This document shows, one piece after another, positions 1-64,000 of a DNA stretch of 64,000 nucleotides (within the stretch, counting starts at the first letter, position 1; each line of letters begins with the position of its first letter). The stretch comes from Lactobacillus kefiranofaciens. Its GTDB lineage: Bacteria > Bacillota > Bacilli > Lactobacillales > Lactobacillaceae. The notes beneath the pieces are model-generated. The model did not search any database, was not told the origin of the DNA, and saw nothing but the letters and a program-made list of their open reading frames with translations. The translations under genes and the position numbers were made by a program. The stretch lies in NCBI RefSeq assembly GCF_900103655.1, contig NZ_FMXC01000005.1, positions 1 through 64,000 of the forward strand, written 5' to 3'.

Positions 1-320
1 GCTGTCAATATCAGAGTCCCCAATACCAACGTGCCTTAAAACTTCAGGTCATTACTCAAAGCATGTCTAGAAAAGGCAATTCCATGGATGATGGTTTAAT
101 GGAGAACTTCTTTGGTCTGCTTAAAACAGAGATGTTTTACGATCAAGAGTACAAATACCATAGCCTTCAAGAATTAACTCAAGCTATTAAAGAATATATT
201 GAATACTATAACGAAGAAAGGATAAAGAGCAGATTAAAAGGCTTAACTCCGAAAGAATATCGGAATCAAGCCTCTATTAATCCTGTATTTTAAACTGTCT
301 AATTTTTAGGTCTCAGTTCA
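1..320 (+). mobile_element. IS3-family insertion sequence, right end only
   Basis: This is the 3' part of an IS3-type element; the left part lies outside the window. It holds the C-terminal end of the DDE transposase followed by a probable right inverted repeat at 296-320 that ends in TCTCAGTTCA. The CA terminus and the position a few bases after the transposase stop are usual for IS3 ends. The left repeat is not visible, so the exact boundary and target duplication are inferred. Confidence 0.75.
3..293 (+). CDS. IS3-family transposase (OrfB), C-terminal part, 5' end outside window
   Basis: The frame is open from the window edge. Visible are the end of the integrase core, with the SMDDGLMENFFGLLKTE stretch that carries the last catalytic glutamate of the DDE triad, and the tail with YIEYYNEERIKSRLKGLTP, which is typical of IS3/IS150-group OrfB proteins. 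The upstream aspartates are outside the window, so activity cannot be judged. The first internal ATG at 63 is not the real start. Confidence 0.9.
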   Translation, partial: CQYQSPQYQRALKLQVITQSMSRKGNSMDDGLMENFFGLLKTEMFYDQEYKYHSLQELTQAIKEYIEYYNEERIKSRLKGLTPKEYRNQASINPVF

Positions 321-370
321 AATAAAACTTAACAGTTCTTATTATTCTCTTTAGCAATTACAGTAATCTA

Positions 371-766
371 CTAGCAGTTTCGTGATTCAGTCATCACAAC
401 ATGGTAATTGGCCTTTAATAAAGCTGGGCCATCGCCGATCATGACGCTTCCGTCTAAAAGCTGGGAATCGTTCTTTAACTCTAAGCCACAGTTAACATAA
501 TCTAAATGAAGGTTATCTTGCAATTCAGCCAAATCATAATCAGAAGTATAAATTTCTACTCCTTCATTGTTATGCAAAACAACGGGGTAATCCTTATCGG
601 GATGATCAAGCTTTATAATTGAATACATCATCCCCATTGAACAAGCACCGCCTTTGATAGAGTATTTACCTCCTCCATCATCACAAATCAATAATAAGGG
701 ATGTCCTGCCAAACCTCTTCTTTTTAAATAATCTAATGCCCGTTGTGTAAATTTGATTTTAGCCAT
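371..766 (-). CDS. HesB/IscA-like iron-sulfur cluster biosynthesis family protein
   Basis: A 131-residue cytosolic protein. The small beta-rich fold, the glycine-rich DDGGGKYS segment and the late NCGLELK motif fit the A-type Fe-S carrier-like family widespread in lactobacilli. The cysteines (GGACSMG and NCGL) do not follow the classical three-cysteine IscA pattern, so true cluster binding is uncertain. I chose ATG at 766 because AGAGAGGTGAT lies 8 nt upstream; a longer frame from 793 has no ribosome binding site. It stands alone, next to the IS element, with no operon partner. Confidence 0.7.
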   Translation of the reverse strand: MAKIKFTQRALDYLKRRGLAGHPLLLICDDGGGKYSIKGGACSMGMMYSIIKLDHPDKDYPVVLHNNEGVEIYTSDYDLAELQDNLHLDYVNCGLELKNDSQLLDGSVMIGDGPALLKANYHVVMTESRNC

Positions 767-842
767 TTTTATCACCTCTCTAACTATTATCATAGTCAGA
801 TTTTACAAGAATAAATTGACATAAGTCAATAATTTTAACTTT

Positions 843-1013
843 TTAGCAGTTAAAGAAAGCAATGACTGAAGATAAAATAAGAATTAAACCAACAATAAAA
901 GCCAGAAAAGAAATAAACTTAACGGTTTGGGGATGGTTCTTGCTTGGCTTGTAATGATTAAAGATTGTTAGAATAATTTCAAAAACAACCAAAATAAATC
1001 CGATAATTGACAT
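843..1013 (-). CDS. Small two-TM membrane peptide, 56 aa, unknown
   Basis: A short reading frame MSIIGFILVV...VIAFFNC with two hydrophobic segments (about residues 2-18 and 35-53) separated by a basic, proline-containing loop (HYKPSKNHPQ). GGGAGG sits about 12 nt upstream of the ATG, reasonable support for translation. Its start is 24 nt downstream of the end of the nrtR-like gene on the same strand, so the two may be cotranscribed. The function is not recognised; it could be a small membrane-associated regulator or a remnant. Confidence 0.6.
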   Translation of the reverse strand: MSIIGFILVVFEIILTIFNHYKPSKNHPQTVKFISFLAFIVGLILILSSVIAFFNC

Positions 1014-1037
1014 AAAAAAAGCTTTTACCTCCCTGCT

Positions 1038-1742
1038 CTACACTAATTTAAATAATTTTGGTGGCCTGCCAGAGCGTTTAGCGGAAGCAGTTCCGACTTC
1101 CTTGAATATCTTTTTGTGTGTTTTCTTAAAATTAGAATTATCAATTTTATCAACGCTGGTTTGTCTAAAAATAGCGTAAACTTCTCGTGCTTGTCTTAAG
1201 GTGAAAGTTGGACCTAATATTTGTAAAATCGTTGGTTGATAATCAAGCTTATTGTTAATTCTTTGAATAGCTGTATTAATGATCTCTGCATGATCAAAAG
1301 CTAATTTCGATTTAGCGTCAAGTTGCAATTTAATTTGATCATTCATTAAAAAGAATTTCTTTTCTTTAAAGTTAAAAGAAAACCAACGTGCTTCAATAGC
1401 TCCATAATCAGCTTTAAGCTTGGGCATGATTGGTAAAAAGGTCATATATGCCAAAGCTAATGCTCTTTTACCGGTTACTCTTTTAGGATTGGTGAAAGCA
1501 GCTAATTGTTCTGTTGCACTATCTGAAATTAAAACACCAATCTTATCTTTAATTAAGCGAATACAAGCAGCTTCGGCACTCTCGTTGCTTCGCAAAAGTG
1601 TTTCAGGCAATGCCCAACTTTTCTTGAATGGGTCACTAGCTCTTTTGACAAGTAAAATCTGTGGTAAATGAGTCTTGGAATTAAAACTCCATATAATATT
1701 TGTAATAGTAATTAAAGGTCGAGCAACAATTTTTTCAGGCAT
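1038..1742 (-). CDS. nrtR: NrtR-like transcriptional regulator (degenerate Nudix domain plus winged helix)
   Basis: The 234-residue protein has an N-terminal Nudix-like fold (about residues 8-150) and a C-terminal winged-helix region (about 165-232, with FTLRQAREVYAIFRQ and the basic end KRSGRPPKLFKL), the NrtR architecture. NrtR proteins use the Nudix domain to sense ADP-ribose or a related NAD metabolite and repress NAD genes. The Nudix box is broken: the family glycine is T48, the glutamate after R62 is L63, and the EE pair is D66-K67, so hydrolysis is unlikely. It is divergent from pncB-pncA, the expected targets. GGAAGTG lies 6 nt before the ATG. Confidence 0.8.
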   Translation of the reverse strand: MPEKIVARPLITITNIIWSFNSKTHLPQILLVKRASDPFKKSWALPETLLRSNESAEAACIRLIKDKIGVLISDSATEQLAAFTNPKRVTGKRALALAYMTFLPIMPKLKADYGAIEARWFSFNFKEKKFFLMNDQIKLQLDAKSKLAFDHAEIINTAIQRINNKLDYQPTILQILGPTFTLRQAREVYAIFRQTSVDKIDNSNFKKTHKKIFKEVGTASAKRSGRPPKLFKLV

Positions 1743-1787
1743 AATTTCACTTCCAATTTTAGTGTCTCTTAATTAAATTTTAGCTTA

Positions 1788-1919
1788 ATGAAATCAAAAA
1801 AGGAATATAATTTAACATCTGCCAAGAAAAGAACTACGATGAACGTGGCTGAACAAAAAAGCCTTCCTCCTAGAAGCGTAATAAACAATTTATTATATTT
1901 TCTTCATATATTTATTTAG
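1788..1919 (+). CDS. Possible 43-aa peptide between nrtR and pncB
   Basis: A short frame starting MKSKKEYNLTS and containing LPPRSVINNLL runs to a TAG four bases before a strong rho-independent terminator. The terminator needs a rightward transcript and no other gene on this strand precedes it, which is the main argument that something here is expressed. No convincing ribosome binding site precedes the ATG, so the frame may be a decayed gene or the transcript may be non-coding. No function is recognised. Confidence 0.3.
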   Translation: MKSKKEYNLTSAKKRTTMNVAEQKSLPPRSVINNLLYFLHIFI

Positions 1920-1922
1920 TCA

Positions 1923-1955
1923 AAAGCAGTGGTCAAATTTGATCACTGCTTTTTT
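1923..1955 (+). terminator. Rho-independent terminator without an annotated gene before it
   Basis: A 13-bp stem with one G-T pair (AGCAGTGGTCAAA with TTTGATCACTGCT) is followed by six T. It sits upstream of the pncB promoter and closes a rightward transcript that starts inside or antisense to the nrtR region. Confidence 0.8.
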
Positions 1956-1971
1956 CTGGTTAAATATTAAC

Positions 1972-1999
1972 TTGCAGTTTAGGTAAAAAGTACTATAAT
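1972..1999 (+). promoter_or_regulatory. pncB promoter
   Basis: TTGCAG at 1972-1977 and a perfect TATAAT at 1994-1999 are 16 bp apart. The predicted transcription start is near 2006, at the left edge of the inverted repeat described next. Confidence 0.75.
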
Positions 2000-2005
2000 C
2001 AGGTT

Positions 2006-2063
2006 AAATAAAAGTAACTTAGACTTTTATTTTTGAACTTATTAAAGTAAATTTTACTTAAAT
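2006..2063 (+). promoter_or_regulatory. Two operator-like palindromes downstream of the pncB promoter
   Basis: The first is AAATAAAAGT (2006-2015) with its exact complement ACTTTTATTT (2023-2032) around a 7-base spacer. The second is a near-perfect 23-bp palindrome at 2041-2063 centred on T2052 with inner arms AAGTAAA/TTTACTT. Both lie between the -10 box and the ribosome binding site, where a repressor would block pncB. The NrtR-like protein is the natural candidate to bind, by inference from position. Confidence 0.5.
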
Positions 2064-2082
2064 AGATAGGAAGCTTATTATT

Positions 2083-3510
2083 ATGTCACATGAAATGTTG
2101 ACAGATCTTTATGAATTTTCAATGGCAAATGGCTATTATCAAACCTTGCCTCATGACAAGCAAGCAAGTTTTGATGTCTTTTATCGCAATGCACCTGATG
2201 AAGATAGCTTTGTGCTTAGTGCTGGCTTAATGCAAATTATTGAAGAAGTTAAAAATTGGCATTTTACTAAGGAAGATATTGATTATCTCCGTGCACTTAA
2301 TAAATTTTCTGACGAATTTCTTACTTTTTTGAAAGATGCTAAAAATAAATGTACCATCAATGCTATGACTGAAGGAACTCCTCTATTGCCTCGTGAACCA
2401 ATTTTGACAATTTCAGGTCCACTTATTGAAGTTCAACTTTTAGAAACTCTGGTATTAAATATTTTTAATCATCAATCTCTAATTGCTACTAAAGCTTGGC
2501 AAATTACCCATGCTGCCCAAGGTAGAGCTGTAATGGAATTTGGAGCTCGCCGTGCACAAGGCCCCGATGCAGCTACTTATGGTGCTCGGGCTGCGGTAAT
2601 TGGCGGTTGCACTAGTACTTCAAATGTTCTTGCTGGTCAAAAATTTAATATTCCAGTAGCTGGGACAATGGCACATGCATGGATTGAAAGTTTTCCAGAT
2701 GAACTCACTGCTTTCAAAGCATGGGCAAAAATTTATCCTGATACTGCTTCCCTACTAGTTGATACATATGACGTTGTAAAATCAGGTGTTCCTAACGCTA
2801 TTAAAGTATTTCAAGAACTTAAAGCGCAAGGACATCGACCATTAAGTATCCGCATTGATTCTGGTGATATTACTCGTTTAGCTAAAAAAGCTCGGCAAAT
2901 GTTTGATGATGCTGGTTTATCTGAAGTTAAAATTACTGCTTCCAATGCGCTTGACGCTCATATTGTTAAGTCATTACTTAATGAAGAAGCTCCAATTGAT
3001 AACTTTGGTATTGGTGAACGTTTAATCACTAGTTCATCAAGTCCTGTACTAAGTGGTGTTTATAAAATGTCCGCTCTAGAAAACAAAGGCCAATGGGTCC
3101 CTAAAATCAAGATTAGTAATAGCCGAGAAAAGATTACTTTGCCTGGTAATAAACAAGTTTATCGCTTATATTCAAGAAATGACCCTAAACATGCTTTCGC
3201 TGATATTATTGCGTTAGCTGATGAAAAATTAAGAGATAAAATTACAGCTATTGATTCAGATGTTCATGCTACCAATGATGTTGTAACACTTACCGACTTT
3301 ACTGCTCGTCCATTACTCCATCAAGTATTAGCTGGTCAAAAAGCTGCTCCAATTGAAACAGATACTTTTGCAATTCAAAAATATGCTAAAGAACAAATTG
3401 CGGAATTGCCTAAAGAAACTAAGCGCTTAGTTAACCCTGATCATTATCCTGTATATCTAACTAAGAAATTAGCTGATTTACAAAAGAAATTAATTGCGGA
3501 ATACAAGTAG
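2083..3510 (+). CDS. pncB: Nicotinate phosphoribosyltransferase
   Basis: Joins nicotinate and PRPP to make nicotinate mononucleotide, the entry step of NAD salvage in the cytosol. The 475-residue length matches Gram-positive NAPRTases. The LTDLYEFSMANGYY start, EFGARRAQG, GGCTSTSNVLAG and GTMAHAW motifs (the last with the conserved histidine) and the IRIDSGDI phosphate-binding strand are all present, so the enzyme should be active. An AGGAAG ribosome binding site precedes the ATG. It forms a two-gene operon with pncA, 8 nt apart. Lactobacilli of this group depend on such salvage because they do not make NAD de novo. Confidence 0.95.
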   Translation: MSHEMLTDLYEFSMANGYYQTLPHDKQASFDVFYRNAPDEDSFVLSAGLMQIIEEVKNWHFTKEDIDYLRALNKFSDEFLTFLKDAKNKCTINAMTEGTPLLPREPILTISGPLIEVQLLETLVLNIFNHQSLIATKAWQITHAAQGRAVMEFGARRAQGPDAATYGARAAVIGGCTSTSNVLAGQKFNIPVAGTMAHAWIESFPDELTAFKAWAKIYPDTASLLVDTYDVVKSGVPNAIKVFQELKAQGHRPLSIRIDSGDITRLAKKARQMFDDAGLSEVKITASNALDAHIVKSLLNEEAPIDNFGIGERLITSSSSPVLSGVYKMSALENKGQWVPKIKISNSREKITLPGNKQVYRLYSRNDPKHAFADIIALADEKLRDKITAIDSDVHATNDVVTLTDFTARPLLHQVLAGQKAAPIETDTFAIQKYAKEQIAELPKETKRLVNPDHYPVYLTKKLADLQKKLIAEYK

Positions 3511-3518
3511 GCAAAATT

Positions 3519-4073
3519 ATGAATAATGAAGCTTTATTAATCATTGATTATACTAACGATTTTGTAGCAGATAAAGGTTCTTTGACTTGTGGCTTGCCAG
3601 CTCAAAAGATAGAGAAGCAAATTGTATCATTGGCTGAACAATTTTTAAAAGAAAATAAATGGGTGATTCTTCCAACTGACCTGCACTTTAAGAATAATCC
3701 TTATCATCCTGAAACCAAGTTGTTCCCTCCTCATAATTTAGGTCATACTTGGGGACGAGAATTTTATGGTGAATTGCAAAAATGGTATGAAGACAATAAA
3801 GATAATGATCATGTCTTAATGCTTGATAAAACTAGGTATTCTGCCTTTTGCGGTACTAATTTAGACTTATTTTTGCGGGAAAGAAAGATTACCACTCTTC
3901 ATTTAACTGGTGTTTGCACCGATATTTGTGTTTTACATACGGCCGTTGATGCTTACAATAAATGCTATAAATTGGTTGTTCATAAAAATGCGGTTGCTAG
4001 TTTTGATGAAACTGGCCATAAGTGGGCGTTGAATCATTTTAAGACTTGCCTAGATGCCAAAATAATTGATTAA
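3519..4073 (+). CDS. pncA: Nicotinamidase (isochorismatase family)
   Basis: Deamidates nicotinamide to nicotinate, which pncB then uses. The 184-residue protein carries the family catalytic triad as D10, K104 and C137 (in GVCTDICV), and the probable metal ligands D54, H56 and H72. Cotranscription with pncB upstream is clear from the 8-nt gap, and a terminator follows. No strong ribosome binding site is seen, so translational coupling with pncB is likely. It could in principle act on related amides, but the neighbourhood makes nicotinamide the obvious substrate. Confidence 0.93.
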   Translation: MNNEALLIIDYTNDFVADKGSLTCGLPAQKIEKQIVSLAEQFLKENKWVILPTDLHFKNNPYHPETKLFPPHNLGHTWGREFYGELQKWYEDNKDNDHVLMLDKTRYSAFCGTNLDLFLRERKITTLHLTGVCTDICVLHTAVDAYNKCYKLVVHKNAVASFDETGHKWALNHFKTCLDAKIID

Positions 4074-4078
4074 AATAT

Positions 4079-4136
4079 AAAAAAGAGTTGAGATCAATAT
4101 TTTCAATATGTATTGTTGATCATCAACTCTTTTTGT
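4079..4136. terminator. Terminator after pncB-pncA, usable in both directions
   Basis: A long stem AAAAGAGTTGA...TCAACTCTTTTT with an inner GATCAATA/TATTGTTGATC helix lies between two convergent genes. Confidence 0.85.
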
Positions 4137-4144
4137 TTAAAGCT

Positions 4145-5556
4145 CTATTTTAAAGGAAAAATCTTGTCAGGATTGATAATTCCGTTTGGATCAAAGACTT
4201 TCTTTATCTCACGAAGCAAATTAGTATAATCCTGGCTATAATAATCTTCAAAATAAGCTTGACGAGCATAACCAATACCATGCTCTCCTGACATGTTTCC
4301 GTCAACTTCTTTTGCTTTCTTATAAAGTTCAGAAATTACTTTTTTGCTCTTTTGAGCGAAAATATCTTTTGAATCTTTATCGGAACAAAGATAAATATGT
4401 AGGTTACCATCACCAGCATGGCCGAAACTTGGAATTCTCATTTTAACTTCTGTTTCTAATTCCTCAATTCTAGTTAATACTTCTGGAATTTTATTAATCG
4501 GAACAGAAATATCTACTTCATCCATCATAGGAGTAGAATTTTGAATAGCAAGCAAGAGTTCTTCTCGCGCTTTCCAAATTAGTTGTGCTTTCTCAGAACT
4601 TGCTTCTAAAATTACAGCTTGTTTACTACCAAATCTAGTAGTAGTTTTTAAGGCCTGCTCTAGCTCAGCTTTAATCTCCTCTTTTGTAAAAGCATCTAAA
4701 CCTAAAATAATGAAGCCTTCACCTTTTTCAGGGAATTTTTGATGAGCATATTTTTCCCATAAGTCTAGTACTTGGCGGCCCATAAATTCTACAGTTGTTG
4801 GTACTACGCCAGAAGCTAAAATAGCTGGTACTGATTTTAAAGCATCTTCTAAACTAGAGAAGGGTATTAGTGCATTAATCGTTTCTTTTGGTCGAGGATA
4901 AAGACGCATGGTGACTTTTCGGTCACTATACCTAAAGTTCCCTCAGATCCAATGATTAAGTCTTTTAATGAATAACCAGAAGAAGATTTAACAGCTTTTG
5001 CTCCGAAAACGTAGCTCTTCCCATTAGCCAAAACGACTTTTAACTTACGAATATGTTCTCTAGTTACACCATACTTAATTGCCTTTAGACCACCGGCATT
5101 GGTGTTGACATTACCACCAATTGTAGCCCAATGCATTGCTGGAGCGGGCATATACGTAAACGGTTTATCAGCCAAGAATTCCTCAATATCTTTTAATCTG
5201 ATACCTGCTTGAACCGTCATTGTTAAACTGTTAGGCTCATAAGCCAAAATTTTATTCATTTTAACCATATCTAAAGAAATACCACCATGTATTGTTAGAT
5301 TGGCTCCCATTAGACCGGTTGAGTTACCACGAGGGACTACTGGGATATGGTGATCGTTGGCATACTTAACTACTTTTTCAGCCTCTTCATTAGTAGTTGG
5401 CTGAATCACAAGTTCAGGCATTGCTCTGACTGTTTTAAACTGATCATGATTCCAGTGAACAGTTGGTTTTGTGATGAACCGTTCTTTATTAGCAATAAAT
5501 TCTCGTAAGTTTTTAATATCAGTTTGTGTAAGTGTTTCATGCTCCATTGTTGTCAC
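4145..5556 (-). pseudogene. FAD-binding oxidase (GlcD / D-lactate dehydrogenase-like), frameshifted
   Basis: Two overlapping frames form one protein of about 470 residues. The N-terminal piece (5556 to 4867) carries the FAD PCMH domain with PRGNSTGLMGA, TIGGNVNTNAGG and GSEGTLGIVTE. The C-terminal piece (from about 4909 to 4145) begins at MRLYPRPKET and carries PSFGHAGDGNLH and GEHGIG. The frame breaks just after TLGIVTE at a run of four A on the coding strand (T run 4916-4919); one extra A would restore a continuous TEKVTMRLYP. Relatives oxidise glycolate or D-lactate. Neither half keeps both domains, so it is probably inactive unless the shift is a sequencing error. Confidence 0.85.
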
Positions 5557-5576
5557 ATCTCTTATTTATTTCTTGA

Positions 5577-5612
5577 TAAAAAAGCAGTGATCTTTAACGA
5601 CCACTGTTTTTG
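5577..5612 (-). terminator. Terminator after the FNT transporter
   Basis: CAGTGGTC/GATCACTG stem (one G-T pair) followed on the minus strand by a T run. It separates the transporter from the broken oxidase. Confidence 0.75.
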
Positions 5613-5629
5613 CTTAAATGAGGACTAAA

Positions 5630-6403
5630 TTAATTATTTTTATTCCGGCTGCCTAGCCAGTAAGGCAATGCAACGAAAACAATTCCGCCGATCATATTAC
5701 CTAAAGTAACCCAAAGCAAATTGTACCAAAGGCCGCTTATTGAAATAATTCCTGCTGCTTTAGCTGGATTCATCAAGGCTACTACTAGCGTAGTCATATT
5801 AGCCACAGAGTGTTCAAAGCCTGATGAGAAGAAAGCTAACAAGCACCACCAAACCATAATCAATTTAGCAGTATCATCTTTAGTTTGAAAACCTGACCAA
5901 ACGGCTAAGCAAACTAAGATATTACATAAAATACCTCGTAAGACTAACTGTACCGCTGGTGCTGACATTTTTGCTGCGGCAGCTTTAGTAAAAGCTGCTG
6001 CTACAAGAGGCAAATCAAGACCTGAGGCGGTAAAAATCCAGCTTAATAAAACAGCACCAACTAAGTTACCTAACCAGCAAATTAGCCAAAGGATAATTGC
6101 TTGACCGATATTTACTTTTTTCTCTAGAAGACCAGCTCCCATGACAAAATTATTTCCAGTAAATAATTCAGCGCCAGGGATGATAACTAGACTCAAGGCA
6201 ATTCCGAAGATAAGACCTTTAACAAGGTTAGCTGCCGGATTTGTCCCTAGCTGACTTCCTACTGTGAAGGCTAATAGAATACCGAAACCGATATACATTC
6301 CGGCTAAAATTGACAATAAAAAATAACCCATCGGGTTATTTTTCAATAAATTGAATTTTTTGCTGGCTGCATTAGCTGCACCAGCAAAGGCTTCTTGATA
6401 CAT
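5630..6403 (-). CDS. Formate/nitrite transporter (FNT) family channel
   Basis: A 257-residue integral membrane protein with six expected TM segments, of the FocA/NirC/HSC family that moves small monocarboxylates or nitrite through a pentameric channel. Family marks are AGMYIGFGILLAF near the N-terminus, AELFTGNN in the middle and GFEHSVANM with the central pore histidine. In a lactic acid bacterium formate or lactate is more likely than nitrite, but the sequence does not settle this. I chose ATG at 6403, 8 nt after GGGAG, over the longer frame from 6418. It has its own terminator. Confidence 0.9.
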   Translation of the reverse strand: MYQEAFAGAANAASKKFNLLKNNPMGYFLLSILAGMYIGFGILLAFTVGSQLGTNPAANLVKGLIFGIALSLVIIPGAELFTGNNFVMGAGLLEKKVNIGQAIILWLICWLGNLVGAVLLSWIFTASGLDLPLVAAAFTKAAAAKMSAPAVQLVLRGILCNILVCLAVWSGFQTKDDTAKLIMVWWCLLAFFSSGFEHSVANMTTLVVALMNPAKAAGIISISGLWYNLLWVTLGNMIGGIVFVALPYWLGSRNKNN

Positions 6404-6435
6404 TGTAAAATCTCCCACATCTTTTATTTATTTAA

Positions 6436-8119
<1,684 letters not shown>

Positions 8120-8139
8120 TTTTAATTACAAAATATAAC

Positions 8140-8182
8140 AAAAAGCACAATGAAATCTGCAATAGAAATCATTGTGCTTTTT
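8140..8182. terminator. Bidirectional terminator between GH1 remnant and adh
   Basis: AAAAAGCACAATGA and TCATTGTGCTTTTT form a perfect stem between the convergent genes. Confidence 0.85.
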
Positions 8183-8199
8183 AATTTAATTTTTTAAAC

Positions 8200-9321
8200 T
8201 TACTTACCTGGTTGGTAATCTTTATCAATAATCAAGACTGGCTTAATTACCTTACCTGAAACTGAAGCTTGGTTTGCTTCGTTAATATCATCAAAGTCGA
8301 AGAACTTTTCAGTTTTTTCGTAATCAAACATACCTAACTTATTGAATCTTATCAAACGAGGAACATCGATTTGAGGAATTGCATCCCCCATGTTGACACC
8401 GATAACCTTCTTGTCGCCAACACAAAGGTCATTCCAAGTAGAGAAGGTAAAGTCATGTGGAGTAACAGCAATAGCTGCAAGCGTGCCACCTTGAGCTAAG
8501 GCATCAAGAGCTGGCTTCATTACTGCAGGCAAACCGGTAGTATCAACAGCATAATCAACACCATAGCCATCGGTTAAGTCTTGAATTTTCTTAACTGGAT
8601 CTTCTTCTTTAGAATTAATCGTATCAAGTGCGCCTAATTCCTTGGCTAATTCCAAACGACTAGGAACAATATCAACGGCAATTACCCGAGTACAACCTGA
8701 AATCTTGCCAGCCATCATAGCAGCTAAACCAACGGCACCAGTACCAAAGACAGCAATCGTTTGACCTGGACGTGGCTTTAAGGTATTAAAGACTGTACCA
8801 GAACCAGTAATATAACCACAGCCTAAAGGTCCTACTCTACGCAAGTCAGCACTCTTATCAACTTTAACACAATTACGTTGGTTAGTTACAGTAGTAGTGG
8901 TAAATGATGATTGGTTAAACATGTCTGAAATATGCTTACCATTTTCTTGGAATTGATCATCACCATCAAAACGCGTACCTGATAAATTGTATTTAGCATA
9001 GTTACGACATTGAGTTGGAATACCTTGCAAACATTTATCACAAAGACCATCTGCATAGAAGACCATCACAACGTGATCACCTGGCTTTAAATTTTGTACC
9101 TCAGAGCCTACTTTTTCAACAATTCCGGCACCTTCATGCCCTAAGATTACAGGATAGCCTAATGAAGCATCGCCTTTACGAATAGCTTCATCTGAGTGAC
9201 AAATCCCACTAGCAACCATGTGTACTTGAACATCCGTTGGACCAACATCGTGCAATTCAATATCATCCTTAATAACGAATGGATCGCCTTTCTTTTCAAC
9301 TACAGCAGCTTTAATCTTCAT
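8200..9321 (-). CDS. adh: Zinc-dependent, NAD(P)-linked alcohol dehydrogenase (MDR family)
   Basis: A 373-residue class-III-like medium-chain dehydrogenase. The catalytic zinc site is seen as GICHSD, GHEGAG and GPLGCG, and the nucleotide-binding turn as FGTGAVGLAAM followed by an acidic residue (AVDIVPSRL), which favours NAD. The structural zinc lobe reads DGLCDKCLQGIPTQC: the first of the four usual cysteines is replaced by Asp, a substitution that can still bind zinc. The substrate is probably an aromatic or short alcohol/aldehyde, but the sequence does not decide it. ATG at 9321 follows GAGG by 9 nt. It is divergent from the AraC regulator next to it, its likely controller. Confidence 0.88.
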   Translation of the reverse strand: MKIKAAVVEKKGDPFVIKDDIELHDVGPTDVQVHMVASGICHSDEAIRKGDASLGYPVILGHEGAGIVEKVGSEVQNLKPGDHVVMVFYADGLCDKCLQGIPTQCRNYAKYNLSGTRFDGDDQFQENGKHISDMFNQSSFTTTTVTNQRNCVKVDKSADLRRVGPLGCGYITGSGTVFNTLKPRPGQTIAVFGTGAVGLAAMMAGKISGCTRVIAVDIVPSRLELAKELGALDTINSKEEDPVKKIQDLTDGYGVDYAVDTTGLPAVMKPALDALAQGGTLAAIAVTPHDFTFSTWNDLCVGDKKVIGVNMGDAIPQIDVPRLIRFNKLGMFDYEKTEKFFDFDDINEANQASVSGKVIKPVLIIDKDYQPGK

Positions 9322-9349
9322 AATTATAAACCTCTTTTTTAACAATCTC

Positions 9350-9399
9350 TCTTGAATCTTTACAATTCTTATCTTAGTTCTTGTGAATCTTTTTACAAT
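9350..9399. promoter_or_regulatory. Direct repeat in the adh-araC intergenic region, possible AraC-type operator
   Basis: TCTTGAATCTTTACAAT at 9350-9366 recurs with four inserted bases as TCTTG(TG)AATCTTT(TT)ACAAT at 9379-9399, a start-to-start spacing of 29 bp. AraC-family regulators usually bind direct repeats about two or three helical turns apart. Confidence 0.4.
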
Positions 9400-9540
9400 A
9401 TCAAAAATAAATTTTGTTTACTATCATTTTTTAAGATCTTTAATTAAAAACAATGCTATAGTACTAATAGAGTATGCGTTTACATATTATTTAGATATTG
9501 CATTTAATATTATTTTTTAACAAAGAAGCAGCAAAAACTT

Positions 9541-10461
9541 ATGATTAACCAAAATATTTGGCAGCAACTAGCTGCCCTAACTCCAATCGAAAAAAAGCAG
9601 ATTGCTAAACATCAATTTGTTAATGATCTTTCACCATATGTTCTAATAACAAACGGTAAAAAACGAGTAGTCAATCAAAAACTACTTAGCCATCACTCCA
9701 TTTATTTAAGCAAACACAATCGCTTCGCTCCCTATCCTTTGCATAGTCATGAATTCGTAGAAATTAATTATATGCTTAAAGGCAACTGTGATGAACTAGT
9801 TGAAGGAGAACATATTCATCTGACTCAAGGCGATGTGTTAATGATGGATATTGGCTGTCATCATTGTATTGATCAACTAGATAAAAATGATTTAATGATC
9901 AATTTGATCTTTAACAATAAAAATATTTCTCTACAAAATGAAAATAAGCAAAAATTTATCATCTTCCCTAAAAATGAAGATATTACTAATACTATGGATG
10001 ATATTATCAATGAATATTATTCCGGTTCTATCTACCGCGGCTTAATTATCGACAATTATTTTAATATTTTATTAGCTAAGATTATTCGTAATTATCCTAT
10101 GATCGAAAAAAAGGTTTATGGCAATCAGAGTCGCTTGCTAGTCGATCTCCTAACCGAAATTTCTAATGACTATCAGAATGTTTCTTTGAGCAAATTAGCT
10201 GATCGTTATGGCTATACTAAGCCTTACTTGAGTAATTTAATTAAAAAATTAACCGGACACACCTTCATTGAATTGCGCACCAAAAAGCGTCTTGAACAAG
10301 CGCAATATTTACTTACTTCTAGCAATTATTCCATTGCTAAAATTTGTGAATTAGTTGGTATCCATAATCAAAATTCTTTTTACACGAAGTTTAAGCAACA
10401 ATACCAAATGATGCCCAGCGATTATCGTAAAAAGAACTATTTGACCGACCATTTCATTTAA
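9541..10461 (+). CDS. AraC-family transcriptional regulator
   Basis: 306 residues. The N-terminal half is a cupin-type sensor (PLHSHEFVEINYMLKG and the second histidine-rich strand MDIGCHHCID); the C-terminal 100 residues are two helix-turn-helix units (VSLSKLADRYGYTKPYLSNLIKKLTG and IAKICELVGIHNQNSFYTKFKQQY). Such proteins usually sense a sugar or small metabolite and activate neighbours. It is divergent from adh and 46 nt upstream of the nucleoside hydrolase gene, with which it may be cotranscribed. The ribosome binding site is weak (AGAAG). Confidence 0.88.
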   Translation: MINQNIWQQLAALTPIEKKQIAKHQFVNDLSPYVLITNGKKRVVNQKLLSHHSIYLSKHNRFAPYPLHSHEFVEINYMLKGNCDELVEGEHIHLTQGDVLMMDIGCHHCIDQLDKNDLMINLIFNNKNISLQNENKQKFIIFPKNEDITNTMDDIINEYYSGSIYRGLIIDNYFNILLAKIIRNYPMIEKKVYGNQSRLLVDLLTEISNDYQNVSLSKLADRYGYTKPYLSNLIKKLTGHTFIELRTKKRLEQAQYLLTSSNYSIAKICELVGIHNQNSFYTKFKQQYQMMPSDYRKKNYLTDHFI

Positions 10462-10507
10462 AGTCTTGCTAAAATAGATTTAGATAGTTAAAAAGGCAGA
10501 ACAAGCA

Positions 10508-11437
10508 ATGAAAAATATTTATTTTAATCATGACGGTAATATTGATGACCTAGTTTCATACTTACTATTGCTCCAAGCACCAAACATTAAATTATTGGGT
10601 GTAGGAGCAATTGATGCTGACGGCTACATCGATCCTTCTGTTGAAGCATGCCGCAAAATGACAGATCTCTTTAACTTGCGTAAAGATAAATTAGCCGTGG
10701 CACGGTCAAATTCACTGGCGGTTAACCAGTTTCCACATGAATGGCGCATGGCAACTTATTCTTTTAACTACTTGCCAATCTTAAATGAAAAAGGTTCAAT
10801 TGCTACCCCGCAAGCGGAATTACCAGCTCACTTAGATTTAGTCGATAAAGTTAAAAAGTCTACAGAACCCGTAACTTTAGTCATGACTGGTCCTTTAACT
10901 GACTTAGCTAGAGCACTAGATGTCGATTCCAGTATTGAAAAGAATATCAAAAAGCTCTATTGGATGGGTGGCTCTCTTGACGGACACGGCAATGTCGCTA
11001 TGATTAACGCAGACGGCAGTCAAGAATGGAATTCCTTCTGGGACCCATATGCAGTCAAGCGCGTTTTCAAATCAAACATTCCGATTCAAATGGTGGGCTT
11101 AGAAAGTACTGAAGAATTGCCGCTTAACGATGAATTAAGACAGCATTGGGCAAGCTTGCGCAAATATCCAGCAATGGACTTAGTAGGCCAAGGCTACAGT
11201 TTAATTATTTCGATTCCAAGTGCTGAATTATATTTATGGGATGTATTAACCACAGTAAGTGCTCTTTATCCAGAAATCGTTGAAACTGAAACGGCACATG
11301 CCAAAGTAATTACTGATGGATTACGTGCCGGCAGCTTCGATCGTGATCCTAATGGACGAGAAGTTGCCATCGTTACCAAGGCACACAAAGATTTATTCTT
11401 CCAAAAGATGGATGAAATCCTGGAAAGAACAAAATAA
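10508..11437 (+). CDS. Inosine-uridine-preferring nucleoside hydrolase family protein
   Basis: 309 residues. The family cleaves the N-glycosidic bond of ribonucleosides with a calcium bound by an N-terminal aspartate cluster. That cluster reads FNHDGNIDD here: the catalytic and two calcium-binding aspartates are kept, but the first Asp of the DxDxxxDD pattern is Asn. VTLVMTGPLTDLARAL and the late WDxxT-type motif (YLWDVLTTVSAL) are also present. It follows the AraC regulator on the same strand, which suggests nucleoside use under its control. The exact substrate is unknown. Confidence 0.88.
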   Translation: MKNIYFNHDGNIDDLVSYLLLLQAPNIKLLGVGAIDADGYIDPSVEACRKMTDLFNLRKDKLAVARSNSLAVNQFPHEWRMATYSFNYLPILNEKGSIATPQAELPAHLDLVDKVKKSTEPVTLVMTGPLTDLARALDVDSSIEKNIKKLYWMGGSLDGHGNVAMINADGSQEWNSFWDPYAVKRVFKSNIPIQMVGLESTEELPLNDELRQHWASLRKYPAMDLVGQGYSLIISIPSAELYLWDVLTTVSALYPEIVETETAHAKVITDGLRAGSFDRDPNGREVAIVTKAHKDLFFQKMDEILERTK

Positions 11438-11445
11438 GATTAATG

Positions 11446-11474
11446 AAAAAGGCATCCGACTGGATGCCCTTTTT
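11446..11474. terminator. Bidirectional terminator
   Basis: GGCATCC/GGATGCC stem with flanking A and T runs between convergent genes. Confidence 0.85.
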
Positions 11475-11988
11475 AAATTGCCTTAATTGCTTTTTTATAA
11501 AGAATCACTGCAATCCAGGCCGAAATAAAGGATGGCAAAACAATCACCACGAACAGGTTCGGATCCAAAAAATTCCCCACTCGAATGAAATGCGTAATTG
11601 AGCTAATATGCTTGATATTGCTGAAAATTGCCTGATAAACAGTAACATAAATCAAACACCACTGAATGTAATATTCTACCAAAGTCAACGTTGTAGTTGA
11701 AAATTTAAAAACGTGAGCTGCAATTCGCATCCCCCAATAAACAAAAATTCCCGACAAAACTACAAATACTGCCAGCAGCAAAAATAAATTTCCTAGATTA
11801 ATATGATCTCGATTTCGCATTAATAAATATGCAATCACTAAAAAGATCAAAAAATTAATCGTCGAAAAGAAAATTTGAATTACAAACAAAATAGCAGCTT
11901 TCAAAAATTCAAATTTATGCTCTGAACGAAAAAGAGCGATAATCAAGACGATAATCGCACCAATAATAAAATAAGTACTTACATGCAA
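11473..11988 (-). CDS. Unknown 171-aa membrane protein (about five TM segments)
   Basis: I do not recognise the function. Hydrophobic segments lie near residues 4-20, 29-57, 66-87, 100-123 and 140-165, with a basic C-terminus (YKKAIKAI). It follows the FMN-binding gene by 16 nt and both are read from the same leader, so the two very likely form an operon. A membrane partner for a flavoprotein suggests a redox or transport role, but nothing in this sequence shows a cofactor site. Confidence 0.7.
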   Translation of the reverse strand: MHVSTYFIIGAIIVLIIALFRSEHKFEFLKAAILFVIQIFFSTINFLIFLVIAYLLMRNRDHINLGNLFLLLAVFVVLSGIFVYWGMRIAAHVFKFSTTTLTLVEYYIQWCLIYVTVYQAIFSNIKHISSITHFIRVGNFLDPNLFVVIVLPSFISAWIAVILYKKAIKAI

Positions 11989-12004
11989 AGCAAACTTACC
12001 CTTT

Positions 12005-12274
12005 CTACTTTTCTGCCTGCTTAAGTGCTTGCCTTACTGCATCTTTAACTCCATTAGAAGTAAAAGTAGCACCTGTAACTGCATCAATATCGGCCGATTG
12101 CTGCGTCATAATTTCTTGCTCTAGCTGCTTTTGAGCTTTTTGTCCATACTGTGGCGTTTCTGTCGTCAAATCTAGATCTACATGATTAATCCTACCATCT
12201 TTAATCTCCAAGCGTGCAGATACAAAGCCTGCCATGCCCCGTGCCTTGGCTGTATAAGTTCCATCTTTTAACAT
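12005..12274 (-). CDS. Small FMN-binding domain protein, 89 aa
   Basis: A single FMN-binding domain with DGTYTAKARGMAGFVSARL at the start and the VTGATFTS motif, which matches the SGAT-type site where FMN can be attached covalently to Thr in NqrC/RnfG, PplA and fumarate reductases. There is no signal peptide, so unlike PplA the protein should stay in the cytosol, where the usual exported flavinylation would not apply. The stand-alone size is at the low end. The ATG follows CGGGAGGA. It leads the operon with the 5-TM protein and is preceded by a terminator-bearing leader. Confidence 0.85.
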   Translation of the reverse strand: MLKDGTYTAKARGMAGFVSARLEIKDGRINHVDLDLTTETPQYGQKAQKQLEQEIMTQQSADIDAVTGATFTSNGVKDAVRQALKQAEK

Positions 12275-12296
12275 TTGAAAATCCTCCCGATCAAAA

Positions 12297-12463
12297 AAAT
12301 GCTCTTGTATCTATTATACAAGAGCATCATTAGGAAAAGACATAAAGATATTAATTTTGGTATACCATTATGTGAAAATTATTGATATACTTATTGCTGG
12401 GTCTAAAATGTTTTATAAGTCCTTATTATGACCCAGGCAGGTAGTAGAAATCCCCTTCTACCT
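12297..12463 (-). ncRNA. Structured 5' leader with an intrinsic terminator before the FMN-binding gene
   Basis: Read leftward from an extended -10 box (TGCTATAAT, 12476-12469), the leader folds into a 5' hairpin (CAGGTAG...CTACCTG), a second helix CTGGGTC/GACCCAG (12437-12396 region), a weaker GUAUAUC/GGUAUAC pairing, and then a 12-bp stem ATGCTCTTGTAT/ATACAAGAGCAT at 12299-12327 followed by seven T, about 20 nt before the start codon. That order, folded domain then terminator then ribosome binding site, is the layout of a riboswitch or attenuator. It does not match the FMN (RFN), SAM, TPP or T-box consensus that I know. The 5' hairpin also looks like a terminator on the other strand. Confidence 0.5.
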
Positions 12464-12484
12464 GTTTTATTATAGCACTTTATA

Positions 12485-12543
12485 TAACGGGCGTTACTTA
12501 ATTGCTAAAACTCTTTTGTTTTTCGGTACAAAAGAGCTTTTTA
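12485..12543. terminator. Orphan bidirectional terminator and a 12-bp palindrome
   Basis: CTCTTTTGT/ACAAAAGAG at 12518-12540 is flanked by T runs on both strands, yet no annotated gene reads into it. Just left of it TAACGGGCGTTA (12485-12496) is a dyad lying where the -35 box of the leftward FMN-leader promoter would be, and could be an operator. Confidence 0.55.
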
Positions 12544-12612
12544 TTGCGCTATTACCCTTTAATTACGTTAAAATTGAATAAGTATAGTAGTTTTAATTAA
12601 AGAGGGTAAAAC

Positions 12613-14223
12613 ATGTATCCAGATAATAATATTCTTACATATCTAAAGTGGCGAGGAGATGTTGATTTTAGCACATCACCTTTTAACAACATCGATGCAC
12701 TTGTTTTATCTATTTTTTCATACTTAGATCTGCCCGATATTGTTAGTAGCGATGGCCAAACGATCACACTCGAAAAAGCAGCGCAGCTTTATTTCGCACC
12801 TGATCATAATCGCAATGATAATTTGCAGTATCAACAATTATTTAAATTAATGGCCGAAGCAGATCGCTTTAAAGGTGCAAACTTATCTTATTTTGTTAGT
12901 AGTTTAACTCAGCACACTCAATTCAGTGCTATTAAGATTGAACTAGCAGATGGAACTAATTTTATTGCTTTCCGCGGAACTGATGATTCGCTAATTGGTT
13001 GGAAAGAAGATTTCGAAATTAGCTTTATAATCACAGCGGCGCAAAATCAGGCAGTGAAGTTATTAGAACACATTCTTAAAGCAGATAACCAAGATTACTA
13101 TTTAGGTGGGCATTCTAAAGGCGGCAACCTTGCTGAATACGCGGCCATCAATATTGAACCTAAATTACGCAAACGAATTAAGCGTATTTACACCTTCGAC
13201 TCCCCTGGTATTGCAGAAGAAGTAGGTGCTCAACTGCCACTAAAATATTTACAAAATACGCTCAGACGATTCGTACCAGAATTTAGCGTAATTGGGCGAT
13301 TATTTGAGCCCAAAAATATTAATCCAACAATCGTTAACAGTGTTAACAAAAACTTGAGCCAACACGACGCTTTTAGTTGGCAGATTATTGGCTCTAACTT
13401 TGATACTAGACGTCATCTCAACCCGCAATCTCAGGTTTACAATCAATTGATCAATCAATGGATTGGGGATGCTACGCTAGATGAACGTGAATCACTAACT
13501 AATGATTTATTTTCTGCTTTAGGCGCAGGTGGCGCTACTAAGATCAATGAACTTAATAAAAACGGCTTTGGTGGTTTTGGCGCAATTTTATTCTCCTTCG
13601 CAGATTCATCACGTAGAACTAGATTCGTCTTTGGTTCACTTATCTCATCTATTTGGCAAATGATCAAAAGCCGTCACTTCACCCAGGTATTATTCTCAAC
13701 CGATACGATTGTTGGCTGGGCAATGGTTATATTAGGAATTATTAGTCTCACCCTGCCACAATATGCGGTTAGAGCATTTGGAGCGTTAGTTGCTTTCACT
13801 GGAATTGGTTTTAGTGTTCATCAAATCTTAGACACGGCCAAGTCCAAATTAAAAGACAGACAAAAAAACTTCTTTATTATTTCATACTTAATTGTTTTCG
13901 CATTATCAACAGCCTTAATTTCAAACAATCGCCTATTAATCTTTTTAGCTCATTATTTCTTAGGACTGTTCCTAATTATTTATTCCTATGTTAGATTGCG
14001 GCAATTGATTCTACGCCGAATCCCAGGCATCTTTTATATTGTGGCAGTAGCTATCGAAGCTTTGATTGCCTTTGCATTAGGCATCATCGTGATAGTCAAT
14101 CCCCAGGCTTTTAACCGTAGATCAATTATTATCATTGGCATTCTGCTAATCGCCTATGGCTTCTTTAAACTAATCGGAGAATTATTTAGTCAGCGGCATA
14201 AAATGCCTAAAAAACATCGCTAA
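12613..14223 (+). CDS. Lipase-like (DUF2974/Mbeg1-type) domain fused to an HdeD-like membrane domain
   Basis: 536 residues. The first 300 or so form an alpha/beta-hydrolase of the Mbeg1/DUF2974 type with the nucleophile elbow YLGGHSKGGN (Ser in GxSxG form), a following aspartate in TFDSPGI and a later histidine in SQHDAFSW. The last 180 residues carry about six TM segments, starting at DTIVGWAMVILGIISL, in the paired pattern of HdeD/DUF308 proteins. The fusion would tether a cytosolic esterase or lipase to the membrane. Substrate and role are unknown. GAGGG lies before the ATG; the gene is monocistronic with its own terminator. Confidence 0.75.
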   Translation: MYPDNNILTYLKWRGDVDFSTSPFNNIDALVLSIFSYLDLPDIVSSDGQTITLEKAAQLYFAPDHNRNDNLQYQQLFKLMAEADRFKGANLSYFVSSLTQHTQFSAIKIELADGTNFIAFRGTDDSLIGWKEDFEISFIITAAQNQAVKLLEHILKADNQDYYLGGHSKGGNLAEYAAINIEPKLRKRIKRIYTFDSPGIAEEVGAQLPLKYLQNTLRRFVPEFSVIGRLFEPKNINPTIVNSVNKNLSQHDAFSWQIIGSNFDTRRHLNPQSQVYNQLINQWIGDATLDERESLTNDLFSALGAGGATKINELNKNGFGGFGAILFSFADSSRRTRFVFGSLISSIWQMIKSRHFTQVLFSTDTIVGWAMVILGIISLTLPQYAVRAFGALVAFTGIGFSVHQILDTAKSKLKDRQKNFFIISYLIVFALSTALISNNRLLIFLAHYFLGLFLIIYSYVRLRQLILRRIPGIFYIVAVAIEALIAFALGIIVIVNPQAFNRRSIIIIGILLIAYGFFKLIGELFSQRHKMPKKHR

Positions 14224-14228
14224 AAAAT

Positions 14229-14269
14229 AAGAGCAAAGTAAGTTAAAATTAACACTTACTTTGCTTTTT
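14229..14269 (+). terminator. Terminator after the lipase-like gene
   Basis: GCAAAGTAAGT/ACTTACTTTGC stem followed by five T. Confidence 0.85.
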
Positions 14270-14336
14270 ATGTGAAGTAATTTGTTAGATACTTAATTAA
14301 AGTCTAGCTCCGCAGACTACTCCTTCAGTTCTAAAA

Positions 14337-14456
14337 TTAATTCTCAGCTACCCAACCATTTGCTTCAAGCATTGTTACAGCATCATTAATCTTCAATTCA
14401 GTATTGCCAAAGTGTAATTCATTGTTCTTCATTTCAGTTTTAATAGCTTCTAACAT
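14337..14456 (-). CDS. 39-aa small protein, unknown
   Basis: Begins MLEAIKTEMKNNELHFG and ends ANGWVAEN. TGAGGTAATTAAA puts a good ribosome binding site 8 nt before the ATG, and codon use is like the neighbours. The peptide is acidic and soluble, predicted as two helices split by a short HFGNTELK strand. There is no membrane segment or leader feature, so it is not an obvious bacteriocin or toxin. No family is recognised. Confidence 0.6.
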   Translation of the reverse strand: MLEAIKTEMKNNELHFGNTELKINDAVTMLEANGWVAEN

Positions 14457-14564
14457 TTTAATTACCTCACATTTTCTAACGTGCTTTTTCTCTTTACGCA
14501 TATATAATAACACTGGTTATTTTAATTACAAGCCCAATTTAAAAAATTATTCTTTTTTAATCAG

Positions 14565-14605
14565 AAAAATAGCTAAGAACGTTGTTAGATCAACACCCTT
14601 AGCTA
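14565..14605 (-). terminator. Terminator after the Nudix hydrolase gene
   Basis: TAGCTAAG/CTTAGCTA outer stem with GTTG/CAAC inner pairs; five T follow on the minus strand. Confidence 0.75.
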
Positions 14606-14643
14606 AATAAAAATTTTAAAAATAATTTCTTCAATAACGTTAA

Positions 14644-15267
14644 TTAATCAAAAACAGTTTGCCAGTTAGGATCTTTTGAAGCTCGATAGCACATCTCCAG
14701 CTGTTCTGGTGTATTGCGATCAAGCGATAATCTAGGCAAATTATCTAAAGCAAAATAACGGCAATCTGATGTTTCAGTATTATCTTCAAACTTGCCGCCT
14801 AAGACTTTGCAAAGGTAAATTGCCTTCATGATACCTGTAGCTAAAATCGGCTTGTTATGCTTATTCCGATCTTGTAGTGCAATTAGTTTAATTGGCTCAA
14901 CATCTCTGCCAGATTCCTCTTTAGCCTCTTTAATACAATTTTCTTTAGTAGAAAGATTGGCCTCGCACCATCCTCCAGGCATTGACCAATCATCAGACAA
15001 TTTTTCATGAACTAGCAAAATTCGATCATCCTTAAAAATAGCAGCCCGTGTTTCAATCTTGGGCGTTTGATATCCCTCATCACCACAAAAAAGCGTCTTA
15101 ACCTGTTTAAGTGGCATTCCGGTTTTAGCAGCCATCATTTCAGCGGCAATTTGTCGAACCTGCTCATAGCGTTCTCGATCAAACACATCATTCCCATATT
15201 TCAAGCCATTCTGCGCGATACTCTGTAATTCAACCGCCCAATCTGTAAACTGATCATTAGTTTTCAT
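14644..15267 (-). CDS. Nudix hydrolase with N-terminal helical domain
   Basis: 207 residues. The first 60 or so are the helical hydrolase-N-terminal domain (WAVELQSIAQNGLKYG), which pairs with a Nudix domain in the family that includes Bacillus CDP-choline and ADP-ribose pyrophosphatases. The Nudix core reads GGWCEANLST...KEAKEESGRD: the catalytic KExxxEE part is intact, while the first glutamate of the classic box is absent, as in relatives with GGWCDV. The substrate is probably a nucleoside diphosphate derivative. It is 9 nt downstream of the serine hydrolase gene and probably cotranscribed. Confidence 0.88.
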   Translation of the reverse strand: MKTNDQFTDWAVELQSIAQNGLKYGNDVFDRERYEQVRQIAAEMMAAKTGMPLKQVKTLFCGDEGYQTPKIETRAAIFKDDRILLVHEKLSDDWSMPGGWCEANLSTKENCIKEAKEESGRDVEPIKLIALQDRNKHNKPILATGIMKAIYLCKVLGGKFEDNTETSDCRYFALDNLPRLSLDRNTPEQLEMCYRASKDPNWQTVFD

Positions 15268-15276
15268 AATTTGCTC

Positions 15277-16376
15277 CTAACCCTTAATAAAGATGCCGGA
15301 CTTAATATGCTTTAGAATGCCATAGGCAACTCTCCTATTTTGATTCTTGCTACCATATGGCTGATTCAAGAACATGACGATACCATTACGATTATCAGTC
15401 GTCAATTGCATCCAATTAACAAAGTGGGTATCACCAAAATTGCCATAAGCTAGTTTTAATCTACCACGATTCTTTAGATACACTCCACCAGAATAAGTAG
15501 TCATCTTAGACTTCAAGTGAGTCAAATAGTTAAATTGCTTTTTAGTCAAAATTTTGCCATTAGATAGACCTTGCTGAATTTTAAAGTAATCTCTAGCTGT
15601 AGAGAACAAATTGCCTGCACCAGGAAGCTGCGAAACTACATATTTATTAGCATAACTTGGACTTTGATAATTCTTGCCATAGCGATATAAATAAGAGATC
15701 GCATCTGTCTTGGGACGAAGAATATCTTGATATATATATGTTCCCTTCAAGTGTAATGGTCTGATAATTCTACTTCTCACGTTGGCGGCATAAGATTTTC
15801 CTGTTACTTTACGAATGATCCCCGCTAGCAAAACAAAATTAGCATTATTGTAATTAAATTGTCCTATTTTAGTACTTGGAGTAGCATCAGCTTTAGCTAC
15901 AATCCACTTAATTGCACCATTTTCGGAGAAATTAACACCATGACTTGATTCCGTACCAACAATATTAATTCCCGATGTATGTGTCAATAATTGTCCTACG
16001 GTAATTTTAGAAGAATGCTTCAACAACGGATACCAGTGTGAAATTTTAGTATTTTGCGATAGTTTCTTTTGATAAATTAATTGAGTGATTATGGCAGCCG
16101 TAATCGACTTCTGCAATGAGCCTACTGGATACACTAACTTAGCGCTACCGTTATTAATCTTACGGCGATAATAGCCATAACCTACACTGACAGTCTGATG
16201 GTGTCCATCCTTGACAATCTCAATCGTGCCACGCATGTGATGTTTTTTCAGTGTTTTAATAGTATATTTACGCAATTGTCTATTTCCTTAGCATTAACCT
16301 TTTGAGGCCCAATGAGAAATGCTCCTAAGCCAATAATCAATGCGATTAAAATTCCACATTTTTTTATTAATTTCAA
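15277..16376 (-). pseudogene. Secreted serine hydrolase (class C beta-lactamase/PBP fold), signal peptide out of frame
   Basis: The mature domain (16275 to 15277, 332 codons) has the SxxK motif in SLQKS, YNNANF as the YxN element and LLTHTSGI, marking a class-C type peptidase/esterase. Upstream, a frame from TTG 16376, 8 nt after AGAAGG, encodes a clear Sec signal (MKLIKKCGILIALIIGLG... ending VNA). The two frames differ by one base near 16275: an extra T would join KEIDN to LRKYTIK. As it stands the signal peptide ends at a nearby stop, and the body could start only at TTG 16275 without export, so the gene is probably inactive. Confidence 0.8.
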
Positions 16377-16423
16377 AATAAATACCTTCTTTAGTCTTGA
16401 TCCTGAAATATTCTACCACAAAC

Positions 16424-16464
16424 AAAAAGGACAAAATTGCCTTTTATGACATTTTGTCCTTTCA
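16424..16464 (-). terminator. Terminator of the lysA-asd operon
   Basis: AAAGGACAAAAT/ATTTTGTCCTTT, a perfect 12-bp stem, with T runs after it on the minus strand. Confidence 0.9.
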
Positions 16465-16477
16465 TTTCTAATCAAAT

Positions 16478-17536
16478 TTAAATCAAGTTCATCTTAACTA
16501 AATATTCTGCGTTTTCAACGGTATTCCAGGCAGCACCCTTTAATAAATTATCGGCAACTACCCACATATTGAAGGCACCCTTGTTTTCATAATCAGGACG
16601 AATACGACCAACAAAAGTTTCTCGCTTGTCAGCTGCATTAATTGGTTGCGGATAAACCTGATGCTTAATATCATCCTGCAGCACAACTCCTGGGAAATCA
16701 GCAACAGCATCCATAATATCTTGTGTAGTTGCAGTTTCATCTTCCACAGTAAAGTAGACGCTTTCGCCGTGAGCAATCGGCACAGGCACTCTAACACAAG
16801 TAGCCGTAACCTTAATATCTTTAGCATTCATATCATTTAACATAATCTTTTTAGTTTCATGAATCATCTTCCATTCTTCATGTGAATAACCACTATCTTC
16901 TAAGACATCAATCTGTGGCAATAAGTTAAACGCTAATGGATAATGTTTCTTATCTCCCTTAGTTGGCAAAATCTTCGCATCTGCCTGCATACCTTTGCCA
17001 TCTAAATAATCTTGTGCTTCTTTTTTCAATTCTTCAATGGCTGCTTGACCAGCACCAGAAGCCGCTTGATAAGTAGAAACAATAATTTGCTTTAAACCGA
17101 ACTTTCTTCTAATCGGCTCAAGCGCCATTACCATTTGAATAGTAGAGCAGTTAGGATTGGCAACAATGCCGTGGTGCTTCTTTAAAGCCTCTGGATTAAC
17201 TTCAGGCACTACTAATGGCACATCTGGTTCCATTCTAAAGGCACTGGTATTGTCGACACAAACTGCCCCACGCTTAACAGCTTCTGGCAAAAATTTCTTG
17301 GATACTGCGCCACCGGCTGATGATAACACTAAATCAATTCCATTAAAGGAATCCGGAGTAGTTTCTTCAACCGTCAAATTCTGATCTCTAAATTTTAAAA
17401 CTGTCCCAGCTGAGCGAGATGAAGCCAATAGCTTTACGCTTTTTACCGGAATAGTTGACTTAGCTAATTGATCAATCATTCTTCTGCCGACAGCACCAGT
17501 AGCACCTAAAATTGCTACATTATATTCTCTAACCAT
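16478..17536 (-). CDS. asd: Aspartate-semialdehyde dehydrogenase
   Basis: Reduces aspartyl phosphate to aspartate semialdehyde with NADPH, the second step toward lysine. The 352-residue protein has the [11 protein letters not shown] nucleotide-binding loop, the catalytic Cys in ANPNCSTIQ, and the [10 protein letters not shown] and active-site [11 protein letters not shown] segments. It is the last gene of the lysA operon; its ATG overlaps the patA stop (TAATG), so translation is coupled. A strong terminator follows. Confidence 0.96.
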
Positions 17537-18711
17537 TATTTATCCTCTTGTAAAAACTTCTTGATTCTCTTCATTGCTTTACGTAAATTTTCATCGCTTG
17601 AAGCGTAGGACATTCTGACATAGCCTTCACCGCCAGGACCAAAGGCACTACCAGGAGTGATGCCCACTTTTTCTTTAAAGGCTAAGTCTAGCGCAAACTG
17701 CATATCGTCTTTACCATATTTTGACGGAATTTTAGCAAAAATATAGAAAGCGCCTTCTGGTTTAACAGCTTGCATCCCCATTTCGGCTAATTGCTTCAAC
17801 ACAAAATCACGTCGCTTACGATAAACTGCGCGATATTTTTCAGGGTCCTCTAAACCATGTTCTAAAGCCTCAATTGCTGCGGCTTGTGAAGAATCTGTCG
17901 TGGTCGTCACCATTAAGCCGTGCACTTTACCAATCTGCGCCATAATTTTGGCTGGACCAGCCACATAGCCTAAGCGGTAGCCTGTCATTGCATGAGACTT
18001 GGACAAACCTGAAATATAGATTGCCCGTTCAGGAATTAAACTAGCAATTGAGAAATGCTTTACACCATAGGTCAACGTGCTATAAATTTCATCGGTAATC
18101 ACATACAAATGACACTCTTTAATGGTTTTGGCTAAGGCTTTAATCTCATCTTCTGTATATTCAACTCCTGTAGGATTAGTCGGATAATTCAAAATAACTG
18201 CCTTAATGGTTGGATTTTGCTTAATTGTCTCTTCCAATTTCTCTGGAGTCAATTTAAAGTCATCAGAAGCGGTATTCATCAAAACATAATCCGCATCAGC
18301 TAAAGTCGCTACAGGCCAGTATAATGAGAAAACAGGGGTAGGAATAGCTACCTTATCTCCTGGGTTGGATAATGCAAACAAAGCGGCATTAATTGCTTCA
18401 GTAGCACCAACTGTTACTACAACTTCCGTTTCTGGATCATAATCTATACCGGTGGTTTGTTTTAAATACTTACTAATTGCTTTTCTTAACTCCAATTTAC
18501 CCTTTTGCGGAGCGTAATGAGAATCGTTATCTTGAATACTCTTAATTGCAGCTTGCTTAACATGTTCTGGCGTATTCATGTCTGGCTCGCCTAAGGTTAA
18601 TTTTATAATTCCTGGTATAGTTGAAACCTTATTATCAAAGATTCTAATTCCTGATGCTTTGACCTTTTGAATTTTTTTACTAAAACTTAAATCACTAGCT
18701 AATTCTGGCAT
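17536..18711 (-). CDS. patA: N-acetyl-LL-diaminopimelate aminotransferase (class I/II PLP enzyme)
   Basis: 391 residues, PLP-dependent fold type [16 protein letters not shown] carries the Schiff-base lysine and YPTNPTG and YVRMSYA the phosphate and carboxylate sites. By sequence alone it could be an aspartate or aromatic aminotransferase, but its place between dapB and asd makes the acetyl-DAP pathway step (N-acetyl-2-amino-6-oxopimelate to N-acetyl-LL-DAP) the best call. AGAGG lies 7 nt before the ATG. Confidence 0.88.
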
Positions 18712-18730
18712 TGGTAAACCTCTTTTTTCT

Positions 18731-19510
18731 CTATAAAATATTTTCTAAGCCAATTACTAATTCATGCAATTGATCGACTTTTTCTAAAGCAACCTTTACT
18801 CCACCCATAAATGAACCACGATCAAATGAATCTTGACGGATGGTTAAAGCTTCACCAGGGCCACCGAACAAAACCTGTTCATGTGCAATATAGCCCGGCA
18901 AGCGTACCGAATGAATTTTAATTCCTTGATAATCGCCACCACGCACATTCTTTAAAGTCTCAATTTCATCTGGTGCAGTTTGATGGTTAGGTCGATTTTG
19001 GGCAATTAACTTTGCGGTTGACAGTGCAGTACCAGATGGAGCATCTTTTTTATCGGCATGATGCATTTCAATAATTTCGACATCAGGAAAGTACTTAGCT
19101 GCTTCTTGTGCGAATTTCATTAATAAAACAGCTGACATTCCAAAATTAGGTGCAATTAAGCCACCAACTTTTTCTTGTTTAGATAATTCAACTAGTTCTG
19201 CTTCTTGTGCATCACTCATTCCGGTTGTACCTACAATGGGACAAATATGATGAGTGAGCGCAAATTTTACATTCTCATAAACTGCTTTTGGTGTAGTAAA
19301 GTCAATCCAAAAATCTGCCACACGATCAGGAATCTGCTCTAAGCTAGTAAAAATTGGAATATTTTTGGCTAAATGATATTTTTCTGGCTCATTTTTAGCT
19401 ACTGGAGAAAGACCAGCTGCCACTTCATAACCTGCCATTTGATTAACCAAGTTAACAGCTTTTTGTCCCATAGCTCCGTTAAAACCTGCTATCAATACTT
19501 TTTTAGTCAT
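18731..19510 (-). CDS. dapB: 4-hydroxy-tetrahydrodipicolinate reductase
   Basis: Reduces the dapA product with NAD(P)H. 259 residues with the [10 protein letters not shown] dinucleotide loop, IVGTTGMS, and the catalytic [15 protein letters not shown] signature with paired His and Lys. I chose ATG at 19510, which follows AAAGGAA by 7 nt and overlaps the end of dapA by 8 nt; the TTG two codons upstream is too close to that site. Confidence 0.96.
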
Positions 19511-20438
19511 TTTCAAGTTCCTTTCCTAAATCAAGTGGCAATTTTTGCATTAAGGCATGCTCAGCTAAACCCAAATGTTGTGCCAAAGTAGTCTTTTCTT
19601 CATCATTTAAACTAACTAAAGGCAAACGACAACCACCAACACTAAATCCTTGAGCATTCAGAACTGCTTTAACTGGAGATGGTGAAGGATACATAAATAA
19701 AGCTTGCATCTTTGGCGTTAACCAGCGCTGAATCTTAGCTGCCTTAGGATAATTGCCTTCATACAAGGCATCGTACATTTGACGCATTTCCTTAGTATAT
19801 AAATGCGTGGCAACTGAAACGACTCCATTAGCACCGAGCAGCCGAGCAGTGAGAGCCTGGGTATCTTCGCCCGTAAAGACTTGGAAGTCAGTATCCTTGT
19901 GCTCAATAATGTATTCTAATTCTTCTAAGGAAGCGCATTGCTTAATGCCCTTAATATTCTTTAAATGCGATAGCTCAACTACTGTCTCTTTTTCCATTTT
20001 GACACCAGTTCTGCCAGGAATGTTATAAATCAAAAATGGCATTTCAACTTGATCATTAACCGCTGTAAAATGGGCAATCATGCTACGTTGATTTGGCTTA
20101 TTGTACGGTGGAACTACAACTAGCGCATAATCGATTCCCTTAATTTCAGCTACTTCATTAGTAAACGCAATCGTCTCAGCAGTATTATTGCTGCCTGTTC
20201 CTGAAATTACTGGAACTCTACCATCTACGATCTGACCGAAATGTTGGTATAAAGCAATTTTTTCATCATGAGTCAGCGTTGGCATTTCACCAGTAGTCCC
20301 GCCAACCACAAAACCATTGCATCCCTGCTCGATCAGGTGGTTAACTAACTTTTCTAAACTAGCAAAATCAATCTTTTTATTCTCATCAAATGGCGTCACA
20401 ATCGCCGTCAATAAATCTGCATCAATTAGTATTGCCAT
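19503..20438 (-). CDS. dapA: 4-hydroxy-tetrahydrodipicolinate synthase
   Basis: Condenses pyruvate with aspartate semialdehyde, the committed step to DAP. 311 codons; (beta/alpha)8 aldolase family with GTTGEMPTL, the tyrosine in [10 protein letters not shown], and the Schiff-base lysine in NIKGIKQC. The ATG at 20438 follows GGAG by 7 nt and sits directly after the dapL stop; the longer frame to 20459 lies inside dapL. Control is by the upstream lysine riboswitch. Confidence 0.96.
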
Positions 20439-20439
20439 A

Positions 20440-21594
20440 TTATTTCTCCATTCTAGCAATTAAAAAGCCCTTAATTGCGTTGATCCCACGTTCAATACTC
20501 TTTTCATCGGGATTAAGCGTTGCTGAATGCAATTGTGAATTGGGATCACCGACTCCCAGCCAAAACATGGTGCCAGGAAACTTAGCTAGTAAAAAGCCAA
20601 AATCTTCACCGGTCATTTTAGGCTTAGTTTCAATAAAATTAACGTCAGGATTATTTTTCATATACTGAATGAAATTCTTAGTTAATTCTGGATTATTCTC
20701 CACCGGCCAATAACCGCCTTGATTCAAATCAAGTTTAACTTCCATATTATAGCTACGGCCGATTCCCGCACAAAGATCTTTCAAGCGCTGATCAATCTTT
20801 AAAATCATCTGCTGTGTCAGACCACGAATCGTTCCCTCAATCCTAGTATGATCTGCAATCACATTCCTAATTGTTCCTGCTCTGACTTTGCCTAAAGTAA
20901 TTACGCCACTTTGAATTGGATCAATGCTGCGTGAAATCACGGTTTGAATCTGCATAATTAGACTAGCTGCGGCTACTACCGTGTCATTAGCATTTTGCGG
21001 AAAGGCAGCATGACCACCTTTGCCGATTAAATCAATGTTAACTTCGGTAGTGCCCGCAAATAAGGTCCCCAACCTACAGCCAATCGCTCCAGCAGGCAAT
21101 TCAGGATTATCATGCAAGCCATAAAACTCATCTGGCTTGAATTTTCCTGTAAAGATCCCTTTTTCATAAGCCTGTTTGCCGCCACTTTCACTTTCCTCAG
21201 CTGGCTGAAAGAAAAATAATAAATTATCCTGAGGCTGATTTTCACTAAAGTAGCTCAGCAGAACCAAGGCAACCGTCATATGAATATCATGACCACAGGC
21301 ATGCATAATGCCAGGATGCTTTGAGGCAAACTTTAATCCAGTCTGTTCAGTCACAGGCAAAGCATCAATATCTGTCCGATAGCCAATCGTTCTTTGAGGA
21401 TTCTTTCCTTTTACTAAGACCAAGAGTGCAGTTGGTAATTGGGGTGGAGTCTTAATAGTCAAATAGTCTTGTTTAAAATCAGCAATTATCTTAAGTAAAT
21501 ACTGATGGGTTTGTTTTTCCTGCAGAGCTAATTCGGGGATTTCATGCAAATGTCTTCTAATTAAAATTAGCTCTTCTTCATTTAATACTGTCAT
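20440..21594 (-). CDS. dapL: N-acetyldiaminopimelate deacetylase (M20 peptidase family)
   Basis: Removes the acetyl group from N-acetyl-LL-DAP. 384 residues; the M20 metal ligands are visible in [20 protein letters not shown], and [10 protein letters not shown], with H in GLHDNPELP. Related hippurate hydrolases and IAA-amino acid hydrolases have the same fold, but the neighbours dapH and dapA fix the role. Its start is 1 nt from the dapH stop. Confidence 0.93.
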
Positions 21595-21595
21595 C

Positions 21596-22306
21596 TTAGA
21601 TCTTTCTCAAATTATCTTCTAAGCCTGTCTTGCTTTCGGTTTTTTCATCCACTTTTTTAATTACTTTAGCAGGAACGCCAGCTACCATCTTATGTGGTGC
21701 AACATCATGAGTAACAACGGCACCTGCGGCGATAACTGCACCTTCACCAACATGGACGCCTTCGATCACTACCGCATTAGCACCCATCACTACATCATCA
21801 TCAATTTGAACTGGCTTAGCAGAAGCTGGCTCGATCACGCCAGCTAAAACACTGCCTGCACCAATATGACAATGTTTACCAACAATCGCACGACCGCCAA
21901 GCACAACTCCCATATCAATCATGGTGCCAGCACCAATTTCGGCGCCAATATTAATGATGGCTCCCATCATAATCACCGCATTTTTACCAATTAAAACTTG
22001 ATCACGAATAATCGCACCTGGCTCAATCCGTGCATCAAATTTCTTCAAGTCGATTAATGGTACGGCTGAATTTCTAGCATCATTTTCAATATGATAAGCT
22101 TGAATTTGTTTCTTATTTCTCTTTAAAAACGGTTCAACGTCTTGCCAATCGCCAAAAATTACACCTGAATGTGCTTCCGTGTAATTTTCAATTTCAGCCG
22201 GGAAGTTTAATTGATCAAGTTTTCCCTTAATAAAAACTTTAACCGGCGTCTTTTTAGGAGCGTTGCCAATATAATCAATAATACTTTTTGCGTCTAGTTT
22301 TGCCAT
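21596..22306 (-). CDS. dapH: Tetrahydrodipicolinate N-acetyltransferase
   Basis: Acetylates tetrahydrodipicolinate with acetyl-CoA, so this organism uses the acetylase branch rather than the succinylase branch. 236 residues: an N-terminal DapH domain, then a left-handed beta-helix of hexapeptide repeats (ALIRDQV-type turns, [28 protein letters not shown]). ATG at 22306 is preceded by AGAGG; the frame extending to 22333 overlaps lysA. Confidence 0.94.
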
Positions 22307-22322
22307 CTTTTTACCTCTTGTA

Positions 22323-23636
22323 TTAATCTTCATTATATGATTGATCTAAATGAACCAAATCTGCTAAGCTTTCTCGTTTAATTACCAACTGAGCTTTGCT
22401 ATTCTCGGCAAAAACAACAGCTGGCCGTGGATTACGATTATAATTGGAAGCCATAGAATAACCATAAGCGCCGGTGTCTAGCATGGCTAAAAGAGAGCCC
22501 GATCTCGTTGCTGGCAAGGCTTGGTCTTCTGCCAAAATATCTCCGCTCTCGCAGTATTTGCCTGCAATTCTAACATGTTCAGTTAACTCAGCTTGAGGAT
22601 TAGTTGCTAATACTGTCTCGTATTCAGCTTGATACAAAGCCGGGCGAATATTATCGCCCATTCCGCCATCTACTGTGACGTAAGGACGATGACCGGGAAC
22701 AATCTTGCGGCTTCCCGTAGTATATAGGTTGTAACCAGCAGGGCCCACAATTGAACGACCAGGTTCAATATCAATTTCAGGAATTGGAAATGAAGCGGCC
22801 TTAGCTTCTTGTTTAATCGTCTTAACAATCGCTTTAACAAACTCTTCCGGTTTCAAAGGATGATCAGCTGCAACATATTTAATGCCAAAACCGCCACCAA
22901 CATTAATAATCTTAGCAGTATAGCCATATTGGCTGCGCCAATTTTCAGCAACTTCCATTAACTTTTTGGCGGCCATTTCAAAACCATTTAATTCAAAAAT
23001 TTGAGAACCAATATGGGCATGAATACCAACTAAATTCATTCTTGAATTAGCTAAAACCTGTTCTAAAGCTAAATCTGCCTGCCCTGATTCCAAATCAAAG
23101 CCAAATTTGCTATCAACTTGACCTGTTTGATCATATTCATGCGTATGAGCAGAAATGCCAGGAGTCAACCGAAGCATGACATCAATCTTGGTATTTTGCT
23201 CACGCAATACTTGATCAAGCAACTTAATTTCATGAAAGTTATCAATGATAATCTTTCCCACATGATTTTTAACGGCCATTTCAATCTCAGCTAACGATTT
23301 ATTATTACCATGAAAACTAATTTTCTTTACTGAAAAATTTGCTTTTAAAGCTGTATAAAGCTCACCCGCAGAAACAACGTCAGTAAATGCGCCCTCACTA
23401 GCAGCAACTTGATACATTGCGATACAGGCAAAAGCTTTGCTAGCATAGCTAACCGCATATTTAACGTCTTCAGCCGCAAAAACTTTTTTAAAGGCACGAA
23501 TTTGATTTCGAATTTTACTTACATCATAAACAATAAGTGGCGTGCCATATTTCTTTGCTAAAGCGACTGTATCGACACCGCCGATAGTCAAATGTCCTTG
23601 GTTATTAATCTGATCTTCTGAAATCTGTGGGTTCAT
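22323..23636 (-). CDS. lysA: Diaminopimelate decarboxylase
   Basis: Converts meso-DAP to lysine. 437 residues; alanine-racemase-type PLP barrel with the lysine in [38 protein letters not shown] and the CESGDILA active-site cysteine. First gene after the lysine riboswitch. ATG at 23636 is chosen because GGAGG is 5 nt upstream. Its product is the ligand that shuts the operon off. Confidence 0.96.
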
Positions 23637-23671
23637 GCTATCCTCCAACTTCTAAGAATGCGAAACGCTAA

Positions 23672-23893
23672 TAAAAAATCCATTGCCTGCGCTAAACAAA
23701 CAATGGATTAACTTCATTAATCTGTAGTCAATAGCGCTCCGCGAATTGTATTCGCGACAGTCCGTAACTTATTCAATCACGGCCCAGCTTATGCCTTTAG
23801 CGTGGCCAAGCTTCGGCAACTTTCCCTTTCACAATTAATCTTCATTTTGCCTAACTCATAATTGCTAGTGATGTCAGTTGCACCTCTTCGATT
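23672..23893 (-). ncRNA. Lysine riboswitch (L box) with terminator, controlling the lysA operon
   Basis: Read leftward, the RNA has the L-box signatures AGAGGTGC, GAAAGGGA followed by GCCGAAG, GCTGGGCCG and TTACGGACTGTC, then GAGCGC. P1 can form from TAATC near the 5' end and GATTA near 23717. The terminator is AATCCATTG/CAATGGATT (23677-23709) plus six T. GATTAA at 23722-23717 can instead pair with TTAATC at 23711-23706, which overlaps the terminator arm, so it is a natural antiterminator. Lysine should favour P1 and termination. Confidence 0.93.
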
Positions 23894-23899
23894 ATCTGT

Positions 23900-23928
23900 A
23901 GTCTACATTCTTATTAAAATATAGTCAA
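23900..23928 (-). promoter_or_regulatory. Promoter of the lysA operon
   Basis: TTGACT (23928-23923) and TAGACT (23905-23900) with a 17-bp spacer. The predicted start near 23893 leaves the whole L-box aptamer in the transcript. Confidence 0.6.
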
Positions 23929-23999
23929 CAGTTTTATTATAAAATTTTAATTTTTGTTAAAACATCACGACTTTCAACCCTAAAATTTAGATTTAACAG

Positions 24000-24027
24000 T
24001 TGCAAGATTAAAAATTAATGCTAAAAT
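24000..24027 (+). promoter_or_regulatory. lysC promoter
   Basis: TTGCAA (24000-24005), 16-bp spacer, TAAAAT (24022-24027). Confidence 0.5.
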
Positions 24028-24046
24028 TCAGGTAAATTTATTTTTA

Positions 24047-24075
24047 TTCAGTAATTTAAATTAATAATTACTGAA
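24047..24075 (+). promoter_or_regulatory. Hairpin in the lysC 5' leader
   Basis: A perfect 10-bp stem TTCAGTAATT/AATTACTGAA with a 9-base loop, ending 24 nt before the start codon. There is no T run, so it is not a terminator. As DNA it could be an operator; as RNA it could shield the weak ribosome binding site region. Confidence 0.4.
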
Positions 24076-24099
24076 ATTGATGATTGAGAAGTTAAAACT

Positions 24100-25455
24100 A
24101 TGAAAATAGTTAAATTTGGTGGTAGTTCGTTAGCTACTGGTACAAGTGTTGAGCAAGCATTAAAGATTATTCTAAGTGATACTGAAAGACAAGTAGTTGT
24201 CGTTTCTGCTCCTGGTAAACGAAGCAATGATGATATCAAGGTCACTGATCTATTAATCAAATATGCCAATGCTACCTTAAATCAAGAAGATCCCCAAGAG
24301 ATTGTGCGTCAAATTTTTGCGCGGTACCAAGAAATTGGTCAATATTTTGGTTTGAATAAACAAGAATTAACAACTATTCAAAGCATCTTGCTTAATCTAC
24401 CTAAAAAAGCATACCCCAACGACAGTTACTTAATGGCAGCTTTCAAAGCACATGGTGAACGACTTAATGCACGTTTAATTGCAATGATTTTAAAGCATCA
24501 AGGAATTAAAAGCCGTTTTCTTGATCCCGCTGAAGCTGGATTGATTGTTACTGGTGAGCCTAATGATGCATTAGTTAATCCAGAAAGCTATCTGAATTTA
24601 GATCAAATAAAAATTGCCCCCGATGAACGAGTTATTTTTCCAGGCTTTTTCGGAATTACTCCTTCTGGACATATCGCTACTTTTTCACGTGGCGGATCTG
24701 ATATTACAGGAGCCATTTTAGCTAGAGGCTTTCACGCAGACTTGTATGAGAACTTTACTGATGTAAATGGCATTTTTGCGGCTAACCCGCATATTGTTGC
24801 GCACCCACGATCAATTAAACAGATGACCTATCGTGAAATGCGAGAACTATCTTATGCTGGCTTTTCCGTTTTTCATGATGAAGCATTAATTCCCGCAATT
24901 CAGGGACAAATTCCAATTAACGTCAAGAACACCCATGAGCCTGACAATCCAGGTACCATGATCGTCCCAGAAAAGAATTTTGAGCCGGATAATACTATTA
25001 CTGGTGTAACTAGTCAGAAGCACTTTTCTGCCCTTTATTTACACAAATATTTACTGAATAAAGAAGCGGGTTTCACCCTCCGAATTTTACAGATCCTTTA
25101 TCAACATAACATTCCTTATGAACATATGCCATCTGGGATTGATGACATTACCATTATTTTCAATAATGACTTTTTAAATGACCAATTAATTGATCAAATC
25201 TGTAATGAAATCCAATCTACGATTAATCCTGACCAACTTGAATGGATCGATGACTATGCAATCATTATGATAGTTGGCGAGGGAATGAAGAAAACGCATG
25301 GCGTTAGTCGGAAAATCTTAGATTCTTTAGACGAACATCAAATTTCACCACAGATGATTAATCAAGGTGCATCCCAAATCTCAATGATGATTGGCACCAA
25401 AAAAGAAAAGGCTGACGAAGCAGTTAAAATTATTTACAGACAATTTTTTAATTAG
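24100..25455 (+). CDS. lysC: Aspartate kinase
   Basis: Phosphorylates aspartate, the first step of the pathway that asd continues. 451 residues: kinase domain starting VKFGGSSLATG, with FSRGGSDITGAIL and YENFTDVNGI, then C-terminal ACT domains (FTLRILQILY and IIMIVGEGM), which in this family bind an end product for feedback inhibition. It is divergent from the lysA operon and has no L box of its own. dapF follows 15 nt later. Confidence 0.94.
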   Translation: MKIVKFGGSSLATGTSVEQALKIILSDTERQVVVVSAPGKRSNDDIKVTDLLIKYANATLNQEDPQEIVRQIFARYQEIGQYFGLNKQELTTIQSILLNLPKKAYPNDSYLMAAFKAHGERLNARLIAMILKHQGIKSRFLDPAEAGLIVTGEPNDALVNPESYLNLDQIKIAPDERVIFPGFFGITPSGHIATFSRGGSDITGAILARGFHADLYENFTDVNGIFAANPHIVAHPRSIKQMTYREMRELSYAGFSVFHDEALIPAIQGQIPINVKNTHEPDNPGTMIVPEKNFEPDNTITGVTSQKHFSALYLHKYLLNKEAGFTLRILQILYQHNIPYEHMPSGIDDITIIFNNDFLNDQLIDQICNEIQSTINPDQLEWIDDYAIIMIVGEGMKKTHGVSRKILDSLDEHQISPQMINQGASQISMMIGTKKEKADEAVKIIYRQFFN

Positions 25456-25470
25456 AAAGAAGGAAATTTT

Positions 25471-26475
25471 ATGGTTAATTTACTAAAAGTACACGGCTCA
25501 CAAAATCATTTTTTTATTCTGGATCAAACTGAATTAGATCAACCTCTATCAGATACTGAATTAAAAATTTTTACTAAAAAAATCACTAATCCTAATACTG
25601 GCATCTTAAACGGAGCTGACGGCGTGCTAGCAATTAATCAGCCAATTAGAAAAAATGCACTAGCTCAAATGCGAGTAATTAATACAGATGGTAGTGAAGC
25701 CTCAATGTGCGGTAATGGTCTGCGCACTGTAGCACGATATTTAAGCGAGAAATATCATCGTGATAATTTCTTAGTCGATACCATGAACGCTAGTCTACGC
25801 GTCAGAAGAGAGCAGGCTTTCGCTAAAGATGTTCCTGCCTTTGCCGTAGAGATTTCTCCGGTACATTTTAACAAGGAAGCTTTACCATTTAGTAACTTAG
25901 GCCGTGATCGCTTAATCGATGATTATGCACCTGAACTTTACCCCCAATTGCGTTTCACAGCGCTTGCCGTACCTAATCCACACTTAATTAGTTTTGTTAC
26001 TCAGCAACAAATTATTAGCCCTATTTTAGGGATTGTCGGTAAAAGGTTAAATGACTCAAATCCTTATTTTACCGATGGCGTAAACGTTAACTTTGCCCAA
26101 ATACTAGATAAAAATAAACTATTCGTTAGGACCTACGAGCGTGGCGTTGGCTTTACTAATGCATGCGGCACAGGAATGTCTGCTACTTCGCTAGCCTTTG
26201 TGTTAATTCGACCTGAGCAAGCTGAATTCAACACACCAATTACGGTCTTTAATCCTGGTGGAATGGTAAAAACCATTGTACATTACGACAATAGCCAATA
26301 CTGGATTGAATTGATTGGCAATGCTACTTTTACCCAGCAGATCACTATTGCAGAAAGCGATTTAAGAAATAATGATTTTAGTAAAATAATTACTAAAAAT
26401 ACTGGTGAACAAACAGCTTATGAGAAGTTCATCGCTAATTTACCTAAATATAATGACATCACTACTTTAGCCTAA
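25471..26475 (+). CDS. dapF: Diaminopimelate epimerase
   Basis: Interconverts LL- and meso-DAP, giving both the lysA substrate and the cross-linking residue of peptidoglycan. 334 residues, somewhat longer than typical (about 275). The two catalytic cysteines are visible in EASMCGNGLR and TNACGTGMSA. AGAAGGAAA precedes the ATG. The operon with lysC ends at a terminator directly downstream. Confidence 0.95.
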   Translation: MVNLLKVHGSQNHFFILDQTELDQPLSDTELKIFTKKITNPNTGILNGADGVLAINQPIRKNALAQMRVINTDGSEASMCGNGLRTVARYLSEKYHRDNFLVDTMNASLRVRREQAFAKDVPAFAVEISPVHFNKEALPFSNLGRDRLIDDYAPELYPQLRFTALAVPNPHLISFVTQQQIISPILGIVGKRLNDSNPYFTDGVNVNFAQILDKNKLFVRTYERGVGFTNACGTGMSATSLAFVLIRPEQAEFNTPITVFNPGGMVKTIVHYDNSQYWIELIGNATFTQQITIAESDLRNNDFSKIITKNTGEQTAYEKFIANLPKYNDITTLA

Positions 26476-26477
26476 TC

Positions 26478-26510
26478 AAAAAGACTTGCTTTTTTGCGCA
26501 AGTCTTTTTT
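26478..26510. terminator. Bidirectional terminator between dapF and the permease
   Basis: AAAAAGACTTGC/GCAAGTCTTTTTT stem between convergent genes. Confidence 0.88.
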
Positions 26511-26518
26511 GCATAATT

Positions 26519-28030
26519 TTAATCTAAATCATCTAAGCCATTCTTTTTCTTCGAAATACAATAAAAGATATAAGCCACTAAGCCAAAGAAAATTGGGCCA
26601 AATCCTGTCCAAAAAGCTGTAGCATATCTGTGTTCCAAGACAGGTTCAAGCACAGTAAAAATAATCCCGGTGCAAACAATTATTTCAACGAAGATTACTA
26701 AAGCTACTGTCCATTTATAATTTGTAAATACCCTAAATTTGCGTGGATAATCCTTTTTCAAAAAGAAAGGAAACGCACCAATCAAGAAAATATACGGCGC
26801 AGTAGCAGCCACATTACCCATATCAGTTAAAATCTGATAAAAACTAGTTGCCGCACTACCGCCAAATGAAACGATACCAATTAAAACACATACGAAGATC
26901 GTCTGAGCCCACATCGCATTAGCAGGAATACCATGTTTATTCAATTTGGTAGCTGCTTTAGGCCATAAACGAGGATCAGACCCCATAATAAATGATTTAA
27001 TTGGCGAATAAAGCAATACAAAGAAGGCACCTGTCATTCCCATTAATCCAGATAAAGCAATTGCCCTAGTGAATACTTTGCCAATCATTAAACTGGTATT
27101 AGGATCGAGATTCAAAGCATGCCCGAATGCTTTACCCAGCGTTCCATAAACTACATAGGTAATATTTCCAGTATTAGCGCCAGTTTGTACAATATCTCTT
27201 TGATAATTTACCGAAAAACCTGTCATAAAAATCATCAAAACATAAGAGATAATAGTAAATAAACTACCGATAATTAAGCCTTTAGGGAAATCTTTTTCAG
27301 GGTGCTTCATGCTATCAATTACCCCACCAACGGTTTCCATACCACCATAGGCAAAGACGGCATAGACGACGAATGAAATAATCGTAATTGGCGTCTGAAA
27401 ATCCTTATTTGGTGAAACAATAAAGCTTTGCCAGCCGTGAATTGGCTGAGCAAACTGCCAGTGATTCATTATAATTACTACTAAACTTGAAAAAATGAAA
27501 ACTAAATTCATAATAATCATGAACCAGCCGCCGATTGATGACATAATCTTAATTCCCGTTATTCCTCTAGAAGATAAATACGTAGAAATGATCATGAATA
27601 AAATAGCTAATACGCCTATCAGTTCTGTTCCTTGCAGACCAAAGAAATTCCAACTTTGTGTAGTATCTTTGCCAAAAATCAATGCGGAAATTGAAATCCA
27701 TAATCGTGACGCGCTTGAAACAAGCCAAAGAACCCAGTTAGCTAGCCATACAAAAGTTCCAATAAAAGCCCATTTTTCACCAATTGATCCAGCTAACCAA
27801 GAATAAATACCACCCTGAGCATCATGAAAGGCAGACCCATATTCCGCCATCATCAATCCAGCCGGAAAGAAGAAACAAATTCCTGCTAGCACAAACCAAA
27901 TAATTCCGGCATATGTCATTTGCCGATATGAAACAGAAACATTACCAAAACCATAAACAGTAGTAATAATCATTAGGACTAGGCTCATGGTCGTTAATGT
28001 CTTTTTAGTTTGTTTATTATCCTCATCCAA
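26519..28030 (-). CDS. yjeM: APC-superfamily amino acid transporter, YjeM type
   Basis: 503 residues, about twelve TM segments. The start GNVSVSYRQMTYAGIIWF and AEYGSAFHDAQGGIYSWL resemble the glutamate/GABA-antiporter branch that includes YjeM. The substrate is not shown by sequence. Translation probably starts at TTG 28030, 7 nt after AGAGG; no in-frame ATG lies close by. Monocistronic. Confidence 0.85.
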   Translation of the reverse strand: MDEDNKQTKKTLTTMSLVLMIITTVYGFGNVSVSYRQMTYAGIIWFVLAGICFFFPAGLMMAEYGSAFHDAQGGIYSWLAGSIGEKWAFIGTFVWLANWVLWLVSSASRLWISISALIFGKDTTQSWNFFGLQGTELIGVLAILFMIISTYLSSRGITGIKIMSSIGGWFMIIMNLVFIFSSLVVIIMNHWQFAQPIHGWQSFIVSPNKDFQTPITIISFVVYAVFAYGGMETVGGVIDSMKHPEKDFPKGLIIGSLFTIISYVLMIFMTGFSVNYQRDIVQTGANTGNITYVVYGTLGKAFGHALNLDPNTSLMIGKVFTRAIALSGLMGMTGAFFVLLYSPIKSFIMGSDPRLWPKAATKLNKHGIPANAMWAQTIFVCVLIGIVSFGGSAATSFYQILTDMGNVAATAPYIFLIGAFPFFLKKDYPRKFRVFTNYKWTVALVIFVEIIVCTGIIFTVLEPVLEHRYATAFWTGFGPIFFGLVAYIFYCISKKKNGLDDLD

Positions 28031-28117
28031 AACAAAACCTCTACTTTCTTTTCTACTCCTTTCATTCTATCATTGTTTCTTTAAAGCGCATTCATTCTAA
28101 TAATCGTCTCATAAGAA

Positions 28118-28143
28118 AAAGCCGCCTATTATCAGCGGCTTTA
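28118..28143 (-). terminator. Terminator after the small membrane protein gene
   Basis: AAAGCCGC/GCGGCTTT stem; T run on the minus strand. Confidence 0.85.
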
Positions 28144-28148
28144 TTTAT

Positions 28149-28421
28149 TCAGCTGTTAATTTGTTTACCAGGCACGTCATCTAAATGAATACGAACATCA
28201 TTAGCATCATTGCCAGCCTGATCTTTTTCTTCTAAGTTAGATTTTATTAATTCAGCCTTAGAGTCATTCGTTACGCTATCAGGAGCATTTAACCTCATTG
28301 TTTCAGATTCTGCGGCCTTCTTTTCTTTAATCTTTTTTACAAGGCAATATGTACCCGTAGCGGCAGCAGCAATTGCTCCGATAGTGGTTAATGCCATTAC
28401 TACAATCTTCAAATTTACCAT
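28149..28421 (-). CDS. Unknown 90-aa protein with N-terminal TM segment
   Basis: One membrane segment at residues 2-26 (VNLKIVVMALTTIGAIAAAATGTYCLV), then a charged lysine/glutamate-rich tail (KKIKEKKAAESE) that would lie in the cytosol or outside depending on topology. ATG at 28421 is preceded by AGAGG, 7 nt away. It stands alone between yjeM and engB. It resembles YtxH-like small membrane proteins in layout only; no function is claimed. Confidence 0.65.
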   Translation of the reverse strand: MVNLKIVVMALTTIGAIAAAATGTYCLVKKIKEKKAAESETMRLNAPDSVTNDSKAELIKSNLEEKDQAGNDANDVRIHLDDVPGKQINS

Positions 28422-28511
28422 AGGAATACCTCTTTCTATAATCAACTATCTATTTTTCTTTTAATTATACGTGAATTAAGGGCTACTTTCATTTTTTATG
28501 CTTAACAAAAC

Positions 28512-28535
28512 AAAAAGCACCATTTGGTGCTTTTT
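28512..28535 (-). terminator. Terminator of the clpX-engB operon
   Basis: AAAAAGCACCA/TGGTGCTTTTT hairpin abutting the engB stop. Confidence 0.85.
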
Positions 28536-29126
28536 CTATTCATTAACTCTGTCTTCAATCCAATTATTCAATTCAGCAACGTGAAGCTTAGTTACAGAAG
28601 AAAAAGTTAAAACGGTCACATGATCATAATTTAAATCCAGCTTTTTCTTTAATTGAGCTAATGTTTTATTAACTTGGCTCTTTTTAATCTTATCCATCTT
28701 AGTGCAGACAACTAAGATAGGAATATTTAAATATTGCGCGTAATTATACATCGCAATATCGTCTTTCGTTGGTTCATGTCGACCATCAACTAAAATGATT
28801 AGGCCTTTCAAGTTGGGTCTAGTTTCTAAATAATCTTGGATCATCTGTCCAAACTCTTGCCGCTTCTTTTGTGATACTTTAGCATAACCATAGCCAGGAA
28901 CATCTACTAAATAAAATTCTTCATTAACTAAGTAGAAGTTTAAAGTCTGCGTCTTACCTGGCTGAGAAGACGTTCTAGCTAGGTTTTTACGCTTAAGGAA
29001 GGTATTAATCAAACTGGATTTTCCCACATTAGATCGGCCTGCCAAGGCGATCTCAGGCAAGTTATCTTGTGGATATTGTGATTCTTTTACAGCACTAACG
29101 GCATAACTACTGCTTTTAATGATCAT
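28536..29126 (-). CDS. ysxC: Ribosome biogenesis GTPase EngB/YsxC
   Basis: A 196-residue circularly simple Ras-like GTPase needed for 50S subunit assembly. G1 is [13 protein letters not shown]3 [10 protein letters not shown]4 CTKMDKI. I prefer ATG at 29126, 7 nt after AGGT, over the GTG two codons upstream. It overlaps the end of clpX, and the clpX-engB pair is conserved in Firmicutes. Confidence 0.95.
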
Positions 29127-30384
29127 TGGCACTTACCTGCGAATCAGTGTCTTCTTTTTTCTTCCGAGTCACACGCGGCTGAGCATGACGAGTAATCACA
29201 TCCTTGGTTACTTCGACTGCTTGAATATCCTTTTCACTAGGAGTTTCGTACATGATATCCATGATCGAATTTTCAATAATTGTTCTCAATCCACGTGCAC
29301 CCATATTTCTTTGGATTGCTAAATCTGCAATTGCTTTGAGTGCACCATCAGTGAATTTTAACTCAACATCATCTAATGAGAGCAATTTCTTATATTGTTT
29401 AACCAAAGCATTCTTAGGCTCCGTTAAAACTCTCACTAAATCTTTGCTGCTCAACTTATCAAGCGTAGTAATAATTGGAATTCTACCGATAAATTCTGGA
29501 ATCATTCCAAATTTTACCAAATCAGCAGTAGTTAAATGCCGAGTCCAATCATCAGCATTGATCTTATCAACTTCATTTTCTGCACCAAAACCGATGGTTT
29601 TCTTACCTAAACGGTTTTTAACAATTTGTTCGATTCCATCAAAAGCACCACCAACAATAAAGAGAATGTTAGTAGTATCCATCTTGATCATTTCTTGCTG
29701 TGGATGCTTGCGTCCACCTTGTGGCGGTACAGAAGCGATTGTTCCTTCGAGAATCTTTAACAAAGATTGCTGCACGCCTTCGCCTGAAACATCCCGAGTA
29801 ATTGAGACATTTTCTGATTTTTTGGAGATCTTATCGATTTCATCGATATAAATAATGCCGCGTTGTGCACGTTCCAAATCATAATCTGCGTTTTGCAACA
29901 ATTTAAGCAAAATATTTTCTACATCTTCACCAACATAACCTGCTTCAGTTAATGTAGTTGCATCAGCAATCGCAAAAGGCACATTCAAAATTCTTGCTAA
30001 AGTCTGTGCCAGATAAGTCTTACCAGATCCAGTTGGCCCAATCATTGCAATATTAGACTTTTGCAATTCAGTAGAAGAATCCACATCCATTTGGCTAATC
30101 CGCTTATAATGGTTATATACCGCAACAGATAATACTTTTTTAGCACGATCTTGCCCAATGACATATTGGTCAAGTTGCTTTTTAATCTCTACTGGTTTAG
30201 GTAATTCTCGAGCTGCCTTAATTGAATCAGCTCTTAATTCATCGTCAATAATTTTTTTAGCCAAGTCTACACATTCGTTACAAATATAAGCGCCGTTACC
30301 GGCAATCATTTTTTTGACCTGGTCTTGAGTTTTACCACAAAAAGAACATTTAATTTCTTCTTGATCTGTAAACTGATTTGCCAT
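29116..30384 (-). CDS. clpX: ATP-dependent Clp protease ATP-binding subunit ClpX
   Basis: Unfoldase that feeds tagged proteins to ClpP. 422 residues: N-terminal zinc finger (CSFCGK...CNECVDL), Walker [12 protein letters not shown], Walker [11 protein letters not shown], sensor-1 region and the IGFGAE segment in place of the ClpP-binding IGF loop. ATG at 30384 follows GGAGG by 6 nt. Transcribed with engB. Confidence 0.97.
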
Positions 30385-30460
30385 ATTGTTCCTCCCTATA
30401 TCTACCAAAATAGATTATCATACATTAACTAAAATTGGTAAATATCAAGCTTGAAGATCA

Positions 30461-30488
30461 AAAAAAGCGGCCTATAGCCGCTCTTTTT
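30461..30488 (-). terminator. Terminator after tig
   Basis: AGCGGC/GCCGCT stem with T run on the minus strand, between tig and clpX. Confidence 0.85.
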
Positions 30489-30509
30489 GATAAAAAGTAA
30501 TAAAAATTA

Positions 30510-31841
30510 TTACTTGTCTTCCTTCTTATCGTCTGATTCCTTTGCTTCAAGCTTTGCTTTAGCAACTTGCTTTGCATTATCAGTAATAAGATCCATAGCC
30601 TTACGTACAGTAATGTCGTGGCTCAACATGTCATCTGACAAAGTGTTACGTACAGTCTTTTCATCCATGTTGTATTCAGCAGCCAAGTCCTTGATTTCCT
30701 TGTCAATTTCTTCCTTAGTTGCCTTAAGACCCTCTTTATCAACGATAGCTTCAAGAACTAAGTTGGTCTTAACTCTTTCTGCAGCGTTCTTAGCAAATTG
30801 CGAACGTAATTGTTGTTCGTTAGTGTTAGTCAACTTGTAATAAGTTTGAGGATCAATACCTTGACGTTGCATATTACCTAAGTATTGATTCAGTTGAGTA
30901 TCAACATCTTCTTGAATCATAGCATCAGGAATTTCGTCAACAGTGGCATTCTTTACTGCACCTTCAATTGCAGCTTCTTGAATAGCATCATTAGCAGCTT
31001 GTTCCTTTTGATCCTTCAAATTCTTCTTGATCTTGTCCTTCAAGTCATCAAGCGTATCTACTGAATCGTCAACATCCTTAGCAAATTCGTCATCTAACTT
31101 AGGAAGTTGCTTTGACTTAACTTCGTGAATCTTAGTAGCAAAGTGAGCTTCCTTACCAGCTAAGTTCTTTGCACCGTAATCCTTAGGGAAAGTTACTACA
31201 ACATCTACATCGTCACCAGCTTCGTGACCAATAAGTTGATCTTCAAAGCCTGGAATAAATGCATTTGAACCTAATTCAAGTGAATAGTTTTCAGCTGAGC
31301 CGCCTTCAAATTCCTTGCCATCAATAGTACCCTTGTAATCGATAGTTACAGTATCGCCTTTTTCAGCTTTACCCTTCTTAAGAACAAGTTCAGCATTTTG
31401 TTCACGGCGTTTGTCAAGTTCAGCATCAACATCTTTTTGGTAAACACGGGTGTTTTGCTTTGGTACTTCAATACCCTTGTAATCACCTAACTTAACCTCT
31501 GGTTGAACAGTTACAGTAGCCTTCATAGTCCAGTCCTTGCCCTTATCCATTGATACAGGAGCAATTTGTGGTTGACCTACTGCATCGATACCTGCTTCTT
31601 TAACAGCAGCAGAATATGCATTAGGCAATACAATGTTCAATGCATCTTCGTATAATGCTTCTTCACCATAATATTGATCAAAAATTACACGAGAAACATG
31701 GCCTTTTCTAAAGCCAGGAACACGCAAGTTTTTCTTTACTTTTCTAAATGCTTGGTCTAAACCTAATTTAATTTCATCTTGTGAAATATCAAAAGTAAGA
31801 TCACCGGTTGTCTTACCGGTCTTTTCCCATTTTACAGACAT
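30510..31841 (-). CDS. tig: Trigger factor
   Basis: Ribosome-bound folding chaperone and prolyl isomerase. 443 residues: N-terminal ribosome-binding domain with the [16 protein letters not shown] loop (family GFRKG signature), a central FKBP-type PPIase domain ([20 protein letters not shown]) and a helical C-terminal domain ending in a lysine/aspartate-rich tail. The ATG follows GGAGG. Monocistronic, flanked by terminators; tig upstream of clpX is the usual Firmicutes order. Confidence 0.97.
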
Positions 31842-31931
31842 TAATAAAATACCTCCAATGTCAAGTTTGAGTTTGCTTCTTGCATACTAAGTTATCTTAC
31901 CGTAAAAGTGCACAAAAAACAAATATAAAAG

Positions 31932-31967
31932 AAAAAGATGCGCTCCTGTGAAGAAGTGCATCTTTTC
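31932..31967 (-). terminator. Terminator after tuf
   Basis: AAAAGATGC/GCATCTTTT outer stem. Confidence 0.75.
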
Positions 31968-31984
31968 TGCTATAACGTTAGAAA

Positions 31985-33175
31985 TTAGTCAAGGATTTCA
32001 GTAACTTGACCGGCACCAACGGTACGACCACCTTCACGGATGGTGAACTTAGTACCCTTTTCGATGGCAGCTGGCTTGATTAACTTAACAGTAAATTCTG
32101 TGTTATCACCAGGCATAACCATTTCAGTACCTTCTGGCAATTCAATTTCACCAGTAATATCAGTGGTGTGGAAGTAGAATTGTGGACGGTAGTCTGAGAA
32201 GAATGGGGTGTGACGGCCTCCTTCTTCCTTCTTCAAGATATAAACTTGACCCTTAAATTCCTTGTGGGTTTGAATTGAGCCAGGTGCAGCCAATACTTGA
32301 CCACGAACAACTTGGTCACGGTCAATACCACGAAGTAAGATACCAACGTTATCGCCGGCTTCACCTAAGTCCAAAGTCTTGTGGAACATTTCCAAGCCAG
32401 TAACAACTGACTTAAGAACCTTGTCTACCAAACCAACGATTTCAACTTCGTCACCGATCTTAACAGTACCACGGTCGATACGACCTGAAGCAACAGTACC
32501 ACGACCAGTAATAGTAAATACGTCTTCAACTGGCATTAAGAATGGCTTGTCAGTTTGACGTTCTGGAGTTGGGATGTATTCATCAACGATGTCCATCAAC
32601 TTCAAGATTTGTTCTTGAGCTTCCTTGTCGCCTTGTAAAGCCTTAAGAGCTGAACCACGAACAACTGGAATATCATCACCAGGGTAATCGTATTCAGTTA
32701 ATAAGTCACGAACTTCCATTTCAACCAAGTCGATAAGTTCTGGATCGTCAACCAAATCACATTTGTTCAAGAATACAACGATGTATTTAACACCAACTTG
32801 ACGAGCAAGCAAAATGTGTTCACGAGTCTGTGGCATAGGACCATCAGTTGCAGCAACAACCAAGATGGCACCATCCATTTGTGCAGCACCGGTAATCATG
32901 TTCTTAATGTAGTCGGCGTGGCCTGGAGCGTCCATGTGAGCGTAGTGACGATTTTCAGTTTCGTATTCTACGTGGGCGGTGTTAATAGTGATACCACGTT
33001 CCTTTTCTTCTGGTGCAGCATCGATTTGATGATAATCTTCTGCCTTTGCCAAACCTTTTTCAGCTAAAACAGTAGTAATAGCCGCAGTTAAAGTGGTCTT
33101 ACCGTGGTCAACGTGACCGATAGTACCAATGTTTACGTGTGGCTTAGTTCTAACGTAATGTTCTTTTTCTGCCAT
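31985..33175 (-). CDS. tuf: Elongation factor Tu
   Basis: Brings aminoacyl-tRNA to the ribosome. 396 residues with G1 [10 protein letters not shown], the RGITI switch-I motif, [12 protein letters not shown] and the C-terminal beta barrels. ATG at 33175 follows a near-perfect AGGAGGGT; the codons upstream in the frame are leader. Codon bias is stronger than in the neighbours (few rare codons), as expected for a highly expressed gene. It stands alone rather than in a str operon. Confidence 0.98.
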
Positions 33176-33320
33176 TAAAATGACCCTCCTGTAAATTTGC
33201 AAGAAGTCCGTTGAGATAAGTTAACGGATAATTCTCTGTTGAGTATTGTACTACTTTCTTCGGCAAATGCCTAGTAAAAAAGTTCGGACAAACTTTGCCT
33301 AACGAAAATATCCTTTGCTA

Positions 33321-33348
33321 ATTATACTAAAATGTTCGAAAATGTAAA
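33321..33348 (-). promoter_or_regulatory. tuf promoter
   Basis: TTTACA (33348-33343), 16-bp spacer, TATAAT (33326-33321). It gives a leader of about 140 nt in which CCGTT and AACGG can form a hairpin upstream of the ribosome binding site. Confidence 0.7.
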
Positions 33349-33365
33349 CCTTTTTTACTTATTTT

Positions 33366-34199
33366 TTATTTTGGCAAATGTTTATAAACTTTTTCAAAGA
33401 GCATTTGATGAGTTCGTCCATCTTTTTTCTCTAAATAAGATACTAAATCACTAGCAAAACTATCTGGCTCATCAATATACTTGCTTAACTTAGGATATAA
33501 ACTACCAATTACCAAGTTTGTTTCACCAATCATTAAAGGCAACTGACTAGGGTTATGGCTAAATTTCGTTCCAATTGCAGAAATTATTTCTTGATATTTA
33601 ATTTCTTTTTCTAAAAGCTGAGTATCTACTGGAACAAAGCTTTCCAGATTGCCAATTACCCAGATCTTAAATTCGTCTTCCACCCCTAACCTAATTAAAT
33701 CCTCACAAATTGATAAACGTACTGCAAATTCTGGCGTAGGATCTAATAATATGCTCTGAGCAAAAGTTTTAAAATTAATCAAATTTAATTTATGCAAATT
33801 TTCATAGTCGGCCTGAGTAACTTGTTTTTTTTGCTTGAAAGTTCGCATAATCTGCTGTTGCTTCTCCTCTGGAGCAGGTTCTACTTGCAATGGTAAAGAC
33901 AGACCCGTTAAATGCTTTACCTGCATAGCCTCTATCAAATATTGATTTTTCTGTAGCGTTTTGCAATACAAGCGATAAACTCGCTGGTCAGAAAAAAGAT
34001 CAGGCTCTTCTTTAATTAAAGCATAAGCCTGATCCTCTTGTTTATTAGCACAATATAATTCACATAATTGCAAGACAACATCCAATGAATGTTCTCCTCG
34101 CAATGACTCTTCTAAATTTTCAATGGCAGCATGCAAATTCCCATTATGCTGATTTTCAGCAGCAAGTTTCAATAAATTCTTTTGACTTACTGATGTCAT
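33366..34199 (-). CDS. TPR-like protein encoded next to RNase J2
   Basis: 277 residues, predicted all-helical with tetratricopeptide-like repeats in the N-terminal 100 (LLKLAAENQHNGNLHAAIENLEESL). No enzyme motif. The function is not recognised. Its start lies 6 nt after the rnjB stop, so it is cotranscribed with the RNase and could be a scaffold or assembly factor; that is inference from position. Confidence 0.7.
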   Translation of the reverse strand: MTSVSQKNLLKLAAENQHNGNLHAAIENLEESLRGEHSLDVVLQLCELYCANKQEDQAYALIKEEPDLFSDQRVYRLYCKTLQKNQYLIEAMQVKHLTGLSLPLQVEPAPEEKQQQIMRTFKQKKQVTQADYENLHKLNLINFKTFAQSILLDPTPEFAVRLSICEDLIRLGVEDEFKIWVIGNLESFVPVDTQLLEKEIKYQEIISAIGTKFSHNPSQLPLMIGETNLVIGSLYPKLSKYIDEPDSFASDLVSYLEKKDGRTHQMLFEKVYKHLPK

Positions 34200-34205
34200 A
34201 TTTTT

Positions 34206-35966
34206 TTATTCTTTCTTTTTCTTTTCGTTTCTATTATTTTTACGCGTTTTATCAGACTGAGACTTTTCATTGCGTTTTTGCATTGCACGATGACGATTTT
34301 GATTAACTTCCATTACTACTGGCAAAATCACTGGACGCTGGTTAGTCTTTTTATACAAAAATTTTTCTAAATCGCTCCAAATATCCTGCTTTAATTCAGT
34401 CCAGTCAAACTTTTTATGTTCGAAATTATTATTAATTGCTTTTTTAATTACATCAATTGAATCCTTCATCAATTGATGGTTTGCCTTGATATAAACAAAG
34501 CCACGACTAGTTACCTTAGGTTCTGCAATAATTTTCTTTTTCTTATGATCGATTGTAACTACTGCAATAAAGATTCCATCATCAGATAAGACTTCCCGAT
34601 CTCGTAAAACAATACTACCAACATCACCAACGCCAGAGCCATCGATCATTGTATCTTCGCCTGGCACTGGATCTGATAAGTAAAAGCGCTTTTTCTTAAA
34701 ATCATAGTCTAAGCAGTCGCCATTTTTAGTAATATAAATATCCTTAGAGTTCATGCCAGCCTTAATCGCTAAACTACGCACAATTTCAAGCAAGCGATAT
34801 TCGCCAATCACTGGAATTAAAAACTTAGGCTTCAAGGTATCAATTAGCAGTTGTAAATCACGACCAGTTGCATGACCGCTAGTATGCATATTACGTCCTA
34901 ATTGAATAACTGTACCACCAGCTTTATATACCAGATCGCTAGTTTCTGCCACCATCGTCTCAACTGCATGAGAAGGAGTAGTAGCAAGGAAAATTAGATC
35001 CCCTTTATGAATAGTAATCATACTGTGACGCTTTTTGGCCATTTTTTGAAGAGAATTAAGCGGTTCACCCATTCTACCTGTTTCTAAAATAACTGTTTGT
35101 TCTTTGGGAACAGTCTTCAGATCCTTAACTCGCATAAGCAAACCCTCTGGAACATCCAAATAGCCTAACTTCATTGAAGTTCTGACGATCTTAGCCAAAT
35201 CGCGTCCAGTTAAAAGCACTCTCTTCCCAGTAGCTTTAGCGGCGTTTAAAACTTCTTGTACACGATTTAAATTAGAAGCTTTAGCAGCGACAATAATTCT
35301 GCCAGTAGCATTTCTAAAGGCATTAGTTACGAAATTACCAATATCTTGCTCTGATGCATTAGGGAAAGATGCCTCGGCATTCGAAGAATCACTAAGCAAA
35401 GCTAAAACGTCTTTTTGTTCAATTTCGGCTAAGCGATCCATATCAGTACGATAATTAGGTTCAGCCGTAGGGTCGAACTTAAAGTCACCAGTATAAACAA
35501 CCTCACCTTCCGGAGTATGAACATCAATACCTAATGAATCAGGTATTGAATGCGTAGTATGGAAGAATGAAATGCTAGCATTCTTAAAGTCAATCTCTGT
35601 ATCTGCATCAATAACGTGGAACAAATTGTTCTTGCGGTGCTTGTTTTCACGTTGAACTTCAATTTTTGCCAGTTCAATACTCAATTGTGAACCAAATACA
35701 GGAATATCATATTTTCTTAAAATATATGGTAAAGCTCCAATTGAGTCGGCATGTCCATGGGTTAAAAAGATTCCAGCTACTCGATCACCATATTGTTCAA
35801 AGAAATCGAGGTCAGGAATTACTACATCAATGCCAAATAAAGAACTATCTGGGTACTTTAATCCGGCATCAAGAACAAAAATTTCATCGTTAACTTGAAC
35901 GGCGAACATGTCTTTACCTTGTTCACGCACACCGCTCAAGATCATAATCTTAAGTTGATTAGCCAT
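34206..35966 (-). CDS. rnjB: Ribonuclease J2
   Basis: 586 residues, metallo-beta-lactamase/beta-CASP RNase. The metal motif reads H70-G-H-A-D74-S75 instead of HxHxDH, so one metal-binding histidine is a serine; in other Firmicutes this marks RNase J2, weakly active alone and acting mainly as the partner of RNase J1. The C-terminus ends in a long basic KRNEKSQSDKTRKNNRNEKK-type tail, probably for RNA contact. The J1 paralogue is at 47852-49531. Its operon also carries the TPR-like gene. Confidence 0.93.
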   Translation of the reverse strand: MANQLKIMILSGVREQGKDMFAVQVNDEIFVLDAGLKYPDSSLFGIDVVIPDLDFFEQYGDRVAGIFLTHGHADSIGALPYILRKYDIPVFGSQLSIELAKIEVQRENKHRKNNLFHVIDADTEIDFKNASISFFHTTHSIPDSLGIDVHTPEGEVVYTGDFKFDPTAEPNYRTDMDRLAEIEQKDVLALLSDSSNAEASFPNASEQDIGNFVTNAFRNATGRIIVAAKASNLNRVQEVLNAAKATGKRVLLTGRDLAKIVRTSMKLGYLDVPEGLLMRVKDLKTVPKEQTVILETGRMGEPLNSLQKMAKKRHSMITIHKGDLIFLATTPSHAVETMVAETSDLVYKAGGTVIQLGRNMHTSGHATGRDLQLLIDTLKPKFLIPVIGEYRLLEIVRSLAIKAGMNSKDIYITKNGDCLDYDFKKKRFYLSDPVPGEDTMIDGSGVGDVGSIVLRDREVLSDDGIFIAVVTIDHKKKKIIAEPKVTSRGFVYIKANHQLMKDSIDVIKKAINNNFEHKKFDWTELKQDIWSDLEKFLYKKTNQRPVILPVVMEVNQNRHRAMQKRNEKSQSDKTRKNNRNEKKKKE

Positions 35967-36075
35967 AATTTTTCCTTTTCTATCTAATTTTCAATTTTTT
36001 ATGGATCAGAATGATCACAACGTAAAAATAATCTGTTTCAATTTTAGCATAAATAAGGAAAAGTTAACAGGGTAG

Positions 36076-36107
36076 AAAAAAGAGCCAGCTTAAGCAGCTG
36101 ACTCTTG
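36076..36107 (-). terminator. Terminator after rpsO
   Basis: AGAGTCAGCT/AGCTGGCTCT stem (one G-T pair) with six T on the minus strand. Confidence 0.85.
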
Positions 36108-36119
36108 CAATATCGAAAA

Positions 36120-36389
36120 TTAACGACGAAGACCTAACTTCTTGATTAGTTCACGGTAACGAGTAATGTCATTGTTTTCTAGGTAACGAAGCAAGTTACG
36201 ACGGTGACCAATCTTCTTAAGCAAACCAACGTATGAGTGGTGGTCGTGCTTGTGGCTCTTCATGTGATCAGTCAAGTTGTTGATGTCTGCAGTTAAAAGA
36301 GCAACTTGAACTTCAACAGAACCAGTATCACCTTCGTGAGTTGCGTATTCTTTCATAATATTTTCTTTTTCAGTCTTTGAAATTGCCAT
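36120..36389 (-). CDS. rpsO: 30S ribosomal protein S15
   Basis: 89 residues, the usual S15 length. Shows the full S15 pattern [16 protein letters not shown], the [28 protein letters not shown]-binding helix pair and the basic end [12 protein letters not shown] at 36389 follows AAAGGTGA. S15 often represses its own mRNA; the 150-nt leader here could serve that but shows no structure I can assign. Confidence 0.98.
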
Positions 36390-36523
36390 AGTTAATTTCA
36401 CCTTTCATAAATAATTGCCATTAACAACGTCTACCGTCAGGTGTGAGCAGATAAACAGCGTTAATGGTTCACAACATAAATAATGATACACAGATTTTTT
36501 TAAAAAAGCAAGGGCAAATTGCC

Positions 36524-36552
36524 TTGCATCCCGCCTAGTTCTTAAGTATAAT
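36524..36552 (+). promoter_or_regulatory. rpsT promoter
   Basis: TTGCAT (36524-36529), 17-bp spacer, TATAAT (36547-36552). Confidence 0.7.
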
Positions 36553-36590
36553 GTATGAAGTAAATTTCTAGATCATTGGAGGTGAATTTT

Positions 36591-36848
36591 ATGCCACAAA
36601 TCAAGTCAGCTATCAAACGTGTTAAGACGCAAAACGCTACTAAAGAACGCAACGCTTCTGAATTAAGCAAGTTAAGAACTGCTGTTAAGAGATTCAAGAA
36701 CGCTGTTGAAAGTGATAGTAAAGAAGACGTCTCCAAGTTGCATTTAGAAGCTGTTTGTGCTTTGGACAAGGCCGAATCAAAGGGCTTAATCCACAAGAAC
36801 AAGGTTGCTCGTGACAAGAGCCGCTTAGCTAAGTTAGCAAAGAAGTAA
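36591..36848 (+). CDS. rpsT: 30S ribosomal protein S20
   Basis: 85 residues, helical and lysine-rich, typical S20 ([14 protein letters not shown] start; [15 protein letters not shown] end). Binds 16S rRNA early in assembly. ATG at 36591 follows TGGAGGTGA; the in-frame codons before it are leader. Monocistronic, divergent from rpsO. Confidence 0.98.
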
Positions 36849-36874
36849 TTTTACTTATTACTAATAAAAAACTC

Positions 36875-36908
36875 AAAAAGAGAGAAGAATTTATCTTCTC
36901 TCTTTTTT
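36875..36908. terminator. Bidirectional terminator between rpsT and holA
   Basis: AAAGAGAGAAG/CTTCTCTCTTT stem with T runs on both strands. Confidence 0.88.
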
Positions 36909-36914
36909 GCATTT

Positions 36915-37901
36915 CTAAACATTTAAAACAAATAGCTTTAGGAAATTATTCTCATGATAAGTTCCGTTCTTATAATTAAATTCTAAATTAATCGCTTGAC
37001 GCAATAAGTTCTCTAACTTGGTAATTGTCAACCTATTTTTCAAAGCTAGCTTAACTCGATATGGATGTACACCCAATTCTTTCACTATCTGTGACTCGCT
37101 ACGTCCCCTCTTAGCCAAAATCTTAACTATCAAGATTAATTCTAGTTGATTTTCAAAGACAGCCAGTAGTTGGATCGGGGACGTCCCTTCACGCAATTGA
37201 TTATCTAAACGATCGACAGCTTCTTGATAATTTTTATTTAAAGCAGATTCCAAAATGGCAAAAATATTTTGCGCCAATGATAAATCAACATTTTGCAAAA
37301 CTAATTTTTCAGTAATTTTACTATCGATCGCTGCCATTTTTAGTTTTTGATAATTGCTTAAAACAGTATCCATAACCTGATCGCTGCGTTCAATTAAAAG
37401 CTGTAATGCTGATTGCGTAATCGTGTAGCCTTCTGCCTTGATTAATGCTTTAGTAATTGCACCAACTTCATACGAACGAATCTGCGGCTCAACCACATTG
37501 AATTGTTTCAAAATTGTTTTCGTCAGTTTTTTCCGTCGATCTAATTTTTCATAAGAAGCGACGATTATCACCACATCTTCTATCTCTTGCAAATTAGCAA
37601 AAATTTTTTGTAAAGCATCAATTTGCTTCTGAAATTTTTTAGGCACTTTAGCAGTTAAAAAGAAAGGATTTTTAATTAAAATTAATTTCCGTTCACTAAA
37701 CAAACTGGATTCTGTCAAGCTTGCAATTAATTCATCTAAACCATCCGCTTCACAATCCACACTAATATGTTCTAAATCGATAAATTTCTTTTCTTTAACA
37801 TATGAAGAAGCCAAATAATCATTTAAGAAATCATCTGCGCCCCAAATCAAGGTATGGGGATTACTGTTATTAGTATTTTTAAATAAAGAAAGTAAGGTCA
37901 T
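36915..37901 (-). CDS. holA: DNA polymerase III delta subunit
   Basis: Clamp-loader subunit that opens the sliding clamp. 328 residues with the family start HTLIWGADDFLND, RKLILIKNPFF and the helical C-terminal collar domain (EGTSPIQLLAVFENQ). I place the start at ATG 37901, which overlaps the comEC stop as ATGA, so its translation is coupled to the end of comEC. That matters because comEC carries a nonsense codon upstream. Confidence 0.93.
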   Translation of the reverse strand: MTLLSLFKNTNNSNPHTLIWGADDFLNDYLASSYVKEKKFIDLEHISVDCEADGLDELIASLTESSLFSERKLILIKNPFFLTAKVPKKFQKQIDALQKIFANLQEIEDVVIIVASYEKLDRRKKLTKTILKQFNVVEPQIRSYEVGAITKALIKAEGYTITQSALQLLIERSDQVMDTVLSNYQKLKMAAIDSKITEKLVLQNVDLSLAQNIFAILESALNKNYQEAVDRLDNQLREGTSPIQLLAVFENQLELILIVKILAKRGRSESQIVKELGVHPYRVKLALKNRLTITKLENLLRQAINLEFNYKNGTYHENNFLKLFVLNV

Positions 37902-40186
37902 TTTCTGCGCCGCTTTAAAAAACAATCAAATTTTGGGCTTTCAAGCCCACCATAATACCAGCTAATCATACCACAGTCTTGAGTTGAAACCCATGGTATC
38001 TGTTGTTGCCTTAAAGTAGTTAGCGTCTCTTGATGCGGGTGACCAAAACGATTTTTACGTCCAGCCGAAATAAAAACTTTTTTTGGTTTGATCGCCTGTA
38101 AAAAACCGGGATTGGATGAAGTCTTGCTGCCGTGATGTCCTAATTTGAAATAATCTACTGTAAACGGCGTTTTTTGCATGATTTCTTTTTCACCATCTTG
38201 ACCTAAATCACCTGTAAATAGCCAACTTCTATTAGCTACTTTAAAAAATACACTTAACGAGTCTTCATTTTTTCCTTCTCCCGGTTGGTACGGATAAACT
38301 ACATTAAATGTGATTTTAGGCTCTCTTACCTACATCCCTGCTAATAATTCAACCAGTTTAGTATTTCGAACACGCCCATTAATTCTTTTTTGAAAAGACG
38401 GATTATTAATCAAACCCTTAGCCATAAATAATTTTTTCACCCGAATTTGCTCTAGCAACGGTCCTAGATCACCGACATGATCCGCATCCTGGTGTGAAAC
38501 GAAAATTCCATCAATCACACTAATTCCCTGGCTCTTTAAGAAAGGCAAGGTAATTCGGTTAACTTGTGGAGTTTGCTTTTTACCGGTAAAGTTCAGCTTA
38601 CCTCCAGTATCAATCAAATACACTTTTCGCGGGAAGGGGGTTGTAATCAAAATACTATCCCCCTGACCTACATCAATAAAAGTCACCTGTCCTCGCAGTG
38701 GAAAATGAATCATGCTAAAAAATATGGCATAGACCATAAACAAATTTATTTCTAACTGTTTTTTATCAAAATACCACGCTGTCTTCTCCCGCCAAGCTAT
38801 AATCAATAATGCCGTTAGCAAAAGCAACGTCAAACATTGCCACCAATTAATTTGCCCAAACGTGATTAACCCCCATTTGGTCAACGACAATTTAGCAATG
38901 GCTTTTTCACCCAGATTTAAAATCTGCTCCCCCATCAATGCTAATTGATCAGTCAACCAAAAAGTCAAGATATTAATAAATGTGACTGGCATCACCACAT
39001 AATTAAAATATGGCACAACCAGCATATTAAATAAAACTGTCAATAAATTTACTTGATAAAAGAAAAATAATAATAGCGGTGTTAATAAGACATTTAGTAA
39101 AATTGACTGAGTCAATTTGTTAAACCGATTGGTCAACTGTAAGCCAGCAGCCAGAATATAACTCAAAATTGCTCCAGCTGCCATAAATAAACGCGGCACT
39201 AGTAAGATATGCAAAATGCAAGTTAAGCCCAAAAGATCTGGCTGGCTAACTCGATAATGTTTAAATTTACAAATTTTCCCTAAAAAATATGTTAAACTTG
39301 CTCGAACAAATCCTGCTTGGCCACTACTTAAAAAAATTCCTAATAATAAAACCAAACTGCAGCAAGCGAATGTTTCCTCATCAGTTAATTTTAAGTAAAA
39401 ACACACAATACTAATAAGCAAAACGTAAATTCCTACATGCAAGCCTGAGATGCTGAGTAAGTGAATTACGCCTAAATTGCGGTAATTATTTAAAATTTCT
39501 TGATTTTCTTGAGCATTATTTTCACCTAATACCAGTTCACTCCCAAAAAAGCCGAGCAGCTGCGGCATTCTATTAAAATAATTTTGCAAATAAAACCGCC
39601 ACTCATGCAAATAATCAAATAAATTTTGACTCTTAAGTAGAACTAAATTACAGCTGGTGTATTTAATCCTTTGACTAATTCGCTTAGCTAGATAATAATT
39701 TTGATAATCAAATTCCCCCTGATTAGTTGCCGGCTCAATCGGATCACATTCACCAGTTATTTGAGTAAGTAATACAGGCCGACCCTCTTTGAGCAATTTC
39801 TCTTGCTCTTTAGTAACTCGGACACTAATTAAAATATTTCCTTGTTGATAATGCCCTACTCCTGTTAAATAATCGTCTTTAATACGAATTTGATCAGGAT
39901 ACAGTTTAACCTGACTTTGCGCAGTTAAATTAAATGGTATTTCTTTCTTACTAACATAAATTAAACTAGCAAATGTAACTGCAGTTAACAAAACTAACTT
40001 AAAGCTAGTACGATATTTCTTAAACAATAAAAAACTAAAATAAAGCAAAAATACGATAGCTACTAATTGCTGACTAAGAACTGAACAAGAAAATGCTAAA
40101 AATGAAATAGCGACTAAAAGAAGTGCAGTCAACAAGTAAAAACCGAGGTCTTGCCTAAACAGCCAGCTGATCTTTGAGACTTTCAA
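37898..40186 (-). pseudogene. comEC: ComEC DNA-uptake channel, interrupted by an in-frame TAG
   Basis: ComEC moves single-stranded DNA across the membrane during transformation. The reading frame of about 760 codons is intact except for one TAG at 38330-38332. Before it are an OB-like region, the competence membrane domain (LLSISGLHVGIYVLL) and the start of the metallo-beta-lactamase domain (DVGQGDSILI, SHQDADHVGDLGP). After it the frame continues with LFTGDLGQDGE and KLGHHGSKTSSNP, the rest of that domain. The codon was probably CAG. The short product would lack part of the nuclease-like domain, so transformation is probably impaired. The start codon (TTG 40186 or a nearby one) is uncertain. 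Confidence 0.9.
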
Positions 40187-40835
40187 AAGTCTTTTCTCCT
40201 ATACCTGAGACTTGCATTAAATCTTCAATCTTTTTAAAGGAACCATTCTGCTCGCGATATGCAATAATCTGCTCTGCTTTCTTTTCTCCTACGCCAGTCA
40301 ACTTTTGTAGATCCGCCGCACTAGCAGTATTCAAATTGACTTTTTCGCCATTGCTGCCACTTTGAGCGCTATCTTTAGCTTCTCTTGAATTATCGCTTCC
40401 AGCTGTTACTGTAGACACACTTTCAACTTTTTCGCCTTTATATGGAATATGAATCTTATCTTGGTCTTTCAATAAAACTGCCCGATTAATAGCCTTTAAT
40501 TGCGCTTTCGCAGTTGTACCACCAGCCGCTTCAATTAACTCTTGCAAGCGAGCCCCATTTTTTAAAGTATAAACTCCCTGATGTTTAACTGCACCTGAAA
40601 TATCACAGGTAACCGTCTTCGAACTAGACGATGATGCACTACTAGCCATACTAGAGGCATTACTATTGTTAGATGAAGCCGTATTACTGGACTGCATCAC
40701 TTTTTCATTATTCACTTCCGCTACGCTTTCTTGATTATTGCTTTTTTTCAGCCCAAGAACGGCTACTAAAACTATTGTCGCAATAATATAAATTTTCTTT
40801 TCTACGACAACTTCTTTTATTTTATTGAAATTCAT
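40155..40835 (-). CDS. comEA: Competence protein ComEA (DNA receptor)
   Basis: Surface DNA-binding protein that hands DNA to ComEC. 226 residues: an N-terminal membrane anchor (IYIIATIVLVAVLGL), a serine/asparagine-rich linker, a SLBB domain (VTCDISGAVKHQGVYTLKNGARL), a second flexible linker and two helix-hairpin-helix motifs (LQKLTGVGEKKAEQI and LMQVSGIGEKTFESL). It is intact. The comEC frame overlaps its end by about 32 bp. Confidence 0.95.
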   Translation of the reverse strand: MNFNKIKEVVVEKKIYIIATIVLVAVLGLKKSNNQESVAEVNNEKVMQSSNTASSNNSNASSMASSASSSSSKTVTCDISGAVKHQGVYTLKNGARLQELIEAAGGTTAKAQLKAINRAVLLKDQDKIHIPYKGEKVESVSTVTAGSDNSREAKDSAQSGSNGEKVNLNTASAADLQKLTGVGEKKAEQIIAYREQNGSFKKIEDLMQVSGIGEKTFESLKDQLAV

Positions 40836-40864
40836 TAAAATCCCCCCTCTATTATTTATTACGC

Positions 40865-40895
40865 AAAAAAAGCCCAGATTTTTCTCTGGACTTTA
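40865..40895 (-). terminator. Terminator between the SepM-like gene and comEA
   Basis: AAAGTCCAGA/TCTGGGCTTT stem (one G-T pair) followed by seven T. Confidence 0.8.
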
Positions 40896-40903
40896 AATTT
40901 TTT

Positions 40904-41947
40904 TTATTTTTCTTTTTGGTAATGCTTTTTTAGATAATGTAAAGCATCGTCAAATGTGTCCACAGGGACAATTTTCATCTTAGTATGAATTTTCTTAGCA
41001 GTTCGTTTCGCCACTGCATAGTTAGTTTGGCTGGCCTTAACGCTTGTATTATCTGTTGGTGCAAAAAAGACCTCAGCACCAGCACGACTTGCAGCCACAA
41101 CTTTTTTATCAACGCCACCAATAATTCCAACCTTACCCGTAGGCGAAATTGTTCCAGTACCGGCAATTTTATGATCCTTGCTTAAATTCTGTTTAGTAAA
41201 AACTTCATAGCTTTCCAAAGTAAACATTAATCCAGCAGAAGGGCCACCGATTTCGCCTGCATTAATTGTTAATTTAGGAGTGGTCTTTACTGTCACATGT
41301 TCCACCAATTGAATCCCAATTCCAGGTTTATTAGTACCTTTAACTTTAACAATCCGACCGGTAAAATGCTTCTTTTGTTTGCCTCTCAATACAGAAATAG
41401 TAACTTTACTACCAATTTTTTGTTTGCGTAGATAAGTCATCATTTCCTCAGTCGAATGAAATCTTCGCCCGTTAGCTCCTAGTACTGTATCGCCTATCTG
41501 CAATTTGTGCTTAAAACTGGATTTCTTTTGCACTTCCATGACATAAACGCCTAAATACTTTAAGCTATGCTTTTTGCCTGCTTTTTTAGCTGCATAATAA
41601 ATTGCATTCTGCTGACTAGTTTCCATATACCAATTCTGTAATTCATTATATTGCGCGCTAGTTTGGCCTCCTAATAGTTCTTTACTAGGCACGCGTTCAG
41701 AATAAGGCCTGGTATAGCTCCATAAATATTCTAAAATTGAAGCAGGACGGCTCGTTACGCTGACTGTAACTAAATAAAAATTAGCTGGTTTCTTATTCTT
41801 AGATTTAATAAATTGATTGACCGCTACTGCCTCACCCGGTGATTCAATATAATAATCAGTCGGCCAAAATGCTAAAAACGCAACAGCGACAATTGCGACT
41901 AAAGCAATCAGCCAGTTGCGTAAAGATTTTTTTTGCTTATTTTTCAT
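40904..41947 (-). CDS. SepM-like membrane serine protease (PDZ plus Lon-type S16 domain)
   Basis: 347 residues: N-terminal TM segment (LIALVAIVAVAFLAFWP), a PDZ domain in the middle (KLQIGDTVLGANGRRFHSTEEM) and a C-terminal Lon-type protease domain with the Ser in GGPSAGLMF and the Lys in GGVDKKVVAA. The dyad is intact. In streptococci SepM trims a competence peptide at the surface; the substrate here is unknown. The start overlaps coaD by 11 nt. Confidence 0.92.
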   Translation of the reverse strand: MKNKQKKSLRNWLIALVAIVAVAFLAFWPTDYYIESPGEAVAVNQFIKSKNKKPANFYLVTVSVTSRPASILEYLWSYTRPYSERVPSKELLGGQTSAQYNELQNWYMETSQQNAIYYAAKKAGKKHSLKYLGVYVMEVQKKSSFKHKLQIGDTVLGANGRRFHSTEEMMTYLRKQKIGSKVTISVLRGKQKKHFTGRIVKVKGTNKPGIGIQLVEHVTVKTTPKLTINAGEIGGPSAGLMFTLESYEVFTKQNLSKDHKIAGTGTISPTGKVGIIGGVDKKVVAASRAGAEVFFAPTDNTSVKASQTNYAVAKRTAKKIHTKMKIVPVDTFDDALHYLKKHYQKEK

Positions 41948-42425
41948 AACGTAACTTCTCTCTTAAAGCCTGGGCAGCCATCTGCGGCAGAAATTGATCA
42001 ACGTCTTCATCAAAGCGTGCCAGTTCCTTAATCATACTAGAAGCAACGAAAGAATTTTCTGGACTGCTAAATAATAAAACAGTGTTAATGTCTGGTGCTA
42101 AACGCTTATTAATCCCAGCTATTTCTCGTTCATAACGAAAATCAGCACTATTTCTGACGCCACGCACAATTACTTTTGCTTTTAACTCGTGCGCCAATTT
42201 GACAGTTAATTGATCCGGTCGTTCTAATACCTCAATATTAGGGATATCTTTCAATGCATCCCTAGCGAAATCAGCTCGTTGCCGTGCACTAAATAAATAA
42301 TGCTTAGAGGTATTAGTCATTGCCACCACAAAAACTCGATCAAAAATTTCTGCAGCTCGTTTAGCCGTTTCTACATGTCCATTGGTAATCGGATCCAAAC
42401 TTCCCGGAAAAAGTGCAACAGTCAT
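41937..42425 (-). CDS. coaD: Phosphopantetheine adenylyltransferase
   Basis: Fourth step of coenzyme A synthesis. 162 residues, the usual length. LFPGSLDPITNGH carries the T/HxGH nucleotidyl-transfer motif, and ENSFVASSMIKEL matches the family ISSTxIKEL region. Sits between rsmD and the SepM-like gene, the standard Firmicutes order. Confidence 0.97.
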   Translation of the reverse strand: MTVALFPGSLDPITNGHVETAKRAAEIFDRVFVVAMTNTSKHYLFSARQRADFARDALKDIPNIEVLERPDQLTVKLAHELKAKVIVRGVRNSADFRYEREIAGINKRLAPDINTVLLFSSPENSFVASSMIKELARFDEDVDQFLPQMAAQALREKLRYEK

Positions 42426-42431
42426 GATTAT

Positions 42432-42983
42432 TTAATCCTTTCGATAAATTCTTACGATAGTTTTTTTTCCTAAATGATGATCCTTAATCATTGAAAAGCC
42501 CATAATTTTGCCTAACTCAGTATGATCATCAGTTTCAGCTACTATAATTGCTTGTTCATTTAATAAGCCCAATTTATTCATTCGAATCATATCTTTAGCA
42601 ATTTTTTCTTTAGCATAAGGTGGATCCAAAAAAATCAAATCAAATTTTTCTTGTTTTTCACTAAATAATTTTAAGGCTGCTGAACTGCGCATATTGTAGA
42701 TGGCAAAACGTTGTTCCTCCTTGGTTAAAACAACATTTTTCTTAATAATGGCACAGGCGGCATGATTAATATCCACTAGACTAGCACGATCATAGCCACG
42801 CGATACTGCTTCAATTCCTAATGCGCCACTACCCGCATAAAGGTCAAGAACATTGCCACCATTAAAGAATTGCCCTAATGAATTAAATAAAGATTCTTTG
42901 ACCTTATCACTAGTTGGACGCGTCCGATTGCTTTTTAACGTATATAGATTTCTTTTAGCATATTTCCCTGAAATGATTCTCAT
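42432..42983 (-). CDS. rsmD: 16S rRNA (guanine(966)-N2)-methyltransferase
   Basis: 183 residues with the SAM loop NVLDLYAGSGALGIEA and the catalytic DPPY in FLDPPYAKE. RPTSDKVKESLFN is the family N-terminal signature. Its stop is 6 nt before coaD, and its start overlaps the ylbG stop, so translation is coupled. Confidence 0.95.
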   Translation of the reverse strand: MRIISGKYAKRNLYTLKSNRTRPTSDKVKESLFNSLGQFFNGGNVLDLYAGSGALGIEAVSRGYDRASLVDINHAACAIIKKNVVLTKEEQRFAIYNMRSSAALKLFSEKQEKFDLIFLDPPYAKEKIAKDMIRMNKLGLLNEQAIIVAETDDHTELGKIMGFSMIKDHHLGKKTIVRIYRKD

Positions 42984-43324
42984 TATATTTGATCCTCATT
43001 CTTTTCTTGTTCAAGTTGCAGTTTTTCCTCAGCTTCTTTAGCCATAGTAGTAATTTGGCTCTCAATGTATTTACTATCAAGATTTACATTTTCCTCAGCC
43101 GAAATTTCGACATGTTTAATAAAATCCAACTGAGAAATTTCTTTCTTTACCTCTTCTGCTTCTTTACGATTTACATATAATACACAATACTTCATTTTTT
43201 TAGAGAAATATACAATATCTCCATAATGACGTAATTTATATTGATCACTAACCGATTTTAAATAAACAATTAACGCAACTCGTTTAATTAAATGCGTATT
43301 TTCAATTTCTTGATTAATACTCAT
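42983..43324 (-). CDS. ylbG: YlbG family protein (DUF2129)
   Basis: 113 residues; the first 90 match the YlbG pattern (VALIVYLKSVSDQYKLRHYGDIVYFSKKMKY in outline), followed by a glutamate-rich coiled tail. Cytosolic, function unknown in any organism I can name. Always found next to rsmD-coaD in Bacillales and lactobacilli. Starts with a 4-nt overlap with the upstream ftsW-like gene. Confidence 0.9.
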   Translation of the reverse strand: MSINQEIENTHLIKRVALIVYLKSVSDQYKLRHYGDIVYFSKKMKYCVLYVNRKEAEEVKKEISQLDFIKHVEISAEENVNLDSKYIESQITTMAKEAEEKLQLEQEKNEDQI

Positions 43325-44505
43325 GCAATTGTTTCATCCTTTTCTTTTAACATTTTTTCGTTAGCAGCTACATTTAAGACTAAGCCAATCGCGGCCGTCA
43401 AAACAATCATTGAGGAACCCCCATATGAAATAAACGGCAATGTTACCCCAGTAATCGGAAGCAAGCCCAATACAGCGCCAATATTAAAGAAAGCCTCAGT
43501 AAAGATAATGGTCGTCACGCCAAAGCAAATTAATGCGTCAAATTGAGAAACTGCATGTACCCCCACGTTCATAATTTTCCACATTAAATAAAATAGCAGA
43601 CCAATCAACACTATAGTAAAAATTACACCCATTTCTTCTGCCGTAATCGACAAAATAAAATCAGTATAAGGCTCTGGCAAATAGCCCCGCTTTTGCATAC
43701 TGTTGCCTAGTCCAACGCCTAATAAGCCACCATTATGAATGGCGTAATAAGAATTAACTAGTTGAGCGCCACCTTTTCTTTCCAATTCAAAAGGATGCAG
43801 GAATGACATTAACCGTTGAAACTGATAACTTTCTTGCAAAAACTTAGGATTCCATGCTACTACAATGCAAAAAACTGCACCTACCAGAATGACAATTCCA
43901 ATCAGCCAAGCTAATGCTATTTTAGTAGGAACACCTGAGACTGAAAACATGACTAAGGTAATCATAAATAAAATAGCTGTTCCACCAAAATCAGGTTCTA
44001 CAATTACCAAGCACATCAAAAATGCTGCTAAAATCGCTGGGTGTGACAAGTTCGATTTTATCCTGCCTGCCACCAACTTACCATCCCGCCGGTCTAACAC
44101 ATAGGCGAGATAGATCACCAAAGCTAATTTAGTTACCTCAAGTGGCTGCAAATTAATAAATCCCAAATTAATCCAACCCACAGCCCCGTTAACAGCGGCA
44201 GAACTACCATGAGCAAATCTAAGAAAGACTAGCCACATTAGCATTAAAATACAAATAAGTAAAAAACTAGCCACAAATTTAGGACTCTTGAACACTTTTA
44301 TTTTTAATGCATAGAACGGTACACCAAACAGTGCAAATGCTGCTACCGCATAAATTGCTTGTCTAATGCCGTATACATCTGGTTTAAAGCCATTAACTAA
44401 TAAAATATCCGAACTAGCCGAATAAACCAAAATTACCCCTAAGATAACTAAAATTAAGTAAGGGATAAAGATTTTATAGTCAAGATAACGTAATTTTCGA
44501 CGCAC
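43321..44505 (-). CDS. ftsW: FtsW/RodA/SpoVE-family peptidoglycan glycosyltransferase
   Basis: 394 residues, about ten TM segments. SEDS-family marks are the first helix YLILVILGVILVYSASS, AHGSSAAVNGAVGWINLG and the C-terminal LPITGVTLPFISYGGSS. SEDS proteins polymerise lipid II with a partner class B PBP. The position before ylbG-rsmD-coaD favours the division enzyme FtsW over RodA. Starts at GTG 44505, 8 nt after AAGGGG. Confidence 0.9.
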   Translation of the reverse strand: MRRKLRYLDYKIFIPYLILVILGVILVYSASSDILLVNGFKPDVYGIRQAIYAVAAFALFGVPFYALKIKVFKSPKFVASFLLICILMLMWLVFLRFAHGSSAAVNGAVGWINLGFINLQPLEVTKLALVIYLAYVLDRRDGKLVAGRIKSNLSHPAILAAFLMCLVIVEPDFGGTAILFMITLVMFSVSGVPTKIALAWLIGIVILVGAVFCIVVAWNPKFLQESYQFQRLMSFLHPFELERKGGAQLVNSYYAIHNGGLLGVGLGNSMQKRGYLPEPYTDFILSITAEEMGVIFTIVLIGLLFYLMWKIMNVGVHAVSQFDALICFGVTTIIFTEAFFNIGAVLGLLPITGVTLPFISYGGSSMIVLTAAIGLVLNVAANEKMLKEKDETIA

Positions 44506-44549
44506 GAGCGTTGCCCCTTTTATAAAATAATACTTTCCTAATTATAAAA

Positions 44550-44586
44550 CAAAAAAGCCACCACTTCTATTCAGTGATGACTTTTT
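44550..44586 (-). terminator. Terminator after typA
   Basis: AGTCATCACT/AGTGGTGGCT stem (G-T pairs) with T run on the minus strand. Confidence 0.8.
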
Positions 44587-44601
44587 AAAATTTATCTAAA
44601 A

Positions 44602-46446
44602 TTAATTAGCACGATTACGTCTCTTGTCAGCCTTTTGACGTTCTGAAGTGTTCAAAATCTTCTTACGCAAACGAATAGATTTTGGAGTTACTTCACAGTA
44701 TTCATCATCATTCAAGAATTCAATAGCTTCTTCAAGAGTCAAGTTCTTAGGCGTCTTGATCGCAGCTGCGTGGTCCTTACCAGCAGCACGGGTGTTAGTT
44801 AAGTTCTTACCCTTAGTTACGTTAACGGCAATATCACGTTCACGTGATGATTGACCCACAATCATGCCTTCGTAGACTTCAACACCAGCACCGATAAATA
44901 ATTCACCACGTTGCTCAACTGATTGTAATGAGTAAGTAGTTGATTGGCCTTGATTAATTGATACCAAAGCACCGTTACGACGACCTGGGTTCCAATTCTT
45001 AACAACTGGCTTATAAGCTTCAAAGGTGTGGTTCATGATACCATAACCACCAGTTTGAGACATAAATTCGTTGTTGTAACCAATCAAACCACGTGATGGA
45101 ACTAAGAATTCCAAACGAGTTTGACCGTTACCAGTTGATTCCATGTTCTTCATTTCACCCTTACGTTGTGAAAGTGAGTCAATAACTGAACCAACATATT
45201 CATCTGGCGTATCAATTTGAACAGATTCAAATGGTTCACACATAGTACCATCAATTTCACGGTAAATAACCTTAGGACGTGAAAGCTGTAATTCAAAACC
45301 TTCACGACGAAGCTCTTCAACCAAAATCGAAAGGTGAAGTTCACCACGACCTGATACAGTCCAAGCATTCAATTGATCAGTTGGTTCGACCTTTAATGAT
45401 ACGTCAGTACGAGTTTGGCGAATTAAACGATCTTCCAGCTTCTTAGGAGTTACTTGATCACCTTCACGACCTGCAAATGGTGAGTCATTAGCAACAAAGT
45501 CCATTTGCAAAGTTGGTGGATCAATCTTAAGCAGTGGCAAAGCTTCTGGATGATCAGCTGATGCAATAGTTTCACCAACATAAATATCATTAATACCACT
45601 AATTGCAATGATATCACCGGCCTTGGCTTCTTTAATTTCATTACGCTTTAAACCAAAGTAACCAAATAACTTAGTAACGCGGAAGTTTTGAGTTGAGCCA
45701 TCACGCTTCATAACGGTGATATTGTCGCCAACCTTAACGTGACCACGGTAAATTCTACCAACACCGATACGACCAACATAGTCATCCCAATCCAACATAG
45801 TGATTTGGAATTGCAGTGGCTCATCTGAGTTGTCGATTGGAGCAGGAATATTCTTAATAATAGTATCAAAGATTGGATCCATCGTTTCCTTTTGTGTACT
45901 TGGATCTGGATCATATGATGAAGTGCCATTTAAAGCTGACGCATAAACGACTGGGAAGTCAAGCTGTTCATCATTAGCACCTAACTCAATGAAGAGTTCA
46001 AGCACATCATCCAAAACTTTCTTAGGACGAGCACCTGGACGGTCAATCTTGTTCAAAACAACGATTGGCTTAACGCCAGCTTCCAAAGCCTTTTTCAAAA
46101 CAAAACGAGTTTGTGGCATTGGACCTTCATAAGCATCAACTAATAATAATGCTCCATCTACCATGTGCATAACACGTTCTACTTCACCACCAAAGTCGGC
46201 GTGTCCTGGCGTATCCAAGATATTAATAGTAGTATCTTTATAACGAACAGCAGTGTTCTTAGATAAAATAGTAATACCACGTTCACGTTCAATGGCATTT
46301 GAGTCCATAGCACGATCTTCCAGATTCATGTGTTCTGGCAAAGTATCTGATTGCTTCAATAATTGGTTAACCAAAGTAGTTTTACCATGGTCAACGTGGG
46401 CAATAATAGCGATATTTCTAAGATCGTCTCTTCTTTTTTCTGACAA
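44602..46446 (-). CDS. typA: Ribosome-associated GTPase TypA/BipA
   Basis: 614 residues, translational GTPase close to EF-G and LepA, needed for 50S assembly and growth in the cold. G1 [23 protein letters not shown] and NKID are intact; the C-terminal BipA-specific domain ends with the basic [14 protein letters not shown]. Starts at TTG 46446, 8 nt after GGGGAGG. It has a strong promoter and a leader with a terminator hairpin, so expression is probably set by attenuation. Confidence 0.96.
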
Positions 46447-46467
46447 AAGTATTCCTCCCCACTCTTC

Positions 46468-46497
46468 AATAAAAAAACTGTGACCTCGTCACAGTTT
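46468..46497 (-). terminator. Terminator-like hairpin in the typA leader (possible attenuator)
   Basis: AACTGTGAC/GTCACAGTT, a perfect 9-bp stem with a 3-base loop, is followed on the minus strand by seven T and lies about 22 nt upstream of the TTG start. No other gene is read from this side, so the hairpin must act on typA transcription itself. Confidence 0.75.
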
Positions 46498-46558
46498 CGG
46501 TAACGCAATAGCGCCTTATCGAAGTGCTTCTTTTTGATCTGTATAGTTACGTTAGTGA

Positions 46559-46587
46559 ATTTTACCACTTAACAGCACATGGGTCAA
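46559..46587 (-). promoter_or_regulatory. typA promoter
   Basis: TTGACC (46587-46582), 17-bp spacer, TAAAAT (46564-46559). It gives a leader of about 105 nt containing the hairpin described above. Confidence 0.75.
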
Positions 46588-46703
46588 CGCTTAACAATCA
46601 TTTAAGTTTGACTTTAATTTCTCAAAAGCAAGCAAAATCCCTTAAAGTATGGTAAAAATATATATTAGATCAGTTAGATAATTAATTAAAAGGAGTAATT
46701 ACT

Positions 46704-47258
46704 TTGATTTTAATGAAAGATATTGTACGAGATGGTAATCCCGTATTACGCCAAATTGCTAAGCCATTAACTTTTCCGCTTAGTGATCATTACAAGCAAT
46801 TAGCAAATGACATGATGGAATACTTAGTTAATTCCCAAGATCCTAAAATCGCCGAAAAACATCAATTAAGAGCTGGCGTTGGTTTAGCCGCACCACAAGT
46901 TGGCGAAGGTGTTCAAATGGCTGCTTTGTTAGTGCCAGATGATCAAGGCAAGATTATTTTTAAGGAAGTCTATGTTAACCCTGAAATTATTTCAGAATCT
47001 GTTCGCCAAGCTTGCCTAAGTGAAGGCGAAGGTTGTTTAAGTGTAGATAAGGTAATTAACGGTTACGTTCCTCGTCCAGATAAATTGACCATTCATTATT
47101 ACACTGTGGATAGCGAGGAAAAAACAATTCGTTTAAAGGATTACCCAGCAATTGTTTCTTCCCACGAAATTGATCACTTAAATGGTCACTTATTCTACGA
47201 TAGAATCAACAAGCAAGATCCATTCTCACTTAAAGAAGATACAGTTGTGATTCCTTAA
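46704..47258 (+). CDS. def: Peptide deformylase
   Basis: Removes the formyl group from new proteins. 184 residues, type 2 (Gram-positive) with insertions. The three motifs [16 protein letters not shown] and HEIDHLNG give the metal ligands Cys and two His. I take TTG 46704, 8 nt after AGGAG; the ATG nine bases later is too far from that site. Divergent from typA. Confidence 0.96.
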
Positions 47259-47273
47259 TTGTTATTTAAAAAA

Positions 47274-47302
47274 GAAAAGTCCACAGTAAGTGGGCTTTTT
47301 TT
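47274..47302 (+). terminator. Terminator after def
   Basis: AAAGTCCAC/GTGGGCTTT stem (one G-T pair) followed by T run. Confidence 0.85.
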
Positions 47303-47306
47303 ATAC

Positions 47307-47435
47307 AAAAAAACCACTGGATGACTGGGCCAGTGGCTCATACATTGGGAATTAAGAAGATTGAAGAGACTTCTTATAGCGAGCAAATGAGTTTATAAAT
47401 CATTCACTACATATTTTTTATAAATCATTCACTAC
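47307..47435 (-). ncRNA. Probable small RNA of about 130 nt between def and rpoY
   Basis: A near-consensus leftward promoter, TTGACG (47470-47465), 17-bp spacer and TATTAT (47447-47442), faces an intrinsic terminator CCACTGG/CCAGTGG (47314-47336) with seven T. Between them no convincing gene fits: two frames starting MIYK stop after 9-11 codons and lack a ribosome binding site. The transcript opens with a 25-base unit present twice (47392-47441), then a pyrimidine-rich single strand (TCTCTTCAATCTTCTT) that could pair with ribosome binding sites. All elements are seen in sequence; the RNA itself is inferred. Confidence 0.65.
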
Positions 47436-47441
47436 ATATTT
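47392..47441. repeat. Two tandem copies of a 25-bp unit
   Basis: TTTATAAATCATTCACTACA and the next five bases occur twice head to tail, inside the first half of the predicted small RNA and directly beside its -10 box. Confidence 0.85.
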
Positions 47442-47470
47442 ATAATACAACCTTTGTTATTCTACGTCAA
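47442..47470 (-). promoter_or_regulatory. Promoter of the predicted small RNA
   Basis: TTGACG, 17 bp, TATTAT on the minus strand: 5 of 6 matches in each box with ideal spacing. Confidence 0.75.
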
Positions 47471-47623
47471 TGCTTATTACAAAATTAACAAATAAAAAAC
47501 GAATATAAAATCCTTCAAACTTCTTTATATACTTAATTTTGTAAATATGATAGAATTTTCATTAGTTATTGAGTATTTTTACTCAAAATTGATCGTTTAT
47601 ACATTAATTAAGGAGAATCATTT

Positions 47624-47845
47624 ATGATTTACAAAGTTTTGTATCAAAAAGACAAGATTGTCAATCCTCGTAGAGAAACTACTCAAACCCTTTACATGGA
47701 AGCTGACAACATGGTCGAAGCAAGAAGTACGGTTGAGGACAATACCCCCTACAACATTGAACTCATCCAAGAATTAACTGGCAACTCTTTAGCTTACGAA
47801 AAAGAACATGCCGACTTTAAGTTGACTAAGTTCGATAAGAAGTAA
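47624..47845 (+). CDS. rpoY: RNA polymerase epsilon subunit
   Basis: 73-residue auxiliary subunit of Firmicutes RNA polymerase (formerly YkzG, DUF1447). The MIYKVLYQ start, [10 protein letters not shown] and [10 protein letters not shown] segments fit the family. AAGGAG lies 9 nt before the ATG. rnjA follows 6 nt later; the rpoY-rnjA pair is the conserved arrangement. Confidence 0.95.
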
Positions 47846-47851
47846 CAAAGA

Positions 47852-49531
47852 GTGCGAATTAAAAATAATGAAGTAGCCGTTTATGCAATCGGGGGTTTGC
47901 ATGAAATTGGCAGAAATATGTATTGTGTACAGTATCAGGATGAAATTATCATCATGGACTGTGGTATTAAATTCCCCGAAGATGATCTTTTAGGTATCAA
48001 CTACGTTATTTCAGACTATTCATACCTCATCAAGAACCGTAAGAAAATCAAAGCTTTAGTAGTCAGTCACGGACATGAAGACCATATTGGAGGGATTCCA
48101 TTTTTATTAGAAGAAATTCCTGAAATTCCAGTTTATGCAACTCCATTTGCCCTATCATTAATTAAAGGTAAATTGGAAGAACACGGAATTTTAAAGACGA
48201 CTGAACTACATGAGGAACACGAAGATACTGTTTTAAAGTTTAAGAAACTTTCTGTTTCTTTCTTTAGAACTACTCACTCTATTCCTGATACTTTAGGTAT
48301 TGCCGTTCATACGCCTTTAGGTGCTGTAGTCTTTACTGGGGACTTTAAGTTTGACTTAACTCCAGTAATGAATCAGCCAGCACCAGATTTTCAAAGGATG
48401 GCTAAATTAGGCAATGAGGGTGTCCTTGCTCTTCTATCAGACTCAACTAACGCTGAAGTTAGCCAATTTACCAAGTCTGAAAGATTTGTAGCAAAATCGC
48501 TTCATAATATCATTACTGGTATTAAGGGCAGAATTATTTTTGCTACATTTGCTTCTAATCTTTACCGTGTATCAACAGCTATTCAAGCAGCAATTGATAC
48601 CGGTAGAAAGGTAGCTATTTTCGGTCGTAGTATGGAAAACGGCGTAGACAACGGGATTGACCTAGGATATTTAAATGTACCTAAGGATCTAATCGTCGAT
48701 GCCGAAGAAATTAATAAATTACCACCTGAGAAAGTAATGATCTTATGTACTGGTTCTCAAGGTGAACCATTAGCAGCTTTATCGAGAATTGCCAATGGCA
48801 CGCACAGACAGATCACTTTACAGCCAGGTGACACGGTCATCTTCTCATCTAACCCAATTCCAGGTAATACACTCAGCGTTAACCATTTAATTAATAAATT
48901 AATGGAAGGTGGCGCTAATGTTATCCACGGACGCGTCAATAACGTTCACACTTCTGGTCATGGTGGTCAGGAAGAACTAAAGATGATGGTTCGTTTAACT
49001 AAGCCAAAATATATGATTCCTGTTCACGGAGAATATCGGATGCAGGTTATTCATACTCAGTTAGCTCAACAAGCTGGTGTACCTGCTGAAAATACTTTTG
49101 TTTTAGCAAACGGCGAAGTTGTTTGCTTTGGACCTAATGGTTCGAGAATTGCCGGCCGCATCCCTGCCGGAGATGTTTATGTCGACACTTCTGGTACAGC
49201 TGATGTTGGTAATGTGGTTGTTCATGACCGTCAAATCCTTTCCGAGGAAGGCTTGGTAGTTGCTGTAGCTACAGTAGACTACAAGCATAAACGCGTCTTA
49301 GCTGGCCCTGATATTTTGAGTCGTGGCTTTGTTTACATGCGCGAGTCGACTGAATTAATCAGCCAGGCTCAAAAACATGTTTATCATGTACTTCGCAATG
49401 AAATGTCCAAATCAGATCATCCTAAGGAAGCTGAGATAAATAAAGCAATTACTGAAAATCTTTTAGACTTCCTTTATTCAAAGACTGAAAGACGACCGAT
49501 GATTTTACCAATGATCATTGAAAAGAAATAA
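47852..49531 (+). CDS. rnjA: Ribonuclease J1
   Basis: 5'-exonuclease and endonuclease central to mRNA decay and rRNA maturation. 559 residues; the metal motif H73-G-H75-E-D77-H78 is complete, unlike rnjB. The beta-CASP motifs (SDSTNAE, CTGSQGEP, VHTSGHGG) are intact. It starts at GTG 47852 with only a weak ribosome binding site, so it probably depends on coupling to rpoY 6 nt upstream. Confidence 0.96.
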   Translation: MRIKNNEVAVYAIGGLHEIGRNMYCVQYQDEIIIMDCGIKFPEDDLLGINYVISDYSYLIKNRKKIKALVVSHGHEDHIGGIPFLLEEIPEIPVYATPFALSLIKGKLEEHGILKTTELHEEHEDTVLKFKKLSVSFFRTTHSIPDTLGIAVHTPLGAVVFTGDFKFDLTPVMNQPAPDFQRMAKLGNEGVLALLSDSTNAEVSQFTKSERFVAKSLHNIITGIKGRIIFATFASNLYRVSTAIQAAIDTGRKVAIFGRSMENGVDNGIDLGYLNVPKDLIVDAEEINKLPPEKVMILCTGSQGEPLAALSRIANGTHRQITLQPGDTVIFSSNPIPGNTLSVNHLINKLMEGGANVIHGRVNNVHTSGHGGQEELKMMVRLTKPKYMIPVHGEYRMQVIHTQLAQQAGVPAENTFVLANGEVVCFGPNGSRIAGRIPAGDVYVDTSGTADVGNVVVHDRQILSEEGLVVAVATVDYKHKRVLAGPDILSRGFVYMRESTELISQAQKHVYHVLRNEMSKSDHPKEAEINKAITENLLDFLYSKTERRPMILPMIIEKK

Positions 49532-49535
49532 AAAT

Positions 49536-49565
49536 ATTGAGACTCCTTCGGGAGTCTTTTCTTAT
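49536..49565 (+). terminator. Terminator after rnjA
   Basis: AGACTCC TTC GGGAGTCT followed by T run. Confidence 0.88.
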
Positions 49566-49624
49566 TGATAAAGATTACTTGTGCAAACCAAAAAATAAAA
49601 TTTATTCAATGAAATATTACAAAA

Positions 49625-49655
49625 TAAGACGAGGAGCAACTCCTTGTCTTTTAAA
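49625..49655. terminator. Terminator facing the NERD gene
   Basis: AAGACGAGGA/TCCTTGTCTT stem (one G-T pair) with T runs on both strands, abutting the stop of the NERD gene. Confidence 0.75.
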
Positions 49656-50520
49656 TTTCGTCAAAAATATCTTTTTTAATGCAATGCTTTTCATAATACC
49701 GATCTGTATTCGTAAAATGTCTAACCTGCTGATAGAATTTACGCCAATAACGGTAATGCTTGTACTGTTTTTGCCATTTACGTGCTTCAGTTAAATACTT
49801 ATCAAGTAATTTATTAATATGATTAATATGCTTGATTACCTGATTAGCGTGATATAGCTGTTCATTAATTGCTTGTTGACTAAGGTGGGAATCATCAAAT
49901 AATAATACATTTGTGGAATATACTTTTTCATTACTGAGAACATTATAATCAGTTAGTTCATTTTCTATTGCTGAAATTTCTTCATCATACAGGCCAAAAT
50001 TAGCTTTAGCTTGTACAAATAAAGATTGTAGATCTGCAAGCTGAGCAACCTCAATGCCGACTTTTTGGTAACGTTCCGTTTTTTCTAAAATAAAATCTTT
50101 TTCAGTCCGGCTGACAAAAACGACTATATTCCGAATTAGTTGATCGATATTCACTCGTTTTAACAGAGCAATAATAATTGGGTTATTGCTTTTATTAAGT
50201 ACGTACTTGATGCTTTCCTTATGTTTAGCTACCTGATCTGCCAGCTCATCATAATCTGTGAGAGCATTATATTTACCAGCTGAGGTCGACCTTGCCTTGG
50301 TCTCAATACAAAAAATACCACTTGAGGCAATCACTAAATGGTCAATTTGATTACTATCTAAACTGTCTTGTTTCTCATAAGGATATGGCAAAATCAAATT
50401 ATGCAATAATACTTTACCAGACTGTACTTGACGTACTTTTCGATTAACTAATTCCTCTGCTGCACTACCAGCTAAGAGATTGCTTGCTTGCCGCAAATCT
50501 CGTTTAGACAAAATATCCAT
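49651..50520 (-). CDS. NERD-domain (nuclease-related) protein
   Basis: 289 residues. The NERD domain covers about residues 15-130, with the core QIDHLVIASSGIFCIETKAR holding the D...E-x-K signature of the PD-(D/E)xK nuclease fold. The rest is helical and rich in tyrosine, lysine and histidine (KWQKQYKHYRYWRKFY), fit for nucleic acid contact. No helicase domain is attached. Its ATG directly follows the TAG of the upstream gene, so the two are translated together, and both lie behind a LexA-like operator. A role in DNA damage or DNA uptake control is inference. Confidence 0.8.
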   Translation of the reverse strand: MDILSKRDLRQASNLLAGSAAEELVNRKVRQVQSGKVLLHNLILPYPYEKQDSLDSNQIDHLVIASSGIFCIETKARSTSAGKYNALTDYDELADQVAKHKESIKYVLNKSNNPIIIALLKRVNIDQLIRNIVVFVSRTEKDFILEKTERYQKVGIEVAQLADLQSLFVQAKANFGLYDEEISAIENELTDYNVLSNEKVYSTNVLLFDDSHLSQQAINEQLYHANQVIKHINHINKLLDKYLTEARKWQKQYKHYRYWRKFYQQVRHFTNTDRYYEKHCIKKDIFDEI

Positions 50521-51288
50521 CTAATGCAGTGATTTAATTTTACCCAAATGTAAGTCAGTCATTCTCTTTTGAAAATCAGCTACTGTTTTATTATACGTAT
50601 TAAAACCTGAATTAATTGCACTAATTCGTAATACATTTCGCACATTTAATGCTCGTCTTAAATCCTGTTTTTTCGAAAAACTAATCTTCTCAGCCTGCAT
50701 AATTGAATGGACGGCGTCAGTATCAGTAATGCCGCCACGTTTAACCCATTCTCTTTGACAAGTAGCATGATTCTCAACTTCATTGGCATATTGTTTAAGA
50801 TCATCTTCTAATGGTACTAGAATCTCTTTGCCTTCTCGAACCATTGAACCATAATACTGCAACTTAGTCTTAACATCAGCCAACGATGAAACTTGCCGAT
50901 GTCCATAGTAATAGAATTCTGCTTTTTCTTTTGACTCATTCCAATAAGTCTTACGAAAATAATGCCCGTCAGTTAACCCAAATTCTATTATTTCAAAAAT
51001 ACTGCGATCTAAATGGTATTTAATTAAATAGTGACAGTGCCCTCGCTGATCAAAAATTCTGCGTTTAATATAACCTGGTCGCATTAACTCAATAATTTGA
51101 AATTTTAATCCCCGTTGATTAGGAAATCTATAAGGCAAGCGTTGCCCTGCTAACTTTTCTATCTTATTCAGTTCTTCTTTATCTATTTCACTTAGCGTAA
51201 TTGGTTTCATTTTATTTTTGGCATTAACTACTCGAAAAAAACAATAGGTTAAAATACCTATTGTAAATGTAATGATTGTAATATCCAT
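50521..51288 (-). CDS. Unknown 255-aa membrane-anchored protein, partner of the NERD gene
   Basis: One N-terminal TM helix (ITIITFTIGILTYCFFRVV), then a charged soluble domain of about 225 residues with no motif I recognise. There are several tyrosine/histidine clusters (FYYYGHRQVSS) and a basic C-terminus. First gene of the two-gene NERD operon. The N-terminal helix would place the nuclease complex at the membrane if the two proteins interact, which is a guess. Confidence 0.65.
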   Translation of the reverse strand: MDITIITFTIGILTYCFFRVVNAKNKMKPITLSEIDKEELNKIEKLAGQRLPYRFPNQRGLKFQIIELMRPGYIKRRIFDQRGHCHYLIKYHLDRSIFEIIEFGLTDGHYFRKTYWNESKEKAEFYYYGHRQVSSLADVKTKLQYYGSMVREGKEILVPLEDDLKQYANEVENHATCQREWVKRGGITDTDAVHSIMQAEKISFSKKQDLRRALNVRNVLRISAINSGFNTYNKTVADFQKRMTDLHLGKIKSLH

Positions 51289-51304
51289 CTTAATTATCTA
51301 TCGC

Positions 51305-51328
51305 TTGTTTGAACGTATGTTTAAACAA
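51305..51328 (-). promoter_or_regulatory. LexA/SOS-box-like palindrome over the start of the NERD operon
   Basis: TTGTTTGAAC-GTAT-GTTTAAACAA: 10-bp arms with one mismatch around a 4-base centre. The core GAAC-N4-GTTT differs by one base from the Gram-positive LexA site (CGAAC-N4-GTTCG), and its GTAT centre fits the RNRY rule. It lies just downstream of an extended -10 box (TGGTATAAT, 51342-51334), on the expected start of transcription. Confidence 0.55.
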
Positions 51329-51357
51329 TACTCATTATACCATGCATTTGTATAATC

Positions 51358-51391
51358 GAAAAGCCCCATGATTCACACACCATGAGACTTC
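51358..51391 (-). terminator. Terminator after recD2
   Basis: AGTCTCATG/CATGGGGCT stem (G-T pairs) with short T run on the minus strand. Confidence 0.65.
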
Positions 51392-51394
51392 TTA

Positions 51395-53770
51395 CTATAA
51401 TTTAATATTTTCCATACCGATCATCGGATCAATTGCTCCTGAATAAATTTTATCTGGAGTTAGTATATAATCCTCTGTCTGTTTTTCCATTGGTTCTTGT
51501 TCAACGACAGTCTTTTCTTCTTTTTCAGTTGTTTCTACTGGCTTAGGACTGTTATCTCGCTCTAATTTCATGTCTAATTGCTGACAGATCTTTTGCGCTA
51601 AGCCTGTCTTACGATCATTACCGGGCGTCTTAAAGGCGGCTACAAATGCTCGCGGATCACCCACAAGTACCAGATTTTTTTCAGCACGAGTTATCGCAGT
51701 ATATAACAAATTACGTTTGAGCATAACGAAATTCTGCATTGTTAGATTTAAAATTACTAGAGGAAACTCTGATCCTTGAGACTTATGAATAGTAATTGCA
51801 TAAGCTCGCGTCAGATCCCCCAAATCTTTGCGATCAAAAGTAACTTCGCGTACATCAAAATCTGCTACCATGCATTCTTTAGATCTATCTTCGTCAATAC
51901 TAAGAATTTTACCGATCTGACCATTATAAATATCTTTCTCTGGATTATTCTGGAGCTGCAGAATCCTGTCTCCAATGCGGAAAATTTCACTATGCATTTC
52001 TAATTGCTTGCTTTTAGCTTTAGGCGGATTCAAAATTTCCTGAATAATATCATTTAAATTATTAACGCCACCATTACCATGGTACATTGCGCCTAATACT
52101 TGAATATCGTCTTCATTAAAACCACGTTTTAGTGCTAATTTAACTATTTGACCAACCGCATCCCCAACTAAATCTGGTCGGCAACTAATAAATGAATAAT
52201 TTTTCGTTTTCTTAAAAAGAGCCTGCTCATTTTTGCCTTCATTGACATCATGGGCCAATGTGATGATAGTTGAATCATCCCCTTGTCGATGAATTTGCTT
52301 TAAAATCGTGGTAGGAAATGCATGTGACTTAATCAAGTCACTAAAGACATTCCCAGCGCCAACGGAAGGCAATTGATCTTTATCTCCGACAAAAACAATG
52401 TGTCTTGTTTGGTTGATACTAAATAAAAGTTGCTTAAACAAAAACATATCAACCATCGACATCTCATCGATAATTAAAATCTCACCGTTTAACTCATTCA
52501 GATCTTCTGCTCTAGTTTCACCAATACCTAAACCCAACAAGCGATGAATGGTCTTGGCACTAATACCAGTTATCTCACCCATTCTCTTAGCCGCCCTACC
52601 AGTTGGAGCAGCTAGCAAAAATGGAGGATCTTCGCTATATAACGCAGAAGCAGGGATATTAGCCAATTTCCTTAACACAAGCAGAATTCCATTAATAATG
52701 GTGGTTTTCCCCGTACCAGGTCCACCTGTCAAGATGGAAATAGGATGCGTTAGTGCGTTCTTAATAGCCAATTTTTGGGTATCATCATAGTTAATCTTTA
52801 GCTCTTTTTCAGCATCTTGAATTGCTTGCTCGACTTGAGAATCATTGTATTGTTCATCTTCCTGCAACTTACGACTTGCAACTAAATTCTTCATAGCACG
52901 CGCAATATCCAGCTCTGTTTGAAAAATATTTTGCAATGCGGCATGATTGCCATCAACTACTACCTTGCCAGCCTCTTGTAAGTCATTAATACAATTAGCA
53001 ATTGGATCAAACTGCGTGATATCTAACAACTTGCTGGCATCAGTCAAAAGTTCAGCTAAACCAACATAAGTATCTCCTGCGCCAGTTAAAGCATCAAGCA
53101 ATACTTGATAAATTGCACCTTTAATTCGACGAGGATCATCCTGCTTAATTTCTAGCTGTTTACCAATCGTATCAGCAGTCTTAAACGCAAAACCCGCAAT
53201 TTCATTGACTGCGGCATAAGGATCTTTTTCTAATTTAGCAATACTTTCACCATGATAAAGTTGATAAACATGCTCTGCTACTCGCTTATTTACCCCATAT
53301 TGAGCTAATTTTAGAACAACCTCAGAATAAGAGTCCATCGCATTTAAACCTGATAGCAAGCTGTCTTTTTGTTTTTTGCTAATTGATAAGGTATCAATCT
53401 TTGCAGGATTTTCTTTTAAAATGTCTAATGCATCTAAGCCAAGTTCATCAATAATTGTTGTTGCGGCTTTTTTACCAATGCCTGGAAAGTTGCTTGAACT
53501 TAAGTACTTAGTTAAAGACCCCTCCTCATGCGGTAAAATTTGCTTGTAGCTAGTTGCTCTGAACTGCAAGCCAAACTTTTCATGCATGACTAATCTACCT
53601 TCAAAGTGGTAGCTAGAAAGGATTTGAATATCGCCAAAACTACCAGTTACTTTGATTTCATCACGTGAATAATTTTCAAGTGAGCCAATAATTTCAACAT
53701 CTAAAATTTTATATAAATCCTGATCGTTTTCAAAAACTATACCATTAACTTTACCGGTGAATTCAACCAT
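51395..53770 (-). CDS. recD2: RecD-like SF1B DNA helicase RecD2
   Basis: A 5'-3' helicase used in replication-fork repair in bacteria lacking RecBC. 791 residues: N-terminal OB-like and helix-hairpin-helix region (SNFPGIGKKAATTII), Walker A GGPGTGKTTIING, Walker B LIIDEMSMVD, and late motifs QNNPEKDIYNGQIG, AYAITIHKSQGSEF and YTAITRAEK. It is complete. The ATG overlaps the stop of the TPR gene upstream. Confidence 0.95.
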   Translation of the reverse strand: MVEFTGKVNGIVFENDQDLYKILDVEIIGSLENYSRDEIKVTGSFGDIQILSSYHFEGRLVMHEKFGLQFRATSYKQILPHEEGSLTKYLSSSNFPGIGKKAATTIIDELGLDALDILKENPAKIDTLSISKKQKDSLLSGLNAMDSYSEVVLKLAQYGVNKRVAEHVYQLYHGESIAKLEKDPYAAVNEIAGFAFKTADTIGKQLEIKQDDPRRIKGAIYQVLLDALTGAGDTYVGLAELLTDASKLLDITQFDPIANCINDLQEAGKVVVDGNHAALQNIFQTELDIARAMKNLVASRKLQEDEQYNDSQVEQAIQDAEKELKINYDDTQKLAIKNALTHPISILTGGPGTGKTTIINGILLVLRKLANIPASALYSEDPPFLLAAPTGRAAKRMGEITGISAKTIHRLLGLGIGETRAEDLNELNGEILIIDEMSMVDMFLFKQLLFSINQTRHIVFVGDKDQLPSVGAGNVFSDLIKSHAFPTTILKQIHRQGDDSTIITLAHDVNEGKNEQALFKKTKNYSFISCRPDLVGDAVGQIVKLALKRGFNEDDIQVLGAMYHGNGGVNNLNDIIQEILNPPKAKSKQLEMHSEIFRIGDRILQLQNNPEKDIYNGQIGKILSIDEDRSKECMVADFDVREVTFDRKDLGDLTRAYAITIHKSQGSEFPLVILNLTMQNFVMLKRNLLYTAITRAEKNLVLVGDPRAFVAAFKTPGNDRKTGLAQKICQQLDMKLERDNSPKPVETTEKEEKTVVEQEPMEKQTEDYILTPDKIYSGAIDPMIGMENIKL

Positions 53771-54414
53771 TATTTTTTCTTTTCCTTATCGTTTAGCATT
53801 TTCATGATGGAAGCATACTGCTTCATAGCATGCTGATAATACTTAATATCCATCTTTTTGGCACGATCAAAATATTGCTTAGCTAGCTCACGCTTTTCTT
53901 CTAAAGTAGCTACTCCAAGCAAGAAATAAATTTTCGCAGATCGTTTATTTTCTGGAATTGCCAAATATATTTGCTTGGCTTGCCTACTTTCACCCATACT
54001 GAGCCAGATATCGCCTAACAGTTCCTGTACCCGTTCATCCACTTTTTTAATCGTTAATGCATAGGCGAGTGCTTTCTGACTTTGTCCTAGTTTCAAGTAC
54101 GTCAATGCCTTTTGATATAGCGTTAAATCATCATTAGGAATTTGATCAAGCAAGGCTAATGCCTGATCAAAATCGCCTTGCAAATAATGAGCAACTGCCA
54201 GATTATAATTTAATTCTAGTGGCTTTTTTACCAAGTGCTGTGCCTGCTCCAGCAATTTTTGCACCTGATCTACACTGCCTTGCTCGATTAAATAAGTAGA
54301 GAGTTGCAAATAATTTTCTACATTTTGTGGTTTTTGATCAATTCTTTGAACTAACAGATGAATTGCTTGTTCAACTTGACCATCATCATAAAGTCGTGCT
54401 ATTTTCTTATCCAT
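53770..54414 (-). CDS. TPR-repeat protein
   Basis: 214 residues made of about five tetratricopeptide repeats (QVEQAIHLLVQRIDQKPQNVENYL, then GDFDQALALLDQIP, GQSQKALAYAL and so on). No enzymatic part. Overlaps recD2 by one base and abuts the phosphatase gene, so all three are one operon. TPR proteins mediate protein contacts; the partner is unknown. Confidence 0.85.
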   Translation of the reverse strand: MDKKIARLYDDGQVEQAIHLLVQRIDQKPQNVENYLQLSTYLIEQGSVDQVQKLLEQAQHLVKKPLELNYNLAVAHYLQGDFDQALALLDQIPNDDLTLYQKALTYLKLGQSQKALAYALTIKKVDERVQELLGDIWLSMGESRQAKQIYLAIPENKRSAKIYFLLGVATLEEKRELAKQYFDRAKKMDIKYYQHAMKQYASIMKMLNDKEKKK

Positions 54415-55073
54415 TATAATGAATCCGTCTTTGATAATTTTCTACCTAGATAGCTAGTCTCATTCCAAACGACTGGCTTAAAAGTCTTTCCACCGTCTAG
54501 AGTTTCTAAAACTGTTAAGCTGGTATTACTCAGCCCACCATTTTTACGAATATCCTTAAGTGGATAACCCAGTAATCCGCCCATAATTGCTGACAAAGCG
54601 GCACCATGACTAACTGCCAAGACCTTATCATCATCATTTGGAAAACGTTTGGCCATTTCTTGAGCGAAAGATTTGCCTCGTGCAATAACATGCTTGTAAT
54701 CTTCACCATGAAGCTCCGTTGGATCATATTGATCTGGGTGATGCCAAAAATTATTCATCTGTTTAGAAAATTTCTTCTCCGCCTCAGCGAATTTCATTCC
54801 TTCCATATCACCCAAGTTAAATTCTCTTAAGCGTTCATCGATTACTACTGGTAAATTGGCATTCATTGCATCATCAATACCTTGAGCTGTATTAAAGGCC
54901 CGGTCCAAAGGACTGGCAAAGATACCTCTAAATCTTGTCCCTCTTAAATGCTTGCCTAGTTTCTTAATATCCTCCAAACTCTGCGGCAAAAGTGGCGAAT
55001 CACCATGACCGCCTTGAAAACGACTTGCCAGATTCCATTCAGTTTTTCCATGACGAACAAAATAAATTTGCAT
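54414..55073 (-). CDS. Histidine phosphatase (phosphoglycerate mutase-like) family protein
   Basis: 219 residues. The phosphohistidine motif FVRHGKTEWN, the second histidine in VSHGAALSA and the acidic LREFNLGDMEGM segment are present. Too small and lacking the residues for a glycolytic mutase, so it is a broad phosphatase (often annotated gpmB or cobC). First gene of the operon with the TPR protein and recD2. Confidence 0.88.
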   Translation of the reverse strand: MQIYFVRHGKTEWNLASRFQGGHGDSPLLPQSLEDIKKLGKHLRGTRFRGIFASPLDRAFNTAQGIDDAMNANLPVVIDERLREFNLGDMEGMKFAEAEKKFSKQMNNFWHHPDQYDPTELHGEDYKHVIARGKSFAQEMAKRFPNDDDKVLAVSHGAALSAIMGGLLGYPLKDIRKNGGLSNTSLTVLETLDGGKTFKPVVWNETSYLGRKLSKTDSL

Positions 55074-55124
55074 CTCAAATATCTCCCTAATTATATTTAT
55101 AATTATTAATAGTTTAACACAAAG

Positions 55125-55156
55125 AAAAAGACGTTCGAAAACACGAACGTCTTTTT
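55125..55156 (-). terminator. Terminator after mnmA
   Basis: AAAAAGACGTTCG/CGAACGTCTTTTT, a perfect 13-bp stem. Confidence 0.92.
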
Positions 55157-55167
55157 GAGCATTTATT

Positions 55168-56298
<1,131 letters not shown>

Positions 56299-56302
56299 TC
56301 AA

Positions 56303-56644
56303 TCAATCCTTTACTTCTTGCAATATGTTGCGCTCTTCTAAGTCCTTTAAAATATAATCTAAAAGGTCTACAGTTGGCGCTAATTGCTTATTTTTAAAAA
56401 TATTAACCTTCTGCAAACCATTGCGATCAGTTACTACCATCGTTAAATGTGACAAATTCTTGTTAATCGTCATCTTTAGCTTAGTAGGTGCATTATAAGG
56501 TGAATCATTATAAAGCGGATGCTCATAATTAAAATTGCCTTTGGTGGTCTTGACAAAGCCTGCGTCAATTAAAGCATAGAGCTTTAAATCAGGATTCAAA
56601 GTAAATTTGCGTTTATCACCATTAATCACAACTGTATTTGCCAT
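56303..56644 (-). CDS. DUF1831 family protein
   Basis: 113 residues, beta-rich, with GDKRKFTLNPDLKLYALIDAGF and DYILKDLEERNILQEV. A Lactobacillales-specific family whose function I do not know. Its stop is 7 nt before mnmA and it follows iscS, so it may help sulfur transfer to tRNA; that is inference from position. Confidence 0.85.
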   Translation of the reverse strand: MANTVVINGDKRKFTLNPDLKLYALIDAGFVKTTKGNFNYEHPLYNDSPYNAPTKLKMTINKNLSHLTMVVTDRNGLQKVNIFKNKQLAPTVDLLDYILKDLEERNILQEVKD

Positions 56645-56691
56645 AATTTCCCTCGCTTATTTATAATAAGTTACTTTCTTTTTAAAAGCAA

Positions 56692-57849
56692 CTATTTATT
56701 CTTAGATTGAATTCTCTGTACAACTTTGATTAAATTCTCAGCAAAAGCCTGAACTTCATCGTCTGTATTATAACGCCCAAACGAAATTCTAATTGAATCA
56801 TGGATACGCGGCGAATCCGGACCAAAACATGCAATCAAAACATGCGACGGCTCTAAAGAGCCAGCGGTACAGGCGGAACCACCAGATACGGCAAAGCCGT
56901 TTAAATCCAAATTAGTTTGCAGAGTGGTAGTCGAAACCCCCGGAAATGCCAAATTCAAAACATGGTGCGAATAGCCCGGACCGTAACCACCGTTAACTTG
57001 ATAATCAATATGATGTGCATCCAATTCATGTAAAATTATTTCTTGAAAATGTTGGTATCTTTCCTGCAAGCTAGCATGACCAATTTCAGAGAGTTCCTTA
57101 ACAGCTTCTCCAAAGCCAGCAATACCAGGAACATTTTCGGTACCTGCACGTCGTTTAACCTCTTGTTCGCCGCCTAATACCAAGTTAGGTAGATCGATAT
57201 CTGATTTTTCATACAAAAAACCCAAAAATTTTGGTCCATTAATCTTATGAGCAGAAACAGACAATAAGTCAATATGCATAGCTCGAACATCAATATCAAT
57301 GGTACCCATGCCTTGCACATTATCAACGTGGAAGTAGGCATTCGTATCTTTAACCATTTCACCAATTTCTTTTAATGGCATAATGGAGCCCACTTCATTA
57401 TTAACCGCCATAGTAGATACTAAAATCGTGTCTGGTGTCAGTTCCTGTTTTAACTGCTCCAAAGAAATATGACTACTTTGATCAACGTTTAAATAAACGA
57501 CTTGATAACCCTCTTTTTCCAATCGCTTCATTGGATTTAAGACTGATGGGTGTTCAATTTTAGTCGTGATAATCTTTTTGCCGATATTTTTACGACTATA
57601 CGCAGTTCCAAAAATAGCCGTGTTATTGCTCTCTGAGCCACCAGAGGTAAAAATAATCTCACCGTCTTGAGCATTAATGCTTTGAGCGATTTGATGACGC
57701 GCCTTGTCAATTACGTTTCTAGCCTTACGCCCTAATTCATAGGTACTCGAGGCATTACCAAAATCATTCTTCATCTCATCGGTAATCACATTGATTACCT
57801 TAGGTGACATTGGCGTGGTGGCCGCATTATCTAAATAAACTTCACGCAC
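56692..57849 (-). CDS. iscS: Cysteine desulfurase
   Basis: Takes sulfur from cysteine as a persulfide. 385 residues, PLP fold type I, with the start YLDNAATTPMSPKV, the Schiff-base Lys in SAHKINGPKF and the catalytic Cys in GGSACTAGSLEPSH. The pairing with mnmA points to tRNA thiolation as its main job here. Starts at GTG 57849, directly after the mtnN stop. Confidence 0.94.
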   Translation of the reverse strand: MREVYLDNAATTPMSPKVINVITDEMKNDFGNASSTYELGRKARNVIDKARHQIAQSINAQDGEIIFTSGGSESNNTAIFGTAYSRKNIGKKIITTKIEHPSVLNPMKRLEKEGYQVVYLNVDQSSHISLEQLKQELTPDTILVSTMAVNNEVGSIMPLKEIGEMVKDTNAYFHVDNVQGMGTIDIDVRAMHIDLLSVSAHKINGPKFLGFLYEKSDIDLPNLVLGGEQEVKRRAGTENVPGIAGFGEAVKELSEIGHASLQERYQHFQEIILHELDAHHIDYQVNGGYGPGYSHHVLNLAFPGVSTTTLQTNLDLNGFAVSGGSACTAGSLEPSHVLIACFGPDSPRIHDSIRISFGRYNTDDEVQAFAENLIKVVQRIQSKNK

Positions 57850-57850
57850 A

Positions 57851-58546
57851 CTAATTCTTCTTTTCTAAATAATCACTAATCAATTTTGCCGCCTTGGCGC
57901 CAACCTTTTTAACAAAGATATCAAAATCTTCGTTAGCACTGCCATCCCCATTATCAGAAATGGCACGCATAGCAACCAAAGGTTTATTAAATGCATAAGC
58001 AACTTGAGCAAAAGCGGCACCTTCCATTTCACAGGCTAAAGCATTTGGAAAGTTTTGTTTAATTGCATCTTTTTGCTCAGTTGAAGCCACAAATGAATCA
58101 CCAGTAACTACTAGTCCCTCACGGAATTCAACGTTTTGCTTCTTAAGAAATTCCGCAAAGGAAGCTCGCTCAGGCGAATCAAGTACATATTGAGCTGGCT
58201 GTTGTGGAATTTGCCCTTCTACATAGTCACCAGCAGCAGTGTTATGAGCATCATAATATGCAAAAGCACTTGGCAATACTAAATCTTCTTGGTGAACATC
58301 TTTTTGCAAAGCACCGGCTGAACCAGTCATAAATATTACGTCAATATCAACATTGCTTAGCAAACTAGCTAAATTCATCGCGGCTTGTACTTTACCAATA
58401 CCACTTAATCCTAAATAAACATCATTGCCATTAACAGAAAAATGTTCGAATTCTGTTGATCCGAACATTTCTTTCTTTTCTGCATGGAAATGATTACGAT
58501 AAAATTCGGCTTCTTCAGCCATTGGAACAATGATCGCAATCTTCAT
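57851..58546 (-). CDS. mtnN: 5'-methylthioadenosine/S-adenosylhomocysteine nucleosidase
   Basis: Cleaves adenine from MTA and SAH, recycling SAM by-products and yielding the AI-2 precursor. 231 residues; GLSGIGKVQAAM, FMTGSAGAL, and the EMEGAAFAQVA and RAISDNGDGSA catalytic segments are intact. ATG at 58546 follows GAGG by 6 nt; the longer frame to 58585 lies in the upstream gene. Confidence 0.95.
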   Translation of the reverse strand: MKIAIIVPMAEEAEFYRNHFHAEKKEMFGSTEFEHFSVNGNDVYLGLSGIGKVQAAMNLASLLSNVDIDVIFMTGSAGALQKDVHQEDLVLPSAFAYYDAHNTAAGDYVEGQIPQQPAQYVLDSPERASFAEFLKKQNVEFREGLVVTGDSFVASTEQKDAIKQNFPNALACEMEGAAFAQVAYAFNKPLVAMRAISDNGDGSANEDFDIFVKKVGAKAAKLISDYLEKKN

Positions 58547-58565
58547 CTTTTTCCTCATTTCCAAT

Positions 58566-58889
58566 TTACAAATGAAACAGTGCAAGCAGCACTAAGATAA
58601 TCAGAACAAACACTATCAGGATAGCACGATTTAGTCTTTTTTTCAGTCTCAAGGCCTTATCTGCTCGTATTTTCTCCTGATCAACAATTGGTTGTTCTTG
58701 CTTATAAAATTCTTGGCCATCTCCCGCTAAAGGACGTCGTCTAGGTTCTGCTGAATCTGACTTGTCTTTTTTAAAATCAGGATTAACGTCAACTTCTTCT
58801 GTTGTATCATCATTCGAAAAAGCAGACTTGACCTTATCTAATAAGTTCTTTTTTTGCCTTTTTCGATAATCAGAACGTTTTTCTGCCAT
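58566..58889 (-). CDS. Unknown 107-aa protein with C-terminal TM helix
   Basis: A basic N-terminus (KRSDYRKRQKKNLLDK), an acidic low-complexity middle (EEVDVNPDFKKDKSDSAEP) and one TM segment at the very end (AILIVFVLIILVLLALFHL). It would be a tail-anchored cytosolic protein. Conserved by position between nudF and mtnN in lactobacilli, as far as I recall. Function unknown. Confidence 0.7.
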   Translation of the reverse strand: MAEKRSDYRKRQKKNLLDKVKSAFSNDDTTEEVDVNPDFKKDKSDSAEPRRRPLAGDGQEFYKQEQPIVDQEKIRADKALRLKKRLNRAILIVFVLIILVLLALFHL

Positions 58890-58894
58890 TTTTA

Positions 58895-59461
58895 TTACTT
58901 ATCGTCACTTTGGCGACCACTCAACAACATATTTTCCCAGACGGTAATCGCATAAATCGTCTTTGCATCAACAATTGTGCCCTCAGCTAGTAAGTTCTTT
59001 AACTCATCTAAACTGTACCAATCTGAAGTCAAGAATTCATCTGCATCAAGCGATCTTTTATCGGTTAACTTGGTAAGCGTATCACAATAGAAAAGATACA
59101 TCTTTTCATCACAAAAACCAGGACTTGAATAAAATTCACTTACTTTTTCCCAATAATCTGCTTTATAGCCGCCTTCTTCGTTTAATTCACGTTTCATTGC
59201 ATCCAACGGACTAGCATCAGTTGGATCAATTAATCCAGCTGGAATTTCTAAAGTGAGTTGCTTAATCGGTTCACGCCATTGTTTAACCAAAAGCATCTTT
59301 TGCTCATCATTAATCGCAATGACTCCGGATGCTGGGCTATGCTTGATTACTTCACGCGTTGCAGTTTCACCATTAGGCAACTTTATTGTGCGTACTGACA
59401 AATCTAAGATTCGCCCTTGAAAAATTTGTTGCGATGAGATTTCTGTTTCTTTTAGATCCAC
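58895..59461 (-). CDS. nudF: ADP-ribose pyrophosphatase (Nudix family)
   Basis: Hydrolyses ADP-ribose to AMP and ribose-5-phosphate. 188 residues with EIPAGLIDP followed by KRELNEEGGY, so the catalytic RExxEE core is intact; an extra residue and an Ala replace the first box glutamate. VTREVIKHSPASGVI-like strands form the dimer face. Probably starts at GTG 59461. Operon with the downstream small membrane protein and mtnN. Confidence 0.9.
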   Translation of the reverse strand: MDLKETEISSQQIFQGRILDLSVRTIKLPNGETATREVIKHSPASGVIAINDEQKMLLVKQWREPIKQLTLEIPAGLIDPTDASPLDAMKRELNEEGGYKADYWEKVSEFYSSPGFCDEKMYLFYCDTLTKLTDKRSLDADEFLTSDWYSLDELKNLLAEGTIVDAKTIYAITVWENMLLSGRQSDDK

Positions 59462-59479
59462 TAGGTCTCATTTCCCTTC

Positions 59480-59683
59480 TTAGGCTAGATAGACATTAAC
59501 ACATTGTAAGCCATTTTTGCCTTGAGCTAATTGATATTTAACTCTTTGGCCTACTGTTAAAGTTTTGTAGCCTTCTTCTTTAATAGCTTTATAAAAGACA
59601 AAGTATGATTTGTGATTCTGATCATCTTCGATAAAACCATAACTACTGCCCTCATCAAATTGTTTAACAGTTCCTAAACGCAT
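59480..59683 (-). CDS. Cold-shock-domain-like protein, 67 aa
   Basis: A single CSD-type barrel: GTVKQFDEGSSYGFIEDD resembles RNP1, and SYFVFYKAI stands where RNP2 (VFVH) is expected, so the second RNA-binding motif is altered. It ends GLQCVNVYLA as in CspA proteins. Its ATG overlaps the ileS stop (TAATG). Likely an RNA-binding protein, but less canonical than CspA. Confidence 0.8.
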   Translation of the reverse strand: MRLGTVKQFDEGSSYGFIEDDQNHKSYFVFYKAIKEEGYKTLTVGQRVKYQLAQGKNGLQCVNVYLA

Positions 59684-62466
59684 TATTCTTCTAATCCTTC
59701 TTGAACTGCTTCTGGGACATTTTCCTCAACGATCTTAGCACAACGGCCACATAGCATAGGTAATTTAGGATCTGCACCAATATCCGTTCTGATCATTCTA
59801 CAACGTGGACAAACTTCACCAGCCGCATGTTCAACTACGATACTTGCATTGTTTAAATCTTCAGCTTCTTCTGGAGCTTTGCCATCGGCAATAGTTAATT
59901 TAGATACAATTAAGATTTGTCTGAAATCTGCATCCAAATCGTTCAACATGGCCTTTGTTTCTTTATCTGGATAAATAGTAACGGCTGCTTCAAATGACTT
60001 ACCAATTAACTTCTTGTTTCTAGCATCTTCTAGTGCCTTCAAAACATCGTCACGCAAGTTCATAAACTTATGCCAATTTTCAAGTAATTCATCACGGTTA
60101 GCATAAGTTTCAACTTTTGGCATATTGGCAAGTTGAATGTAATCTTCAGGTCCCTTCAAGAAGCCCCAAATTTCTTCCATGGTGTGTGGCAAGATTGGAG
60201 TTAAAATTTTGGCTAGCTTAACAGCTGCATCGTAGATTACGGTTTGCATTGATCGACGAGCATGACTATCTTTACCATCGATATAAAGTACATCTTTAGC
60301 AAAATCAAGATAGAATGCTGACAAATCATTAGAAATAAAGTTGAAGACTTTCTTAAAGACAGTAGTAAAATCAAACTTGTCATATGCTGCAAGGCAGTCC
60401 TTAACTAAATCATTCAATTTAACTTCCATGTATTGGTCAACTGAGCGAAGATCCGCATAAGCAACACGATTTTCTTTTGGATCAAAGTCACTAGTGTTAG
60501 CAAGCATGTAACGGAAAGTGTTTCTGATCTTTCTGTAGCTTTCGGCAGATTGTTGCAAAATACCCATTGAAACGGCAACATCTGAAGTAGTATCAGCTTG
60601 AGCAACCCACAGACGAATAATTTCGGCACCCATACGCTTGATAACGTCGTTCGGTGAAATTACATTGCCGAGTGATTTGGACATCTTGTGGCCTTTGTCA
60701 TCCAAAACGAAGCCTTGTGACAATACTTCCTTGTATGGTGCCTTGCCAGTAACAGCAACAGAGGTAATCAAGCTTGAGTTAAACCAACCACGATATTGGT
60801 CACTACCTTCAAGATAAAGATCTGCTGGATAGTGTAAACCATCACGCTTTTCCATTACGCCAGACCAAGATGACCCAGAGTCAAACCAAACATCCAAGAT
60901 ATCTTTTTCTTTAGTAAATTCGCCATTTGGTGAATGCTCTGAAGTAAAGCCTTCTGGCAATAATTCCTTAGCGGTATGAGTGTACCAAGCATTGGAACCT
61001 TCCTTTTCGAAGATTTTAGCAATATGATCAATGGTTTCTGGAGTAACGATTGGAGTACCGTCTTCAGCGTAAAAGATTGGTAGTGGTACGCCCCAAGCAC
61101 GTTGACGAGAGATTACCCAGTCGCCACGATCTTTAATCATATTGTAAAGACGAGTCTTGCCCCATGAAGGGATGAAGTTTGCCTTTTCAATTTGATCAAG
61201 AATTTGTTCTCTAAATGGAGCAATTGAAGCAAACCATTGAGTCGTAGCTCTAAAGATAACAGGTTTCTTAGTACGCCAATCATGTGGGTATGAGTGAGTG
61301 AATACTTTAAGCTTAAGGAGAGCACCTGCATCCTTAAGTTTTTGAACCATCAACTTGTCTACATCTTGGTAGAACATCCCCTTAAGTTCAGGAACTTCAT
61401 CAGTATAGCAGCCGTGTGCATCAACTGGACTAAAGATTGGCAAATGATATTTTTGACCAACGTTAAAGTCGTCTTCACCAAAACCAGGAGCAGTATGTAC
61501 CAAACCAGTACCATCATCTAAAGTTACGTGGAAGCCTTCAATTACAAGACTTTCTTTATCATAAATTGGATGTTTTGCCTTCATGTATTCCATGTCGGCG
61601 CCCTTAACAGTTTGGACAACCTTATAATTATCCCAACCAATTTCTTCTGCAACTTTTTCAAGCAAGCCGCTAGCTACCACATACTTCTTGTCACCAACTT
61701 GAACTACTGAATAGTCAAATTTAGGGTTAACACAGATTGCTTCATTAGCTGGAATAGTCCAAGGAGTAGTAGTCCAAATTACAAAGTAAGTATCTTTAGG
61801 ATCAATAATACCCTTACCATCAGTCACTGGGAAAGCTACGAAGATAGAATTTGCTTCTACATCTTTATATTCAACTTCTGCCTCAGCTAAAGTTGATTCA
61901 CTTGACCATGACCAGTAAACTGGCTTTTTGCCCTTGTAAATGTAGCCCTTCTTGTACATTTCACCAAAGACGCGAATTTCCTGTGCTTCAAAGTCATGTT
62001 GCAAAGTAATGTATGGATGATCCCAATCAGCCATTACGCCAAGCCGCTTGAAGTCAGTCATTTGCTTTTGAATTTGTTCTTCCGCATATTGACGACATAA
62101 TTCACGGTACTTAGCCCGATCCATCGTCTTACGGTCGACGCCTTTTTTAGCCAGTTGCTGTTCAACTGGAAGGCCATGAGTATCCCAACCTGGTACATAA
62201 GGAGCGTAATAACCATTCATATTCTTGTAACGAACGATAATATCCTTAGAGATCTTATTTAAAGCATGTCCCATGTGGATATTACCGTTAGCAAATGGAG
62301 GGCCATCATGCAAGTCAAACCGAGGTTTACCTTCGTTCAACTTTAATCTTTGTTCATATAACTTGTTTTCTTCCCATTCTTTTTCCCATTGGGCTTCACG
62401 CACTGGTAAATTACCGCGCATCTTGAATTTAGTTTTACCTAAATTAAGAGTATCTTTAATTCTCAT
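59683..62466 (-). CDS. ileS: Isoleucyl-tRNA synthetase
   Basis: Charges tRNA-Ile. 927 residues, class I: HMGHALN is the HIGH motif, KMSKS is intact, a CP1 editing domain lies between, and a C-terminal zinc site reads CPRCR...CGRC. ATG at 62466 follows AAAGGAA by 8 nt. Expression is governed by the T-box leader upstream. Confidence 0.97.
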
Positions 62467-62483
62467 TAACAAAATTCCTTTCT

Positions 62484-62680
62484 AAAAAAAGAACCTCGTC
62501 CCAAATTAGGACGAGGTTAACCGTGGTACCACCTAAATTGAACTCTACAGAGTTCCACTTGATTTGCGTAACGTGCAACAACGTCTAGATCAATTAGGCA
62601 GCTGATCAACCGTCAAGCTCTTATGCTGGTCTTCCACCATCACCAGCTCGCTGAATTGCTATCAAGTTTTACTGTCGGTC
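62484..62680 (-). ncRNA. T-box leader controlling ileS
   Basis: Read leftward it opens with a CAGTAAAA (AGTA-type) element and a long stem I (GAGCTGGT...ACCAGC at the top), then the conserved T-box AGGTGGTACCACGG (62534-62521) and a terminator AACCTCGTCC/GGACGAGGTT (62492-62518) with seven T. Uncharged tRNA-Ile should bind and cause antitermination. I could not place the specifier codon with certainty. Confidence 0.93.
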
Positions 62681-62687
62681 TAAATTC

Positions 62688-63464
62688 TTATTTCTTATAA
62701 TCATCCGGAAAGACAATTGTTGGACCTAACTTATCTTCAGTATTAGGGGTCGTATTGACGGTCTCATGACTTGGACTATCTCCAGTTAATGGTTTAGGCT
62801 TATTTTCTTCCTCATCATCAACTTCATCCGTATCATCAGGGTCTTGAGAAGAGTTTACGTCATTTTCATCATCAATGTCAATATCTTCATCATCTAGATC
62901 CAAATCTTCTTCTTCATCGTCATCATCTGTAGCAGAAGAAAGTGGCTCAGCACCACCACCTGGATAAAAACGTTCAGTGTGAAAATATTTATCCAGAGCG
63001 TGTTGCCATTCATCATCATTAAGATTATCGATCTCTTCTTGAAGCATTGCCTGCATATGGCTACGAAACTCACCAATTTGCTTCTTCAAACGTTTATAGT
63101 CGCTCTCAATTACGTCTTTTTGCTGTCTTTGATAATCGGTATCTGTAACAGCCTGTTTTCTGGCATCATCCAGAACGCTCTTAGCTTGTTCCTTCATTTC
63201 CTGAACAGAAATCATGGTCTTGTTCAATGATTTTTTCTTCTCATTATATTCATCTACCTGCTCTTGTAAATGACCCATCTTTTCATTCAAGGAAACAATT
63301 TCATTCTTAAGATCAACAACTTGATCAAGTGCATCCCCATAATCATCAACGATTTGATCCAAAAAGCTATCTACATCATAGCGATCATATCCATTACGAC
63401 CCCGCGATTTAAATTCCTTATTATGAATATCCATCGGGGTTAATTGCGTTTCTTTGTCTGCCAA
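62688..63464 (-). CDS. divIVA: Cell-division protein DivIVA
   Basis: Binds curved membrane at poles and septa. 258 residues: the N-terminal lipid-binding part LTPMDIHNKEFKSRGRNGYDRYDVDSFLDQ, a coiled coil (about 40-150) and an unusually long acidic tail with an Asp/Glu-rich run (DDDDEEEDLDLDDEDIDIDD region) not seen in Bacillus DivIVA. Likely starts at TTG 63464, overlapping ylmH by 25 nt. Confidence 0.92.
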   Translation of the reverse strand: MADKETQLTPMDIHNKEFKSRGRNGYDRYDVDSFLDQIVDDYGDALDQVVDLKNEIVSLNEKMGHLQEQVDEYNEKKKSLNKTMISVQEMKEQAKSVLDDARKQAVTDTDYQRQQKDVIESDYKRLKKQIGEFRSHMQAMLQEEIDNLNDDEWQHALDKYFHTERFYPGGGAEPLSSATDDDDEEEDLDLDDEDIDIDDENDVNSSQDPDDTDEVDDEEENKPKPLTGDSPSHETVNTTPNTEDKLGPTIVFPDDYKK

Positions 63465-64000
63465 AGTTTCAGCACCACCTTATATTTACCTTTTCTCGTT
63501 GCCGAAATATCTTCAATCTTGATTCGGCCAAAATGTCTTAAACTCAAGACATCATTCTCTTTAACCATTATATTAGAATCCATGACATCATGCCAATTTA
63601 ATTTAACTAAATTAGCTTCAATCATCTTTTGAATCTGTCCCCGGCTTTTTCTGCTAATACCAGCTAAAACTGCATCAATTCGCATTGAAGCAATAATTTC
63701 TATTTGCTTAACAGAATCATCTTCTGGTACTAATACCTGCTTGAAGCTAATTGGCTTTAATTTGACCTGACTGCGACCAACTCGATCAATCTGTTCTTCA
63801 AAGAAATCCGTTAACTCTTTTTTAGCAAAAAATTGCCAATTGCCCTTACTGTCAGTGATAATATCACCAAAAGTATCAGTATCAATTCCAGAATTAGCTA
63901 AAGTTCCTAAAATAGCACTATGACTTATACGATTAAACTTTTGCGAATACTTAATCTCATACGGCTGAATCTGATAATCAGCTGGTTGTAAATTAAGCCA
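63440..64000 (-). CDS. ylmH: YlmH, RNA-binding S4-domain protein, 5' end outside window
   Basis: The frame is open to the window edge. The C-terminal S4 domain is MRIDAVLAGISRKSRGQIQKMI onward; upstream, ADYQIQPYEIKYSQKFNR and HSAILGTLANSGIDTDTFGD match the YlmH core. It lies before divIVA as in the ylm cluster next to ftsZ. In Bacillus and Enterococcus relatives YlmH/RqcP-type proteins act on stalled 50S subunits. The start codon is beyond 64000. Confidence 0.9.
   Translation of the reverse strand, partial: WLNLQPADYQIQPYEIKYSQKFNRISHSAILGTLANSGIDTDTFGDIITDSKGNWQFFAKKELTDFFEEQIDRVGRSQVKLKPISFKQVLVPEDDSVKQIEIIASMRIDAVLAGISRKSRGQIQKMIEANLVKLNWHDVMDSNIMVKENDVLSLRHFGRIKIEDISATRKGKYKVVLKLWQTKKRN

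Follow-up and report, generated by a model that had tools for sequence, protein, structure and literature searches.

The window, that is, the whole stretch of DNA analysed here, comprises 64,000 nucleotides of the Lactobacillus kefiranofaciens contig NZ_FMXC01000005.1. On its minus strand, recD2 (51395..53770), which encodes an SF1B helicase (TIGR01448, E=8.8e-231), is the next gene upstream of the locus under study, as the original prediction had stated. Downstream of it, likewise on the minus strand, lie two open frames. The first (50521..51288) encodes 255 amino acids with an N-terminal membrane helix and an unnamed domain, and the second (49651..50520) encodes 289 amino acids. The two frames are in phase and are divided only by a TAG codon (50521-50523, minus strand), which is directly followed by the ATG of the second frame.

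These frames had been described as a two-gene operon. To see what they correspond to elsewhere, the 255-amino-acid first half was compared with 75 genomes of the genus. Apart from the window genome itself, this gave close relatives in six cases (57-68% identity) and distant ones in three. In all six close relatives the gene is one continuous frame of 545-547 codons that runs through the NERD part; a sense codon stands at the place of the TAG, and the methionine with which the second half of the window copy starts is conserved in each of them. Moreover, the full-length profile match to the window copy contains '1 TAG', so that the profile also reads one gene. The two-gene operon was therefore rejected: the in-frame stop made one gene look like a pair.

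The stop codon speaks against the window genome making a functional full-length protein, and the best reading is that the window copy is split, inactivated or misassembled, an error of the draft assembly being among the options. The evidence is evenly balanced as to whether the copy is a recently formed pseudogene, or a product of misassembly, with an intact operator that drives nothing useful and a NERD half that is at best weakly translated, a reading that is compatible with LexA control. A single in-frame TAG in a frame intact in six of six relatives is what would be expected then, and a convincing ribosome-binding site was not seen ahead of the internal ATG. However, the conserved methionine directly after the stop allows a coupled restart, and both halves are still 57-69% identical to the relatives, with dN/dS of about 0.07-0.30 (an estimate of low power, dS being saturated and one estimate having failed). 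Because of this similarity and the low dN/dS, the split looks either recent or artefactual.

A NERD protein with a predicted membrane anchor and its distribution

The membrane helix is predicted at residues 5-21 of the first half (51226..51276, minus strand), where hydropathy peaks with a mean of 1.93 over 17 residues. Basic residues follow this hydrophobic helix, which, by the positive-inside rule, suggests that the body of the protein after the helix is cytoplasmic. The unnamed domain lies between the helix and the NERD domain and measures about 230 residues in the window copy. At E<=1 the first half matched no family of Pfam, NCBIfam or PADLOC, and neither half matched a PADLOC profile. The second frame contains the NERD domain that had been predicted for it (50116..50469, minus strand; PF08378, E=3.8e-13, 50.4 bits against a cut-off of 22.1). 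Within the domain a D-x12-E-x-K pattern is conserved, and residues E22, D60, E73 and K75 of the second frame (E278, D316, E329 and K331 of the whole protein) are present in the window and invariant in the six relatives. Judged from the clan, they are putative PD-(D/E)xK-type residues. Hence, of the membrane-tethered, nuclease-like pair originally proposed, the membrane part and the NERD part stand, and the pair becomes one protein. An AlphaFold model built on a 5-row alignment reached a pLDDT of 41, too poor for fold comparison. The two matches returned by a sequence search of the PDB (E 0.055 and 0.57) were taken as chance.

The middle domain is common to this protein and to a set of membrane NERD proteins of 731-736 amino acids (genomes G020, G042 and G058; loci L053, L054, L055 and L124), which match the window's first half with E of about 1e-8. 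In the G042 protein the NERD region is shared as well (E=1.6e-21), and a NERD domain is also present in that of G058. These proteins differ from the present one in that they are longer, are encoded at another locus and are each preceded by a smaller, different membrane protein; no GAACNNNNGTTY, the operator motif considered below, was found in the stretches of their loci that were covered. One of them was scanned and gave an amidase-like match below cut-off. In another genome (G012; L123, L125 and L126) three NERD proteins of 490-535 amino acids occur together, and in the one scanned (L126) the NERD domain is followed by a Rep3_N plasmid-initiator domain.

Leaving out the three distant relatives, close copies of the gene occur in 7 of the 75 Lactobacillus genomes, in all seven at the same place after recD2, and in a sample of 397 genomes of the family, covering 40 genera, one genus gave matches. 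In a recD2 tree the carriers group together, so that one change is needed, with weak support (71/31). They may represent one lineage and, being related, are not seven independent trials. When named genomes were scanned with the first half, no copy was found; scanning them with the full-length alignment gave three loci. These are intact copies with the same promoter and operator, in L. ultunensis DSM 16047, L. kitasatonis DSM 16761 and a Lactobacillus MAG. Their promoters are identical to those of G072, G028 and G068, which are probably the same genomes, and the three were not counted again. Phage families gave weak matches only (best E 0.0059), plasmids gave no match to the first half, and in IMG/VR a single contig matched, over query residues 274-331 only.

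Should the gene be under SOS control, as argued below, its product might act in defence or DNA entry and not in repair, as a membrane-tethered nuclease that degrades DNA of phage or other foreign origin or, once damage is heavy, that of the cell itself. The limited presence just described and the membrane anchor would agree with such a role, and a NERD domain is described at the N-terminus of PglW, a component of the Pgl phage-exclusion system (PMC9009780). We nevertheless regard this role as possible and rather unlikely: the protein lacks a PADLOC match, and next to its gene stands recD2, no other defence gene having been noticed there.

Promoter and operator upstream of the gene

The region between recD2 and the gene was analysed for structures that could govern transcription. 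Immediately 3' of recD2 lies a hairpin (51359..51392, minus strand) whose 3' arm ends in CUUUU. The minus strand from 51330 to 51394 folds at -20.6 kcal/mol (z -4.83), and a hairpin folds at this place in all seven carriers, at -15.8 to -21.6 kcal/mol. The output of a simple terminator scan does not include it; it is a probable terminator that separates the promoter from recD2. Next follows an extended -10 element, TGGTATAAT (51334..51342, minus strand), of which TGnTATAAT is invariant in 7/7 carriers; the promoter has no good -35 hexamer, and a simple promoter scan did not report it. In the stretch 51334-51356 (minus strand), a block upstream of the -10, TATACAAA, is also invariant in the seven carriers, and in the window ATTATAC and GTATAAT form a pair across the -10. 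Eleven nucleotides after TGGTATAAT on the minus strand stands the operator core, which reads GAACGTATGTTT on the plus strand (51311..51322). With a transcription start about 7 nt past the -10, the core would cover about +5 to +16.

A further terminator-like hairpin with 9 pairs and a T run lies on the sense strand within codons 9-18 of the gene itself (51234..51264, minus strand). One such hairpin was found, against 0.1 in shuffled sequences, and its stem and run of 7 T are readable in all seven carriers, with differing energies. It is possibly an attenuator or other second control, or else mere coding sequence for a conserved Thr-Tyr-x-Phe-Phe stretch.

The operator core is the centre of a 24-bp palindrome, TTGTTTGAAC-GTAT-GTTTAAACAA (51305..51328), with 10-nt arms (51305-51314 and 51319-51328) that are 90% complementary, having one mismatch, and with a 4-nt spacer. 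The palindrome and its LexA-like core had been described in this form and are borne out. Neither of them is significant by itself. The window contains nine palindromes with 10-bp arms, a 4-nt spacer and at most one mismatch, where 20 shuffled versions averaged 4.55; of the nine, only that at 51305-51328 is centred on a LexA core. As for the motif, GAACNNNNGTTY occurs once in the window, as the core itself, against 3.8 copies expected by chance. In the whole genome it gives 42 strand hits at 38 places, and the reversed control pattern is commoner (123 hits, 102 places). An argument from palindrome or motif counts was therefore rejected, both being frequent by chance. Since such counts are not improbable, position and conservation must carry the case.

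Promoters were aligned, as the original prediction had proposed, in the relatives that keep the gene, and this check was clearly passed, the site being present in all of them: GAAC-N4-GTTT stands 10-11 nt after the invariant TGnTATAAT in 7/7 genomes that have a close copy among the 75 searched. When 23 recD2 loci were compared, the seven with the gene had the site 70-76 bp after recD2, and in the 16 without the gene no site was found downstream (the G073 locus covers only about 117 bases after recD2). A chance resemblance kept by common ancestry, with no regulatory role, would agree with the motif counts and with an origin of the carriers in one lineage, but it is very improbable. The spacing to the -10 is nearly fixed, and no site was seen where the gene is absent. 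In an intergenic alignment of the seven carriers, moreover, 8/8 fixed core positions show no variation, whereas among the 89 other columns with good coverage 34 are invariant, 23 of them lying in the hairpin's end, the TATACAAA block and the -10. We conclude that the operator is real.

Relation of the operator to LexA

The window genome encodes both lexA and recA, each with GAACNNNNGTTT upstream; the individual boxes are GAACGCCTGTTT at lexA and GAACGCTCGTTT at recA. Loci of the two genes were drawn from 70 genomes with a match for each gene, and a box of the same kind was found at lexA in 27/30 genus loci and at recA in 26/30. The three lexA loci without it (L062, L079 and L083) are truncated, with unreliable coordinates; those at recA are L087, L088, L103 and L115. 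In this genus the GTTT half is usual at lexA and frequent at recA, within a palindrome of GAAC-N4-GTTC type.

From 17 distinct lexA boxes and 14 distinct recA boxes a matrix was built, the window genome's own boxes being left out. The site at 51311..51322 scores 13.2, the highest value in the window (the next is 9.5) and the 11th among the 38 motif places of the genome. The recA boxes of the genus span 12.4-17.3 and so include this value; the lexA boxes (14.6-17.4) all score higher, and the genome's own boxes at lexA (16.1) and recA (16.35) exceed it by about 3 units. The comparison with genuine LexA sites, which had been proposed as a check, is thus favourable to the site only in part. The boxes of the seven carriers score 11.4-14.6, and those of three relatives, at 11.4-11.9, lie below the recA range. 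A medium rather than a strong LexA box is plausible on these figures. Two Y-family polymerase genes were found in the genome (L044 and L045), and no exact GAACNNNNGTTY is present upstream of either; short AACAARTG-like repeats precede the L045 gene instead.

It might be supposed that the operator serves a repressor other than LexA, one that uses the entire 24-bp palindrome, because in the window the palindrome reaches well past the LexA core. In the other six carriers, however, this extension is not conserved: the outer arms and the flanks vary while the eight LexA positions are invariant, and the core is of the type found at lexA and recA in the genus. A regulator that needs the whole palindrome is unlikely, its arms not being conserved, and a repressor other than LexA is scarcely to be expected. 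Taken together, the LexA reading of the operator is well supported by these sequence comparisons.

To see whether this arrangement is general among NERD genes, the order was searched for others: 34 genomes gave 132 matches, and 29 loci, belonging to other families, were scanned. A LexA-type box within 250 bp upstream was found in 0/29, in a scan blind to boxes that precede a longer operon and in genomes that may or may not use LexA with such a box. General SOS control of NERD genes was thus not seen in the loci scanned. The present protein shares with other NERD proteins the domain match above cut-off and the conserved D-x12-E-x-K; it differs in that its NERD domain is preceded by a membrane helix and an unnamed domain, and in its LexA-type box.

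Predicted SOS control and other LexA-type boxes

The reading that we prefer, with a probability of about three in four, is that the locus is a lineage-specific, LexA-controlled single gene for a membrane-anchored NERD protein. The gene would be transcribed from its own extended -10 promoter, behind the hairpin that ends recD2. We infer that LexA binds the 12-bp core just downstream of the -10 and blocks transcription there. After DNA damage, self-cleavage of LexA stimulated by RecA, as in established SOS biology, would lift this repression. The product would be a NERD protein that is anchored in the membrane and probably lies in the cytoplasm. Its PD-(D/E)xK signature is intact, and it would most likely be a nuclease or DNA-binding effector that acts on DNA near the membrane in damaged cells. 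In the window genome it would be made either as two polypeptides, given a ribosomal restart at the ATG next to the stop, or as one truncated polypeptide. The observation behind the original prediction is in this way partly confirmed, and its interpretation as a new SOS function is partly supported.

A bolder form of the preferred reading, which we consider doubtful, would make the protein an SOS effector of a new kind. It would be a PD-(D/E)xK nuclease tethered to the membrane and controlled by LexA, and in damaged cells it would destroy the DNA located there, whether that of an escaping prophage, DNA entering from outside or the trapped chromosome of the cell itself. The hairpin early in the gene would then be a second lock, and the gene would have been acquired once, in one Lactobacillus lineage, and would now be splitting into an anchor and a free nuclease.

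YneA and SosA are SOS-induced, LexA-controlled membrane proteins of Gram-positive bacteria; they have a single N-terminal helix and are small division inhibitors. The protein described here resembles them in its (predicted) LexA control and in its single N-terminal membrane helix. It differs from these small division inhibitors in its size, 545-547 amino acids, and in carrying a nuclease-like domain.

A LexA regulon projected from B. subtilis has been described in Lactobacillaceae, in all 15 genomes studied (Ravcheev et al. 2013, PMC3616900), with 13 predicted target operons that include parEC, addBA and nrnA (PMC3616900). The words NERD and nuclease are absent from the main text of PMC3616900; the gene could appear under another name in its supplementary tables or in RegPrecise. 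A literature search that covered few subscription journals gave no paper whose title or opening abstract lines concern control of a NERD gene by LexA, the SOS response or DNA damage. If the preferred reading is confirmed, a membrane-anchored NERD protein joins the SOS output of lactobacilli. Little is known of what NERD domains do; an operator for LexA would link one of them to DNA damage and so offer an easily applied condition for testing its function.

Scanning the genome for the motif also brought up LexA-type boxes at other genes. The top-scoring motif of the genome, GCGAACTATTGTTTGC (16.6), is located immediately beyond the plsY 3' end, on the other strand (L037:1501-1512; contig C75:8807-8818). 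A box past plsY was present in 24/30 Lactobacillus loci (L181-L210), with TATAAT close by on the same strand in 23 of the 24. A promoter there would point antisense through plsY to parE (TIGR01058), which starts about 800 nt further on. Possibly, then, a damage-induced, LexA-controlled parEC transcript runs antisense to plsY, which would agree with the prediction of parEC as a target in PMC3616900. Such a transcript could be stopped by a hairpin at the plsY end, and antisense frames of up to 80 amino acids, counted from stop to stop, are found at plsY (the plsY end is misplaced in seven genomes).

A second case is xerS, which encodes a tyrosine recombinase (NF003462). In the window genome a LexA-like box stands between its -10 and its ribosome site (L020:1501-1512). 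Among the 29 xerS loci scanned (L211-L240, one more being truncated), the box was found at -26/-27 in 10 and at -71 in one, and XerS may be damage-induced in some Lactobacillus lineages.
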